Assembly: GCA_949751835.1 (NCBI GenBank)
Contig: CATKHK010000089.1
Coordinates: 1 to 64,000, forward strand
Source of the DNA: Blepharisma japonicum
Lineage: Eukaryota; Ciliophora; Heterotrichea; Heterotrichida; Blepharismidae
DNA length: 64,000 bases
Direction of reading: 5' to 3'
The notes under the pieces were generated by a model. It made no database searches. It was given only the letters and a program-made list of their open reading frames with translations, and had not been told where the DNA came from. Made by a program: the position numbers and the translations under genes. Every line of letters starts with the position of its first letter. Positions within the stretch are counted from its first letter, which is position 1. This document shows, piece after piece, positions 1 to 64,000 of this stretch.

Positions 1-98
1 AACACCCTAACACCCTAACACCCTAACACCCTAACACCCTAACACCCTAACACCCTAACACCCTAACACCCTAACACCCTAACACCCTAACACCCTAA
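1..98. repeat. Telomere, (CACCCTAA)n
   Basis: About twelve perfect tandem copies of the 8-mer CACCCTAA (G-rich strand TTAGGGTG) start at the first base and stop abruptly at 98, where unique AT-rich sequence follows. The C-rich strand reads inward, as expected at the left end of a chromosome. An 8-base TTAGGGTG-type unit fits heterotrich ciliates and not the TTGGGG or TTTTGGGG units of other ciliate classes. No degenerate copies are seen at the inner junction, which suits direct telomerase addition to a macronuclear end. Confidence 0.97.
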
Positions 99-1139
99 AG
101 ATCTAGCATGGCAATCACTATTAAATACTAATTCAATTTAAAATTATTAAATTTATATCTCTATCCTTAATAAAACTATTAAATATAAAAACCTAAATGG
201 AGAAAATAACTATCACCTTTGATCTAAAATTTTTATAAACATATCCCTAAAATCTAATACCTTAGACCTATACCATTCATTAATAACTAAATTTATTATT
301 TCTCTTGCAACTAGTAATATATAGATTTAGCTTCAAGATCGTCATTTAAATGTGATTCCAATCAAAGTATCATAATAGTAGATAAATCGTGAAAACTCTA
401 TTGCAAATAGGGTAATATAATTAATAGTTGAGATACATATTATATAAAGATATACACTAAAAATGACACTATAATGATATAGAAACTAATATTATTTAAT
501 AAATCGTTTAAAATACATTCAGCACCAAAGCTGTAAATTAGTTTTTATAAAAATATTTTTCCAAAAATTTTATCAACCCATTTTTAAATCAAACAATTAA
601 TTACTATTTAATCAAGACTAGACAGAATGAGTTTAAAATTTTAATAATAACAGTTTTTACTCATTTAAAATTATTTTATATAGCAAGCTTGAAAATACTT
701 AAATTTTCAAAATAATGCATTTTTATAATTTCCTTTTAAATATAATATCTAATATTTAAGTTTAAATGATATACTATAAACACAAATTTTGTACAATTTA
801 ATATTAATATTGATTTTAATGATAAGACGTATATCTAAAATATAATTACTATTTTTATTCATTATTAATCAAACAATCTCTAAAACTGTAAAAAAAATCT
901 CTATCACTGATCAACGATTTTCATATTATTAACCTTGAAATCCAGCCGCCTTGCACCATATACATTTAATATCAATATACATATATATATTATATTAAAT
1001 TTCTTTTTATCATTAACTCAAAATTAATTATTTTGAAAATATTATTACATTAAATTACTAAAAAACGTGTAATTTTAGATGGAAACCTTTTAACTAAAGC
1101 TTGCAATATCTAGCTATCAAAACCTATCTTGATTAAACT
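99..1139. other. Subtelomeric AT-rich stretch, no gene seen
   Basis: About 1 kb of very AT-rich sequence between the telomere and the first coding-like frame. Both strands carry frequent TAA and TAG. I see no tandem subtelomeric repeat, tRNA or open frame of note. Confidence 0.7.
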
Positions 1140-1915
1140 GTGATTCCTGTTTACCCTCAATACCTATCAGAACTAATAAAAGAAAAACCAGCGAAGACTG
1201 CCTTTGCCCAAGTGCAAAATCTGCTCCAGAGCCCATTCCAGAGAATTCAAATCTCACTCCAAGCATCAGAAATCGCGGATACTGAAATAATGCTTACTTA
1301 TAGAGAGCATGCTCCAAATGAAGACTCCTTATTTCTAGTGTCCTCATATACAAACTGCTTGATGACTACAGAGGAGTTCTTTTCCAATTTCAAGATTAAG
1401 AACGGAGAATATGAAAGCATGTAGGCTACAGATAAGAGTGGGATTGATCAGAAGGAAGTACAACTAACACTTGATGCAAGAGATGAATTTATCGAGGAAA
1501 TAGGCTTTGTGGAAGTGTCAAGAAATTTTTTCCTCGAAACTTTGAATGAGAAATATGATGAGGAATTTGATGATGAAGAAGAAGAAGTATGCTGGAATTC
1601 ATTTCATGGGCCTGAAACCAGAATGTTGAAGTGTGGAGAGCAACTCGAGTGCTCAGATCTATGCGAGCACAGGCTCTCTATACGTGAAATAGTTCGAAAG
1701 TAGGGGTAAATAATGTAAGTGGAATTGAAAGCTTAATTTGGGATTTAAAAGATAAACTTTGTAAATTTATTAGGCATCTGGCTAACTCCCCAGAATGAAG
1801 ACACTGTACTGCTGAAGTTGAAATACCCACGAAAATTTCAAAATTAGAAGGAAACAAAGAATATAGGGAACTTTTAAATTTACTAAGCTGGCTTTTGATG
1901 GTATGAAGAAATTAA
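1140..1915 (+). pseudogene. Decayed gene of unknown family
   Basis: One frame runs from 1140 to the TAG at 1701-1703 and is interrupted once, by TAG at 1422-1424. Its composition is clearly coding-like (an acidic run, then a Cys-containing C-terminus). No ATG lies near the start of the frame, so the 5' end looks lost. In another frame, 1718-1915 is open with one TGA and reads like a related module (W-R-H-C, then E-V-E-I-P). A shorter Cys-rich stretch follows near 1930-1990. I do not recognise the family. The Cys spacing suggests repeated small metal-binding modules, but that is inference. Its place next to the telomere and its broken frame fit a subtelomeric gene fossil. Confidence 0.45.
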
Positions 1916-2157
1916 AGCTATTTTAGAAATTATGCAAATTTCAAGAGTGCAATCAGAGATGCTACTGGAAGAGGAAATTTGGGATTTAGGAATTTTGTGT
2001 TAGTGATGCTTCAAGAAGTTTCAAGACATGAAGAATTTTGGTGTGAAATTGATACTAAAATAATTAAAATTATATGGAGAGTGAAATTTTGATAGAATAA
2101 AACTATTTATACTTTGTTGTCTTAGAAATTGGCAATTAAAAGTGATCTTTTATTTCC
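1916..2157. other. Short AT-rich spacer
   Basis: This lies between the decayed plus-strand gene and the end of the minus-strand Cys-rich gene. It may hold the degraded tail of the plus-strand gene near 1930-1990. I see nothing else. Confidence 0.4.
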
Positions 2158-3216
2158 TTAAATATTTATTAAGTAGAAAATCGCTGATGCTGAAAGAAGC
2201 TCAGAAAATGAGCCTAGAGATTCTGATGAAGCATATAATCCAAGACTTTCAGAGCAGCTATCTATTGACCCTGAAGCATGCAGACTCCAACTTTCAGCTT
2301 GCCCATTCATTGCCTTATAATAATTGCAAGCTTCCTTTGTTATTGTAAGGCAAAAGCAAAGCATCTCGATGTCAGTTGAGTGCGCGTTACTTCCTGAACA
2401 CATGGAGTCGCTTTTTCAAATTTTTGGGAAAATTACTCCATCATATTGAATGTTACGATATCTCCTCGGGCAATATCCGTGAGAAGTTCCATCTCCAGAG
2501 CACCTGCATGGTAATGAGTCTACCATATCCTTTGTTATTTCTGATTTATACACGCAAATACTTCCAATAGTGCAGCTCCAGGGCATATCAACTTTATCTG
2601 AACCGACATAAACGCTGATGGAGTCACATAAACCACTTGTTGCATAAAAAGTCTTGCAGTACTTTGGGTCTGAAACTTTAACACCAATGTCAAATGACCA
2701 ATAAGGAGTGCAGATACCGTAATTGCAGCCAGATCCTGGTAAGCATTGGTTGTCAAAATTGCAGATTTCGTTCATTTGAAATACTTTTGTACATATTTTG
2801 CTAGACTCAGGACAAAAATGCATATAGTCGCAGTCATCATCTATCCTGCAAATAGCGTTCTCAGCGATTGCTTCACAATGCCCACTATTACACTTTTGGC
2901 TATAACATTCTTCGTCATAACAGCATTCGATTTAAGTAGATAAATCTTTACCCATTTGGCAGTTAACGTTAGGCCCATCAACATATCCTGCGTCACAAGT
3001 AGCCTCAGCCCAGTCTATACTGTTTTTAAATTGGTTTAGATTTGAGCAGACATAGCCGTCTCTACATGGTCTTGCCACAACTGAGGTTTCATTCACTGTG
3101 ACACATTTTTCACCAGGATAAGCACTTGGCCCACAAGTAACAGTCTTACAGCTTGATGTGTCTACACAAAAGGCTATGCTTACTAAGTATGCAATAGCAC
3201 AAAGTGATTTTATCAT
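2158..3216 (-). pseudogene. Cys-rich secreted or GPI-like surface protein with one in-frame TAA
   Basis: From ATG at 3216 the frame runs 353 codons to a TAA at 2158-2160. It begins with a signal peptide (M-I-K-S-L-C-A-I-A-Y-L-V) and continues with many evenly spaced cysteines of the C-x(4-6)-C type seen in protist surface proteins. It ends in a short hydrophobic tail that could be a GPI-anchor signal. A TGA at 2416-2418 reads as Trp. A single TAA at 2932-2934 interrupts the frame about 95 codons in. No 15-nt GT...AG intron removes it, and the Cys pattern continues in the same frame on both sides. It is either a recent pseudogene, a gene with stop readthrough, or a truncated 94-residue protein. 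I cannot assign an exact family. Confidence 0.6.
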
Positions 3217-4555
3217 ATTTATAAATAAGACAAAATGATTTCGAGCCAAAATCCACGTTATTTTTGTAGAAGGTTTCCCTTTTTAACTAAAATTTTGCTA
3301 AGAAGATAAAAAGCATTTTCCATAAAAACATGATTTTAAGTAGTAAATTGAATTATCTTTATAATTTAGAAAGTTTGGTAATTAATTTTTTAAAAAAATA
3401 AGTTGTGACTATTACTGCTGAGAAGAAATCATCCATTTTATAATGTATTACAAAATTAAGTTTATTGTAGAAGATGATAATACCTGAAGTGAATGAGTGC
3501 GGCTTCTCTGAATTTACCAAACATTGTAGCAATGCGTTTTGATACTTCTATGCAGAGGAACTTACTAAATAGGTTTGCAGGAGCATGCATTCAAATTAGC
3601 AAAACCGAAATTAAAAAAAAATTCCACTAAATAAATGGTAAATTTAATTATTTGTGCTCAGTCTCTAAATTCACTATATTGTGATCGCTTTCTACATAGG
3701 CTAAAAAATGAAAAATTCGATACAGTATCGATATTAGTTAAGAAAAGTATCGCAATCCTATATTCAAATAAAGACTCTGAGTAATTTCTGAAATTTTCTT
3801 AGGTTTTGATGGTTTGATTAGTGCCTTAGCTAATTTGAATCCATGCTCCTGTAAACCTATTTAATAAGATACTCTGTATAGATGTTCTCAAAACGCCCTG
3901 CTCCAATGTTTGATAAATTCAGAGGAGCTAGTAAGTGCAAATGTTTCGTGATAATAGCAATCTAAAAATAGAAATGAAAAAGTTTTAAGCTATTAATCAG
4001 AAACTTCCAATATTGTTTCCTTTTTATAAAGCATCTAAATAATAAAATATATGTCTATCAGCTTTTAAAAGTTCTTCTGGAGATTCCTATGCATTTTCTG
4101 TTTTAGAGCAAAATTTTATCTTTCTATTTAATTAGCTTGCACTTTTATAATTCTTTCTTTTTCTTTAAGCATGTTCTTGTTCTTATTTTTATCTTGCTCT
4201 TATTTACATTTTCTTCCATATCATCTCTTTGCTCTTTAATCGCCATCCAAAAGCGCATTTACTTAGCTATTCTGCGTCAAAACGTCGAAATTCCATCTTT
4301 TTTACACAATCTTTTGCTAAAACCAAAGAAGCTTTGAGGAGCAAAGCTTTCTTGACATTTTTCCACTCCATCTAAAAAATAGTATTATGAAATTATCAAA
4401 AAATTATTTCTATATTTGGTTACTTTTGTATTTTTTAATTTTTCAAGCACCTAAAAAAATTATGGTGAAATCTATTTAATACTTTCTATAATATAAACGG
4501 TTATTTATAAATAATGCAGAAGCAAAGATAAAATAGCGAATCGTCTGTGCTTTCA
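3217..4555. other. Intergenic region holding an inverted-repeat element
   Basis: AT-rich sequence. The main content is the inverted repeat listed separately (3506-3924). On the minus strand, an ATG at 4371 opens a short basic frame (34 codons to TAG at 4267-4269). It continues in the same frame past further TAA codons to about 4130 with coding-like composition, so a gene remnant is possible. I see no other support. Confidence 0.45.
3506..3924. repeat. Long inverted repeat (about 95-bp arms), MITE-like
   Basis: The left arm, 3506-3600, is the imperfect reverse complement of the right arm, 3829-3924. Roughly four in five bases match, with the longest identical blocks at the inner and outer ends (arm starts CTCTGAATTT, arm ends ATTCAAATTAGC). 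A 228-bp AT-rich spacer without a gene separates the arms. The layout fits a non-autonomous terminal-inverted-repeat element or the remains of an inverted gene-fragment duplication. I do not see a convincing target-site duplication. Confidence 0.75.
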
Positions 4556-7500
4556 TTATTTCATTCTTGGTACTGATTTTGAATCCTTTGTTTTTATGTT
4601 TGATAACACTTTATTCAGACTTGGGCGATACTGAGATTGGCCTAATTTAATGACTGGCTTTGCTATTTCTTTAAGTAACTGCTCTCTTCTCTCCGGATAT
4701 GTTTGATCTCCATATAAGACATTTCTTACAGATGGCTTATTAAGAAAACTTTTTTTCAAAATAGTTTTAGAAGCACTATCTTGAGCGAGCTCATTGATCT
4801 CTTGGTAATACTCAGCCAGTCTCGATTGAATTGAAAAAGTTTCCGGTTGGCTCAAAATTTTTGCACTTGAGCCTGATTTTTCGTTGCTTTTTATAGCAAG
4901 ATTTACATGAGAGTCTGTTTGCATTTCTTCACTATTAGTTCCTGTTCTATCAGTGAGTGATCCAGGGGATAAACCTTTAAATTGAAATTCAGCGATATTT
5001 ATTCTCGGTTCATTAGGTGTATTTTCTGTGTTCTTAGAAAAACCACTCTTTGAGTTTCTTCGAGGAGGAGGAGTTTTGCTGTGGCTTTGTACTGGCCTTT
5101 TAATAGAGCTCAGCAAGCTTGATATCGGCTCCTGACTCGAAGAGAAGATTGGACTTTCGTTTGATTTTATAGGGCTTGGACTGGTTCTTTGCAATGGTTT
5201 AATATTGCTTAGCCTATTCAAATAGTTCTGCTGATAGTTATTTCTCTCTATAACTGGGGATTTCGGGGTATCTCTCTTTTCTGTTGACGAATTTTTAGAG
5301 GAATTATTATCATGATGCCTTTTAGATGGAGCAGGAGAGCCAATTACTTTTTCCCTTTCTCTAGAAATATAGTTCTTTTGATGAAGTCTATCTGTTGAAG
5401 CCAAGGAATTTTGTGTATTCTCTGAATTAGTGTTTTCTAAAACCAGTTTCTCTGTATTTAATTTCGGTCTTGCATTATCCAATAATTTGATTGTAGGACT
5501 AATATCGAGCCTTTTAACAGGAGTTGGAGAAATGCTCTTTTGAGTACTACTTTGAAATTTAGTTGAAGCAGATAGTTGAATTTTTTTTGGAGTTTGAATG
5601 AATAGCTTTGTGTATTTATCTGTTTTTAAGAGTTTCTTCTGGTTTAATTCATTTGCGGTGCTTGCTAATAGAGAAGCACTATCTCTAGAAGATCTTGCAA
5701 TTTTAGATCTTAATGGTGATGATAATTGCTTTTCTGGTATCGAGCGCGGAGAGGCTTTTGAATCTTCAAGCTTTGATGTGTCTTCACATGTCTTTGATGT
5801 TATTTGCATTGCAGATGGAGAGTGCAAAATAGGAGAAACTGATTTAATAGTAGAATTCTTAGTTTGAATTGTTTCACTGCTTTTCGAAGCTAATGAATTG
5901 TCAGGTTTTTTCTTTGCCATTTTAGGAGAGATTGATTTGACTGCTAAAGTTTTCTCTTGCTTTGTAAGGGATCTTTTTATCCTTGGTGTACCCTTGTTAA
6001 GTAGCGAGCCTTCCAAATCATTTTTAAACGATGAATTATCTTTTAAAGGACTAACGGACTGCTCCTTGGAATTTTCTTTTAAAATGATAGGGACTTGTGA
6101 TTTAGATAAGGGAGAGGCAATTTCTGTTACGCTAACAAAATTACTAGAGAAGGAAGGTATTTCTGAAAGTTCGTTAATATTTTGAGTATTTACTGATCAA
6201 TTTAAATCATTAGCAGGAAAATTGACTTGCAAATTTTGCTGGACATCTACAGATTCATGAGTTAACTTTTTACAATTTGAAGCTTCAAGAATTTCTTTCT
6301 GAATATTTTTAATATCAGCACTCTCAAAAACGTTAAAAGGGAAGTAATTATCTTCACTTTTATGATTTTCTTTGGAGATCGGAGAATCTGTTTCACTTAT
6401 CTTTGGAATAGTAACCTCATTTGGCCCAGGACACAGATTTGAGATTGCTGTGGAGGTTTGAAGAAAGTCTATTGGTGATTTTTGGATTAAATTGGAGTTT
6501 GATAAGTCTATATCTTGAATTTCCCCAATTTCTTCAACTTTTAATTTTAAGTTTTCCCCATTTTTAGGTTTCGCTTCATCATGAATGTTTATAATTTCTA
6601 TCAAAGATTCTAATACAGATTCTTCATTTGACTTTTCCATAAGACTTTCATGCATTAGGACAGTATCTTCGTAAAAGCTTTTTGTAATATCAATAGTTTG
6701 ACTCCTGATTGTATTTGAAAGATCTTTATTGGCAGAGAAGCTGCTATTTGCAGATCTATCATCGTTAATTCACGTTCTTTCTAATATTCTTTCTGTAAAT
6801 ACTTCTATTTCTCCTGGATTAGTCATATAAGACTTATCAATAGATGTATATATTGATAAATCTTGATGAGCAGTTCTATAAACTTTAGAGCTTTCATCTG
6901 GAAGCTCCTCTTCCAGAAAAGATCTTTTAGGAGGAGGAGTCAAACTCCTTTGCTTTTCCTGCAGTATACTATTTTCAACTTCTTCTTCTATTTCAAAAGA
7001 AATGACCGCGTTGCTTATATTTGAGTTTTCGAGCTTGATCATCCCGCTATTTGCTTCGAAAGCATCTGCACCTTCTAGAGAAAATGAAGGAATGCGATTA
7101 TGCGCTGTTGAAATTGGTTTTTCTGAGGAAGTTTCAGTTAGCTTAGGAGGAGCCTGACTTTTGCTTCTAGTTCTAGTTCTGGCGTGGCCAAATTTCTTTC
7201 TCAATTCAGGGTCGGTTGGTACAAATAGCGATTTTATTACCTTGCATCAGTCATCATGAGATTTTTTCGTCTCTGCATATAAGATGTAAATTCGTTCAAT
7301 TGTGTCAATTTCAAACGGAAAATTCCAATCACATCTTTCTTTTGGCTTTGGGCTTGGATCAAAACCAATAATCTCCCTAATCTTATACGACTTCTCAGCA
7401 GTTGCTTTTGAATGATTGTCAGTATAATAAAATAAACCATGGATTAAATCAAGTACAAACCATCTTTTTGTGAAGTTTGAAACAAACCAAGTCACTTTTG

Positions 7501-7597
7501 GATCTTGCTTTAGCTTTTTTAAATAGCTCTGCATAATCTTCGGTCCCTAATTTTCTCTTACTTTGTAATTGGGATCAACATTAAAACATTCAGTCAT
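4556..7597 (-). CDS. PH-domain protein with long disordered tail (1008 aa)
   Basis: Exon 1 is 7597-7562 and exon 2 is 7546-4556, joined across a 15-nt intron (GTAAGAGAAAATTAG on the minus strand) that contains an in-frame TAG. Three TGA codons (7247-7249, 6770-6772, 6197-6199) read as Trp, and otherwise the frame is open. Residues about 15-120 look like a pleckstrin-homology domain: a basic Y-L-K-K start, K-R-W-F-V-L-D strand, and a C-terminal helix containing D-D-W-C. The remaining ~880 residues are low complexity, rich in Ser, Lys, Glu and Pro, with many SP/TP sites, and are probably disordered. It likely binds membrane phosphoinositides and serves as a scaffold. The tail gives no further clue. 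Confidence 0.85.
7547..7561 (-). other. 15-nt spliceosomal intron
   Basis: The minus-strand sequence is GTAAGAGAAAATTAG. Its removal joins codon 12 to codon 13 in phase 0 and eliminates an in-frame TAG, connecting an upstream ATG to the PH domain. It has the GTAA start, A at position 10 and TAG end shared by all five introns found here. Confidence 0.9.
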
Positions 7598-8739
7598 CTT
7601 TATTAATAAGAGACATTAGAATTGCCAGTTTGGTGAATTATTTAATTGGAGAGAGTGAATGCATTGTCTGCCCCTGCGATAGATATTTTAAATCATAAGA
7701 ATAATCACACATATGTTTTCGAAAGTTGTGGAATGGCAAGCTCTTACTCTGGATGAATTAATATCATAGATACTATGAATTTCAACAATTAATTTCCACA
7801 GTGAAAATTTTTGGGTAAGCATATCATTAATATTTAATTATGCTGCAAATAAAGATAAAGTTATTTGCTAAAATGGATAAATACAATAGATGAGAGTTTA
7901 ACTTTCAGCAATTGAAAATTAGCGCAAGCTGTAATTTTATAACATTTTATATATAATTATACTAAAACCTATTTTAGGTTCAAAGATTTTGAATAGAATG
8001 CTTATAGTGGCAATTGAGCTTGTTGCTGGTCTTTTTAACTTTAAAACAATTTCAGCTAGTAATTATTAAATTCCAATAAGCCAAAAAGCCATTGTTGTTA
8101 AAGCCATCAACCTCAGAATGAGCTCCATTATTACGAATCGAAATTTATAAGTAAAAATCAAATTCCATACTCTGAAGAAATAGCATTCAAACCAGTTAAA
8201 ACTCTAATACATATTAGATAAAATTATTAGATCTGACTAAAGATAATAAACTTATTGAATCGTTGAATTTTAATAAATATTACCTCAATATAAATACATT
8301 TAGAGTTAGGGTCCGTCGCTACAACTCGGCTCAGGTAAAGGAAATTCAACGATCTCTTGAGAGTGTCGAGCAAGAGAAGATGCCCTTGAGCTGTGCCTGG
8401 TTCAGGGCTGTGCGTTTTTAGGGATGAAAATGGGTGCAAATTCTAACTGTCGGCCCGTTTCCCACCCTTATTTAGAGCTGGTCCATTCAATGCGAAGGTG
8501 AACAAGAACAAGGAAAGATGATTCAAGTGAGGATTCTTATTATCATTAGCATTAATAAATATGAATTAAATAAATAGAATATTTAAAGTACATTTCAGAA
8601 TAATTCTAATGCCAATGCACTCAATAAAATTTTATATTTTACATTAATATTTTCAGAAATTTATAAAACTAGCATTATAAAATAATTATTAAAGATTCTC
8701 CATAGATGCAATCTAATCTATATAAATAATTTATAGAAA
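7598..8739. other. Intergenic region with a GC-rich island
   Basis: AT-rich spacer between divergent genes. Apart from the GC-rich stretch at 8306-8469, listed separately, I see no gene. Short frames near 7980-8220 are broken by TAA/TAG on both strands and have no recognisable content. Confidence 0.55.
8306..8469. other. GC-rich structured island flanked by 8-bp direct repeats
   Basis: About 164 bp of much higher GC than its surroundings. It can form several short stems, such as TCTTG...CAAGA, and CCCTTGA pairing with TCAGGG. Copies of ATTTAGAG sit directly on both sides (8298-8305 and 8470-8477), as a target duplication would. It matches no tRNA, snRNA, SRP or RNase P signature that I can recall. 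It could be a SINE-like insert or a structured non-coding RNA gene; strand unknown. Confidence 0.35.
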
Positions 8740-10389
8740 ATGAGCAAAAAATCCCATTCAATCAGCTCAAAGTTGCTTGATATCAGTTATAACGAGTCTT
8801 TGAAGGATATTTATCGCGAAAGTATAAAAAATCAGCATGAGCTTCAGTCTATTTCTGACTCACAAGAATGAACGCTGATAAAGAGCTGTCTAAATCCAGA
8901 GGCCTTTCCTATATTAAGTGCATATCATCATATTGAAAATAGCGAAAATGGATATTTTATTTCTAAGCACCGAGACAGCCCTGATAATTCAATTTCGATA
9001 TTTACATTTGGCAGCCAATCTAGAAGCCAGGTTGATTATATCGTGCAAACTAATGGACAAACTACCTACTCTTATGCAAGCACAAAAAACCCAGGATATA
9101 ACGGTAATAGAGTTTCTTTTGAATTCAAAGCAGGAGAAAATCGGTATGTTGATGGCCACTGCATAGATCATGGAGACACACCTTCTGAAACTTTAAACCT
9201 TTATGGGAAATTATCGACTGAACATAGCGCAAATCATATACCTGAGCCATGAGATACCTATTGAGGATTGCATTATAGAAATTGGCTAGTCCGTAAATTA
9301 AGAAAAAGTTCTTTGTCTTATAGCCAATGAGTGTTTTACTCTGACATGCCAGTTGTAACTAATTTAGGATCGCATGTTCCTATAGGAGTCCTCTTTTGTT
9401 CTCATAGTAGGGAAGGGAACTTAGAAGAAGGATGGTCCATCCCATGAGATAGTGAAATACATAGAAGATGTAAAGATCGAGAAAAGTTCCCAAGGATGGG
9501 ATTAAGAGGATATTCATTAAATGCCTTTAGCAAGAGCCAATCAAAAAGATATATTTTTGGAAGAAATATATCTCCAAAATCTTTTTGCTATATATCAAAT
9601 TACTCAAGCAGGTTTTTTTCTAATGCTTTGATTGTGCCTAAAGATTTGAAAGATCCTTATGATTACTTTTCATTGTATCGTATGGAGGTACTTGCTGAGA
9701 ATGAGCATATTCCTATATGATCACTTAAAACTGTTGATTTTCTCTTAAATCGCGATTCTATCTCTGAGGGATCTTGTTTATCTAAAAAATTAGGTTATTG
9801 GACAAAAAGAACTTTAAGTTACATTGAAGATTTACAAATTAGCAATAATGATACAGTTGTTGATTACAAAATTTTGATGCAGATTTGGAAAAAAATAAAG
9901 GATAAAGAAGAATTTGATCGAAATGGAATAATCCAAGACCAATTAAGACAAATCATTACCGGGAGTAAGGATAATAAAACATTTGCAAACAAGATTAATA
10001 AAACTCTCAATATAATGGGATTGGTTGAAGAGAAAAAGGATATGCAGCTTCCTGATCCTTCTCATGAGTTTCCAACTCTTACAGTCACTATTGGCCAGGG
10101 AAAAGGCTCAATTAATAAACTTAAAACGCCATTATCACAAGAAAATCTAAATGGCCCATCTTTACTTGAGTTTAAACTTATGGTGAATGATAAGAGTTCA
10201 CCTCTGACAAAGCTTAATATATTTTTAAATACTAACAAAGCTTTCTTGCAAAAGAATAAGGAAAGTATTGTTGAAGTCATAGTTTCAGGCAATATCCAAT
10301 TTTTAACCGTAAGAGCTAAAGCTTTGCTAGACAATTTCTTTAGCGAAGAAAAAGTCAAGGTTATTTCAGCAGAAAAAATACAAAGTTAA
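8740..10389 (+). CDS. Unknown protein, 549 aa, six in-frame TGA (Trp)
   Basis: One frame runs from ATG 8740 to TAA 10387-10389 with at least six TGA codons read as Trp (for example P-E-P-W-D-T-Y-W-G near 9250) and no TAA or TAG. The N-terminal ~45 residues are Ser-rich. Residues about 60-330 look globular, with aromatic and His/Asn-rich motifs (H-C-I-D-H-G-D; H-S-A-N-H-I-P; Y-R-N-W-L-V-R-K) and a basic stretch. Residues about 380-549 are more helical and lysine-rich. The same pattern of short aromatic motifs is kept throughout, so this is a real gene, but I do not recognise the family. No signal peptide or membrane segment is seen. It converges with the small gene at 10483-10761. Confidence 0.85.
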
Positions 10390-10482
10390 AATTCAAGAGA
10401 AATAAACGTTTGTAATTCATAAAAATATAAAAACTTTATGGAAGAGTAGATTAATGTTATAACTGTCCAGAGTTTTCCTTAA

Positions 10483-10761
10483 TTACTTTTTCTTTGCTCT
10501 CATGTTTTTAACTTTAAGCATTTCTTCTCTATAAATCACATGCCTATCAACTTTTTTGTGATACTCTTTATCCAGCAAATCTTTATTGTGAACAACAAAG
10601 CCTGACTCATTGGAGAAATCAACTGTCTCATGAAAAGATGAATCAATCGTTGTAGTGAATTCTTTTACCCTTGGTGAATATTGAGGAAATATCGTGTTAA
10701 ATGTATTCCTTCCTTTCATTGAGTGATTGAGCGTAGGATCAATTACAGTTTTGGTCTCCAT
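10483..10761 (-). CDS. Small basic hypothetical protein, 92 aa
   Basis: ATG at 10761, TAA at 10483-10485. The protein is hydrophilic with a Thr/Ser-rich middle (E-F-T-T-T-I-D-S-S-F-H) and a strongly basic end (M-R-A-K-K-K). It has no signal peptide or TM. The composition and compact spacing (94 bp from the convergent gene, 201 bp from the next minus-strand gene) suggest a real small gene. I do not recognise a family. Confidence 0.7.
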   Translation of the reverse strand: METKTVIDPTLNHSMKGRNTFNTIFPQYSPRVKEFTTTIDSSFHETVDFSNESGFVVHNKDLLDKEYHKKVDRHVIYREEMLKVKNMRAKKK

Positions 10762-10962
10762 TTATTATGATTACGAGCATTGGCTCTGTGTCTTTGTAAG
10801 AGACAAAGTGATCAGAAATAAAGAAAGAAGGAAAATTGCTAAATGGGCGAATTCCCATATGTAACGAATAAAAACATAATAATTCTGAATTTTCTATATA
10901 TAAAAGATAATTTAAGTCATTTTTTATTAAATAAGTCACTTATTAAGTTTATTTCTTCCTAT

Positions 10963-13900
10963 CTAAGAGAAATCTGTCTGCCAATCTGCATTTGCTGGAG
11001 ATGCTCTTGGCCTAACAACTCCATCATCCCCTCTAAAGACATGAGGTCTTCCACCTACAGAAGCTTGTCTGCCTGCATTATCTCCTCCCATTTGTGGAAA
11101 GTTGAAGTTAATCTTTGGCATAGAAATATTGTTCCACAAATAATAGCAGCAAACTCCTAGCAAGATTACAATTGCGACAGCCAAAATGACCATGCCAAGC
11201 CACATCAAAACTAGCCAAAGCCCAGTTGCAGTTCCTTTAAAGGTATATGAGCCAGCCTTGAAGTAATCTTGCCCATTGAGAGCGATTTCAACTGTTACTG
11301 AGTCTTCATGCAAATCTTTTCTGTTGATTTTTGTCTCTGGAGTCACACATTTAATGGATGTTTTAGATACATAGACTGCAGGCACAGTTCCATATTTTCC
11401 AAAGCGACACACAATAGCATGCAGCACATCCAGTTCTCCTGAGCTCTTCCATCCAGTGATTGCTGGGAAAAATCCTTGCTTTTCGTCAGCTGTAATATTT
11501 AGCTCATACCTTTGGTCGACCCAGCCATATGAAGGAACAATAGAAAGGATCTTAGGGTTATCATAAAATCGGAATTTATTGTCAGTGTGGGTCCATGGAT
11601 GATATTTAGCTTCGCTGAAGCCGATTTCTAAAGGAACATCTAGAGGAAGTTGAGAGCCATCTGGAATCTTGAAGCTGGTTGGAGACACACAAATCATATG
11701 TGAATCATCAATAACTTTCCCTTGGACTACCAAGTTGACGCTATCAATACCAAACCTGCATCTTGGGTCAGTGTTCTTAAATCCATATCCTCTCAGCATG
11801 ACCTCGGTGCCTCCTGCAATTGGACCTCCTTTTGGAGCTGAGTCTAATAAGCCGTAGACTGAATAAGTATGGTTGCTTGGAGCATAATCTTGACCATTTA
11901 TAGCAACGCTGACTATAAGCTGAGTGCCATTCTTCGGCCTTTCCATAGGTGGAGTAAGACATTGGACAACGTTGTCACTTAGTTTCGTTGCGTGGCTTGC
12001 AAATTCTCCTATCCTGCAGGTCAAATTGGCTTGCTCGAAGTCTGATTTGAACGGACCACCATAAATAGTAATCAAAGAACCACCAGAAACTGGGCCATTG
12101 TCAGGCTCAACACTTGAAACATTAGCCTGTCTATAATATCGGAATCCATGCTCGAATTTTCTATAGTCAACTCCATTCATTGTGATTTCGAAAGTCACCT
12201 CGCCTACAAAGTCATCTTTTACTGAAGTTGGCATTGGGCAGATCATGTAATTCCAGGAAATTGCAATTGGCTTGTATTCTTTATAATCCAGAACACAGGC
12301 TGCATTAGGATTTGGAATAAATCCAGAACCAAAAATGGTGATTCCCTTGCTTGAGCCTGTGTTTGGTCCACTGAGAGGTCTTGCGCCGTCTACTTGGAAG
12401 AAGAAAAATGAAGAATTGCTGCTAGTGTAATCAATCCCATTAAAGGTGATATCAACTCTAGCTTCGGTGCCTGATCCCCAGCCTCCTGGTGAAGTGCAAT
12501 AAATTAAGGACTCGTTCTTGAAAAAGGCGTGGATGAACTTATCTGGAGCGTTGATACTCACTGATCTAAATCTGCACAAGAACTCATCCGCATTCGCTTG
12601 ACCAGTAAAATTGGAGCCATAAACTCCCACCATAGTGCCTCCAGTGCTTGGCCCAGATACTGGCAAAATGTAGCTGATGAAAGGAACGTTATAGTATACG
12701 AAGATTTGTTCTCCGTTTGTCCAGTCAACTCCATTGAAGCTGACATCAAGTGGGACTGCTGCTGCAAGACCAGGCTGAGCTGGAGAAATGCATTTGACTC
12801 TTACTGTTGAGATAAATTCTCCTGGAACCACTTTTTCACCGAATCTGCATAGTGGAGTGCAGCCCATAGAAGGATAGTTGATGTACCAAGCTCCTGCAAG
12901 AGTAACTTCAGTGCCTCCTGTATTTGGACCTCCATGTGGGAATATGTATTTAATGACTGGCTCCTTATAATAGAAGTATAGCAGCTTATTTGACGTGTAG
13001 TCTCCATAGAATGTATAATTTTGTCCATAATTGTCCTCAAGATCAATATTATGACCGATTTCGACATAAACAAAGCCACCATGAGTATTTTTGGTTGGGG
13101 TTGGAGCTGAGTACCCAGTCATAACTCCAGATGACGGGGAAAATAGTGTTTCTAAGTTCGCAGGTCTTGACTCAGTGCCCCACTTAAGATGCAAGTTCGT
13201 TAAATCGTTGAAGCCTGTGCCTAAAATAGTGATTTTGGTTTCTCCGCCGTTAATCCCGCAAGCAGGTGTGATTTTCATTCCTTCAAGCTTCTCTTCATAT
13301 TTAAAGGTGAAGTTGCCTGAGTAATCTTTTCCATTAATAGTCAAGTCAATTTTCACGTCTTCAATGCCAGACCATGGTGGACTGAGACAAGTGATAGCAT
13401 TAGAAGGAGCATGGGAGTGGAACGGGTAAGTGATGATGTTTCCTTCCACAACCACTGTTTGGTTCTTCCCAGTGAACTTGCACTTGACAATGATGTATTT
13501 TTCAATGAATTCTTTGTTGTTTCCGTCAGTGTTGTTTTCGGATTTCCAATGGAAATCAGTCTCAGTCACAATGTAGCTTCCACCACTCGAAGAGCCTCGA
13601 TCTGGATTGATGCCTTTATATGTGGGTTCTTTGAAATATCTGAATTTGTTATGAGAGTTTGTGAACTTTCTGTCTCTGACTGCAACTTCAACATCGAATC
13701 CTTCATCTCCGACAGGCTCTCCAGTGTTCTTATAGACAATATCGCTCTGTGCAAAAGTGGTGCATTGAACTTCAGTATCACTGATGAATTTTGCCTTGAC
13801 AATGCAGTCCTTGAATTTGCATAAAAGAGGATTTTCCTTACTTCCAAATTTGCATTCCAGCTCTGAGCCAGTATCAGCAAAGCCAAATCCCATGGCGCTC

Positions 13901-16416
13901 ACATTTGTGCCTCCTTCTCTCTTGCCAAACTTAGGCACCACATCGAGCACAAAGGCATCATAATAGGTATAAAACTTGTGATCGTTCGTGTAATCGTTGC
14001 CATTCAGCGTGATTTCAACTTCTACAGCTTCTGGTCTGCTTAGGTTAGGAATTTCACAGATAATATGCTTGTCGTCTTTAAGGTAACCTTTAGTGTAAAT
14101 TGGGTAAGGTTTTGTTCCATATCTGCAAGTCAACTCGTCACAGTTTGTGCTGATGCACTTGAAATTGGTGCCATTCACTGTAAGATTTCTTGGTTCGTCA
14201 TATTTGACTGGGCCAAACTTAGGATCAATATCAATTATGACAGGAGCTTCATAAAATAGATAAGTGTCGTCATCAGCAGTGCTGCCTGTATTTCTGATCT
14301 TTAGGAAATTGACGCCGTTCTTAGTTATTTCCAAGTAAGCTTTAGTGCCAGCCTTAGCAGCAGGAGTCCAACATTTTGCCTGATTAAGTTGGACATCATA
14401 ACAGACTCCTGTGCCGATATAGGTTCCATTTGTATAATTAAATCTCAGCAAGACATGGAGGTCATCTGGGTCCTCCTCTGCATCTAAAAATCCAGCCCCA
14501 TAAACAACAACGGTAGCATTTCCAGTTTTCGGCCCTTGCTTAGGCTTAAAATCAGTGACTAAAGGATCTTGGTAGAAATAGAAGCCAAGCACTCCTTCAT
14601 CAAACTTGCTTCCTCCGATGTTTTTTGTGCCTTCTTGGTCTGTAAACTGCTGGCCATTAAGCGAAAGCTGGACAATAGCATCTCCAGGAACTTTGACAGA
14701 TGGACTCATAGCAACTGCCACAGTGTCAGTATGGTTGAATGTCAATACTTCAGTTGTCCCAAACCTCACTGTCACATTGCAAACTCCAGGCTGAGCAAAG
14801 TGTTCTCCATGCAAAATAGCTGTAGTGTTTCCTGTGATTGGTCCGCTAGTAGGAGTCATTGAGAATAGTTTATGGAACTGGTAGAAGCCGAAAATAATTG
14901 GCTTTTTCGATTGGCTTCTGTCCTTGCCATTCAAAGTGACTGATACATTAAAGAATGTCTGCTTTACCAGTTTATCATCTAAGTGGATATCTGGGGAGTC
15001 ACATTTAATTTCAGTGTCACTCATAACAGTTGCTGGGGTGAAAATACTGTCTCCAAATATGCAAAACACAAGATTCGGGCCAGTGAACACAAAGTTTTTG
15101 CCGATCACTGTGATTTGAGTATACCCAGTTGTAGGTCCACACATGGGCTGAATTGAATCAATCCAAGGAGTTGCGTAGTATAAATATTTGACTGACTGTC
15201 CAAAGTTGTCTTCAATAAGTGATACACTCAAGTCTACAAGTCCTGGATTGTCGACCGCAGGACTTAAACATAAAATTTCATTAACGCTTAAGAATCTTCC
15301 ACTTACCACTTTACTTCCAAATCTGCATTTAATAGAGCCAGTGTCATTAAAGTTTGATCCTGAGACGTAGACGCTTGTATTACCACTTGTAGGGCCAACC
15401 CTTGGGTTGCAATCATAAACGTAAGCAGGAGCATAGTATGTATAAGGCAAATGATCATCAGTCCAGCTTCCAGGGTTGAGAATCATGTCGGCATTATTCA
15501 GTGTAACATCAACTAAAACTGTCCTGATAATTGGGCTTGGAGGGGCAACACAAGATATTAGAATATCTGAATAAATAGTTGCAGGGGTCAGAAAGTCATT
15601 CCCAAATCTGCAATAGGTGTCATTATGATTGTTTACCTGTGAAAGCACATCATTGAATGGGTCTAAGTCTTGGCCTTCGATCATAACCACAGTGCCTCCT
15701 GTTGTAGGTCCTTTATCTGGAGTTAACTTCATGATTGCTGGCTCAGGGTAGTAATAATACTTTATATCTTCCTTGGTGTTCTGTTGGTCATTCAAGGTAA
15801 TTCTGAATGGCATTCCAGCAACAACTGTATCAGAAAAAGGACTGACGCAGTACATCATGGTAGAACTGATATAAATTCCTGGCACGGCCTTAGTACCAAA
15901 TGAGCATCTGAGGTATTGATCGAAATCAATGAAATTTTCCCCATAAACTGTCACCACTGTGCCTCCATTTTTAGGTCCATAGATAGGGACGATATAGTTG
16001 ACCTTAGGTGGTGGGTAATATTGGAATTCAGCTGAGTTTTCGACATCTGTGAAGTCTCCAGTGATTGAGACACTAAATGGGACCATATCAGATACCGGCG
16101 ATTCTGGACTTGGGTCGCATTCAATACAATGAGCTGTCTTTTCTGCAGTTGTTGGCTCTGGCTCGTCTGGACGTCTTGGGATGGGTGTGCAGGTAACATA
16201 GGTAGCCTTAACGATGTTTTTCTTGGAGCCAAACTTGCACTTCGGAGAAGGATGATCCTCTCTGGGCTCCAAATGGGTTCCTCTAACTAAAACACGGGTA
16301 TTGCCTGTGGTAGGACCTATATTAGGAACTATGCTAGTAATGAATATTCGCTCTGCGGCAGCAAGGGCTACAAGTAAAGTGAGAAGCCACGCTGACATAT
16401 TACAATTATCATCCAT
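10963..16416 (-). CDS. Giant IPT/TIG-repeat membrane protein, 1817 aa
   Basis: A single exon from ATG 16416 (an in-frame ATG seven codons in is an alternative) to TAG or TAA at 10963. The N-terminal hydrophobic segment (S-A-W-L-L-T-L-L-V-A-L-A-A-A) is a signal peptide. About 17 tandem IPT/TIG immunoglobulin-like domains follow, each of roughly 85-100 residues and opening with the hallmark P-x-x-G-P-x-x-G-G-T-x-V, with a C-x-F-G strand. A strong TM helix lies near residues 1735-1760 (L-V-L-M-W-L-G-M-V-I-L-A-V-A-I-V-I-L-L), followed by a ~56-residue cytoplasmic tail. This is a type I surface protein resembling the ectodomains of plexins and fibrocystin/PKHD1-like proteins, lacking intracellular catalytic domains. 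A role in cell-surface adhesion or recognition is inferred. Confidence 0.93.
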   Translation of the reverse strand: MDDNCNMSAWLLTLLVALAAAERIFITSIVPNIGPTTGNTRVLVRGTHLEPREDHPSPKCKFGSKKNIVKATYVTCTPIPRRPDEPEPTTAEKTAHCIECDPSPESPVSDMVPFSVSITGDFTDVENSAEFQYYPPPKVNYIVPIYGPKNGGTVVTVYGENFIDFDQYLRCSFGTKAVPGIYISSTMMYCVSPFSDTVVAGMPFRITLNDQQNTKEDIKYYYYPEPAIMKLTPDKGPTTGGTVVMIEGQDLDPFNDVLSQVNNHNDTYCRFGNDFLTPATIYSDILISCVAPPSPIIRTVLVDVTLNNADMILNPGSWTDDHLPYTYYAPAYVYDCNPRVGPTSGNTSVYVSGSNFNDTGSIKCRFGSKVVSGRFLSVNEILCLSPAVDNPGLVDLSVSLIEDNFGQSVKYLYYATPWIDSIQPMCGPTTGYTQITVIGKNFVFTGPNLVFCIFGDSIFTPATVMSDTEIKCDSPDIHLDDKLVKQTFFNVSVTLNGKDRSQSKKPIIFGFYQFHKLFSMTPTSGPITGNTTAILHGEHFAQPGVCNVTVRFGTTEVLTFNHTDTVAVAMSPSVKVPGDAIVQLSLNGQQFTDQEGTKNIGGSKFDEGVLGFYFYQDPLVTDFKPKQGPKTGNATVVVYGAGFLDAEEDPDDLHVLLRFNYTNGTYIGTGVCYDVQLNQAKCWTPAAKAGTKAYLEITKNGVNFLKIRNTGSTADDDTYLFYEAPVIIDIDPKFGPVKYDEPRNLTVNGTNFKCISTNCDELTCRYGTKPYPIYTKGYLKDDKHIICEIPNLSRPEAVEVEITLNGNDYTNDHKFYTYYDAFVLDVVPKFGKREGGTNVSAMGFGFADTGSELECKFGSKENPLLCKFKDCIVKAKFISDTEVQCTTFAQSDIVYKNTGEPVGDEGFDVEVAVRDRKFTNSHNKFRYFKEPTYKGINPDRGSSSGGSYIVTETDFHWKSENNTDGNNKEFIEKYIIVKCKFTGKNQTVVVEGNIITYPFHSHAPSNAITCLSPPWSGIEDVKIDLTINGKDYSGNFTFKYEEKLEGMKITPACGINGGETKITILGTGFNDLTNLHLKWGTESRPANLETLFSPSSGVMTGYSAPTPTKNTHGGFVYVEIGHNIDLEDNYGQNYTFYGDYTSNKLLYFYYKEPVIKYIFPHGGPNTGGTEVTLAGAWYINYPSMGCTPLCRFGEKVVPGEFISTVRVKCISPAQPGLAAAVPLDVSFNGVDWTNGEQIFVYYNVPFISYILPVSGPSTGGTMVGVYGSNFTGQANADEFLCRFRSVSINAPDKFIHAFFKNESLIYCTSPGGWGSGTEARVDITFNGIDYTSSNSSFFFFQVDGARPLSGPNTGSSKGITIFGSGFIPNPNAACVLDYKEYKPIAISWNYMICPMPTSVKDDFVGEVTFEITMNGVDYRKFEHGFRYYRQANVSSVEPDNGPVSGGSLITIYGGPFKSDFEQANLTCRIGEFASHATKLSDNVVQCLTPPMERPKNGTQLIVSVAINGQDYAPSNHTYSVYGLLDSAPKGGPIAGGTEVMLRGYGFKNTDPRCRFGIDSVNLVVQGKVIDDSHMICVSPTSFKIPDGSQLPLDVPLEIGFSEAKYHPWTHTDNKFRFYDNPKILSIVPSYGWVDQRYELNITADEKQGFFPAITGWKSSGELDVLHAIVCRFGKYGTVPAVYVSKTSIKCVTPETKINRKDLHEDSVTVEIALNGQDYFKAGSYTFKGTATGLWLVLMWLGMVILAVAIVILLGVCCYYLWNNISMPKINFNFPQMGGDNAGRQASVGGRPHVFRGDDGVVRPRASPANADWQTDFS

Positions 16417-17227
16417 TCATGATTCAATTTTTCAAGTTTTAAATTTGGGAATTGCTTACAATAAAGAAACTCAAAGACCAAGACAAGTTTGCCAAAGAAA
16501 TTGGCTCAATCGAAAAGTAAAATGAGAAGAGTTTTAAATCGATTTTACTGTCATTATAAGGCTAATCAGGGAATTGATTAGTGAGAGCTTACGTTATAAG
16601 ACTTTAAGAGAGGATCAGATAGGATTTGCTTCCTTGATTCAATTTGCTTATCTTGGAGATCTTCTATCTCGCAAATATATTCTAGAGCTAGTCTTCGATA
16701 CCAATCATAGTAAACTGCCATTATCCCTCCAATTAGCATCAATGCCGGAAAATGGTATGATTCTGTTTATAGGTTACTATAAAGAAGAGGCTTTCGAATT
16801 GCTTTATTATATAAAAGCTTAGCAAAGAACCCGCTGCTCGCACCGAGCCAAAATAAACCCATTTATTATATTTTAGATATTTATATGAAAGGATCGAAAA
16901 TTATCTTTTTCAAGTTTTTGATTAACAGAGCGAGTTGATCCGAGAAACAATGGAGCATTAAATAAAAGCGATGTGCAGCACTGAACAGCCATTCTGAGAT
17001 AAATGGAAATTTCTTGGAAGTTTTGCCAGGTAATAGAGGTTAGGATCCCTATAGTGCCAGACAAACTCAATTTTTTTATTCTGAGAGCAGGAAAGATAAC
17101 GGAGCTAAGCATCAGTGGAAGGAATTCCATTTTGATGATCAATATCAGGTTGGGTTCAAGCCGGTGGATCATGTGATGGCTTTTATCTGTGAAATTACCT
17201 ATAAGTGACTCATTATGTAGACTTTAG
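16417..17227 (+). pseudogene. Long coding-like frame interrupted only by TAA/TAG
   Basis: From about 16417 to TAG 17225-17227, one plus-strand frame keeps coding character for about 270 codons. TGA codons (16523-16525 and several after 16880) sit naturally as Trp. Four TAA/TAG codons interrupt it: 16535-16537, 16820-16822, 16874-16876 and 17000-17002. The longest clean run, 16538-16819, is 94 codons. No frameshift is needed. No 15-nt intron explains the stops. The N-terminal part (R-P-R-Q-V-C-Q-R-N-W-L-N) vaguely resembles a Myb/SANT repeat, but I would not assign it. It may be a gene fossil or a gene with recoded stops; there is no clear start codon. Confidence 0.4.
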
Positions 17228-17806
17228 ACTTAATGCGGTAGTATTAAGAATTAAAGGAGTTAGGAATGATTCATTTAAATCAAAGTACTTTATTATTTAA
17301 TAGATCCCCTTATGCATAATTAACAATTTTAGTTTATTTTGCTTTAGAAATTAAAATTTATATATCATAAGTAATTTTGCATAATAAATTTTTTGACATT
17401 AAATAGATAGTAAAAATAATGATATATAATTGAATTTAATCGAAATTTTGCATCATTTTAAATAAATATTTTATAATAAGAGAATGAGCTTAAATTAATT
17501 AATATTTTTGACTAAAAGGTTTTAAATTTTAATGTAGAGAAATATAAAAATAAAATTCCATTAGACAACCCAAAAACAAAAATGTAAAACAAAATAAAAG
17601 GTTGGCATCTATAATAAAATAGAACTCTAATGATAATAAGTTTATAGAGTATGGAGATCGTTCTTTTGAACTGGCTGACATATTTCTTAAAGATATAAAC
17701 TACCATTTAAATTTAATGAAATAATATGTATACTGATCATATTTTTGATTGTTTTAAAAATTAAAAAAATTGTATAAATTCATTGTAAGTTTATTTAATC
17801 AAAATA
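17228..17806. other. AT-rich intergenic stretch
   Basis: AT-rich sequence between the interrupted frame and the small minus-strand gene. A hydrophobic minus-strand frame at 17512-17706 looks like chance translation of AT-rich DNA. Nothing else is seen. Confidence 0.5.
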
Positions 17807-18034
17807 TTAGAAAGTCACACAGCGCATGCAAGGTCCTTCATGAATACTTATGTAGACACTATTTTGAGAGATGGTAATTGACTCTACTGCTCTTCTGCTA
17901 CTGCTTTGTAATCTCGCACTTTTACTAGTTGATCTCTTTCTAGAAATGCTTGAATTATCTTTGTTCTGGCTGCTTTGGGTTCCGATAGATATAATTCCGC
18001 TAGTATCTAAGCTAGTAAAACTTTTATCTGTCAT
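17807..18034 (-). CDS. Small Ser-rich hypothetical protein, 75 aa
   Basis: ATG at 18034, stop at 17807. The protein is Ser/Thr/Arg-rich (S-I-S-R-K-R-S-T-S-K-S-A-R) and ends with C-M-R-C-V-T-F. The region has higher GC than the flanks and no competing frame of similar quality. It is hydrophilic with no signal peptide. It stands alone between two AT-rich spacers. Family unknown; a short regulatory or phosphorylated protein is only a guess. Confidence 0.5.
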   Translation of the reverse strand: MTDKSFTSLDTSGIISIGTQSSQNKDNSSISRKRSTSKSARLQSSSRRAVESITISQNSVYISIHEGPCMRCVTF

Positions 18035-18754
18035 ATTTGTTATAATAGATTTCTGAGTGGAAAAAAATAACGATTATCGCATTGCCATTTCTCTCTTCAA
18101 ATAAAATCATTTTGAACTGGTTTCATAATAGCCAATTAATTTTTAGATTGAATTTAATTTAAAAATACTACAGCTGCAATGAAAATTGTGAATATAAAAA
18201 CAACAAATTTTTGTATATTTATTTAATCACTTGCTCTCCTTCTAATTAAGCTTTTCAAAAAATGATTTAGTTTTATTAATATAATATCCATTACAATTTA
18301 TAAAAAATCATTAATTTGATACATTGTGAATAAATCTTTCAGCATTGCTCTAGTGAGAAATTTAAGTGCCTTAAAGTAAAAAATGGAAATGAAAATAAAT
18401 CTTTCAGCCGTGATATAACTCTCTGATATATTTAAATTGTCATTTTGTTTCTTCAAAAATTAAACTTTTAAAAATTGTTTAAATCCAAAACATTTTAAAA
18501 TAAATAAAAATTAAAATGATGTATAGTCACAGATCCTCGTGCGAAATTTTTTTTTAAAAATTTTTATTATTTTAAATACAGTCATTTTTACCTAATCAAC
18601 ACCTTAATTTAATCAGATTTTATAGAAGTGTCACCATTGCTATTTATCCTCGTAAATAAATGCATTTTTAAAGCTCTCTCAAAAATGCTAATTAGCAATA
18701 AATTATAATTTGTAAGCTATTGCTAGTTACTCTATTACAAAATTGAAAAAAATG
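18035..18754. other. AT-rich intergenic stretch
   Basis: About 700 bp of strongly AT-rich sequence with homopolymer T and A runs and many stops in all frames. No gene or repeat recognised. It ends at the 12-bp target duplication of the retroelement island. Confidence 0.6.
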
Positions 18755-20450
18755 TCTTTGTATTTAGAGGCATTTATTACCGTAATTTCGCGATACCAGG
18801 ATCTCGCAGTGCTCCCAACAATTGACTTTAGGATCAAAAGCCAAGGGTAGCAGACTTGAATGAATTTGGAAAGGACAGGATGCTCTTATGGGAATTCTGG
18901 GCCATAAGAAGGGGAGTTAGTACCACCAGACCTAGCTGGCATTGCTGCTATCACCTGATCATGCTCGAAGTCCCTTGTCTGACCCGACGTGCCAGTATGA
19001 GTTAGTACCGAACTCTAGCTATACCTCATTACTGTGTGGAGCCCAGAGAAGGTGCGGTGACTAGATTAAAGTCTCGACCCAGTAGGTGAAAGATCTCTTC
19101 CAGAAATCTGAGTCTAACTTTGCTGAGTGATCAACAGGAAGTAACTTTCTATTTTAACCTGATTGATGGATTCAAAAGCGTGTTGCAAAAACAAATCTGC
19201 CTTGACTCAACACCAAGGATTGTGTATTTTTGAGACCTCTGATGAGGAAATCGATTACTATGATTATTTTGAAGATGATGGAGAAATTATGGGATTAGAA
19301 GAACCTGAAATTATAGAAATGGATATTGAAATCCTAGAAAATTGGGGTATAACGAAGATGAAACTAGGGAAGCACTGGCCATATGTGGGGGTGATCTGGA
19401 GTGCGCAGTAGCATTACTCGCAGGAACTTCAAAAAGACAAGAAAATTTTGATGATGAAGAAATAATTAATTGGCTGATGGAGAGTCTAAACAGGAAGATT
19501 ATGAAGAATTAGTGCTTAAAGCACTAAGGATAGTAGGAGAAATCCTAGACGATGGAGAAATAGTGCAGGTTCTAGAGAAAGCGAGTTTGGCATTAATTCC
19601 TCTTGCTGCCACGAAGTAAATCAATGCGAAAGCAAACTCAGAAACAAACTCAAAATCAGCACAGAAGGCAATCCAAAAACCATCCTAAAAATCACATCAA
19701 AAGCCAGCTCACAAAAAAACGTAAGCCAACCCAGCCCAAATGCCAACTCAAAATTTGATCTGAAAACCAATTTAAATCGAGAAAAGTTTGTTGATTTGGT
19801 TGCTCCAGATGATGGAGAAAAGAAATATTGTGAGAGGAAAGGAATGGGAATGGGAAGGAGAAGGAGAAGGAAGAGGAGAAATTGAGTTAAGCATGCAGAG
19901 ATGCTAAGACACTTATTAGACATCTAACTGACAATCTGGCATGTAAGGAATGTGAAGCAACTGAAAAGGAAGAGCATATGTTAGTGCAGTGTCCTCTCTA
20001 TGACAGACTGAGAAAAGCTGAAATAAGACTGGAGATTGGAGTAAAAGAACTAGCAAATATTGGACTATTTGACATTTTGCTATGCAGCGAAGAGCAAGAC
20101 GATAATCAGGCACTAAAATATAACTGGCGATATGGAAAGAATAGTGGAGGTAGATAGGGCGATAAAGGCATATCATGTGGAGATTCTAAAGGACAGGGCG
20201 ATCTAGTATCTAGAAGGGAAAGAAAAGCAGGAAAGCAAAGTAAAGTTGAAGAAAAAAATTACTGACTGAATAAAGCATGGTCCATAAGGACCGTTAAATT
20301 GCGACTAGATATAATAGATAGATCAACAGGAAGTAAGAACCGGTATGAAGCCGTGACGCGGAAGAGAAGACGAAGGTGGCAGGCGTACTCTTAGAAGCAG
20401 AGGTTGGCCAAAAGCCCGATGCATTAATCTGATTAAAATCTTTGTATTTA
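18755..20450 (+). mobile_element. Nested retroelement island, outer insert with 12-bp target duplication
   Basis: The direct repeat TCTTTGTATTTA occurs at 18755-18766 and again at 20439-20450, exactly at the edges of a GC-richer block. Removing the inner LINE (19145-20336) leaves an outer insert of about 480 bp (18767-19144 plus 20337-20438). This outer part has no open frame and no recognised protein. Its higher GC content and short A-rich right end suit a SINE-like or truncated LINE copy. The family is unknown. Confidence 0.65.
19145..20320 (+). mobile_element. 5'-truncated non-LTR retrotransposon (LINE), 3' end of RT ORF
   Basis: The direct repeat GATCAACAGGAAGTAA (16 bp) is found at 19129-19144 and 20321-20336 and brackets this block. 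Near the 3' end, 19942-19992 encodes a C-x2-C...H-x4-C knuckle with the E-H-M-L-V-Q-C-P pattern, which is typical of the C-terminus of LINE reverse transcriptases. Downstream is a hairpin (GGTCC-ATAA-GGACC, 20279-20292), then a short TAGATA-type tail directly before the target duplication. Coding frames are broken by several stops and frame changes, and the RT core is absent, so the copy is dead. One 82-codon frame (19163-19411) survives upstream. The plus orientation is set by the zinc motif and the tail. Confidence 0.75.
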
Positions 20451-20460
20451 AATATAAATT

Positions 20461-21270
20461 ATGGAAACTCCAAATCAAAAAAGAAAGATTTCAAAATTGA
20501 GCTGAAAATTTTGCTATTTTGTCTTCATCTTTCTTTATTTTGCTGTAACTCTTATGAAAATTACAACAATCTGCACCAAAAGGTGGTTCAAGCAAGGTGA
20601 AGGCAAAGAAGAGTGAAGCGGCTCACTTTTTGGAATATATTCTTCTGGCGGACTTTATGAGCAAGAATCTTATGCCTGGCTCTCCAATCGCTACTGTGAC
20701 AAGTCAACTATTGAATACATTCCTGGCCAATGTAAAACATTTTCAAATTTATCAAAAGGAGGTGATTTTGTAGTCATACTTAGCTGCATAGAAATTATTT
20801 TTACAGTTGATTTTATAGCTTTTACAATTATTTTTTCTTGCTGCAATAAAACTACTTTATGCTTCAGACTATTTTTTTCCATTTTAGCAGCACTAAGTGC
20901 CTTTATAGAATTCTGTTTTATGGCAGGATTGTCTATGGTGACTTATTCTGATGACTGCGCTCCGGAAGACCCTTCTTCTCAAAGCAACACTTGTGCATTG
21001 ATTGGGGCTCAATTAGACCTGTTTAACTTTTTCTTTACACTACTTGTGTCACTTTTTTTTTGGACTTTTCTTTGTTTGACAGGATGTGAAGAGCGATTAA
21101 ATAAAGATGAAAGCAATGAGAAAGCTCACATAGTTAAGTATAGCAGCAGTGACGTAGCGCCTACACAGGGATCTATTCCCACTGAAATGCGCAATCCAAA
21201 AAAATTCGAAGCATTTGACATCGAATATCAAAGCGTTGAAGGGACAGAAGCTGTGAGAGAACAAAATTAA
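20461..21270 (+). CDS. Four-transmembrane protein, claudin/PMP22-like topology, 269 aa
   Basis: ATG 20461 to TAA 21268-21270, with TGA read as Trp at residues 15 and 52. Four hydrophobic helices lie at about 16-33, 102-127, 133-158 and 186-207. The first extracellular loop (about 70 residues) is long and contains a Trp and several Cys, and the C-terminal tail of ~60 residues is hydrophilic. The layout is that of claudin/PMP22/tetraspan proteins, but no diagnostic sequence motif is clear, so the family is inferred from topology. The start codon lies just 10 bp after the retroelement island, so its 5' region has been replaced. Confidence 0.8.
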
Positions 21271-21776
21271 AGATTATTCCTAACTTAAATTAATTTTGGA
21301 TCAACAGAAATGCTATAGAGGAGTACGCTTGCCTTCAAATTTCTCATTGGCAGTTTCTCACCATAATTTTTTTAGGCATTAAAACTTGATGGACTAATTT
21401 GCTATGTTTTGTCACTTCATTAATTTTCAATAGGTCTACGCTCATTTTGTTAAAATCAAAACCCTCTATTGGCTTCAAACTTGAAATTAAGTAGCTCATT
21501 GCTTTTCAGAATACTATCATAATTTATTAGTAAGTTAAGCAATGAATTTTTAAATACTGCCCAATCGAAATTATATAATTAGCAAAGACACACGAGTTCT
21601 GGAAAAGTTAAACCAATATAGAAACATTAAAATCATTGTATAAAATGGCTTATAGAAAAGATTGATAAATATAAGACCTAAGAAATAATCTTAATCAGAC
21701 AATACCAATGCTTCATAGTGAAGTCATTTATTTGCAATAAGCAAAACAATTTTAAGAGATTAAAATAACATAAAAA
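21271..21776. other. Intergenic stretch upstream of tRNA-Ala 3' end
   Basis: About 500 bp, AT-rich, with stops in every frame. It ends in the T-run that terminates the minus-strand tRNA. No other feature is visible. Confidence 0.6.
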
Positions 21777-21849
21777 TGGAAGACCGGGGTATCGATCCCC
21801 GTGCCTCTTGCATGCTAAGCAAGCGCTCTACCATTTGAGCTAGACTCCC
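21777..21849 (-). tRNA. tRNA-Ala (anticodon AGC)
   Basis: The minus strand folds as a standard cloverleaf: acceptor GGGAGTC against GTCTTCC (one T-T mismatch and one G-T pair), D-arm AGCTC...GAGC, anticodon stem CTTGC-TTAGCAT-GCAAG with AGC in the loop, T-arm with GGGGATCGATACCCC (GATCGATAC in place of GTTCGANTC), and discriminator A. A run of T follows immediately on the minus strand, as a Pol III terminator. There is no intron. A-box and B-box sequences are present within the D and T arms. Confidence 0.95.
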
Positions 21850-21938
21850 AGTTGCAACATTAACCTAAAATTCATTTAAATATATATCCTTTTATGATTT
21901 GTTAATAAAATATATAACTCAATTGCCAATAATCCTAT

Positions 21939-23087
21939 TTATCTCTTTTTGCACTTGCAAGTTCTCGTGTCTGCTCCACAATCGAAACAAAAAATAAAGG
22001 CGCATCGGCACCTCATAACATTGGTGTTTTCCCCTTTTTCAACCCAAAATCGGCAGTTGGGGCAGGCTTTCAATTTTAAGCCTGGGTAATATTGCTCTTG
22101 CTGGTTATTAAAAGCAACCCTATTCCACTGGTCGCATGAATACCCTTTATGATAATCGCACCTACAAATCAAGCAGTATTCTCTTTTGCACATCGGGCAT
22201 TGATAATATCCCTGATCAGTGTCAAGTATAAACATATTCCTGCAGTTGGGATTTGGACAGCTGCACAAATCAGTAGAGTTTTGGTCAATATAATGCTTGA
22301 AGGAGTTTTCTTCATAAGTTTTGAACTGATCCCGAGTCAGCCGCGATTTCAAGTCTGCTAACGCTACTTCCACTTTGCAGTTTTGACTGGGGCAAATCAA
22401 TGGAAATTTGTATTCGTGAATAGAATTTTCTAAGTAGTCAACCAGGCATAGCTTGTGGTGTAAGTGGCCGCAAGTTTCGAGCGGATTTACCTCTTCTTCT
22501 GGGATGACCTCTTTGCAGATCCCACATTTCAGAGCTTCCAGCTTTTTCTTTCTATCCTGCTCTTCTTTGTATTTCTTTTCTTGCTGTTCTTTGGCTTCTC
22601 TTTCTGCTTCTATTCGTTTTTGTTCTTGAAGCTTGCGCTTTCTTAAGACGTCCTCTTCTTCCTCAATCTTCAGCTTTTTTATGACGTCTAAGAGTTTTTG
22701 CTCAATTTCGGCTACCTGAGTATTGGAAAGTTTGCTTTCTGGCTCAACTTTCATTGTGTTCCCTTCTTGTTTCTGCGCAGGTTGGGGTTTGGGCGTCTCT
22801 TCTTCAATTTTGGAGCTTGTCTTTTGGAATTTTTTGAGCTGCTCAGTAGCTTTATCGATTTTTCCTTGGTAGATGTGGAATTCTATTATGGCTTTATTTG
22901 TGTCATTGAGCTTATTCCCTTCATACTTGGCTTGGATGAAAGCAAGGATTTTTAATATTTTTGCAAGTGGAGTGCTTGATTTTGCTTTAGCGACCCCAGC
23001 TATGTAGAGTCCTTGGGGTGAAAGTCTAGATGAGTATTCTTCAATTGCGTTCAGGTCTTCTGTGTATTCAGTTAGGGAGTCTCCCAT
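21939..23087 (-). CDS. RBR (RING-IBR-RING2) protein, 382 aa, atypical RING2
   Basis: ATG 23087, stop 21939. The N-terminal half (to about 185) is helical, with a charged K/E-rich coiled coil. RING1 (about 188-240) has C-G-I-C, C-G-H-L-H-H-K-L-C and C-P-S-Q-N-C. The IBR (about 255-315) has C-P-N-P-N-C and C-x2-C-x4-C-x2-C. RING2 starts C-P-N-C at residue 342. In RBR E3 ligases, the residue 13 after this first Cys is the catalytic thioester Cys (G-G-C-N-H-M). Here it is T355, in E-N-T-N-V-M, and the following His is also changed. The zinc ligands of RING2 remain. It probably binds E2 or ubiquitin but may not form a ubiquitin thioester. It shares an 83-bp divergent promoter region with the pseudouridine synthase. 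Confidence 0.92.
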   Translation of the reverse strand: MGDSLTEYTEDLNAIEEYSSRLSPQGLYIAGVAKAKSSTPLAKILKILAFIQAKYEGNKLNDTNKAIIEFHIYQGKIDKATEQLKKFQKTSSKIEEETPKPQPAQKQEGNTMKVEPESKLSNTQVAEIEQKLLDVIKKLKIEEEEDVLRKRKLQEQKRIEAEREAKEQQEKKYKEEQDRKKKLEALKCGICKEVIPEEEVNPLETCGHLHHKLCLVDYLENSIHEYKFPLICPSQNCKVEVALADLKSRLTRDQFKTYEENSFKHYIDQNSTDLCSCPNPNCRNMFILDTDQGYYQCPMCKREYCLICRCDYHKGYSCDQWNRVAFNNQQEQYYPGLKLKACPNCRFWVEKGENTNVMRCRCAFIFCFDCGADTRTCKCKKR

Positions 23088-23170
23088 TGATTTCTGTTTC
23101 TTAAATTATATATAGACATATTGAGAATAGGATTCGGAACTGAGAAAGAAATATATGCATTATTTAAGAC

Positions 23171-23884
23171 ATGTCTTACGTAGGAGAGCGTATTGCAAAA
23201 GTTATGGCATCTAGAGGCTTGTGCTCTAGACGAGAAGCTGAGAAATGGATATATCAGGGCAGAGTAAAGGTTAATGGGGCTACTCTTGCCTCTCCTGCTT
23301 TAAATGTTACAGATACAGACACAATTTTGATTGATGATAAACCAATTCCTATACAAGATTTGCTTCGCTTATGAAAATTCCACAAGCCAAAAGGCTATAT
23401 CACTACTCATAGAGATCCACAGAAAAGACCAACTTTGTTTTCTCTATTGCCTAAAGATTTTCCTCGAGTAGTTTCTATAGGGAGACTTGATATGGATTCT
23501 GAAGGTCTTATTTTGTTAACAAACAGCGGAGAAATCGAGCATAAATGGGAACTGCCTTCATATGGATGGATTCGATCTTATAGGGCAAAAGTAATTGGTT
23601 CCGTTGACCAAAACAAATTAGAGAGTTTGAGAGACGGCATTACGATTGATAATTTTCATTATAAATCAGCTGTTGCAAAGATTGAGTCACAAGATGAAAA
23701 GTTCGCCTGGTTAAATGTGCAGTTGAGCGAAGGCAAAAACAGAGAAGTAAGAAGGATTTTTGATTACTTAGGCTGGCCAGTTCAGCAGTTGATTAGAGTT
23801 GGATTTGGGCCTTTTGAATTAGGAAATTTGTCTAGTGGAAAAGTTGAAGAAATTGATCTAAGCAACTATAAACACTTACTTTAA
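23171..23884 (+). CDS. RsuA/RluB-family rRNA pseudouridine synthase, 237 aa
   Basis: ATG 23171 to TAA 23884, with TGA 23372-23374 read as Trp just before K-F-H-K-P-K-G. An N-terminal S4 RNA-binding domain (R-I-A-K-V-M-A-S-R-G-L-C-S-R-R-E-A-E) is followed by the catalytic domain with the G-R-L-D-M-D-S-E-G-L motif, whose Asp is the catalytic residue. The E-G-K-N-R-E-V-R-R motif is also present. These features define the bacterial RsuA/RluB/E/F branch, which isomerises uridine in ribosomal RNA. In eukaryotes such enzymes serve organelle ribosomes. No clear mitochondrial presequence is seen because the S4 domain begins almost at the N-terminus. Full length for the family. Confidence 0.93.
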
Positions 23885-24022
23885 CTATTCCTGTTTAAAC
23901 TTATGATAGCACAATGTTCAGTCTCTAGAAATTATTATTAAATGCAACATAAGAGCTTAATATATTTTTAATGCCATACTTCACTTACTTACACTTTAAA
24001 CACGTAACCATTTTTAAATAAA

Positions 24023-26026
24023 ATGTATTCTCGAGTTACTTCCTTTACTCGAAATTTTTGAAGAAGCCTCAGAGTCCCTGCTCAGCCTTCTCCAAATCCT
24101 TCTTCTAACTTTTCTCTATACCACACATTATTTGCAATATCTGGGCTTTATCTAGCATATGACTATCATAAACAATTTCTTGAAAGCTGCGGAATTGTTG
24201 GGTATATCGGAAAGGAGCCCAAAGCAATTGAAGTCATTCTTAGTGGACTTCATGAGGTCCAAAACCGCGGCTACGACTCTGCTGGTGTTGCAACTTATCA
24301 TGAAAATGAAGGAATGCGTGTCACAAAATATGCAAGTGGTAAAGACACAATCTCTGACTCAATTTCCAAGCTTTCAAAGGAAGCAGCTGTGACTCATAAA
24401 GGCAGCAGGCTAGGAATTGGCCACACTCGTTGGGCAACACACGGAGGTGTTACAGACCAAAATGCCCATCCTCACTCAGATCACAAAAACAGGGTCTTTG
24501 TCATTCACAATGGGACCATTTCAAACACCCATGAAATTGAAGCAATATTAAAGCATAAAGGCATTCCAATCAAAACAGAAACTGACACAGAGCTTATAGC
24601 ACTGCTAATTGGGATGTACCTAGATGAAGGACATTCCTTTAGAATTTCCACCAAACTGGCCTTGGAAAGACTTGTAGGAACTTGGGGACTTGCCGCAATT
24701 TGTAGTGAAAGTCCAAATGAAATTATTGTAGCAAGAAAAGGCAGTCCCATTCTTGTAGGGATTGGCGAGCATGAGCTATTTGTAGGGAGTGAGCAATTAG
24801 CGTTCAGTAAGTATACAAATAAATATATTGCACTAGACGATGATGAGGTATGAACTTTAGACCCTGTGAAGATGGAGGTAGAAAAAGACAGAATTCAAAC
24901 GGTCGCTGAAATTTCAAATGTATCTTTAGGTCACTATACACATTGAACTTTGAAAGAAATTGAAGAACAGCCTGAGTCAGCAGCCAGAGCATTGAACTAT
25001 GGAGCGAGATTAACTCAGGACAGTGCAAGACTGAAAGGACTAGATGAAATTGAAGAAGATTTCTTAAAGGTCAGAAACTTATTACTAGTAGGTTGTGGGA
25101 CTTCACTACATGCAGCTCAGTTTGGAGCACAGCTGATAAGATATATGGGAATTTTAAACACTGTGCAGGCAATTGATGGATCAGAATTAACCCCTTATGA
25201 TATCCCAAGTGATCACCCTGGTGTCATAGCTATCAGCCAATCTGGCGAGACCAGAGATGTCGTTGGACCAGTAGAAAAATTGGTCAATCAAGGAGTTCTG
25301 ACACTCTCTCTGGTTAATGTGGTAGGCTCTCAATTAGCTAGACTCACAAAGCATGGAGTTTACTTGAACTCAGGAAGAGAAATAGCTGTGGCTTCCACAA
25401 AAAGCTTCATGAACTCTTGCATCGTCTTGGCTGAAATTTCCTTGTGGATGTCTAAGCATCTGAAACCCAATGACACAGAAAAAAGGAAGCAGCTAGTCCA
25501 AGCTTTGTTAGAGTTTCCTATGCAGGTAGGATCAGTGATAGCACAGAACAAAGAAGCCATGAAAGAGCTGGCTGAAGAAATCAAAGATGAGCAGCACATG
25601 TTTATTCTTGGGCGTGGCCTCGGGGAATCGATTGCTAAAGAAGGAGCACTGAAAATAAAAGAACTCTCCAGACTTCATGCTGAAGGCTATCCTGGAGGAG
25701 CATTAAAGCATGGGCCTTTTGCATTAATAGGAGATGGGACGCCAATTATTTTGATTATCCTTGATGATGAAAATAAAGATATGATGAATCTTGCACTTGC
25801 AGAAGTCACTGGAAGAGGAGCAAAAACCATTGTGATTACACCAGATCCATCACTAATTACTACTTCTAAAAAACCTCATAAAATCGTAAAAATTGATAAA
25901 ACTGGGCCACTGTCGGCTTTGCTTGCAATCATTCCGATGCAGCTGCTGGGATATTATTTGAGTATTAAGAGAGACTTGGATCCTGATCACCCTCGAGGGT
26001 TAGCTAAAGTAGTAACTGTAAGCTAA
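24023..26026 (+). CDS. GFAT: Glutamine--fructose-6-phosphate aminotransferase with N-terminal extension, 667 aa
   Basis: ATG 24023 to TAA 26026, one exon, with TGA read as Trp at 24851-24853, 24944-24946 and in the extension. It makes glucosamine-6-phosphate, the first step toward UDP-GlcNAc. The glutaminase domain begins at C56-G-I-V-G-Y-I-G, with R-G-Y-D-S-A-G, G-H-T-R-W-A-T-H-G and H-N-G-T motifs. Two SIS isomerase domains follow, with C-G-T-S, S-Q-S-G-E-T and the C-terminal L-A-K-V-V-T-V-S. From C56 the enzyme is 612 aa, the size of bacterial GlmS. The preceding 55 residues hold a basic, Arg/Ser-rich start and a hydrophobic stretch (L-Y-H-T-L-F-A-I-S-G-L-Y-L-A-Y). The catalytic Cys must be N-terminal in this family, so removal of the extension is expected. 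Confidence 0.95.
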
Positions 26027-26737
26027 TCTTATTTAATTAAAAAAATTCTAAAAAGAAAATTATTGAGAGAGATGATAATTTTTTTTTGGAAGTTAACTGA
26101 TATAATCAATTTTAATAAATTAAGAACTGGTTCTCTCCTTACCACTATCAGTTAGTTGCAGGATAATTAAATGCTTTATAAATTTAATGCAAAATCTGCC
26201 ATTTTGCCTTTATGAAAGCTGTTATCATTTATATGCCATAAAGATTTATAATTATCAAAATTTTTTAAAGCGAGATGAATAGATTTCTAACGGCTTGACA
26301 ATTCCTATTATTCTAAAGATCAATATCATAGAATTCGTTGGATTCATATAAGGCTAGTTATTTTCAGTAGTTGCTTTTAATTTGCATTCTAAAACATAAA
26401 GAATTAGCAAAGGGACTTGGATAGAACTCGATATACAAATAATCAGGTAATATATATTAAGAAATAATTAATCGACTTAAATATAAAGTGGCTGTTTCAA
26501 CTTCGGTTTCTCTTTTTTATATAATCTAATCAATTCTAATCTGATAGTCCCAATCTAAACTCATTAATTTGTTCTCATCAATGAAGTTTAAAGCTTTTAC
26601 TTAATTTTATATAAATTTAAACTAATTAAAAAATCATTCTGGATATAAGGAGTTGCCCATTTTTTAATATAGAAGTGAATGAACTTTTAAGAATCTCTTA
26701 TTAGCACCATAAACTTAATTAAGTTTTTTTATCAAAA
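26027..26737. other. AT-rich intergenic stretch
   Basis: About 710 bp with no open frame above background and no recognisable RNA gene. It contains the 3' region of GFAT and the promoter of the downstream kinase. Nothing else is visible. Confidence 0.6.
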
Positions 26738-28249
26738 ATGGGTTGTATATCTAGTAAAAAGAAAACAAAGCCTGAAGCACTGCCAACTCAAGCAGAATAC
26801 TCAACGACTCAAAGTCGAGTCCTGAAGAAAGAAGAACTAAAGATCGAAGCGTCCAATTTCGTATGAAAAGGCAAAGGCTCTATCAAAGATCACTATCGAA
26901 TGGAAGAGCAACTAGGAAAAGGTGCATTTGGCTTCGTTCGGCTCGCTACACATATCCCTACCGGCCAAAAGCGGGCAATTAAGACTATTCACAAGAGTTC
27001 TATTATAAACGAGGCTGCAGAAAGAAATAAATTCATAAGTGAAATTGAAATTTTGCGAAAGGCAGATCATCCAAACATTGTAAAACTGTACGAGTTTTTC
27101 GAAGACGAAGAACACTATCACTTAGTTACAGAGCACGTTAAGGGCGGAGAACTTTTTGATTACATTATTAAAAGCAAAATGCTTTCAGAAAAGATCGCAG
27201 CACACTTCATGATTCAGTTATTGAGTGCTGTCCTTTATTGCCACACGAATAATATCGTGCACAGGGACCTTAAGCCAGAAAATTTATTATTGGAGACCCA
27301 AGCCAATGACGCGAACTTAAAAGTCATTGATTTTGGCACCTCTGCAATTTTTGAGCCCTGTAAAAATTTGACTCAAAAATATGGGACTGCATATTATATC
27401 GCCCCAGAGGTTTTGAGGAAAGACTACAACGAAAAATGTGATATCTGAAGCTGTGGGGTAATTTTGTATATACTATTAAGTGGCAAGCCTCCTTTTTATG
27501 GGAGAAATGACCGGGATGTTATTAGAAGAGTGGAGAAAGGGGATTATTCATTGAAAGGGAAAGAATGGGAAGATATCTCGCCCCAGGCCAAGCAGCTGAT
27601 CAGCAAAATGCTAGATTTTAACCCACAGACGAGAATTTCTGCAAGTGAAGCAATCCAGGATGAGTGAATTTGCAAGTACACAGATAAGTCAGATCTCACT
27701 GAAACCCAAGAACTCAGGTCTCTTGAAGTTCTCAGGACTTTTCGAGCAGAAGAAAAGCTTCAATATGCAGTTCTTTCTTTTATTTCTTATCAGCTTGTCA
27801 ACAGAGAAGAATCGAAACAGCTGACCGAGATGTTCAGGTCTCTTGATATAAACGGAGACGGGAAAATCAGTAAAGAAGAGCTGCTGGAAGCCTACTCGAA
27901 ATCCCTCGGAAGGTCAGCGGCTATTGATCAAGTTGAGCAAATCATGGCAAAAGTTGATGCAAACAATTCAGGATATATTGACTATTCTGAGTTTATCATG
28001 GCTGCAACTGCTTTGGAGACGTTGATCAGCAAAGAAAACTTGAAGTCAGCTTTCATGGCTTTTGATGCTGATGGAAATGGGAAAATCTGTGCAAGAGAAC
28101 TAAAGATGTTTCTAGGGAATGATATTAAAGTAAGCGATGCCGTATGGAAAGATATGATTTCACAGGTCGATTTAGATGGTGACGGAGAAGTGGACATCAA
28201 TGAGTTCGAAGCTATGATGATACAGCTTAGCCAAACCTCTGCTTTGTAA
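26738..28249 (+). CDS. Calcium-dependent protein kinase (CDPK), 503 aa
   Basis: ATG 26738 to TAA 28249, with TGA read as Trp at the invariant D-I-W-S-C-G-V position (27446-27448) and in two other places. The N-terminus M-G-C-I-S-S-K-K-K is an ideal N-myristoylation and palmitoylation signal, so it is probably membrane-attached. The kinase domain covers about 54-312: G-K-G-A-F-G, A-I-K, H-R-D-L-K-P-E-N, D-F-G-T-S. An autoinhibitory junction follows, then four EF-hands (D-I-N-G-D-G-K-I; D-A-N-N-S-G-Y-I; D-A-D-G-N-G-K-I; D-L-D-G-D-G-E-V). Typical CDPK architecture and length. It should phosphorylate Ser/Thr targets in response to Ca2+. Confidence 0.97.
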
Positions 28250-28267
28250 ATTTATATTTATACAGAA

Positions 28268-30319
28268 TTATTTAATAAAATTTTCTTTAAGAATTTCTTT
28301 TCCACTCTCAGATATTGCAGGAGAAACTGCTCTAGACGATCGAGGTGGCTTTCCTGGATCAGTGAACTCTCTCTTATGTTTTCTTTGTGAGAGGGCATCT
28401 TCATTGTTTCTGTCACTCACTAAGAGTTCACCTGCATGCCTTAAAAGATCCCGATCTGTCTTTTTATGGTTTCTGATTTTTCGGAGTCTAGGCGGCTTGG
28501 GGCTGCAGTCTCTTTTTTCATCTGAAACTGACCCGCCGAAGTCAGGGTCAAAGTTTTCTGATTCTCCAGCTGGCGTTTTAGAGGTTCTTGGGAAATCTTC
28601 TGATTTGATTTGCTTTTTATTATAGTGGCTTGAAATTAAAGATAAGATATTTTTCTTTTTCACTGAAATAGGAGGTAAAGAGTCAATCATCTCTTTTCCA
28701 GCCATTGAACTTAGTTGCTGCTCATTGCATGATTCCTCGATATTTATGGTAGTTGAAGTGACACCTTTTTCATCAGAATAAGCTGTCCCCCATTCGGAAG
28801 CCTGCCCAGATGCTTGTAAATCCTTTTTAGGGCATGAAACTATTTCTTCTTCCTCCTGATATGGATCATTTGCTATTTCCAATAATGAATCAAAAAAAGC
28901 CGTTGGCTGCTCGATCATAAGTGGAGATTTTGGAGTCTCAGGTATTATTTGTGACTTTTTGCTTTTCTTTCCAGAACAAGAATGAAGCCTCAATGACAAA
29001 ATTTTGGAAATTGAGTTTTTTCTTTTATCTGGGCTTTGATTTTTTTTAGGTGAAGGAGATTTAAAGCAGATTTGTTTTGAAGGTTTTGGTGTTGAAGGGA
29101 AATTTTGAGGATTCAAAATGAGCTCATCTTCAGAAAACTCATTGTGAGTTGCAATTGTTTCTTCGTCTGAAAGCTTTCTTTTAGTGTTTTCGCTTTCTGA
29201 GCAGTTATCGTTCAAGCCTTCATCAATAAAGTTATTTTGGCTGATATTGACCAAGAAATCATCATAGTTTTTTAAGAATTCTCTGTTCTGTTGAGGCTTT
29301 GGGCAAAGTTTTGGCAACTCAGGAGATTTTCCTAGAATTTCTTCTGGAACTTTTGACTCCTCCTCTTCTTCAGCTTGGCTGCTGTTATTGAAGGCTGACT
29401 CATTGTCAAAAGACTGTGAGCAGCAAACCGAAGGATTGATTATCCCTTCGTTTTTTGGTTTCTGAGGAGAATTTGGATCAGCTTCTTCATAGCTTATTTC
29501 CTCTTCAGCTGTCTTTAACGGCCTTTTTTTATAGCTTGATAACTCTTTTGGCAATATGTTGATACAATAAGGCACATATTTACCTTCATAACTTTTAAAA
29601 ATTCCTACTCTTTTGCCAATTCCACAAATAAAGACTCTCAATGGAGTGTCCAAACCAATCCCTATTGCAAATTGAATTGCTGCATTTTTTATAATCTCGC
29701 TTCCATTGGCTTGGATAATCATCATGCACCAAAATGTACAAACCCCTAGCACCATAGCAGAGCACAGAACAATTCGTTCTAGTAGCAACTCTAGTGTGTT
29801 TTTTAAGCTTCTCTGCTCTGCAGTAAACGATCTTTCTAGGAGTAAATCAGGAAACTCACTTATATCCTGTCGACGATTCTGTTCATTTTTTAATCGAAAG
29901 TTAAAACTTGATATAAATGCTGTCTGTGTTAAAGCTGTAAAAGCCATAGAAAAAATCGTTAAAAAAATTGCAATTGCAACAGAAACAGGGATTGAGTATT
30001 CATTTGTGATATAAGCACAAGTGACATTTGTAAACCAATTAAAAATAATATAGCACAGTAATAAAAATATATGACAAGCAGGTGGTAAATCATATTGGAT
30101 ATGGCTATATTTGAAAACTCCATAGTAGGGAATATATCTTGAAAGAAGCTGCCTATATGTGATCATCAGGGAACTAGGCAGCTGCTGTGTAGGGTGAATA
30201 GAAAACACTTGATGAAGAAAGATGTCTCTAAGGATTTTTGAAGTCTTTAATGTTGAGGATAATGATGCACCAGCTATAAAAAGCAAAGATACGGATGCAA
30301 TCACTGCTATCTCTGACAT
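28268..30319 (-). CDS. Polytopic membrane protein with long disordered cytoplasmic tail, 683 aa
   Basis: ATG 30319, TAA 28268-28270, tail to tail with the CDPK across only 18 bp. Hydrophobic helices lie at about 5-25, 80-103, 108-131 and 183-206, and a further weak one near 215-235. From about 255 to the end the protein is hydrophilic, acidic and Ser/Pro-rich, with many SP/TP sites, and is probably disordered and phosphorylated. The membrane part resembles the C-terminal membrane region of ciliate polycystin/REJ-like proteins (D-T-P-L-R-V-F-I-C), but I cannot assign it confidently. It looks complete. Confidence 0.85.
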   Translation of the reverse strand: MSEIAVIASVSLLFIAGASLSSTLKTSKILRDIFLHQVFSIHPTQQLPSSLMITYRQLLSRYIPYYGVFKYSHIQYDLPPACHIFLLLCYIIFNWFTNVTCAYITNEYSIPVSVAIAIFLTIFSMAFTALTQTAFISSFNFRLKNEQNRRQDISEFPDLLLERSFTAEQRSLKNTLELLLERIVLCSAMVLGVCTFWCMMIIQANGSEIIKNAAIQFAIGIGLDTPLRVFICGIGKRVGIFKSYEGKYVPYCINILPKELSSYKKRPLKTAEEEISYEEADPNSPQKPKNEGIINPSVCCSQSFDNESAFNNSSQAEEEEESKVPEEILGKSPELPKLCPKPQQNREFLKNYDDFLVNISQNNFIDEGLNDNCSESENTKRKLSDEETIATHNEFSEDELILNPQNFPSTPKPSKQICFKSPSPKKNQSPDKRKNSISKILSLRLHSCSGKKSKKSQIIPETPKSPLMIEQPTAFFDSLLEIANDPYQEEEEIVSCPKKDLQASGQASEWGTAYSDEKGVTSTTINIEESCNEQQLSSMAGKEMIDSLPPISVKKKNILSLISSHYNKKQIKSEDFPRTSKTPAGESENFDPDFGGSVSDEKRDCSPKPPRLRKIRNHKKTDRDLLRHAGELLVSDRNNEDALSQRKHKREFTDPGKPPRSSRAVSPAISESGKEILKENFIK

Positions 30320-30403
30320 TTAAATTTGATATGAATTTACTTAGTAAAACCGAATTTAAATTTCCGATTATTTAGCTATGAAACATTTTTCTTTCAAATT
30401 TAA

Positions 30404-31678
30404 TTAAGAAAAATTTCCATAATTATTAGTTTCAATTTTCATATCAAGATCTTCTTTCCTCTGGCAAGTCCTAAAGGGAATTCCTGTAAACACAGGCTTA
30501 TGGTCTCTCCAAATAGCTCCAGCAACTGGCCCGATATCTTGCTTAGTCCTTCCATTGACGTATGCACAAAAAATTCCATCTTCGTCATTTATGTCGATTT
30601 CTTCTAAATTCACGCCCATGAGTCTCAATCTTTCCGTTAGCTCTTTTCTTCTGTTTTCCTTTTGAGTATCGCTCAGTTCTAGTTTCGGCTTTTTCAGCGG
30701 AATGATTACATCTGCTTCTGGCAGCGGCATTTCTTCTTCATCGTCATCCAATTCTTCAATTTTTGCCTTTGCCTGCTCATATTTTTTCTTCATTGTTGCC
30801 ACGATTTTCTCAACTGGTCTTCGAGATTTGCCTTGTATGTAGCTATAGCAAGCAGTCCCTTCTGTGTATATACATTCATCTATATATCTATCGCTTAGAT
30901 TTTCTTGCTTTAATAAATATATTAATTCTGTTTTCCTTTTATCTTCAAGCTCTCTCTTTTGTGCAGAATTTGGAGCTCTTGGGTCAGATTTTGCCCTCGA
31001 GATTTTTAAAATATCATCTAAATAGTAAACAAGCATATATTTCCCAGAGTGGAAAGGGTCAGGGACTTTGAGGCCTTCAATTTCATGCTTATTCAAATCA
31101 GCCTTTGTTACTGAATAATCAATTTCAGCGTTTTCATGACTAATCATTTCGTAGCGAGGCAGTTTTGCACAGGTATAACATATAGATCGACGCAAAATAG
31201 GCAAAAACCGAAGCTTGTTTTCAGGGCTTGCGCACTCAAAGCAAGTTTTAAATAGCAAATGTGCGTAAATAAAACGATACCGAAATCCTTGCTTTTGACG
31301 CTCAGTAAGTTCATTTGGTAATGGGCTACCTACAATGCCAGCTAAATCTTCTTCATTTCTGTATTGTGACATGTTTTTGATCCTTTTATACTCTTTTTCG
31401 AGGAGTTTGATTTTCCCTTCAGCAAGTTCTCCGAGAGCTTTCATTCTGTCAGGGTGTTTGAATCAATTGCACAAATCAAGCCATAAAGAAGGATCCCAAA
31501 CTGCATTATACCAAGACTTACAGACAGGTGCTAATTTGATGATATCAAGACCATGCATATATGTCAGAGGCTTCAATAAAACATCTTCAGATTTTCCAGA
31601 GACTTTTAGCCGAGGCATAAGCACATCTGGAGCCAGTCGGATTTTGTGAGTGGATTGCCCGTATTTGTAGTCCCACAT
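30404..31678 (-). CDS. F-box-like protein, 424 aa
   Basis: ATG 31678, stop 30404, with TGA read as Trp at 31460-31462 just after L-W-L-D-L-C-N. Residues about 30-75 (L-K-P-L-T-Y-M...L-A-P-V-C-K-S-W-Y-N-A-V-W-D-P-S-L-W) follow the F-box pattern that binds SKP1. The middle has a C-x2-C...C-x2-C pair (C-F-E-C at about 138 and C-Y-T-C at about 158) that may bind zinc. An acidic-basic helical region follows, with a folded C-terminus. It is a likely substrate receptor of an SCF ubiquitin ligase. Substrate unknown. Confidence 0.85.
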
Positions 31679-31839
31679 AAAAATTATGGGGGGTATTCCT
31701 CCAGCTAAATAATTTTTGGTTTATTATTGCTAAAATGGCATAATGAAAATTTGTCGAGAAATTGCTGATTGGAAAATCTTCAATAATTTGCTGATAAATA
31801 ATCTTTCTTATTTTTTAGAAATTTAAATTGGAATTAAGT

Positions 31840-32538
31840 ATGACTAGTTTCAAAATTCCATTAGAGAATCTTGCCAAGAATTCTTATAAACACTCTTATG
31901 CAAGATCGCAGTCGGCGCGCTGTCGATCGGCATCCCAACGAAATCCTATTTTGCAATCTGATGAGCCTGATGTCACTCCTAGATCATTGAGAGGAAAGGT
32001 TCCTGGGTATATGGATTCTATTCGATGGCTTAACGACAGGCCAAAAGGGAAAGGTCTCGCTAAACCCTCCACGAGTAGCACGTACAATATCCTAAGTTCT
32101 CAAGACATTGCTACTTATAGGCCTACAAAGCGTGTTTTCGCTCAAGAAAACCGAATCCCTGAAACTGAGCGTTCTTGCATTCGCTTAAGGCCGCCAAGCC
32201 CAGCGAAGAATCCAATATTGCAGGCTGATAAATCATTTGAAAATATTGAAAAGCCGTCAATAAAGATCATTGATTCGCGACCTTCTCAAATAACAGAATA
32301 TTCAAACATGAGGAAGTCACTTACTTCATCTGAATTAGGACTCAAGAAAAATCTCTTGTAATATTTATGCAGTGCTCAAAGAAATCCAAGCAGGATATTT
32401 GATCAAGAAGGGGTTTGTGATCCTTTTGGCTCACATAGGAAAATGGTTGATAATCGCAAACAAACTTCAGTTTCTGACTTGCTTTCATATAAATATGCAT
32501 TGCAATATAGGGAAAACAAAGTAACAGGAAAAATCTAG
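31840..32538 (+). CDS. Hypothetical basic protein with 15-nt intron, 227 aa
   Basis: Exon 1 is 31840-32357 and exon 2 is 32373-32538, joined across GTAATATTTATGCAG, which removes an in-frame TAA. The TTG at 31828 is not needed as a start, because ATG at 31840 follows. The protein is Ser/Arg/Pro-rich, with S-Q-S-A-R-C-R-S-A-S-Q-R and repeated N-P-I-L-Q-x-D short motifs (two copies). It has no membrane segment. It looks like an intrinsically disordered cytoskeletal or ciliary protein, but the family is not recognised. Confidence 0.88.
32358..32372 (+). other. 15-nt spliceosomal intron
   Basis: GTAATATTTATGCAG. Removal restores the frame as L-F-A-Q-R-N across the joint and extends the protein by 55 codons. 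It has A at position 10. Confidence 0.92.
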
Positions 32539-32775
32539 CTTTAAATAAAGATTATTGTTTGTATTTATGCATCAGCTAGAAATAAATAAATGATGCTAGA
32601 CAAATTAGTGATTTATAAGCAAAATCTTAATATTAATTAATAAGATTTTTCCTCAAATTGAAGCTAAATCTCATTATGACTCTTGAGCCTTAAGCGAATA
32701 GCAACTTAAAATTCGCGTTAAATTTTGCATAATCTCACTTTTATGACTTAGCCATAAATTTAAATCCACATTCAA

Positions 32776-35331
32776 ATGAACGAGGGCTCCAAAACTCCGA
32801 GCAGATACGTAAGATCCATCTAGGATACTCTAATGCTAATTGACTGGATAAATTCACTAGACATTTCTTCATGCACTTTGGTTGATTCTCTCGAAGACTT
32901 GAAATCTGGTGCAGTTGTCGGAGATATCATTGCATGAATGAAAAATATCCCATGTATCCGAGGAATCGAGCGAGTTCTAGTCTCCCAGAATGAAGCAATA
33001 AATAACTGGGTCATTGTTTTGAAAGAACTTGAAGGAATTCTGCCTAGATCTTTCCAAGAAATCGATCCTCAAGATTTATATGAAGTAAGGTTTATGAAGG
33101 ATGACGTTGCTTTGATGCACTTTCTAAGGTTTCTATCAAATCTTGATAATAAAGAAGAGGAAAAAATACAAAAAGACATGCCAATGACTCAGAATTTCAG
33201 GCCGGAGACACCAGCTAATACGATCCATGTGAGAAATGACTCAGCTATCACAAACAGATATCAGGAATCTCCAAGAAATAGTGAAGCAACTACTCCAAGC
33301 CGTGTGTCTTCAGTTCCTGCCAAAAATAATGAAAAAACTCCTCAGAAAAATATGGGCAAGCCGCCCATTCCTCCATCGGTGAATACTCCTATACGAAAAT
33401 CTGCAGGCACTTTGCAGGTGAAAACTGAAGATAATTCTGATAATGAAAAGCATGAGGAGAAATCAGCAAAATCAGAAGAAGAACTAGAGAAACCTCAAGA
33501 GCAAATCCTTCGGCCGCACATAAACTCATATTTTTCAAAGAAAAAAGAAGACCCCCATATCTCAGATACACCACTGAAACCTCCAGAGCAAAGTATATGT
33601 GATGCCCAACCAGTTCCAGAAATCGTGCAAGAAGCTGTTATAGAATGGCTTGAAAATTTACAACTAATCCGCAAGGGGTCCTTAAATTATCAACTTTTGC
33701 CAAATGTATGCAGAACAGGGGTGCTGTTTTGCGATGTCATCAATAGACTTGAAGGCCGCAAAGAAGCAATTAAAGGTGTTGAGAGAGCTCCAAAAAACCG
33801 TACACAAGCATTAGCAAACGTTAATAAAACCCTTGAATTTTTAAGAACCCACCCCAAAATGAATTCGCGCTATTTATGGTCCGGGAAAAATATCCTTGAA
33901 GGGGATGAGTATATAATCTGGGGTCTTTTAGAAGACATTAAAACCTACTATACCATTGCTCCGAGGGTGAATAACAATAATAAATCAAGAAATGAGGTAA
34001 AATCAAGAACTTCTCCAAATACTTCGCTTGTCATTTCCCCACCATTTACTGCGCAGCAAAGCACAATTTTAAGCATTCCTCAGAGCTCGCCGCAAAATAG
34101 AAATACTTCAGCACCCCATAAAACACAAGTCTCAAATCAGTCACCTCAAGAATTAGCCATCCCCAAGTCATTTTTACAAGAAAAAAGCAAAAATTTAAGA
34201 TCATATGCAGCTTCAGCGAGGTCGAGGACGCCAGGATCACGATCAACTCCAACTTCTCATACCCCCAGAACTATTTCTCCTCGATCTATGAGGCCTCCTT
34301 CTGCTTATTCCTCAAAGAAAAATTCCTTTTCCGCTCAGCACTTTATTCCTGAAGAAGCCAAAAAACAAATAAGACTGTGATTATATGCTTTGGATATTGA
34401 CTATGACGAAATTTATGATAATAAATATTCAGATCCACTGAGAAATGGCTTATTGCTATGCGAGCTTATGAAGGTCCTTGAAAATGTTCAAATAAAAATA
34501 AATCCCAACCCTAGAAACGAAAAAGCAATCAAAGAAAATTTTGAAAAGGCATTAACAGTAATGCAAGAAAAAAGAACAGAAATTCCTGAATTTATCTATA
34601 GCGACTGCGATATTTTACTAAAAAATGTTGATGCTATATGAAGTTTGCTATTTTCCTTAATGTCTGCATACCCACAAGCTGTTTCTGCAGCTTATCAGCC
34701 TTGCTCTCTGCCATATGGTGCATTGGGTGTAAAAAAATTAGAGACTTCAATAGTAAATTGGCTAAATTCATTGAGCATTTTTAATCCTGAAAATCAGCCG
34801 AACTCATTTTTTGAGATTCTTTATGACTTGAAAACAGGAGTCTTGCTATGTGTTCTAATCTCCAAGCTTTGTGGCTGAAAAATTCAAAATGTGATAAAAA
34901 ACCCCAAAACTGAGCAGACTTGTTTAAATAATATTAGAAAAGCATTGGAGGTTTTGAGAAAGATGCCCAAAATGTCTCAGAAATTCACCTGAAGCGAAAA
35001 AGAGATACTAAAAGGGAACTGCAGTGTCATTTTAGGGTTGCTTGAAGATATTTACAGATGCTACGATGGGTTGCCTACCAGAAAAGCTGGACCAGAATAT
35101 CATGCAGATGGACCGTATGTAGGCAAAGAGCAGCTTTACTCTACCAATGAGTCAAAAATTCCCAAAGATCTCCAACACTTAAGAACCCCTTCATGGAAAA
35201 TCAAGCAAGAGGATTCTTTTACTGGCACTTTTGGGTCTAATGACACCCCTCGAGAGCAAAACCCTAAAAAGCGAGTTTCTTATAGTGAAAAGAATCTATC
35301 GCCAAGTCATCATATCATTGAGTCACATTAA
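32776..35331 (+). CDS. Protein with four calponin-homology-like domains, 846 aa
   Basis: Exon 1 is 32776-32808 and exon 2 is 32824-35331, joined across a 15-nt intron. At least six TGA codons read as Trp, several at the conserved Trp of CH domains (e.g. 34378-34380, 34639-34641, 34876-34878). CH-like folds are seen at about 13-130 (L-I-D-W-I-N-S-L), 270-400 (V-I-E-W-L-E-N-L...L-L-P-N-V-C-R-T-G-V-L-F-C), 530-630 (G-L-L-L-C-E-L) and 665-775 (S-I-V-N-W-L-N-S-L...T-G-V-L-L-C-V-L-I). The linkers are Ser/Pro-rich. CH domains of this kind bind actin or microtubules. The third is split by divergent sequence. A cytoskeletal, possibly ciliary, linker is inferred. Confidence 0.9.
32809..32823 (+). other. 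15-nt spliceosomal intron
   Basis: GTAAGATCCATCTAG, with A at position 10. It removes an in-frame TAG and joins codon 11 (Tyr) to the next codon (Asp) in phase 0. Confidence 0.92.
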
Positions 35332-35380
35332 TTTAATTTTAATATGTATTTTCCATCATAAAATTCATTATAATTATTAC

Positions 35381-36292
35381 CTATATATTATAAGGAGCCA
35401 ATCTTGATGTGTCTAAATCTGCAAAATACGGATGTAGGAGCGCTGCTTTGGCTGAAATTCTTTTCGCTGGGTCATAGCAAACCATTTTTGATAATAAATC
35501 TACGCCGTTTTCATCCAAATTCGGAACAAGTCTAGCTACTCCTGTTGTTCTTCACTTAGGAAAAGTAGGCTTGAAGTCAGGGAACCCAGTTACTCCAGGG
35601 AAGTTGTCCTCATTAGGAGTTCCTAGGCACCTGAAAATAGTGAAAAGTTGGTCAATTTCTGAGTCGCCCATAAATAGGGCTCTTTTCTGAGCCATTTCAG
35701 CAAAAATACACCCAACGCTCCAAATATCAATTGGGGTTGAGTACTGCCTTGCCCCCAATAGCACTTCTGGGGCACGATACCACAATGTGACAATTTCATG
35801 GGTATATGTTTTAATAGGGAGTCCAAAAGCCCTTGCGAGCCCAAAATCAGCTAATCTGATTTGTCCTTCACGGTCAATCAGGATATTCTGAGGCTTTAAA
35901 TCTCTATGCAGGATTCTGTGTGTATGGCAATATGCAAGAGATGAAAGAATCTGATAGAGGAAGTTCTTCACGGACATCGGAGGAAGTGCTGAGGATTGGG
36001 CGTTCATGAACTTTTTTAGGTCATGGTCCACGAATTCGAATAAAAGGTAAAGCTTTTGCTCTGTGTGGACGACATCTTTGAGCTTCACAACATTAGGGTG
36101 TTGAAGAGTTTTCAACAGAGAAATTTCGCGAATTGCGGTTGATGGGACTCCTTCATCTTCTGATTCGAGTCTGATTTTCTTGAGAGCCAGGATATCGCCT
36201 GTGTTTCGGTCTCTTGCTTTGTAGACAACGCCGTAGGTTCCTTCTCCAACTTTTTCGATCTTTTGGTATCTCTCTAAGACTACCCTGTCCAT
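35381..36292 (-). CDS. CDK1: Cyclin-dependent kinase, CDK1/2 type, 303 aa
   Basis: ATG 36292, TAG 35381-35383, with TGA 35552-35554 read as Trp. It has an exact PSTAIRE cyclin-binding helix (residues 50-56), the G-E-G-T-Y-G-V-V-Y glycine loop with its inhibitory Thr-Tyr pair, [14 protein letters not shown], and a T-loop Thr in [15 protein letters not shown]. The length and motifs place it with CDK1/CDK2, the master mitotic or S-phase kinase. The paralogue could be CDK1 or CDK2; ciliates carry several. Single exon. Confidence 0.95.
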
Positions 36293-36775
36293 TTCAAATT
36301 TAAAATTCGTTAAATATGAAAATCAAGGTTTCCCTCTTATTTTTTGAGTCAAAGTTTTGAATAAGAATTTGTGTGTTTTGGGGTTTCGAGAGGTTTGAGA
36401 AAAAAATTGAAATTCTTATAAAAAATTTAGAAAGAAAACGCAAAAATAAAGGAAAATTAGGACATTTTTGGAATGATAAATTATTGATAAATTTTAGTAA
36501 TAATAAATTAAGAATAGAATTATTTGTATCTGACATTTAATATATAAAATAATTAGTTGATTTCAAAGGATATTTATAAATAATATTGCTATAGGACTTC
36601 TTTAAAGAAATTTATGCTCAGTATTAATTTTAATATTTTCTACTTTAATTTTTATTAAATATCATAGAAATTGATGTTGGACTACTATCAATGGATATTT
36701 TGTGCCTCATACAGGCCTATGGCTTGATGCATCTTTGAATATTTAAAGCAATTAATGTGATTAATTCGTATAAAT
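36293..36775. other. Intergenic stretch between divergent CDK and hexosaminidase genes
   Basis: AT-rich 480 bp that must hold both promoters. A 78-codon minus-strand frame at 36300-36536 is rich in Phe, Asn and Ile and looks like chance. No motif is recognised. Confidence 0.55.
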
Positions 36776-38440
36776 ATGGGAAGACTTAGTACTTTTTATT
36801 TTATATTCGCGACCATACTCCTTTCAAGTGCTAAAACAGTCATGCACAAGGTGTTTCCTATGCCTCAAGAATTCGAAGAAGGAGAAGATATTCTATATAT
36901 TGATCCTTGTCTTTTCGAAATCTCTCACAACCAAAAATTTTCACCAATCGACATTACCCCAATCCTTACTATTTACAAGTCTCGAATTTTTGGTGAAAAA
37001 CTTCACCAATGCCCAGTATCTAGTAGTAATTCTCCATCCCCAAAGCATATTCTCAATATTTATATTTCCGCTCCAATTCAAGAGTACTTCCCATCAAAAA
37101 TTGAATTCACTGACGAAAGTTACTCTTTAGAGATCACTCAGGACTCAACAACTATCCAAGCTAACCAGTATTCTGGCCTGGTCCACGCCCTAGAAACTTT
37201 TTCAAGACTTATTGAGCCTTCCAAGAAAATAAAGAATCATTACGAAATAGAAAATATTCCAATTACTTTACAAGACTCCCCAAGGTTCGCTTATCGAGGA
37301 ATCATGATCGACACTTCAAGACACTATTTACAAGTAAGTACTTTAATGAGAGTCATTGATGGGATGGTCATGGCAAAAATGAGTGTTCTTCATTGGCATA
37401 TTGTAGATGACGATTCATTTCCAATGCAGTCCCTCGCTTATCCAACACTGACGAACTATGCAGCCTTTTCTTCCTCACAAATTTACAACTCAACCCAAAT
37501 CCAGAACCTCGTAAAATATGCGAATATTCGGGCCATAAGAATTATTCCAGAATTCGACAATCCGGGCCACGTTCGTGCTGTAGGCTTAAGTCCGACATTT
37601 TTACCTTTGGTGACTTGCTTTAATAAGCAGTGGGAGTATCAAATGCCAAACGGCCCTTTGATTTATGGAGGGCCACCTACTGGCGCTTTGGATCCTTCTA
37701 ATTCTCAGACTTATACCTTTATCCAAGGGATTTTCCAAGATTTAAATACATATTTCCCTGACTCTTACATCCACCTTGGCGGCGATGAAGTACTTTTCTC
37801 CTGCTGGAGCTCAGTACCTGCAATAGTCAATTTTATGAAAAATAACAATATACCGAACTATAGTGCATTGACTAATTACTATATAAACAAAGCTAGAGGA
37901 GTTTTAACAGCCGTAAATAGTACAAAAACTGCTATTTATTGACTCAATGAAGACACTTTCTATTTGCAAGTGAAGCCTACAGACATTTTGGAATTTTGGG
38001 GTTTTACATCAAACCTCACACAATTGGCGACACTTTATCCAAATAATAAAATTATTGTAGCGACTGGGGATAGGTACTATTTGGACTGCGGAATGGGCAA
38101 TAAGTATGGAGGCGAATCATGGTGTGATCCATTTCATACATGGTGGGAAATTTATATATTAGAGCCAACAGACTATTTAAGCGCAAACCAAATTTTGGGA
38201 GGAGAAGTCACTATGTTTGCAGAGCTTGTTAATGATTTTGTTATTGACTGGAAAATCTGGCCTAGAGCTGCAGCAATGGCACAGAGATATTGGAACCAAA
38301 ATTTGCCTTTGAATTTAACAGGGTTAGTGTCAAGTTTGAATGCTCTGGTAAATTCAATGAATTCTCAAGGAATTGGAGCTGGGCCTATTGATAGTAATTA
38401 TTGCAACTTGAATACCAATATATGCTTTGGGTCTCCATAA
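36776..38440 (+). CDS. GH20 beta-hexosaminidase, copy 1, 554 aa
   Basis: ATG 36776 to TAA 38440, with TGA 37940-37942 read as Trp. A signal peptide (residues 1-20) leads into an N-terminal GH20b domain and the catalytic TIM barrel. The catalytic pair D337-E338 sits in H-L-G-G-D-E-V. The substrate-binding R-G-I-M-I-D-T-S-R-H and H-W-H-I-V-D-D-D-S-F motifs are present, as are W residues lining the pocket. It removes terminal N-acetylhexosamine from glycans or chitin oligomers, probably in lysosomes or food vacuoles. A close paralogue lies 69 bp downstream on the same strand. Confidence 0.96.
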
Positions 38441-38509
38441 GATAAATTAATAAAAATAATAAAAGAAAATTAGCTCCGATTTAGTGTGGAATAAAAATTG
38501 TTTATAAAA

Positions 38510-40156
38510 ATGGGTAAGGGATGGAATTTTGTACTGATTTCTGCAATCCTATGCATTGCAAATGCTGAAAGTGTGAGACATAAAATATTTCCAACTCCGC
38601 GAGAATTTAGTGAGGGCGAAAACGTGCTTGTTTTTGACGCTTGTGAATTTGATATCAAGCATAACCAAGAAAAGGCTCCAATTGATGTGAATCCAATCAT
38701 AAGAAAATACAAATCACGAATTTTTGGGAAATTTTTAGACTGCTCATCTAATTTTCTATCAAAAAGAGTCCTAGAAATTCAAGTTCCATCACTAATCCAC
38801 GAGTATTTCCCAGCTAAAATTGAAGACACTGATGAGAGTTATTCATTAAAAATAACAGAAACAGAAATTATTTTGAGCGCAAATCAGTATTCAGGCTTAG
38901 TTCATGGCCTCGAAACATTTTCAAGGCTTATAAATCCTTCAACTGATGGAAAATACGTGATAGAAAATGTGCCAATTACTATCCAAGATTCGCCGAGATT
39001 TGGCTATAGAGGGATTATGATAGACACAGCCAGGCACTTTATAGGTGCCCAGTCAATAATGAGGGTTATTGATGGGATGGCTATGGCTAAGCTGAATGTT
39101 CTCCATTGGCACATTGTAGATGACGACTCTTTCCCAATGGAATCTCTTTCTTTCCCTAGCCTGGCCAACTACACTGCTTTTTCACTCCTCCAAACCTACT
39201 TAAAAGAAGAAATCCAAAGTATTGTTTCCTATGCAAATACAAATGCAATCAGAATAATTCCAGAATTTGACAACCCAGGACACACAAGATCTTTAGGTCT
39301 TGATCCTTCCTTTAATTCTTTAGTTACTTGCTTTAATACTCATTGGCCCTACTCAATGCCAAGCGGCCCTAAAATTCAAGGAGGCCCTCCTACAGGTGCT
39401 TTGGACCCTTCAAATAGCACTACTTACTCTTTAATTTCTGGGATCTTCCAAGACCTAAACTTCTATTTCCCTGACTCTTACGTCCATTTAGGCGGCGATG
39501 AAGTCATTTTTTCATGCTGGAGCTCAGTTCCTTCAATCGTCCAATTTATGCAGCAAAACAAGATCCAGACCTACCAAGCCTTAATGAATTACTACATAAA
39601 CAAAGCTCGAGGTGTACTCTCATCAGTGAATTCGACTAAAACCGCATTATATTGGCTTAACGAAGCAACATTTTATTTGCAAGTCAAATCAACCGACATC
39701 TTAGAATATTGGGGATTATCAGCAAACATATCAAAATTAGCAACTTTATATCCTAATAACAAAATAGTGATAGCGCCTAGCGATGTATATTATATGGATT
39801 GTGGAATGGGAAATCCGTATGGAGGGATATCTTGGTGTGATCCTTATCATAGCTGGTGGAGTATATATCTTTTAGAGCCAACTCAGTATTTAAGTGCTAA
39901 CCAAATTCTAGGAGGAGAAGTCCCTATGTGGGCTGAACTAGTCAATGACTGGAATATTGATGGAAAAATCTGGCCGAGGGCTGCTGGCTTAGCTGAGAGA
40001 TATTGGAGCCCAAATTCGAAGGTTAATGTGCCTTCACTTGTGACGAGTTTGAATTCACTGATTGTAGCAATGAACACTCAAGGGATAGGCGCAAGTCCGA
40101 TTACTGGGCACTATTGTGAAATCAATGGGAGCTTTTGTTTTACAACACCACCCTAA
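38510..40156 (+). CDS. GH20 beta-hexosaminidase, copy 2, 548 aa
   Basis: ATG 38510 (an upstream in-frame TTG at 38498 is not needed), TAA 40154-40156. A signal peptide (about residues 1-20) is followed by the same domain layout as copy 1, with catalytic D330-E331 in H-L-G-G-D-E-V and R-G-I-M-I-D-T-A-R-H. The two proteins align end to end with long identical blocks and few gaps, so they arose by tandem duplication. Both keep all visible active-site motifs. The main differences are in the N-terminal quarter and surface loops. Confidence 0.96.
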   Translation: MGKGWNFVLISAILCIANAESVRHKIFPTPREFSEGENVLVFDACEFDIKHNQEKAPIDVNPIIRKYKSRIFGKFLDCSSNFLSKRVLEIQVPSLIHEYFPAKIEDTDESYSLKITETEIILSANQYSGLVHGLETFSRLINPSTDGKYVIENVPITIQDSPRFGYRGIMIDTARHFIGAQSIMRVIDGMAMAKLNVLHWHIVDDDSFPMESLSFPSLANYTAFSLLQTYLKEEIQSIVSYANTNAIRIIPEFDNPGHTRSLGLDPSFNSLVTCFNTHWPYSMPSGPKIQGGPPTGALDPSNSTTYSLISGIFQDLNFYFPDSYVHLGGDEVIFSCWSSVPSIVQFMQQNKIQTYQALMNYYINKARGVLSSVNSTKTALYWLNEATFYLQVKSTDILEYWGLSANISKLATLYPNNKIVIAPSDVYYMDCGMGNPYGGISWCDPYHSWWSIYLLEPTQYLSANQILGGEVPMWAELVNDWNIDGKIWPRAAGLAERYWSPNSKVNVPSLVTSLNSLIVAMNTQGIGASPITGHYCEINGSFCFTTPP

Positions 40157-40203
40157 ATTAAATAAAAATTAAATAAAACATGGTGTAAATAATTAGAAAT
40201 TAT

Positions 40204-40929
40204 TTACATTTGATTAAATAAGGACTCAATAAATGCTTCATTGTCCGTACAACTGCTTGGAAATTCATCTTGATGCAGGCTTATATGATAAGTAGAAGAG
40301 TTTTCTTTTACTGTAGAGTCATGAGGAATATAATTGTAGAGATCATTTGAGCCATAATCATAGAAAACGAACCAAAGATCTGAGCCTGGCTGGCATTTTC
40401 TCGAGAGTTCTTGTGCACCAAAATTTTTAAATCATTCTTGAAAGTATTTTACAAATGAAGGATGGGAGAATAAATAATTTTTATACTTGCGACCATAAGA
40501 TAAAAACTTATTCCCTTTATCTGGCTTACCTTTTGAAGACACGTAAATCGCTCAAAATGAGTTTTCTTCTGCAGTGAGCTTTGTTTTGAAGTGAGGATAA
40601 TTATTGGAAATATAAGAGCGGAAGCTTCTAAGCCAGAATTTGTCCTTTTCTTCTGTTTTCTTTTTGATAGGATCATTGGGCCTTATCGGCTTTCTTCCTC
40701 TTTTCCTTCTGGAATGATTAGGGGCAGTATCGCAATCAAGGAATTTTTTATTTCAGGACCCGTTTAGGCTTTCATCAAGATCCAAATTTAAAGCTGACTT
40801 CAAAGGAAATTCAGCAATATGCTCATATTTGGCCTCTTCTATAAAAAATTCCTCTTCAATTCTACTATTGTGTGATTCCTGATTGAATTTGGTTTCAAAA
40901 TTCAAAAAATCGATATTGATCTTATCCAT
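40204..40929 (-). CDS. AT-hook-like nuclear protein, 241 aa
   Basis: ATG 40929, TAA 40204-40206, found only when TGA is read as Trp (three such codons). An acidic N-terminus is followed by the motif R-R-K-R-G-R-K-P near residues 75-82, which resembles an AT-hook that binds the minor groove of AT-rich DNA. A Trp/Tyr-rich globular segment follows (F-W-L-R-S-F-R-S-Y-I; A-I-Y-V-S-S-K-G-K-P; F-V-K-Y-F-Q-E-W-F). It may be a chromatin or transcription factor. Family not recognised. It is convergent with hexosaminidase 2, 47 bp away. Confidence 0.8.
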
Positions 40930-41037
40930 TTACTTCGCCTATATTTTAACTGAGGAAATTAGTTAATATCCAGATAATTAATATAATATTCGCATAAAAG
41001 AAATAAAAAGATAAATTAATGTAATAATTTTAATTTG

Positions 41038-41730
41038 ATGAGACCAACACTTTTAGGATTTCGCAGCCCTAAAGAGCAGACTCCGGACCCTTACTATACA
41101 ACAGTCACATATGAAGGAAGATCATTATCATTCAGTCCTCCAAAAGGAGACATCAAACGTACAAGCTTCTCTAAAGAAAAACGCTTTGGTGTTTACTCTC
41201 AAAATGCAAATAAGCTAGGCTATCTATTAGGGCCAGGCACCCACAGCCCTGAGAACTTGACAATTGGCAAAGAAAAAATCTCTGGAGGACACCTTTACAA
41301 AGGCTTCCATGGTGGAAAATCCAATAAAAACGAAGGATACTTCATGGTAGGAAATCATCTAGTATTTAGTGCACACTATATGACACCAAGCAAGCGGCAC
41401 TCAGTTACCGACATGGATTGCAAGTTGGACAGCAGCTATTACAAGAATTCCAGGTCAAAAAGACCGTTTTCCAGCATGTCCTCAGAAAGAACGACTACAA
41501 GCGAGCAACGGAACGTCTCCACAGCTTCTTCCGGATACCGAAGGAAATTTATTTCTTCACTAAAAAAAGACTTATTTGGGGTGAAGCCTCAGAAAACTAG
41601 GAAAAATCACTCAGAATTGATTGGCGACAAAAAAGATAAAAAACTTAAAAAATACAACAGCAACTCGACGAAATATAGGAAGCTTGTGAGAAAACTGCTA
41701 TCTTCAAGGTATGATAGATCTTTTTGTTAA
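41038..41730 (+). CDS. Hypothetical basic protein with SHIPPO-like motif, 230 aa
   Basis: ATG 41038 (the TTG three bases earlier is not needed), TAA 41728-41730. The first half carries the short Pro-Gly motif L-G-P-G-T-H-S-P-E, similar to SHIPPO (ODF3/CFAP) repeats of axonemal proteins, but only once. The second half is Ser/Lys/Arg-rich and probably disordered. No signal peptide or TM. A ciliary or cytoskeletal role is a weak inference. The gene ends 35 bp before the convergent ARMC9 gene. Confidence 0.75.
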   Translation: MRPTLLGFRSPKEQTPDPYYTTVTYEGRSLSFSPPKGDIKRTSFSKEKRFGVYSQNANKLGYLLGPGTHSPENLTIGKEKISGGHLYKGFHGGKSNKNEGYFMVGNHLVFSAHYMTPSKRHSVTDMDCKLDSSYYKNSRSKRPFSSMSSERTTTSEQRNVSTASSGYRRKFISSLKKDLFGVKPQKTRKNHSELIGDKKDKKLKKYNSNSTKYRKLVRKLLSSRYDRSFC

Positions 41731-41765
41731 TTTTTATCGATAAATTTTAACTGAAAAATATAAAA

Positions 41766-44162
41766 TTAAAGGGGAGATCTGGGAATTTTGTCTCTTGATA
41801 CAAAGGCGTAGGTGAACTCGCCAGTGCCTTGAGGAGTCATAAGGGCAGGCTCTGCCTTGGCTGGGGCTTCTTTAGGTGGCTGAGGGGTAGGCTGCTGAGC
41901 AGTAGGCTGCTGAGGAGAATTTTGCTGGGGGACAGGCTTTTTCTGTTCAGGGACTTTTTGCTCTTCAATTTTTACAGGCTCTCTTACTCCAGTGTCTGGA
42001 GTTCTTGGGATCTTTGGCTTAGATTTCATTTCAGTAGGAACTTTTTTATCAGCAGGTTGTGCCGGTGTTACAGGTCTACTAGGTGGTTTACCTAGATCAT
42101 TTAAATTGACCTTACTGCTAGTTCCCCCCATTTTCGCCATATATTTAGCATTAAGCAAATCTTCTCCTGTCAGAACTCCACTTTCTTTAATAATATCGTC
42201 CATATCTTCATCTTCTGCTATAAAATCATCAATTTCGCTTTCTTCTTCATCTCTATCTTCTACATCGTCATCATTATCATCAGATAAGCAGTCTTCTTCC
42301 TGCTCATTATAAAGCTGATCCAGAATATACTGAATTTGTCGCTTAAAATGCTCATCGGAGTTTTGCATAAGATATTTTAATGCGTCTTCCATGCCGAGCT
42401 GCAATGCATGCTCTTTGAGCTTTTTTCGGGTTAAAATACTATATAAGGTGCCATTCACATAAGTTCTTACCTGAGTATTTTCATGCTCTAATAAATTATT
42501 TAAAATTGCTATAATATCAAGCTGGCTTTTTTCTATATTGTTTTTCCCAGCAGTTCTCAATGAAAGATTCATCAATAGAGCTGTAGCATACTCAAGCGAA
42601 TAATAAGAAATTGAGTCTACTTCATGCTTGAGCAGCCGTGCTAGCCAATCTATCATATTCAGCTCAATCATCGTAGATTGTGCTTGTCTTCTTAGTGACA
42701 ATTTTTGCAGCGTCCCTAATGCATTTTGCCTCAAAATTGAGTCTTCTTTTTCTTCAAATAAAATAGCTGACAAAATTTCAATGACATTTTCTTTCGTCAA
42801 TAAATAAGTTCTCCCTGAGCATTCTGAAGCAATTACATTGAGAAATCTGACACTATATTCTTTAACCCTTTTATTTCAGTTCAATAACTTATCAAGCAAA
42901 ATATCATGTGGTTTTGCAGTGCATAAAATATTATATTTTATATAAGCACTCAGCATTTCTTTACGAAGAAGACTTTGGGACCTTGATAATCGTCATCTTA
43001 AAGCTTGTAAAAGGGCGCAAACTTGTAAATCGTCTTGCAGGGAGCTTAAATCTCTTATAACAATTGCGTAATTTAGCTGAGGGAGGTTAGAAAACCCTTT
43101 TATCATAGGCTTTTCAGATCTCATCGGAGCAAGGGAAGACTCACTTACGTCTGCACGTCTTGGGGAAGGAGTGAAATCCGAATTACTATGATCAGCTTGT
43201 GAATATGAAAATGAGGCACCACCTGAAAGCTCGTCATTGGAAATGTTCAAGAAATTGTCATACCTCACAATCTTGTCAAAAATTGCTTCCAAAAGAGACT
43301 GATTGGGATTTTGGCCTCTTTTGCAAGCTTCCACAACTCGGTAAAGCTCTTTAGTCATATTCAAAATATCTTTAGAAAAATTCGTCCACTTAGTCTGGCT
43401 TTCTAAAAGGGTGTTTCTAGCATATTCTTCTCGCTTCTGCAAAATAATATATTGATTATTCAAATCCTCCAGCTCTTGTTTAGCGACAGCAAACTGAGCT
43501 TCAAGCTCCTCAAATGCAGCGTTACTTTCTCTGCCTGTTTTTCCTCTCGGTTGGACTCTTTTTCCTTTATCCTGGCTATAAGCTTTATACATTTGGACAA
43601 GAAGGGGCTCCTGGTTTTGCCCTGAATGTGCCTTATAAAATTTAGAAACCCTTTCTTTCAGCTCTGTAACCCAGCCTCTTGTAAATAAAATTTTAAAAGA
43701 AGGATGCTCAGCTGGATTCGGTATATATGGTAATGCATAAAAATGCAAAAACTCTTCAGTCTTAGACAGTTCTGCACCTTTGGTATTCAAAAATTCTTTG
43801 AAACTTTCCATGCGGTTTTTATATTCATTTCCATCATCTTTTTTCTGCCGGTTCAATGGGTGAATTGGAAAAACTGAAAAATAGACATGGGCATAAAAAT
43901 CCAATTTTTGACCTTCTGTAGATTTTGAGGCATTTAAAGGCACGAATCTTGACCAGAGCCGGAAAAAACTGTCCTTGTCTCCTGTATCCAAACTTTTAAT
44001 TATCAATGATAATGCTTGAGAATCTTCTGATTTATTTCTCGCAGCCGTCATCTCATGCTGAAACACCTCCAAGGTATTTAAAAACCCGCTTTTCAACAAG
44101 TACTCGTGAATCACTTGTAACAAATTTTCGTTAGAATTCCCCTGCTTTCCTTGAGCTTTCAT
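41766..44162 (-). CDS. ARMC9: ARMC9 homologue (LisH + ARM repeats), 798 aa
   Basis: ATG 44162, TAA 41766-41768, with TGA read as Trp at 42993-42995 and in N-W-N-K-R. The N-terminal LisH-like segment (about 15-45) leads into the domain diagnostic for ARMC9: F-L-H-F-Y-A-L-P-Y-I-P-N-P-x-x-H-P-S-F. A coiled coil follows at about 215-260, then armadillo repeats (about 390-600), an acidic stretch of D/E (about 635-660), and a Pro/Gln-rich tail. ARMC9 localises to the ciliary base and is mutated in Joubert syndrome in humans; a basal-body or ciliary transition role is expected in this ciliate. Starts only 20 bp downstream of the FAM135 stop. Confidence 0.94.
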
Positions 44163-44182
44163 TTAATATATTAGAGAATTCA

Positions 44183-46183
44183 TTAATTAGTTAATTCAAA
44201 GAAATGGGGACACGAATATAAGAAAAGCTGAACCAACGACGAATTCTGAACAATTTGCACGTGGGGTCTCAAAGATTCCTCAACTGGAAAATGTACATCA
44301 AGTCTGCAGATTTTTGGAATTTTTATTTGTGAGAAAATATTTTGTGCCATTTCAACATAAATCTCATTAGAAGTTGGAGAAATTTCGACCCTTGCTGAAG
44401 AAAAAGGAGTGTAATTATCTTGATAGCAGCTGAGGAAACATATGTGCTTAAACCAGCCTAAGCCAACATGAGAACTTAATTTATATATATAAGTATCCCA
44501 AGGGTTGTGAGCATCTGTCATTGTGCATTGCAAGAGGCAGTCGCTTTTTAGCAAGGTTTTCATACATGCTCCAGCGTCTATAAGCTTGCTGGAGTTTTCC
44601 ATGTAGCCCAGATGAGGAGAGGAAAGGGACAAGAAAAATTGCATTTTTGAGGAATAGTGGGAAAGGTGGGGAAGGGCTGAACGGATGATGAGAGAGCCTA
44701 AGGAATATCCGATAAAAGATATTTTCCTTAAGCCTTTGGGGCAATATTCGTGAATATAGCTTACGATTTCATCTGAGAGTTTTTGGCCCATTTCTTCTAG
44801 GCTGATTTTTGTGTCTTCTTCATTGGAAACTGAGCTTAAAATCATAGTGTCAGGTCTATAAAGTCCTATGTAATTTTTCCATAGTTTTACATCAGATGAG
44901 TTTCCTTGGAACCCATGGACAATTATAACTAGATGAATACCATGTTTTCTCATAGGAAGATTTGGAAGGTAGCTTAGCCATTCAGGATCCCATGGATTAA
45001 CTTCACTAGAAATCCTGCTTTTTGTGTGAGTGTTGCAAATTAAGACTGGTTTTTGTGGCAAAAACAAAGGAGATTGTATGCGAAAATTTTTAAAATCTAT
45101 GGGGTGATTGAGAATTGTGTTGACAATTTGCTGATGATTTTCAGCTAATGATTCATCAAAACTCATAGAGAAATCATTAAGTATAGCATTTTCATAAGAG
45201 ATAAAGCGGTTTCAATACTCTTTTAATGCTTGATTATATATAATTTCTAATGATCTCGATATTTCTGAAGAATGATTTTTCAGGCAATCTAAAAATTGAA
45301 TATTCATATAGCAAATTTTTGCAGCGATGATTTGAATGTCTTCTATGACTCTTTTTATAACTTTTTCTTTCCCAATACCACCATCAGGAATTTGCACTTT
45401 TTCATCAATTTCTCCTCCTTGGTTATCCCATTCATGCATCAATTTTTTGTTGTTTTCATAAGCGCTTTCCAATATTTTCACATAAATATCATATATTTCA
45501 TTCACATCTTCCTGCAAAATTGCATCTTTTCGCTTAAAAAATATTTCCCCTATGGCTTGAATGAGATCTTCTTCCGAATAAGAAATGTGATGGCTGCTTT
45601 CTTTATTATCGTCCTCTATTTTTGAGCTTCTCAGCCTAAAATCAATTGGCATAGCATGAATTGTAGCAGATGTAACGCAAAAATGTTCATCATCAAAAAC
45701 AAATGGGAAATAATTATTAGTCCCACTAATAATTGATTTTATTTCAATTTCGAGAGATGATACAGCTTGGAATTCTCTAATCCTTCCTGCATCGGTATTT
45801 AAAACTTCTTCATCTTCTTGATTTTCAGTATTTAAATACATTAAATTAGCCCTGATCTTAATTTCTCCAAGATTCTTCCCTCTTTCGTAGTCAATCTCAG
45901 TGCGAAAGACCGCAATTTCGTTAAAAATGATTTCTTCGTCATTATATCGGATCCAGAAACTTCTGGTTTTGAACTTCATGTCATCAATGTTTGGCTCAAG
46001 AATTCTGCATTCGTCTTTTGGCTCCTCATTCATAATCAAATTATAAGGCGACGCATAGATTTCTGTATCTTTAATCTTCTGAAAGACAGAAAATTCTATA
46101 TGATAAAGCCCAGATTGATATAAATCAATGTTCCTGAAACTTTCGACGTTGACGATGATATCAGCTATAGCTCTAAAAGACAT
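44183..46183 (-). CDS. FAM135-family lipase-like protein, 666 aa
   Basis: ATG 46183, stop 44183, with TGA 45212-45214 read as Trp joining the two halves. The N-terminus (F-R-N-I-D-L-Y-Q-S-G-L-Y-H-I-E) matches the FAM135/DUF3657 domain. The C-terminal ~280 residues are a DUF676 alpha/beta-hydrolase with an H-G-F-Q-G-N-S-S-D loop and the nucleophile elbow G-Y-S-L-G-S. A helical linker lies between. Family members are putative lipases or esterases of unknown substrate. Full-length organisation is kept, though shorter than animal FAM135A/B. Confidence 0.92.
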
Positions 46184-46321
46184 TATTTATTTCCATTTTA
46201 ATCAACAAATTTGTGGGTTTTCATGTTGAAGAAAAATATGTTATTTAAACGCGGCAACTGCGTTTATAATTGGTTTCTTCAAAAGGTATTTAGTTCTGCT
46301 CATTTAATTTAATTATACAAA

Positions 46322-47074
46322 TTATTTAAAAAAACTTTTATAGCTGGTCGGATAACTTTTCTGTGACAATAAATCTGTATACTGTGTCTCCAAATAAGAC
46401 CTTATCGAGTCAAAATTCGTAGAGGTATCTACATATCGTGACACCCGAAACTCTTTTCCTGAGTATTCCCTCTTTTTGTTTCTTTTTCTCGTTAAATCTC
46501 CTAGTTTTTCATAGCCTTCAATATAAGGCTCTCCATGCACATAAGAGTCCATCCTCTTTCATGCTGAGCCATTATCAATCTTTATGTTGACTGAAGAAGG
46601 GCTTTTATTGTCTTCTCTTCATTTCGGCATATGAAACTTATTTACGTCTAGAGCTTCATAGTCGAATAAGTCAGGAACTTTTATTTCTCGCTTAAAAACC
46701 TTTACCTTGCGCTTGCCTTCAGTTGGCCTCATTCAATCGTTGCTGTTGTGAGGTGAGTGATTGTTGTATTTTTCCGTTTCCAGGTGGGAGCTTTTAAACT
46801 CGTCAGAGCAGCGTTGGGCTCTTTCTGCGCTGTTCATATATTTTCTAAGATACATATTTCCAGCCTTTTCTAGATGCTTTTTTCTAGTTCTGAACTCATG
46901 ACTCGATGGATGCTTTATCATGAGGGCTCCATCTTGTAAGGTTTTTATAGCACCTGGAGATGCAGAGCGACCTCAATCAAGGATTCTTTTGTAAGATTGC
47001 ACTGAACTTATGGCTCGTCTTTTTTTTGGTGGTCTTGGACTTTGTGACTTCTTGTACTTGAATAAGTTAAACAT
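46322..47074 (-). CDS. Hypothetical basic protein, 250 aa
   Basis: ATG 47074, TAA 46322-46324. The frame is open only with TGA as Trp (at least four such codons). The protein is Lys/Arg/Ser-rich with Tyr-containing motifs (F-D-Y-E-A-L-D-V-N-K-F; E-P-Y-I-E-G-Y-E-K-L) and no membrane segment. It starts just 23 bp after the PTEN stop codon on the same strand. Possibly a cytoskeletal linker; family unknown. Confidence 0.8.
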
Positions 47075-47097
47075 GACCTAAATTATTTAATTAGTGC

Positions 47098-48282
47098 CTA
47101 TACACTTCTATTTAACTCTGATTCACTCTTATTTAGCTCTTCATCAATATCATCTAGACTTGGGTCTCCAAATAATAAAACAGAAGGGTTCATCTGGATT
47201 CTTTCAAGCAGCACTCCCTTAATACTTTCCCATCGCTCTATTTCTTCAAGCTCCAGATTGGCTTTGCAGATTTGGCATCTGTCTTCAATTTCCATGTTCG
47301 GGGTGCATGCGCAGATCTGCTGAAAAATCAAATTTATAGCAAATTGGTCAGATACCTTTTTGCTGCTTTTGAACTTGTAGGGATCAATCTCCAGTTTTGG
47401 AAAAACTGAAACTCCACCATAAGCTGTAAATCCTGTGTTGAAGGAAAACCTACAAATTCTCTTATACTTAATAGCTCCTCAATGTGATAGTTTGCAAAGA
47501 ATATCCCCTTGCAAGAGAAGCTCTTTATCAACAACTGCAATTTCATGCAATTGCAATTCTTCCCAGGAATCCTGGAAAGTTTTCTGTCGATCTCTATTGC
47601 TTTCTCTGCTAGAATATACCAATTGGTTATTTCGATACATATCAATAAAAGGTTTTGAAGAATTTCCATTCACATGAGGCGCTGTTCTCAGCTGAACCCT
47701 TGAAAGCTGCACCACAAGCGGCCCTTTGACTCTCCCATGAAAAATTTCCGCGAAATAGCCTACATACCTCACTTGTGACGGCTGGGTAACCCCTCCTCCT
47801 TGAACAAATCGCTTTCTTTTATAATAAAGCAAAGATTGGTTAGGGTCTGATATCCTTCCTGAATAAATTAAGTAGCAGCATATAAGAGTCCCTGTCCGGC
47901 CCTTTCCTGCGCGACAATTAACTGCAATTACGTTTTGGGGATCTAAACTGAGTCAAAGATGAATATCTTTGCAAGCTTTAAATAGGAGTTCAACAGGAGG
48001 AGGATAATGGTCAGGCCATGGGAACTCTTTGACACTGTCCCCGAATTTTCTGTAGTCGTATTGAATGCCGCTTAGATTGAGAATGCGATATTTCCCATTA
48101 TGTCTGTCGTTTAGAAATTTAGAGACTGAATCGAGCGAATTTCTATAAATTTTGTGCAAACCTTCCCCTGGAATTGACATTGCAATTACTCTTGGCGTTA
48201 TATAACTTAAATCCAAATTAAATCCGTCCTCTTTGAGTCTTTTCTTTTTGCCTGAAACAATTGCTCTAAGATAGTCCACCAT
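47098..48282 (-). CDS. PTEN: PTEN-like phosphoinositide 3-phosphatase, 394 aa
   Basis: ATG 48282, TAG 47098-47100, with TGA read as Trp in I-H-L-W-L and elsewhere. The phosphatase domain holds the WPD-type loop F-P-W-P-D91-H-Y-P-P-P and the P-loop N-C123-R-A-G-K-G-R129-T-G; human PTEN has D92, C124 and R130 at the matching places. A C2-type domain follows (about 190-350). It would dephosphorylate PIP3 and antagonise PI3K. The His before the catalytic Cys is Asn here, and the first Lys is Arg, but the Cys, Arg and the A-G-K-G core are kept. The C-terminus ends with an acidic tail and has a C-x2-C...C-x2-C-like pattern at about 340-365. Confidence 0.93.
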
Positions 48283-48683
48283 AATATATGATTAATCAGA
48301 CAATATTTCAGTTGCGCTTTCAAAATCTATCATATTTCCCAATTTAAAGCTTTAGAAATAAATTATCATTCTAATAAGAATCCAACAGAAATAGCGGAAT
48401 TCCATTATCTCGCCAATTTTTTACTTTATTTATATCTATTTTTATCAAAACTGGGATTCCTATAAAATTTCTAGAGGCCTACTTATTTTCCTCAATAAAT
48501 TTTCATAAAATTTTACCCTCCAACCTCAAAAATTTCCAATAATTTTTTCTCAAATTTTGTCTCAGCCTATACACTTTCTGCTTATCCACTACAACCTCCC
48601 AACCCCTTATTGCCCTTAAATCCCATTGCAAACCCCTTAAAACATCTGAACTCCTCTTTCTTTAATGGTTATAATCAGTGGTA

Positions 48684-49010
48684 ATGGAGTCCGAAGATAA
48701 CACCATCAAAGTCAGTGCAAAGTCTAACCCTGGCAGCTATATTTTTGAAGGCAAAGAAAAGCTCAAAAGCAAAGGAAGTGTCGCTTTCCACGCAATTGGT
48801 GGATCCATAGTGAATGCAGTGAGAGCATCAGAAAGATTAATTGACCTTGGCTATGCCACCCTTACAAAGTTCGAGACTTCTTGCATTGACGAGAAAGATT
48901 TTAACGGACAGCCAAGAAAAGTATATAAAGTTGTTCTTCAACTTGCCAGAACTCCAGATTTCGACAGCATCTATGAAGAATTTGAAAGAAAAAGGGCAAC
49001 TAAAAACTAA
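48684..49010 (+). CDS. Alba-like nucleic-acid-binding protein, 108 aa
   Basis: ATG 48684 (an upstream GTG is not needed), TAA 49008-49010. It is a single small alpha/beta domain with I-K-V-S-A, the K-G-S-V-A-F-H-A-I-G-G-S-I-V-N-A-V-R-A-S-E helix, and V-V-L-Q-L-A-R-T-P-D-F. This is the Alba pattern, known from archaeal chromatin proteins, the RNase P/MRP subunits Rpp20 and Rpp25, and ciliate Mdp-like RNA-binding proteins. It binds RNA or DNA. The function here could be RNase P/MRP assembly or mRNA regulation. Divergent from PTEN across ~400 bp. Confidence 0.88.
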   Translation: MESEDNTIKVSAKSNPGSYIFEGKEKLKSKGSVAFHAIGGSIVNAVRASERLIDLGYATLTKFETSCIDEKDFNGQPRKVYKVVLQLARTPDFDSIYEEFERKRATKN

Positions 49011-50062
49011 TCTTAACAACATAGATTCAGCAGCTTAATTGAGCTAAATAATTTTATTTATGGAAATCTTTAAGTAAACATAATTTTACTTTTATTTAGT
49101 TAATAAAAATAGTTAAAATTAATGAGAGCATAAGCTTGGGGATGAGGTATCGTAGATTTATCAAATGCAAGTGCATCAAGTAAAGATAAGACTATTATTT
49201 TAACTAAAAAAGATAGAAAGTTGATCTGCTTATGATTGCTTATTTAGGACAAGATTAACTAGTTAAAATGACATATGGGCTTGTAAACTCACTATAGAAA
49301 ATCAATATTATTATAGCAATTTATCTTTTGAAAAGATTTAATTGAGTTGGGATCCGAAAATAAAATTTATTTATAAATGATTAGGGTTTATGATTATTAA
49401 ACGATTAAATCTAGTGTTTAGAGGGTTTATTTGCGTGAATTAACATTTTGATAGGCTATTTTAGTTCAGCAAATGGGGACAATATTTGCCTAATAAAGCA
49501 AGGATTATTTATTTTGTACATATATAGAGTGGAGCTCGTGCTTGCATACATTAAGAGCATACTATTAATCTGGATATAATAGTGATTAAAATCTATTAAG
49601 GCGCCAAGTTTAGAAATATAGCAAAATTAATTTTAGTGGTCAAAGCTTTCTCAGTTAACAAAATAAAAATTGTTTACCAATATAAAAATTTTTCTGCTTT
49701 AGGCTTTCTGTGGTTAGAGATTTTTTGATGTGATTTTTTAATAATTTTATATATGCTTTTATGCAAAAAAGCAATAAAAATATTTTTGGATAAAGGCAGA
49801 TAATAATCTATTATTTTTACACAATCCTCCAAGGTTCACGGAACCAAAAGAAAACATAAAGTCTTCAATCCAAAAATCGAATAACTTAACGTTTGAGATC
49901 TTTTATAAAAAAAAAAAATTTATATTGTCATTAACTTTATAAAATTTTTCTTGATTCAGGTTGACAAGCTTCCTATGTTTCATAATTCTTCTTCAACACT
50001 AAGTCTCTTCCATTTTTAAATGACGCCTTCTCAGGTTGATTAGAACATTCCATTTATAAACA
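49011..50062. other. AT-rich intergenic stretch of about 1 kb
   Basis: The region carries stops in all frames, poly-A/T runs (e.g. near 49910) and no recognisable RNA gene. It is one of the longest gene-free stretches in the compact part of the window. Nothing else is seen. Confidence 0.6.
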
Positions 50063-51091
50063 ATGGCTGGTAAGCAGCAACAGGATGGTGAGACTGAACC
50101 AAAGCAATTCCCTATGACCGAGCTTTTTAGGTCAATAATTGGCAAAGGAAAGATGCAACTGATATTTTTCCTCATCTTTTTGCTGTTTTTCCCCTTTTTG
50201 GCTCCCTTCTTAAAGGATTTCAATGACACCTTACAATGAAGAATTGCTAGTAACCCCAACTACCCATGGCCCAATTATGACGATTTGTGGTTGGCTTGCT
50301 ATTCTTGTATAATTCTTATAGGTTTAATGCTTATGTTTAAATTTTCTCTGAAGCCTTTTGCTGATTGAATCATTGTGCCAAGATATACAGGGAAAGAAAG
50401 AGTGACCAGGGTAGAAAAACTTATAGAGTCTTTGTTCAAAGCCCTTTACTTTACGTTTTCTGTTGTTTTTGGGTATTGGGTTGCAAAAGATTCTTATTTT
50501 TTGTCTTGGAAGTTGGGTGGGAAAGGTGACGTGAATTTGATGTGGACTGATTTTCCATTCCAAAGCACTGAAACTTTTCCTTATATCAGGGAATACTTAA
50601 TGATCCAGCTCGGATATCACACTCAATCCTTTATAGTGCACATTTTAAGTAAGCCTAGAAACGATTTCATGGAAATGCTTCTGCATCATTCGCTTACTAT
50701 TTGCTTATTGACGTCAGCATATTTAATGAACTACGTCGTCATGTCTCATTTAGTTCTTTTCGTTCATGATATACCTGATTTGTTTGTGTACTTGACTAGA
50801 ACATTTATGGATACAAAACATAAAAAAATTACATTTTTATCATATATAGGAATTATGATCTCTTGGGCATATTTGAGATTGTATATTTACCCATTTGATC
50901 TAATAAGAATGGGAAGCTTTTATGAAAACCCAGTAAGCCACGAAATTTATGGAATGGGAATCTTGTCAGCGATGGTCCATGTATTGCTCCTTCTGCATAT
51001 TTATTGGTATGTTCTCTTAGTAAAAATGGGATTTAGATTTGTAATGACTGGAGTGCCAGCTGACACTCAAAAGAAGCTTAATGAGGAATAA
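50063..51091 (+). CDS. Ceramide synthase (LAG1/TLC family), 342 aa
   Basis: ATG 50063 to TAA 51091, with TGA read as Trp at L-Q-W-R and A-D-W-I. There are about six TM helices, with a TLC (TRAM-LAG1-CLN8) domain at about 110-325. The Lag1p motif is present with its double His (M-L-L-H-H-S-L-T) and the following H-D-I-P-D-L-F-V segment. It acylates sphingoid bases in the ER. The basic/aromatic region R-Y-T-G-K-E-R-V-T-R-V-E-K-L precedes the domain as in other family members, and there is no Hox-like domain. Full length. Confidence 0.93.
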
Positions 51092-51121
51092 ATAATCAAA
51101 TAATTATAAAAAATAAAGAAA

Positions 51122-52855
51122 TTAATCAAGTGGTGGCTCTTCACCTGGTTTATTGGGAGCGTTCAGCATATGAGTAAGAATATCTTTGGTGTATTTCAGT
51201 CTCTTAGTCATCTCATGATTTGTGCTTTCTTGAGCTGTGGCTAATGGATAAGTAGTTCTTTCTCCTTTTTTATTAACATAAGTAACAACTCTTGTTTCGC
51301 TACTCAATATAATTTCAGTATGATCCTGGAAATTAACCTGTACAATTTTATTTGACAGCCTAAACATAATCGCATGTCTAGTCCTCATCCATTTTTTCAC
51401 ATAGACTGGGTTTGCCATTGTATTTTCATCCTCAACACCTGTTTCTTGTTTTATATCCCCTTCTAAATAGCTTCTAAAATGTTGCAAGAGAGTGACCTTT
51501 TTCTGAAGCTCTTTAGGATACTCAGTTAACGTATGACTTGTTACCATGTCTTGCTTTTCAGGTCCTTTTCTTTCCATATAATTAAAGCGATGCCCAGCTG
51601 GCCCTAAAATTACTTTAGTGGCGTCATTGAAGAACACACCAGTTGAGCCATTACTTAGTAAATACCCTAGACCGTACTTTGACGAATAATCTACCCACTT
51701 TTTAACCCAGACCTCAGGAGCATTTACCATCCCTTGTGAAGAATTCGCTATCGTTGGCAGTTGCTTAGTTTCTTCTTTTACCCTAGAAATTCTTTCAGTG
51801 TTTACTAGCTCTGGCCTAGATGTCCTTGAAGACTGCTTTGAAATATTTGGTGCAGTTTCTGTCAGCCTTTGAGTTGAAGAAACCTGAGGATTTGTAGCAC
51901 CTGGCTGGAATTGCCTAAGAAATGATGAAGATGGTGGGCACGCCAGTGTTGAAGGAGGAAGCAGCTTAGGTATAGAATTTCCTTGGTGGAAAAATTCATG
52001 GTCCAGCATTTCATCAAGCGAAGGCCGTTTCGAAGGGTCATTCACCAGAATTCTTGTAATAAGACTTTTACTTTGCTCACTGAGCGGTACATGATCTGGA
52101 AACGAATAAGCATTCATGCGGATTCTTCTATAAGTTGTTTTTACATCAGAAGTTTCAAATGGAGGCTTTCCTACCAAAAGTGTATAAGCTACAACCCCTA
52201 AACTCCAAACGTCAACTTCATAAGAATGTCCTTGTTTTCCATCTAAAACTTCAGGCGCAATATAATTAGGTGTCCCACAGATCGTTCTTTTTCTTTCCCC
52301 GTCATGTTCCAGCTTGGTCGCTAGTCCAAAATCTCCAATTTTTACCTCCATTTTGTCTGACAGGAAGAAATTACCTAATTTCAAGTCTCTATGAATTACT
52401 CGATGGCTATGCAGATATTTCATCCCCGATATAATTTGCATCAAATAGCATTGGACCTCTAGCTCTGTAAGTCTTTTTCTGCGCCTCAGAAGTTCGTTCA
52501 TAGTTTGATTTGTACAGAGCTCAAGTAAAATGTAAACATTTTCATTGTCTTCGAAGAAATGTTCAAAACTTACTATATTTGGGTGGTGCAAGGAGCGATG
52601 TATTTTTATTTCTGACATTAATTTTTGCTTAGCCCTTGCCTTAGCTAATGATGCTTTTGGGACGACTTTGGCTGCAGCTATTTTTCGGGTTTCCAGACTT
52701 GTGAACTCATAGCATCTTGCAAAACCGCCTTTTCCGAGAAATCGGCCTTTATTGTACCTTCTTATTGCAATATCTCCGTTTACTTTTACAACTTTTTCTT
52801 CGACAACGCCTGCTGCGTCGCTTTCTTCTTGATTTCTGCTTGATTTGAGAGCCAT
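51122..52855 (-). CDS. PLK: Polo-like kinase, 577 aa
   Basis: ATG 52855, stop 51122. The kinase domain (about 33-290) has the PLK-type glycine loop G-K-G-G-F-A-R-C-Y-E, H-R-D-L-K-L-G-N and the activation loop R-K-R-T-I-C-G-T-P-N-Y-I-A-P-E with its activating Thr. A ~90-residue Ser-rich linker leads to two polo boxes (V-K-K-W-V-D-Y-S-S-K-Y-G-L-G-Y at about 380 and V-K-K-W-M-R-T-R-H at about 475), which bind phosphopeptides. It acts in mitosis and basal body duplication. All kinase motifs look intact. No TGA is needed in the kinase core. Confidence 0.96.
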   Translation of the reverse strand: MALKSSRNQEESDAAGVVEEKVVKVNGDIAIRRYNKGRFLGKGGFARCYEFTSLETRKIAAAKVVPKASLAKARAKQKLMSEIKIHRSLHHPNIVSFEHFFEDNENVYILLELCTNQTMNELLRRRKRLTELEVQCYLMQIISGMKYLHSHRVIHRDLKLGNFFLSDKMEVKIGDFGLATKLEHDGERKRTICGTPNYIAPEVLDGKQGHSYEVDVWSLGVVAYTLLVGKPPFETSDVKTTYRRIRMNAYSFPDHVPLSEQSKSLITRILVNDPSKRPSLDEMLDHEFFHQGNSIPKLLPPSTLACPPSSSFLRQFQPGATNPQVSSTQRLTETAPNISKQSSRTSRPELVNTERISRVKEETKQLPTIANSSQGMVNAPEVWVKKWVDYSSKYGLGYLLSNGSTGVFFNDATKVILGPAGHRFNYMERKGPEKQDMVTSHTLTEYPKELQKKVTLLQHFRSYLEGDIKQETGVEDENTMANPVYVKKWMRTRHAIMFRLSNKIVQVNFQDHTEIILSSETRVVTYVNKKGERTTYPLATAQESTNHEMTKRLKYTKDILTHMLNAPNKPGEEPPLD

Positions 52856-53201
52856 GCTTTTTAAATATTGGGAGTTTAAATTTAATGTAAATAGATTTAC
52901 TGAATTTTCTTTGACAACAAAAAAATAAAATACAGATTAAAATGCTTAAAACCTTAGAATAAATAAATATTTTTGGGATTGAAAAATGTCCATTTTATTA
53001 TCAGCTATAAATGGCATTGAGAATGGATAAAATCTATAAATAAGTCTAAATGAGCAATAATAATAGAGCTTATAGCTATATTATTGCTTGGTTTCAAAAT
53101 TAATTTCATTTTATTTACTTGATAATTTTAATTTTATTATTTGATCTTGACTTAATCAGCTTCTTTTGATCAGAAACAAAATCTGCATTATAAATTAAAT
53201 C
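52856..53201. other. AT-rich spacer
   Basis: About 350 bp with no open frame above background and no RNA gene recognised. It holds the 5' region of PLK and the 3' region of the OSBP gene. Confidence 0.6.
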
Positions 53202-55097
53202 TTAAAAAATATCAGGAATGTTTGGATAATGACCTTGAGCTTTGCATTCCCAATACCCCCCAGTATATCTCCATTCATCTTCGTTTTCTAAAGAAAACCA
53301 CCTTGGGAAATACATATCGTGGTTTTCTTCAAGCTTTTTTCTTGCTGCTCTTTGTTTTTCTTCTAGCCTATGCTTTTCTGAGTTAGCAAGCTTTAGGTCT
53401 CCATTTTCTAGGGCACGCTGATCTGGTCTATATCTTGAGTCTGTCAATGCAATTCCAGGAACTAATTCCGGTACTTGATTTAATTGCAAAGTAAAGTCAC
53501 TGAAGAAATAGCACCAATCGAAGTCTTTAGGAAATGGATAAACTCTCCAGGCTTCAGAAACCTCTCCTGTTTGATTATTCACAATATCTACTCCTTTATT
53601 TCAGGTTCCTTCTAATTTATAATGTTCACTTCCATAACAATCATAAACACTTCCAGATACTTCTGTAGCTTTCTTAGAAAACCACCCTGTTCTTTTTCAA
53701 TTGACTTTTGCAAAATCTCCATTTTCAAGATTTTTTACGTCAACAACTCCATTATGCTCAACCCAGATTTTTCCAAAAATAATATTATGGACACGAGTTT
53801 GAGGTTTATTCCAAAGAAAATGATCATTATGGGGTTTTAATATCAAATGATACTTAGCTTGAGGCTCAACTAAAAGGTGAGTAGCCTTAAAAGTAGTTCT
53901 TACTTGGACACTTGCCCAAAAAATATACTTTTCATGCTCGCAATGCAAAGCTGATATAGGAGGATGATGGCTTACCTGTTCCAATAACAAGCGAAAACCA
54001 TCCTGTTCTAATTCAAATGTTTCTCCTAATAAAGGGTTAAAAGGCTTCATTGTACGCCATTCACTTGTGGTATAAGATGTAATAGCAAAACTTGAAACCA
54101 GTGCAAGCCTATATCTAGGATCTGGATGATCTGCAGCTCTCAATAAAATTTCATTATAAGTTAAATCTTCAGCCCATCTTTGGATAAAGCTTAAAGGCTC
54201 ATTAAAATATACAGGAACTGTGATTTTGCTTAACTCTTGTCCTATAGATTCTTTAACAACTTTTCAAATATTAATTTTTTCATTTGGGTCTCTTAGATGT
54301 GGTAATCTATCTCTATGCACCATGATACTTGAAGTTATAGGTGCTTCTATTGGCATAATAACTTCTATTTGTTTGAATTCTTCTAATTTTTCGTCAGAAA
54401 TGTGGCTTTGGGCATCTTCAAAATTATAATTTTCTTCTTCAACAGGAAAGCCTGCCATAACCTTTTTTTTGTCTTTTTTCACTAATTCTACTGAATTATC
54501 AATTTGTGCGTCCTTTCCAAAATCAAAGGTATCAGCCATTCCCTGGCTTTTTACCGGAGATCACGTTTTCCTATTAAAATCCTCATCGATTTCCATATAC
54601 TGCAGCACTTCAGTCGCAAGCATTTTCATTTCTTCGCTCAGCGAAACAAGTTTTTCTATCCCTGGGGTTGTTTTTATTACATTTTTTGGTATCAAATCAA
54701 TAGTAGCTTGCATTTGTGCATGGATGCTTCACATTTCTCCTATTTTCCCATGAATTATTTGATTAGATGAGCTTTCAACTGTTTGGATGCTTAATCTGGG
54801 CTCATCAGTAAAAGTCCTTCTTTTTACATCAGTTTGGTTAGCTTTTAAAGCACTGATTCAGTCAAGAGCTTCTCCTGGGGTGTAAGCTTTTAAATGAATT
54901 TGGGTGCAGCCTGTATCTATGAAAAAACGACATGGCTTGTAAGGGTGTTTACGAATTTGAGAAATTTCGAGGTGAATCATCCCACGCTGAGGAGAGCCTT
55001 TTTCTTTGCAATAGTGGAGGACACCGTTATAAAGGATGAAATACCTGCGCTGCCACCCGAAAATGTAATTTGTCCACTTAAGCAAGTAGCCTTCCAT
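53202..55097 (-). CDS. Oxysterol-binding-protein-related protein (PH + ORD), 631 aa
   Basis: ATG 55097 (M-E-G-Y-L-L-K-W), stop 53202. The frame continues upstream of this Met to about 55193 without an ATG, so a further 5' exon cannot be excluded. Several TGA codons read as Trp. A PH domain (about 1-90, with W-Q-R-R-Y-F-I-L and T-P-G-E-A-L-D-W) is followed by a helical linker and the lipid-binding ORD (about 230-610). The ORD has the signature E-Q-V-S-H-H-P-P and the N-P-L-L-G-E-T-F loop. It transfers sterol or PI4P between membranes at contact sites. No FFAT motif (E-F-F-D-A-x-E) is obvious. Length is typical of a short ORP. Confidence 0.94.
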
Positions 55098-56171
55098 TAG
55101 ATTTTTATTTTTATTTTTAAAAGTTGGAGTTAAAGGAAGAATTTGGTCATTTAAAAATAATGCGCTTGAATGAAGTAATGGAAACCTTTTCAAAGCCTGG
55201 AAATTGATTAATTTAATTTGTATTAGCTAATGCGTTGATTCAAAAATTTGTATTCAATAAGCAAATTAAGATTATAATGTTTGATCATGTTTTAATTATA
55301 TACTATTAAATACTGAGGCTTCAATAATCTCTTTCATGAATAAAGTTTTTTTATCAGCTTTTCCAAATGGTTAATATTTATCACTGTGCTTCCAGCTTTC
55401 TCTTGGTCGTTGTGTATTAAATCTAATCATTAGAAAGCTCTTTGTAAACGTTTTTTTTTCTTTTTGCAACAATTGATTAATTCTTCAATTTACTGTGTCA
55501 ATAAAATCTTATAATTCAGTCAGTTGAATCTAAAACAAATTTAGATAGAATTTTAGAATTTCTTTGGTTTATTTAATCTTGATTTTAATAAATGATTGTC
55601 AATAATAAAGATCCACCCAATTTTATAATTAACGGCTCGGCCTACACTTATCGCTATTATTTAAGGAAGTTGCAATAAAACGATAAATTATATTTCTTTC
55701 ATTTCTTTTTAAAATTTTTGAATTTATTTATCAATGCTTTAAAACCATGCTCTATTAACAAAAATGAAAAATCATAAAATGATCTAAATAATTTCTCCAT
55801 AATTAAAATTTTCAATTGATTATCTGCGTGATGCTTCATTATAAGGCATGGCTTATCAAGGAGCAGTATTATAAACTGAGTAGTAGTATATATTTGATCA
55901 CCAATTTAGCATTTTAGTGCTCTGATAGAGGTACTTAGTTACTCTTTTTCACCAGCCTAATCCTCAGCCTCTTGACAACTGCAAGTAGTTCAGTTATTGT
56001 TTTTTGATTTTTAGTTAAATTTGTATACTAAAGCAAACAATTGAAATGTCATAAAGAGTTTTGTTCAAGAATCTTATTTGGGGACATTGTTTTCAGCGGT
56101 AAATTACCCATTTCGAATATTTAATACTACCCCAAATTTATTGAAAAAATAAATTTAAGCTAAACAAGAAT
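55098..56171. other. AT-rich intergenic stretch of about 1 kb
   Basis: Contains the N-terminal uncertainty of the OSBP gene (to about 55193), then AT-rich sequence with stops in all frames. Slightly GC-richer patches near 55630 and 55900-55990 do not match any RNA gene I know. Confidence 0.55.
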
Positions 56172-57740
56172 TTAATTAAATTTATTTCTGTATGGTGTTG
56201 AGCGCCTTTCCCTAGTTGACATTACTGATGAAATCCTTCTAGGATTACTATCAGAATCAATGCTACTTGATAGCATTTTTAGCCTCCTGTTTCCTTTAAT
56301 GTATCGGAATTGGCTATCTTCTTCATTGATTTTTGATTCTAATTCTTCAGATCCCATGCTTTCCCCTACATTTTTAGGTGTTCTAAAATGCATCGCATTA
56401 TTAATCAAAGGCGTCATAGTTACATCAATCGTTTTTAATGGGGAAAATTCTGAGGTTAGTGACTCGATTAGTTTAAGTAAAGTATTATGAGATCTCATAC
56501 GTGAATTTTCTTCAGACCTGAGGCGAGCTTCAAGTGTAAACAGTCTTGCTTCATTCCCTGACATCCCGTCAAGATGACGAAGATTTATAGGTAGCCAGGA
56601 CAATTTTTCTGATAATTCAGTAATATTGCTATGAATAATTTCTTTACTTTTATTGAAATTTTTTTCAATTTGCTTTAAAGAGTCTTGCAGTTTTGTATTA
56701 AATTTTTCTTCTTGGGAATTTATCACTTTGAGGATTTCTTGTTTTAGGGAAAATAATTGTTCTTGAAATTCATCTGGGTAAGGAGAAGAAGAAATTTCAA
56801 GCTTGAGTTCTTCAACTTTGGAAGGAGAAGGCTTGAGTGTTGGAGACTTTGTTATTTTTCGATTAAATTTTTTTAATTTTGAAATTTCGCCATGAATTTC
56901 ATCAATAATTCCTTGGAAATTATCTATTTCATCTTTTATTTTGTCAATATAATTATTAGTTTTCATATCTTTTTCATCAAAAACTTCTCTCATAATTCTC
57001 ATCTTTTTTCTTAATTTCTTCCTTTTTTCAGCCAAATTAAAAATTTTCCCTTCTATTTCATTAGATTTTTCGTTTATTTTTTCTTCCAAAAGTTTCTTAT
57101 TTTGGAATACAAAATCCCTTGAATCGCTCAATATTTTATCTTCCATGGCAACAAGCTTATCTTCAAAATTTCTATTTAAATTTTACGATCTGACTATATT
57201 AATTTGTCTGTTAACTTGTTGTATTTCTGGATTCACTAAATTTTCTCTTATTTCAAGTCTCATTTTATCGCGTAAAGTATCACAACTAGTCTTTATTTTT
57301 GTTTCTATTTGTTGCAACGTAGGTCATGTATTGGTATGTCTTTCAGAGGTATGCAATCTTTCATCAAAAGATAAAATTTTGCTAGAGAGTCAGTTGGTTT
57401 TAGAGTCAAGATCTTTTGCAAATTGATCTTGAGTTAGTTTGTTTTTCTCAAGAAATGATGCTTCTAAATCTGAAATTATTGTTGAGATTTTGTCTTCAGT
57501 AGATTTTATTAAGGAAGTATTATTTTTTGTTGATTTTATGACTTTTTTATGCTTGATCATGAATTTTTCTTGGAGATCTTTTAGTTGTATTGTAAAATTG
57601 TTAGTAATTTTTGATTGATACCAGATTGAATTTTTTATTGTGTTAAGTGCTGAAATTATAGGTTGAGGAATATTAAGCCATTCTGTAGTATCTAATTTTT
57701 CCAATTCTTCAATGTAATTAATACCTTCGTTAGATTCCAT
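56172..57740 (-). CDS. Coiled-coil protein, 517 aa, with 15-nt intron
   Basis: Exon 1 is 57740-57187 and exon 2 is 57171-56172, joined across the intron at 57172-57186. TGA codons read as Trp (57390-57392 and others). Most of the protein is predicted coiled coil, rich in Lys, Glu, Ile and Ser, with a Ser/Thr-rich C-terminus (S-S-S-I-D-S-D-S-N-P-R-R). No catalytic or binding motif is seen. Probably a structural cytoskeletal or basal-body protein; family unknown. Confidence 0.85.
57172..57186 (-). other. 15-nt spliceosomal intron
   Basis: The minus-strand sequence is GTAAAATTTAAATAG, with A at position 10. It interrupts a codon after two bases and removes in-frame TAA/TAG. Splicing restores R-S-N-F-E-D across the joint. 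Confidence 0.9.
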
Positions 57741-58036
57741 TTACTAGTCGAATATTATAATATTTAGTTATCAAAATAATTCTAATTTAATTTTAAATAA
57801 AATAGGATTATTTTAGGTATGCAATCATTATAAACATAATTTATAATTCAGAATTGAGTGAGTTTGCACAATTCCAATCAATTAGAATGTTAATTATTTT
57901 TTCTTTAATTGGATTTGCTTAAAGCTATAAAATCAGTCAAAATTTCTCCTTATGCAGTTTTATTAAGTATAAAGAAGCTTGCTAATTATAAATCGTTAGT
58001 TTCTTAAATTACTTATTAACAATAAAAACAATTGAT
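57741..58036. other. AT-rich spacer, no gene seen
   Basis: About 300 bp between the coiled-coil gene promoter and the stop of the transporter gene. Nothing is recognised. Confidence 0.6.
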
Positions 58037-59251
58037 TTAAGGGGAAACTTGCGCAATATTGGAATTTCCTTGATCTTGGTTATTATCTGTTTTCCCTAGA
58101 TCTTGAGAATTACCAATTTTCTCTAAGTCATGCACATTATTTGCTTTGTCTCCATCCATTTTTCCAGGAGATATCGGGTTACTCGTTTTTTCGCTCATTG
58201 CATCGTTACTTTTTTTTTGCTTTTCTTTAAAAGATTTCCATCTTTTTAAGCCAAAATCAGCCAAAAGTTGTCCAATTATAATAAATAGGACTTCCAGTGC
58301 TGCTTGTGGTAAAAGCACTAAATTAGCCATAGCAGGCCCAGGACAAAATCCTGTTAGACCCCATCCCATCCCAAAAAATGCAGGGCCAATAATAATTCCA
58401 AAGTCAATTTGTTTATTTGTAGGAACTCCAAATTTTGCACTGCATAAAGGTTTTTTCTGCCTTAAAATCCAATTAAATGCAACCAAATTGATGCTCACAG
58501 CAACAGCCATCACAAATATCAAGCTTGGATCCCAGCCATCAGCCATTGTTAAGAATGCAAGAATTTTAGTCCTTCTGCACATTCCTGATAGCAAAAGTCC
58601 TAAGCCGAATAGTGCTCCAGTAAAGCACGATACCCATAAGTCAAATTTTCCTATTTTTGAGGTTGCTTTGGATAGAGCAGTGATGATAGCTAGCATTAAA
58701 AAGCAGACGAAAACTGCTAAATAAACCCAGCCACTTACTAATCTATAGATATCATAAGCGTCACTGCTAACGTCCAAAGTATCATCCAAAAATGGCTCAT
58801 AATGCCTCAGTGTGGCAGTTGCAATACCAAATCCCAAAAATATGCAAGTTGCTATAATAGATCTAGGAGAAAATCTAGGAATCCCACATACAGCATGACC
58901 GCTTGTGCATCCATTTCCAAATTTTGTCCCAAATCCCACAAATAATCCTCCTACAATTCACCCAGCCACATCTAAATCATCTCCAGCCTCTTCACCATCA
59001 AAAATTCTTTGTCCACTAACTTTATGGTCCACTCCCAGCCTAAAACACACAATAATTCCAATTAGCCCAGTGATAAAACTTATTTTCCATATCAAGCCTT
59101 CTTTCTTATTCCATGTCGAAATTGTAAAGAGAATTCCACTCATCCCTGTGATTCTTCCCATCACATATAAGTTTATAATTGTTGAAAGAGCTATTAAAAA
59201 GCCTCCCAAGCAGGCAAAACCAACTGCTGTTCCATCCCAGTCGACTCCCAT
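58037..59251 (-). CDS. YedE/YeeE-family (DUF395) sulfur transporter, 404 aa
   Basis: ATG 59251, stop 58037, with TGA 58955-58957 and others read as Trp. About nine or ten TM helices are visible. Two family signatures are present: [13 protein letters not shown] in the first half and [10 protein letters not shown] in the second. The conserved cysteines are thought to carry thiosulfate or related sulfur compounds through the membrane. The two halves, each with its own motif, form one fused protein. The last ~60 residues are hydrophilic with an Asn/Asp/Gln-rich repeat-like tail. The family is mainly bacterial, with scattered eukaryotic members. Confidence 0.9.
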
Positions 59252-60905
59252 GAATTTTTATTTGGGGTTAAAAACATGATTTTAAATTTATAAAATATTC
59301 AGTGAAATGGAATACCGTATTGAAAAATGGAGTTATGGGTAATTATTATATACAATTTTTAAAAGAGTTAAGCTATTTAAGAGCTGTAAATAGGCTTTGC
59401 AATAAAAATTGGATAAAAAATATAAGACGAAAATAGAGGTTTTTACTTTTGAAAAAAATTAGGAAAAATTATAATTCTTAAGTTTTTATGTTTTAGTTAT
59501 ATTGAAGTAATTTATTACAATTTTTGCATTTTCTTATGTTTATCAATGAAATTTTCAATTTTAGAAGATTCATGAGATAACTTGGGAGGAATGTATTCCA
59601 TCCAGCTGAATATTATTTTTTAACATAAATTATTAAGTCTCAAATTGCTACGCTGGGAAATTAAAAATAAATTAATTGAAACAAGCTTATGCTTTAACTT
59701 TAATGTTTTTATACTAATCAATTGACTTGCTATAAATTTATTGAAACCAAAATCTAATCTTAGCAGTTATTCGATTTCAATTTAAATTATATTATTATTG
59801 ATTTATAAATGCACCAAATTAAAATTATTAGCAAACAACAAGAAAAATAATGAACTGATAGAAAAGGAAAATGCAGAAAAGAAAGCTAAATTGCAGCGTA
59901 GAAGGCCAAGAAAGAATTAAAATTTAGGAGTAAAATTTGATAAGGCAATGCAGAAAAACAAGCAAGAATCGACAATTTAGAAGTAAAACTGGATAAGCAC
60001 AATTGAAAAAACAAGAACAAATTAAGTCATTGAAAGACAAAAATAAACAGAAAGATGATGGAAGCAAAGCTCGATAAATTTGGTAAAAGATTAAAAAATC
60101 AAGAAGAAACAAACGCTTCTGCAAGTCCAAATCGCTAGTCAGAATGATAATATAAGTGGATTAATTCAGGATTTTCGAGGGCTGCAGCAATTACTAAAGC
60201 ATGAAAAATAGAGCATCAAGGCGAATCTTTTGCTTTAGCTCCTTTAAGTATAAGAGAAACTCTTAGGCGTTAAAAATTTATATAACGAAATTTTTCAATA
60301 GGAAATTCCGAAAATTCATAAATGTAAGCTTGAAGTTTTCAAGATTTTGGGATGAATTTTTTTAAAAATAGGAGGTTATGAAAATCTTTATAATGAATGA
60401 ATGAATGATTGATTGAAGTGCTATCTTCTTTTAATATTGATATAGAAAAATTTGATGAATGCAGGGAGTGAATATAAAGATTAATAGAAATATCAATTGG
60501 CAGGTTTGTTAACATATAATGCCTTATATGAAACTGGAGAATCGTTATCAATTCCTTAGTAAGCAAGCTTTTTAAAATATTAGAAGGTTTTATTTATTTA
60601 TGAAAGAAGAAGAAAAGAGAATTAATTTAAAGATTTTATATCTGAAATAAAACTAGAATCAAATAAAGAATATAAATTATATACGCTATTTCAAGGAGGA
60701 ATTTTTTAAAATCCTAGGGCTCTTAAATTAATTAAATTTTTGGAAAAATCAGCATTGAATAAATTGAATAACTTAGAAATATTCAAAAAGAACTGGTAGT
60801 ATATAAATTCAAGACATATAAATACAATTTTTAAATTTATATAATCTTTCAAAAAATATATACTTATCTTCCTTTTTCCAATATCTCTAAAAGTATTTTA
60901 TTAAT
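59252..60905. pseudogene. Gene-poor region with decayed coiled-coil-like coding sequence
   Basis: 59252-59815 is AT-rich without a gene. From about 59820 to 60120 the plus strand is A-rich and reads as Lys/Glu/Gln coiled coil (e.g. L-E-V-K-L-D-K), but the coding-like stretches change frame and carry stops. From 60092 to 60799 one plus-strand frame also gives protein-like stretches (e.g. L-A-G-L-L-T-Y-N-A-L-Y), yet it holds 14 internal TAA/TAG, about what AT-rich random sequence would give. I read the whole as the remains of a coiled-coil gene on the plus strand, strand only inferred. No family is recognised. Confidence 0.4.
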
Positions 60906-62492
60906 TTATTCAAAAAATGACCTTGGTTGCCTCCCGCTGCTATTCCTTTTTCTTCTTTCTTCATCATTTCTCTGCATTTCTGCAAAAAAATCATCTTCAA
61001 GTTCTTGCCTTTCTGCAGGAATCGAATAGTGCAAAGGATGGCGAAGCTGAGTCAAGTTATGAACCCTTTCATTTAAAACCTGTGGAGCTGGGGACATATT
61101 TCTTTCATAGCTGATCCTTGGAGGTGTTGAATTTCTGCTAGGTCTTCCACTGCTGGCATCTTCTCTTTTTGGAGTCCCAGTTTCTTTGCTTTCTTCAACT
61201 TCTTGGTATATCTCAAATGACCGCTGGGATGCTGGAGGCGTTTTGTCTTCTCTAGGCTCTTCTTGGGATTCCATATATTCTAACGGAGGGGTTGCAGGCT
61301 CTTCTTTGTAATGATGAGATGTCTCACCTGTTGACTGATGGAATAAGTTCTCAAATGGGTCTGGGGAGGCATAATGGGCCTCTTTTGACTCTTCCAAAGA
61401 TTTTTGATAAGAATTCCATGCGCCAGTGCTCCCGACATCAGAAACCAGACGATCTGTAGACTGTGGATGAATATCTACTACAGGAGAATATGAAGGCTCA
61501 GGCGGCTCAACTGGGAACGATAAAGCTTCATAGTTAAAAGGCTCATATAAGTTGTCATTTTCTAATTTCAGCTGATTTAACTGCAAGTCAAGCTGCTGGA
61601 TTTCTTCGTCTTTGTCTTGGATTTCTAAATAAAGCATGTCACATTCTTGATGTAAAGCTGAAAGCTCATTGCGAAGAGAAGAAATATCAATTTGGAGCTC
61701 AGAGATCTGGGAATCGAGGAATGAGTTTTTAGGCTGATGCAAGCGAGCTGTGAGGGTTTTTATGTCATCTTCAAGTCTGCTGGCTGCTTCGTGGGATTGA
61801 GTTTTATATCTTTTATACTCTTCTGATACTCTTATGCTATGATCTTTAAGCTTTGTGCATTCCCTTGTATGAATTTCAATTTCTTTCTGTAAATTTTCAG
61901 CTTCACAATTCCGGTTGTCTATGTCAGCGTTAAGTTTCTCTATTTTTTGTTGGTCTTTTCTGACCTGGCCTTCAGAATCAAGCTTTCGTAATTTTCCTCT
62001 TAGCTCTTTGAGCTCTTCTTCCATTAGTTTTCCTTTGTTTTTCTCGTTTTCTAGTTCCATTTCTAATGTCAAGCATTGGACTTTAGCAGATTCAGATTCT
62101 TTTTGCTTTGCTGTTAGTTGCTTTGTAAGTGATGATAAGTCTTCCCACTGCAATGAGTCACTTTGAATAGAAGAAGAGTCAATTGATTTAAATGTAAAAT
62201 CTGAGCCTTCTGATTGCTGAATTTCTGTGGCAGGAGGGGAAGAAAAGACTTGCTTATGATGCACCTTTTCTTCTATGATTTCTGGGGTTTCTGGGATTGT
62301 TTGTGTTTGTATAGGCTCGACAGGCGCTTCTTGAGAATGAGATTGAGATGGAATAGGCTGAGGAGGAAGAGATCGATTTACTGGACGATTTAAGCGGCGA
62401 TTCCCTGATTTTTGTCGAAATTCTCTAAATTCTTTAAGCTTTGAGTCTCTGATTGGAAGTTACCTAATAAGTTTTGCCTGATTGGAATTCAT
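60906..62492 (-). CDS. Coiled-coil protein with disordered C-terminus, 523 aa
   Basis: Exon 1 is 62492-62464 and exon 2 is 62448-60906, joined across a 15-nt intron that removes an in-frame TAA. Residues about 110-325 are a continuous coiled coil with heptad Leu/Ile and K/E. The N-terminal region is Pro/Gln-rich and the C-terminal ~200 residues are Pro/Ser/Glu-rich with a basic end. No enzymatic motif is seen. Likely a structural protein, perhaps of the cortex, centrosome or basal body, but that is inference. Without the intron the frame would start at GTG 62264. Confidence 0.88.
62449..62463 (-). other. 15-nt spliceosomal intron
   Basis: The minus-strand sequence is GTAACTTCCAATCAG, with A at position 10. 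Splicing joins ...L-I-R to D-S-K-L-K, adding 76 N-terminal residues and a proper ATG to the gene. Confidence 0.9.
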
Positions 62493-63218
62493 TTATATAG
62501 ACTTATAATTATGAGTTTATATAACTAGATGCACCTATAACTAGCTGAGACTGTGATCATAACCAATCTCCAATAAAAGCATCAGAGATTTACTTGAAAA
62601 TTAGATCTAATTACATTTCAACAAATATTTTTCATATAGTCTGAGCTAATTTAAGTTAAAGACTCTTAAAAGGATGGACACATATAAAAATAAATCAGAT
62701 AATGACAAAACAAAATATTAAAATTGTATAAAATATTTATCAATCAAGTTCCTTAATTTCCCTCTATGAGAATAAATATTTAGATTTTAGAAAATACCAT
62801 AATCAAACATTAAGACTATTTATCCCATCATATAATCTAGATTTCTTTTTAAATAACTCATATTCTGTGCCAAATTCAGGGAATTTTATTAATAATTACC
62901 CTATTTAGTTTTTATTAAAAGTTAACTCTAAGATAGTCTCTTTAAGAGTATTTATAAAAAAAAATAAAAAATATAGGCAATAAAAAACCTAATAAATTAT
63001 ATAAGTAGTCTCATAAAAAAAAATTCTAAAATTAATTCCGATATGACTTAGTCTTCAATTTTGATATTTTCTTATCGATAAAGATCAGAGCTCTTATAAG
63101 TTAAGAGAAAAATAAATATTATGTTATAATCTGATTTCTGACGCAACGCATTTGATAATTTTAAACATCTTAATTCATGGAAGCTGTTGTAATTATAATA
63201 ATACTCAAATTATAAATA
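62493..63218. other. AT-rich intergenic stretch between divergent genes
   Basis: About 730 bp with stops in every frame. It holds the promoters of the coiled-coil gene and of the partial gene at the right edge. Nothing else is recognised. Confidence 0.6.
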
Positions 63219-64000
63219 ATGATTTTCAAAGTTGTTGCTATACTTACACTAGGGTGGTGTCTTAATCTTCTCATAATTGATAGCAAAACAACTAAGACAA
63301 AATTTGACTCACTTGAAGACTTATACACAAATATTTACATTGAGCACAAAACGTTTGAAGAATTTATAAAGATAGAGCATGAATTTGATAGAGATACTAT
63401 TCTTATTGATTTATCCTCAAATATCCAGTCTCATTTTTATATATCTCAATTCGCCTCAAGACAAAAAATTCTTCATATCCTAAATGATGATTTTAATGAT
63501 GGATATAGCTCCTGAACGTTTTCGCTAAAACCAAACCAGGGTAGATATATTAATTCCTTAGTAAATATTCTAAAAAAATTTAACTGAAGCTCTGGAATTA
63601 TTTTTCTCTCCCATAAAAATTCAGATATGGAAGGTAAAATTAATGAAATATTTCATAATGATTTTCATTATATTCTTGTTGAGAGCCAAACTGATATTTC
63701 CCAAGTAATCAACAGAGAAGTTTTTAGACTTGGCAGTTATTTATATTATTTATTCACAGAAAGTATTATTTCTGAAAATATTATCCAAAATCTCATAGGG
63801 ACAAAGTTATTATTGAAAGACAGCGGGATATTATTAAGCCAGGAAAGTAGTTATAATACAAATTTTAATGGCGCTTTGATTCTAGCTTCAAAAGGGCAAG
63901 AAAATATAAAATCATATGAAGAAGAAATTGTGCAAAGGTTAAAGACTTTAATTTCTGAAATTTTTGCTGCACAAAATTTTAATAGTACAGGAAACGACAT
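63219..64000 (+). CDS. Secreted or receptor-like protein, 5' part (runs off window)
   Basis: ATG 63219; the frame is open to 64000 with TGA read as Trp at 63513-63515 and 63585-63587, so the gene continues beyond the window. A signal peptide or signal anchor lies at about 4-22 (V-V-A-I-L-T-L-G-W-C-L-N-L-L-I-I). The next ~240 residues alternate short strands and helices with a K-K-F-N-W-S-S-G-I-I-F-L motif. That motif resembles the F-x-W-x-x-V pattern of the type I periplasmic-binding/ANF receptor fold. This suggests the ectodomain of a sensory receptor such as those fused to channels or cyclases in ciliates. The assignment is tentative because the 3' part is missing. Confidence 0.6.

Follow-up and report, generated by a model that had tools for sequence, protein, structure and literature searches.

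The stretch of Blepharisma japonicum DNA analysed here, in the following referred to as the window, comprises positions 1-64000 of the 174,347 nucleotides of contig C89. Genome searches covered 45.19 Mb in 224 contigs. In the genes of the window TGA is read as Trp, as is the case in Blepharisma: in one of two tandem genes at 36671-40156, which we take from their resemblance to be beta-hexosaminidase genes, a TGA aligns with a Trp of its neighbour. At its start, over the first 92 or so bases (window 1-92), the window carries 11 CCCTAACA telomere units, and this is the unit given for Blepharisma in the accessible part of PMC9942806. Telomere and TGA usage together make it well supported that we are dealing with ciliate macronuclear-type DNA, as the preliminary description had held.

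Two pairs of direct repeats, one inside the other, mark the locus of interest. The outer pair consists of two copies of the 12-bp repeat TCTTTGTATTTA (18755..18766 and 20439..20450, + strand) and the inner pair of two copies of the 16-bp repeat GATCAACAGGAAGTAA (19129..19144 and 20321..20336, + strand); both are exact and lie where they had first been reported. The inner pair encloses a block of 1,176 bp (19145..20320, + strand). Between the inner and the outer pair lie a left piece of 362 bp (18767..19128, G+C 0.47) and a right piece of 102 bp (20337..20438, G+C 0.50), here called the outer block, which joined amounts to 480 bp. Because telomere units open the window, this nested insertion lies about 19 kb from the chromosome end. 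Downstream of it, a host ORF of 269 aa is predicted (20461..21270, + strand, TGA=Trp), which is without a Pfam match. Its ATG is found 10 bp past the outer repeat, so that the nested insertion is positioned just upstream of the start codon, where promoter and leader of this ORF would be expected.

Limits and 5' reading frame of the inner element

Within the 64-kb window, GATCAACAGGAAGTAA occurs exactly at its two positions only. Other exact 16-mer pairs at a spacing of 300-3000 bases were detected only between the tandem paralogues (37.75/39.46 kb), the two beta-hexosaminidase-like genes. In Markov sequences of the 4.5-kb region, any 16-mer pair appeared in 6 of 300, i.e. in about 2% by chance alone. 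The 16-bp repeat is nevertheless firm, since both edges of the block are marked independently of it: on the left, similarity to other copies begins at 19144-19146, and on the right lie a hairpin and a TAGATA tail that are common to another copy. The 16-bp inner repeat is a target duplication. If none of its 32 bases changed, the two copies have diverged by less than about 0.09 per site since the insertion (95%). Target duplications of 16 bp for the inner element and of 15 bp at related copies on contigs C118 and C8 show a LINE-like variable length, and no inverted match longer than 6 bases could be detected between the two 40-base ends of the inner element.

Regarding the 5' end, a whole-genome search with positions 18700-20500 gave four matches, namely the query itself and copies on C36, C46 and C118, and these three all begin at 19144-19146, where the target duplication ends. 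Using the C118 copy as query, seven rows were obtained, which added three copies on C123 and a match to the 3' end only (C25:105951). The 5' end of the inner element is hence common to C118, C46, C123 and C36. Aligning seven of these 5' ends revealed a conserved family start, in the window the leader CTTTCTATTTTAACCTGATTG (19145..19165, + strand) and then ATG. In the alignment, the short leader is followed by ATGGATTC, which reads ATGAATTC in C36 and ATGGATTT in one C123 copy.

This start leads into the N-terminal part of the family ORF (MDSK...; 19166..19354, + strand), which shows 52% identity to C118 at query positions 1-67 (E 1.5e-12). A decayed remnant of a UBA domain follows in another frame (19348..19425, + strand; 42% over 24 aa, E 2e-4). 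With 14.4 bits (E 0.035), rising to 16.3 bits (E 0.0088) when a longer piece is used, this remnant scores below the Pfam cut-off of 22.4. Further on, a Lys/Gln-rich stretch (19618..19780, + strand) displays a 12-bp periodicity like that of the C118 ORF, seen as base self-match at 12 and 24 bases of 0.48 and 0.45 in the window and of 0.72 and 0.68 in C118. The UBA-type ORF of the window is broken over several frames, with N terminus, UBA remnant and 12-bp periodicity still recognisable. In the genome, a search with the UBA ORF found matches on 13 contigs, with 21 rows in all at E up to 1, the weakest of which may be chance; 10 contigs have a row at or below 0.001. The best-matching C46 and C123 copies contain internal stops.

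An intact relative was found on C118 (locus L056, C118:84000-89000). This element of 1,093 bp (C118:85826-86918) is bracketed by the 15-bp duplication GACTCTTTTGCTGAA and consists of UBA ORF, hairpin and tail, without the ORF2 piece described below. Its ORF is intact over 351 codons, and the Lys/Gln-rich tail in which it ends has a 12-bp repeat as its unit. The UBA domain (PF00627) reaches 25.5 bits, or 27.4 bits with the 157-residue N-terminal part, at a Pfam cut-off of 22.4. A protein model calculated with no alignment was poor overall (mean pLDDT 51.6, pTM 0.21); it weakly suggests that the UBA region, residues 58-103, may form three helices. A sequence search of solved structures returned eight weak matches, the best of which (E 0.041) is a ubiquitin-specific protease chain. 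When the flanks of the C118 element are joined, a single open host frame results that is at least 804 codons long, runs off the locus end and is broken by the insert. The 15-bp duplication and this restored frame of at least 804 codons thus indicate that the UBA-ORF family transposed.

A second nested pair was observed at locus L057 (C123:2500-11500). Here, a gene with tetratricopeptide-like repeats (by eye) contains two decayed UBA elements and a third one, which is interrupted by a LINE from a different family, with RT and a CCHC motif (by eye).

ORF2 remnant, hairpin and tail

The 3' part of the inner element carries a C-terminal piece of LINE ORF2 with a C-x2-C-x7-H-x4-C motif (19897..20139, + strand). 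This Cys/His piece matches 11 other genome rows at E up to 1, seven of them at or below 0.001. The Pfam family zf-RVT matches it at E 0.14 to 0.34 only, and because this match is weak the assignment to LINE ORF2 rests on a chain of relatives. In a two-sequence comparison, the piece shows 49% identity over 43 aa (E 2e-12) to the LINE copy C25:29812 (L058), which is among its best matches; C25:29812 in turn shows 34% identity over 159 residues to a LINE copy on C8, in which the reverse transcriptase family RVT_1 is detected at 58.2 bits. A second short piece, VDRAIKAYHVEIL (20132..20203, + strand), resembles the extreme C terminus of the C8 ORF2 (L049), with 50% identity over 20 aa (E 6e-5).

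Searching nine frame pieces of the element for enzymatic domains gave negative results: with E values up to 1 admitted, zf-RVT (E 0.34) was the sole RT-related match, and none of the nine matched an endonuclease family. An endonuclease query from another LINE family likewise had no match at E 1e-3. A Pfam row at E up to 1 was obtained for seven of the nine window frame pieces; all of these rows lie below their cut-offs and, UBA and zf-RVT apart, are mutually unrelated. The genome holds 32 RVT_1 rows (40 candidates scored), none of them on contig C89. Two of the 32, both on C125, we take from their resemblance to be telomerase, as in the case of L050 (C125:78000-86400), where an open ORF of 926 aa with RVT_1 (3139-5919) presumably encodes telomerase reverse transcriptase and not a LINE.

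The preliminary description had implied a LINE remnant that is cut off at its 5' side. Read in this manner, the block would be an ordinary 5'-truncated LINE, of which reverse transcription, ending prematurely, copied no more than the 3' end of ORF2. The ORF2 C-terminal motif, tail and duplication are indeed present, and other copies of related LINEs appear to be truncated on the 5' side: the C8 copy, an insert of 2,258 bp flanked by 15-bp repeats (A+T-rich and first picked by eye), starts in or near RT directly after the repeat, and the C19 copy (L059, C19:89800-92300) is a 5'-truncated ORF2 end only, the start of which abuts a host ORF that resembles 4-hydroxyphenylpyruvate dioxygenase. Against this stand the 5' 200 bases of the inner element: they agree with the beginnings of other elements, for which no RT was detected. 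A copy produced by truncation would not start at a 5' end common to other copies; a simple 5'-truncated LINE was therefore rejected, and we regard truncation as very improbable. The individual features that had been described are all present: the inner insertion is of LINE type and has a target duplication, a Cys/His motif and, at its 3' end, a hairpin and a tail. The LINE identity applies to the 3' part, which is LINE ORF2, whereas the 5' part is the UBA-type ORF.

It should be added that past the Cys/His motif the LINE ORFs of L058 (C25:29500-30500) and L059 enter long short-unit repeats (HIQDM etc.). Those of L058 match Pfam Pentapeptide_4 with 30.5 bits, below the cut-off of 38.

At the 3' end of the window copy, folding and a five-sequence alignment point to a 7-bp hairpin (20277..20294, + strand) with an AUAA loop closed by C-G. 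The tail TAGATATAATAGATA (20306..20320, + strand) adjoins the target duplication. Free-energy z-scores were -1.89 for the window, -2.69 for C118 (two hairpins), 0.17 for C25:105951 (two weak hairpins), -0.87 for C123b and 0.26 for the C8 LINE, and are weak except for C118. In the alignment of five related 3' ends, two of them decayed, 88% of the cells are paired and four of the five pairs changed on both sides, compared to at most 64% paired when the hairpin partners are slid by 1 to 3 columns. One of five hairpin measures, the number of further pair types, was not above shuffles (319/500). As judged from these sequences, the pairing changes speak for a putative conserved hairpin as support, not as proof.

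Patterns derived from these ends were then located in the genome. The combination CCATAAGG...ATAGATAGAT occurs at two places, the window and C118 (reversed control 0), and CATAAG...TAGATAGATA at four places (C7, C25:105951, C118 and C161; five rows, reversed control 0). The window 3' end does not fit the latter pattern, its tail ending differently, and a stricter 3' pattern matched C118 alone. The C7 end has a clear second hairpin, TTTGCATT GGG AATGCAAA; the second hairpin of C118, C25 and C7 is not evident in the window copy. Genome searches gave no UBA-ORF, Cys/His or RVT_1 row on either C7 or C161. By eye, the 3' end of the C8 LINE resembles that of C123b (AAGGGTTTGCTG), but its tail is of the TGA type, and no RT-bearing copy with a TAGATA tail was seen among the copies examined.

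The outer block

In the case of the outer repeat, length alone says little: 12-bp repeats are common by chance, with a mean of 2.76 pairs in Markov sequences of the 4.5-kb region, and 35 of 8,894 60-mer pairs at the outer spacing share at least 12 bases. The position of the two TCTTTGTATTTA copies is more informative. Both sit on abrupt G+C borders (left flank 0.22, outer pieces 0.47 and 0.50, right flank 0.32), a coincidence with a chance of 0.00085 for two random 60-base boundary stretches. The 12-bp repeat is suggestive of a target duplication, and we slightly favour that the outer block is itself an insertion. If the repeat is such a duplication and unchanged, its divergence is below about 0.12 per site (95%). 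From the nesting it follows that the outer block is older than the inner element.

Nearly as probable is an old G+C-rich stretch of host DNA with a chance 12-bp repeat, a reading which is compatible with the preferred explanation of the inner element. The frequency of 12-mer repeats fits this, as does the lack of recognisable content: the outer pieces have no other genome copy at the sensitivity of the search, do not fold better than their shuffled versions (z 1.56 and 1.52), and show no Pfam match, Rfam match, B box or terminal inverted repeat. What it leaves to coincidence is that both repeats lie on sharp G+C borders. Of the original claim that the outer block is mobile, the repeats on these borders thus stand, set against a single copy, no recognisable content and a repeat of a common length.

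Several specific candidates for the outer block were rejected. A tRNA- or 5S-type SINE was discarded as no B box was found with up to two mismatches. SINEs are recognised by multiple copies, and the outer block is itself the only copy found. The window holds a single tRNA, located at 21776-21850, and 139 mutually inconsistent candidates given by ARAGORN with introns allowed were taken as noise. A known structural RNA was rejected since there is no Rfam E-value match in the outer block; three weak matches all lie within the inner element, below gathering score. A protein-coding piece was rejected with none of six frame pieces (a subset of frames) having a Pfam match, and an element with terminal inverted repeats because inverted matches between its two 40-base ends do not exceed 4 bases.

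Finally, one or both blocks could be internal eliminated sequences that were kept in the assembly, with the repeats as excision boundaries. TA is contained within both repeats, and partial excision is described at some retrotransposon loci of B. stoltei in the accessible part of PMC9942856. However, target-primed insertion leaves just such a 16-bp repeat next to a LINE-type tail, and other copies have 15-bp duplications; we consider the eliminated-sequence reading very improbable.

Origin of the inner element and comparison with known systems

Altogether, we conclude with a probability of roughly 80% that the inner block of 1,176 bp is a non-autonomous retrotransposon, now dead, which belongs to a LINE family and is nested in an older G+C-rich block. 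Both of its ends are kept, it is not a 5'-truncated LINE, and it is without detectable endonuclease or reverse transcriptase. Internally deleted LINE derivatives retain the 5' and 3' ends of their parent, have lost the middle and are moved in trans. The inner element would have arisen likewise, by internal deletion of a LINE with a UBA protein as ORF1 and an ORF2 of endonuclease, RT and Cys/His motif. The RNA of such elements would be recognised through 3' hairpin and tail by the RT of a related autonomous LINE, in trans, and inserted by target-primed reverse transcription. In the present case, the element would have landed in the older G+C-rich block, 10 bp before the ATG of the predicted host ORF and some 19 kb away from the telomere. 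Compared to internally deleted LINE derivatives in general, the inner element differs in that its kept 5' part encodes a UBA-domain protein.

That the parent LINE had a UBA protein as ORF1 is inferred. Alternatively, an element with the UBA gene and a LINE, each mobile in its own right, may have been fused by template switching in the course of reverse transcription. The UBA ORF would then be a passenger or a SINE-like partner with a borrowed LINE 3' end, and never an ORF1. The C118 copy, with its UBA ORF, hairpin and tail but no ORF2 piece, would agree with a fusion, as would the fact that a two-ORF copy was not found in genome searches: no copy among those examined unites UBA ORF, endonuclease and RT. 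Of the 13 contigs with UBA-ORF matches, only C123 also has an RVT_1 match within a few kb, and this LINE is of another family, the similarity to its relatives starting some 30-40 bases past the point at which the UBA part ends. On C19, C132 and C6, UBA-ORF and RVT_1 matches are both present, about 34 to 670 kb apart. The 5' start of the L038-type LINEs marks a separate family without UBA ORF; target duplications looked for in ten copies besides L038 gave no consistent picture, with some repeats of chance size (longest 14 bp, at L042). In the window, the ORF2 C-terminal sequence lies between UBA ORF and tail, as internal deletion predicts, and we therefore think a template-switch fusion unlikely, though less so than truncation.

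Beyond the single locus, internal deletion would imply a heterotrich LINE lineage in which the ORF1 protein has a UBA domain (ubiquitin-binding type) and a long repetitive tail rich in Lys and Gln. Its short, internally deleted derivatives, with CAUAAG hairpin and TAGATA tail, would spread through the germline and persist in somatic DNA, even within genes. To this wider proposal we give even odds. LINE first ORFs usually encode RNA-binding or chaperone proteins, and a UBA-type ORF looks unusual for LINE-class elements. By title, no UBA domain in a LINE ORF1 was found in literature searches; a UBA family may still be published.

Stem-loops at the 3' end are found in stringent-type LINEs, such as UnaL2 of the eel. 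As far as the accessible text of PMC4176376 goes, stringent-type LINEs recognise their own tails, and ZfL2 of zebrafish has a 3' stem-loop in its tail, as does the inner element. The latter differs from them in its AUAA loop closed by C-G and its TAGA-type tail, and recognition by ORF2 is putative here. A further comparison can be made to BogoMITE of the Blepharisma IESs, likewise a short non-autonomous derivative in the same ciliate group. According to the part of PMC9942856 at hand, BogoMITE derives from a DNA transposon with terminal inverted repeats, unlike the inner element with no inverted match above 6 bases at its ends.

The survival of retroelements in a macronuclear chromosome, initially put forward as the notable aspect of the locus, is less so, since macronuclear retrotransposons are already published: the accessible parts of PMC9942856 and PMC9942806 report 29 RVT_1 genes and three LINE families, including LINE/RTE-X, in the macronucleus of B. 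stoltei, with negligible expression and partial excision at some loci. Our results agree with these accounts in that somatic DNA of this ciliate group contains LINE-type sequences. In these parts (PMC9942856, PMC9942806) there is no mention of a UBA ORF, of a deletion derivative with hairpin and TAGATA tail, or of a nested pair. In Loxodes magnus, set beside the inner element by description only, the LINEs have B. stoltei proteins as their best BLAST matches, and no UBA ORF is described in the accessible part of PMC11441545. Newer than this published work are the UBA-ORF family, its 3' end and the internally deleted derivatives.

A UBA domain as LINE ORF1, if true, would tie retrotransposition to the ubiquitin system. 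Moreover, the C118 copy, inside a host frame, and the window copy, upstream of a predicted ORF, provide concrete cases for the question why ciliates that excise germline DNA keep some retroelements in the somatic nucleus.
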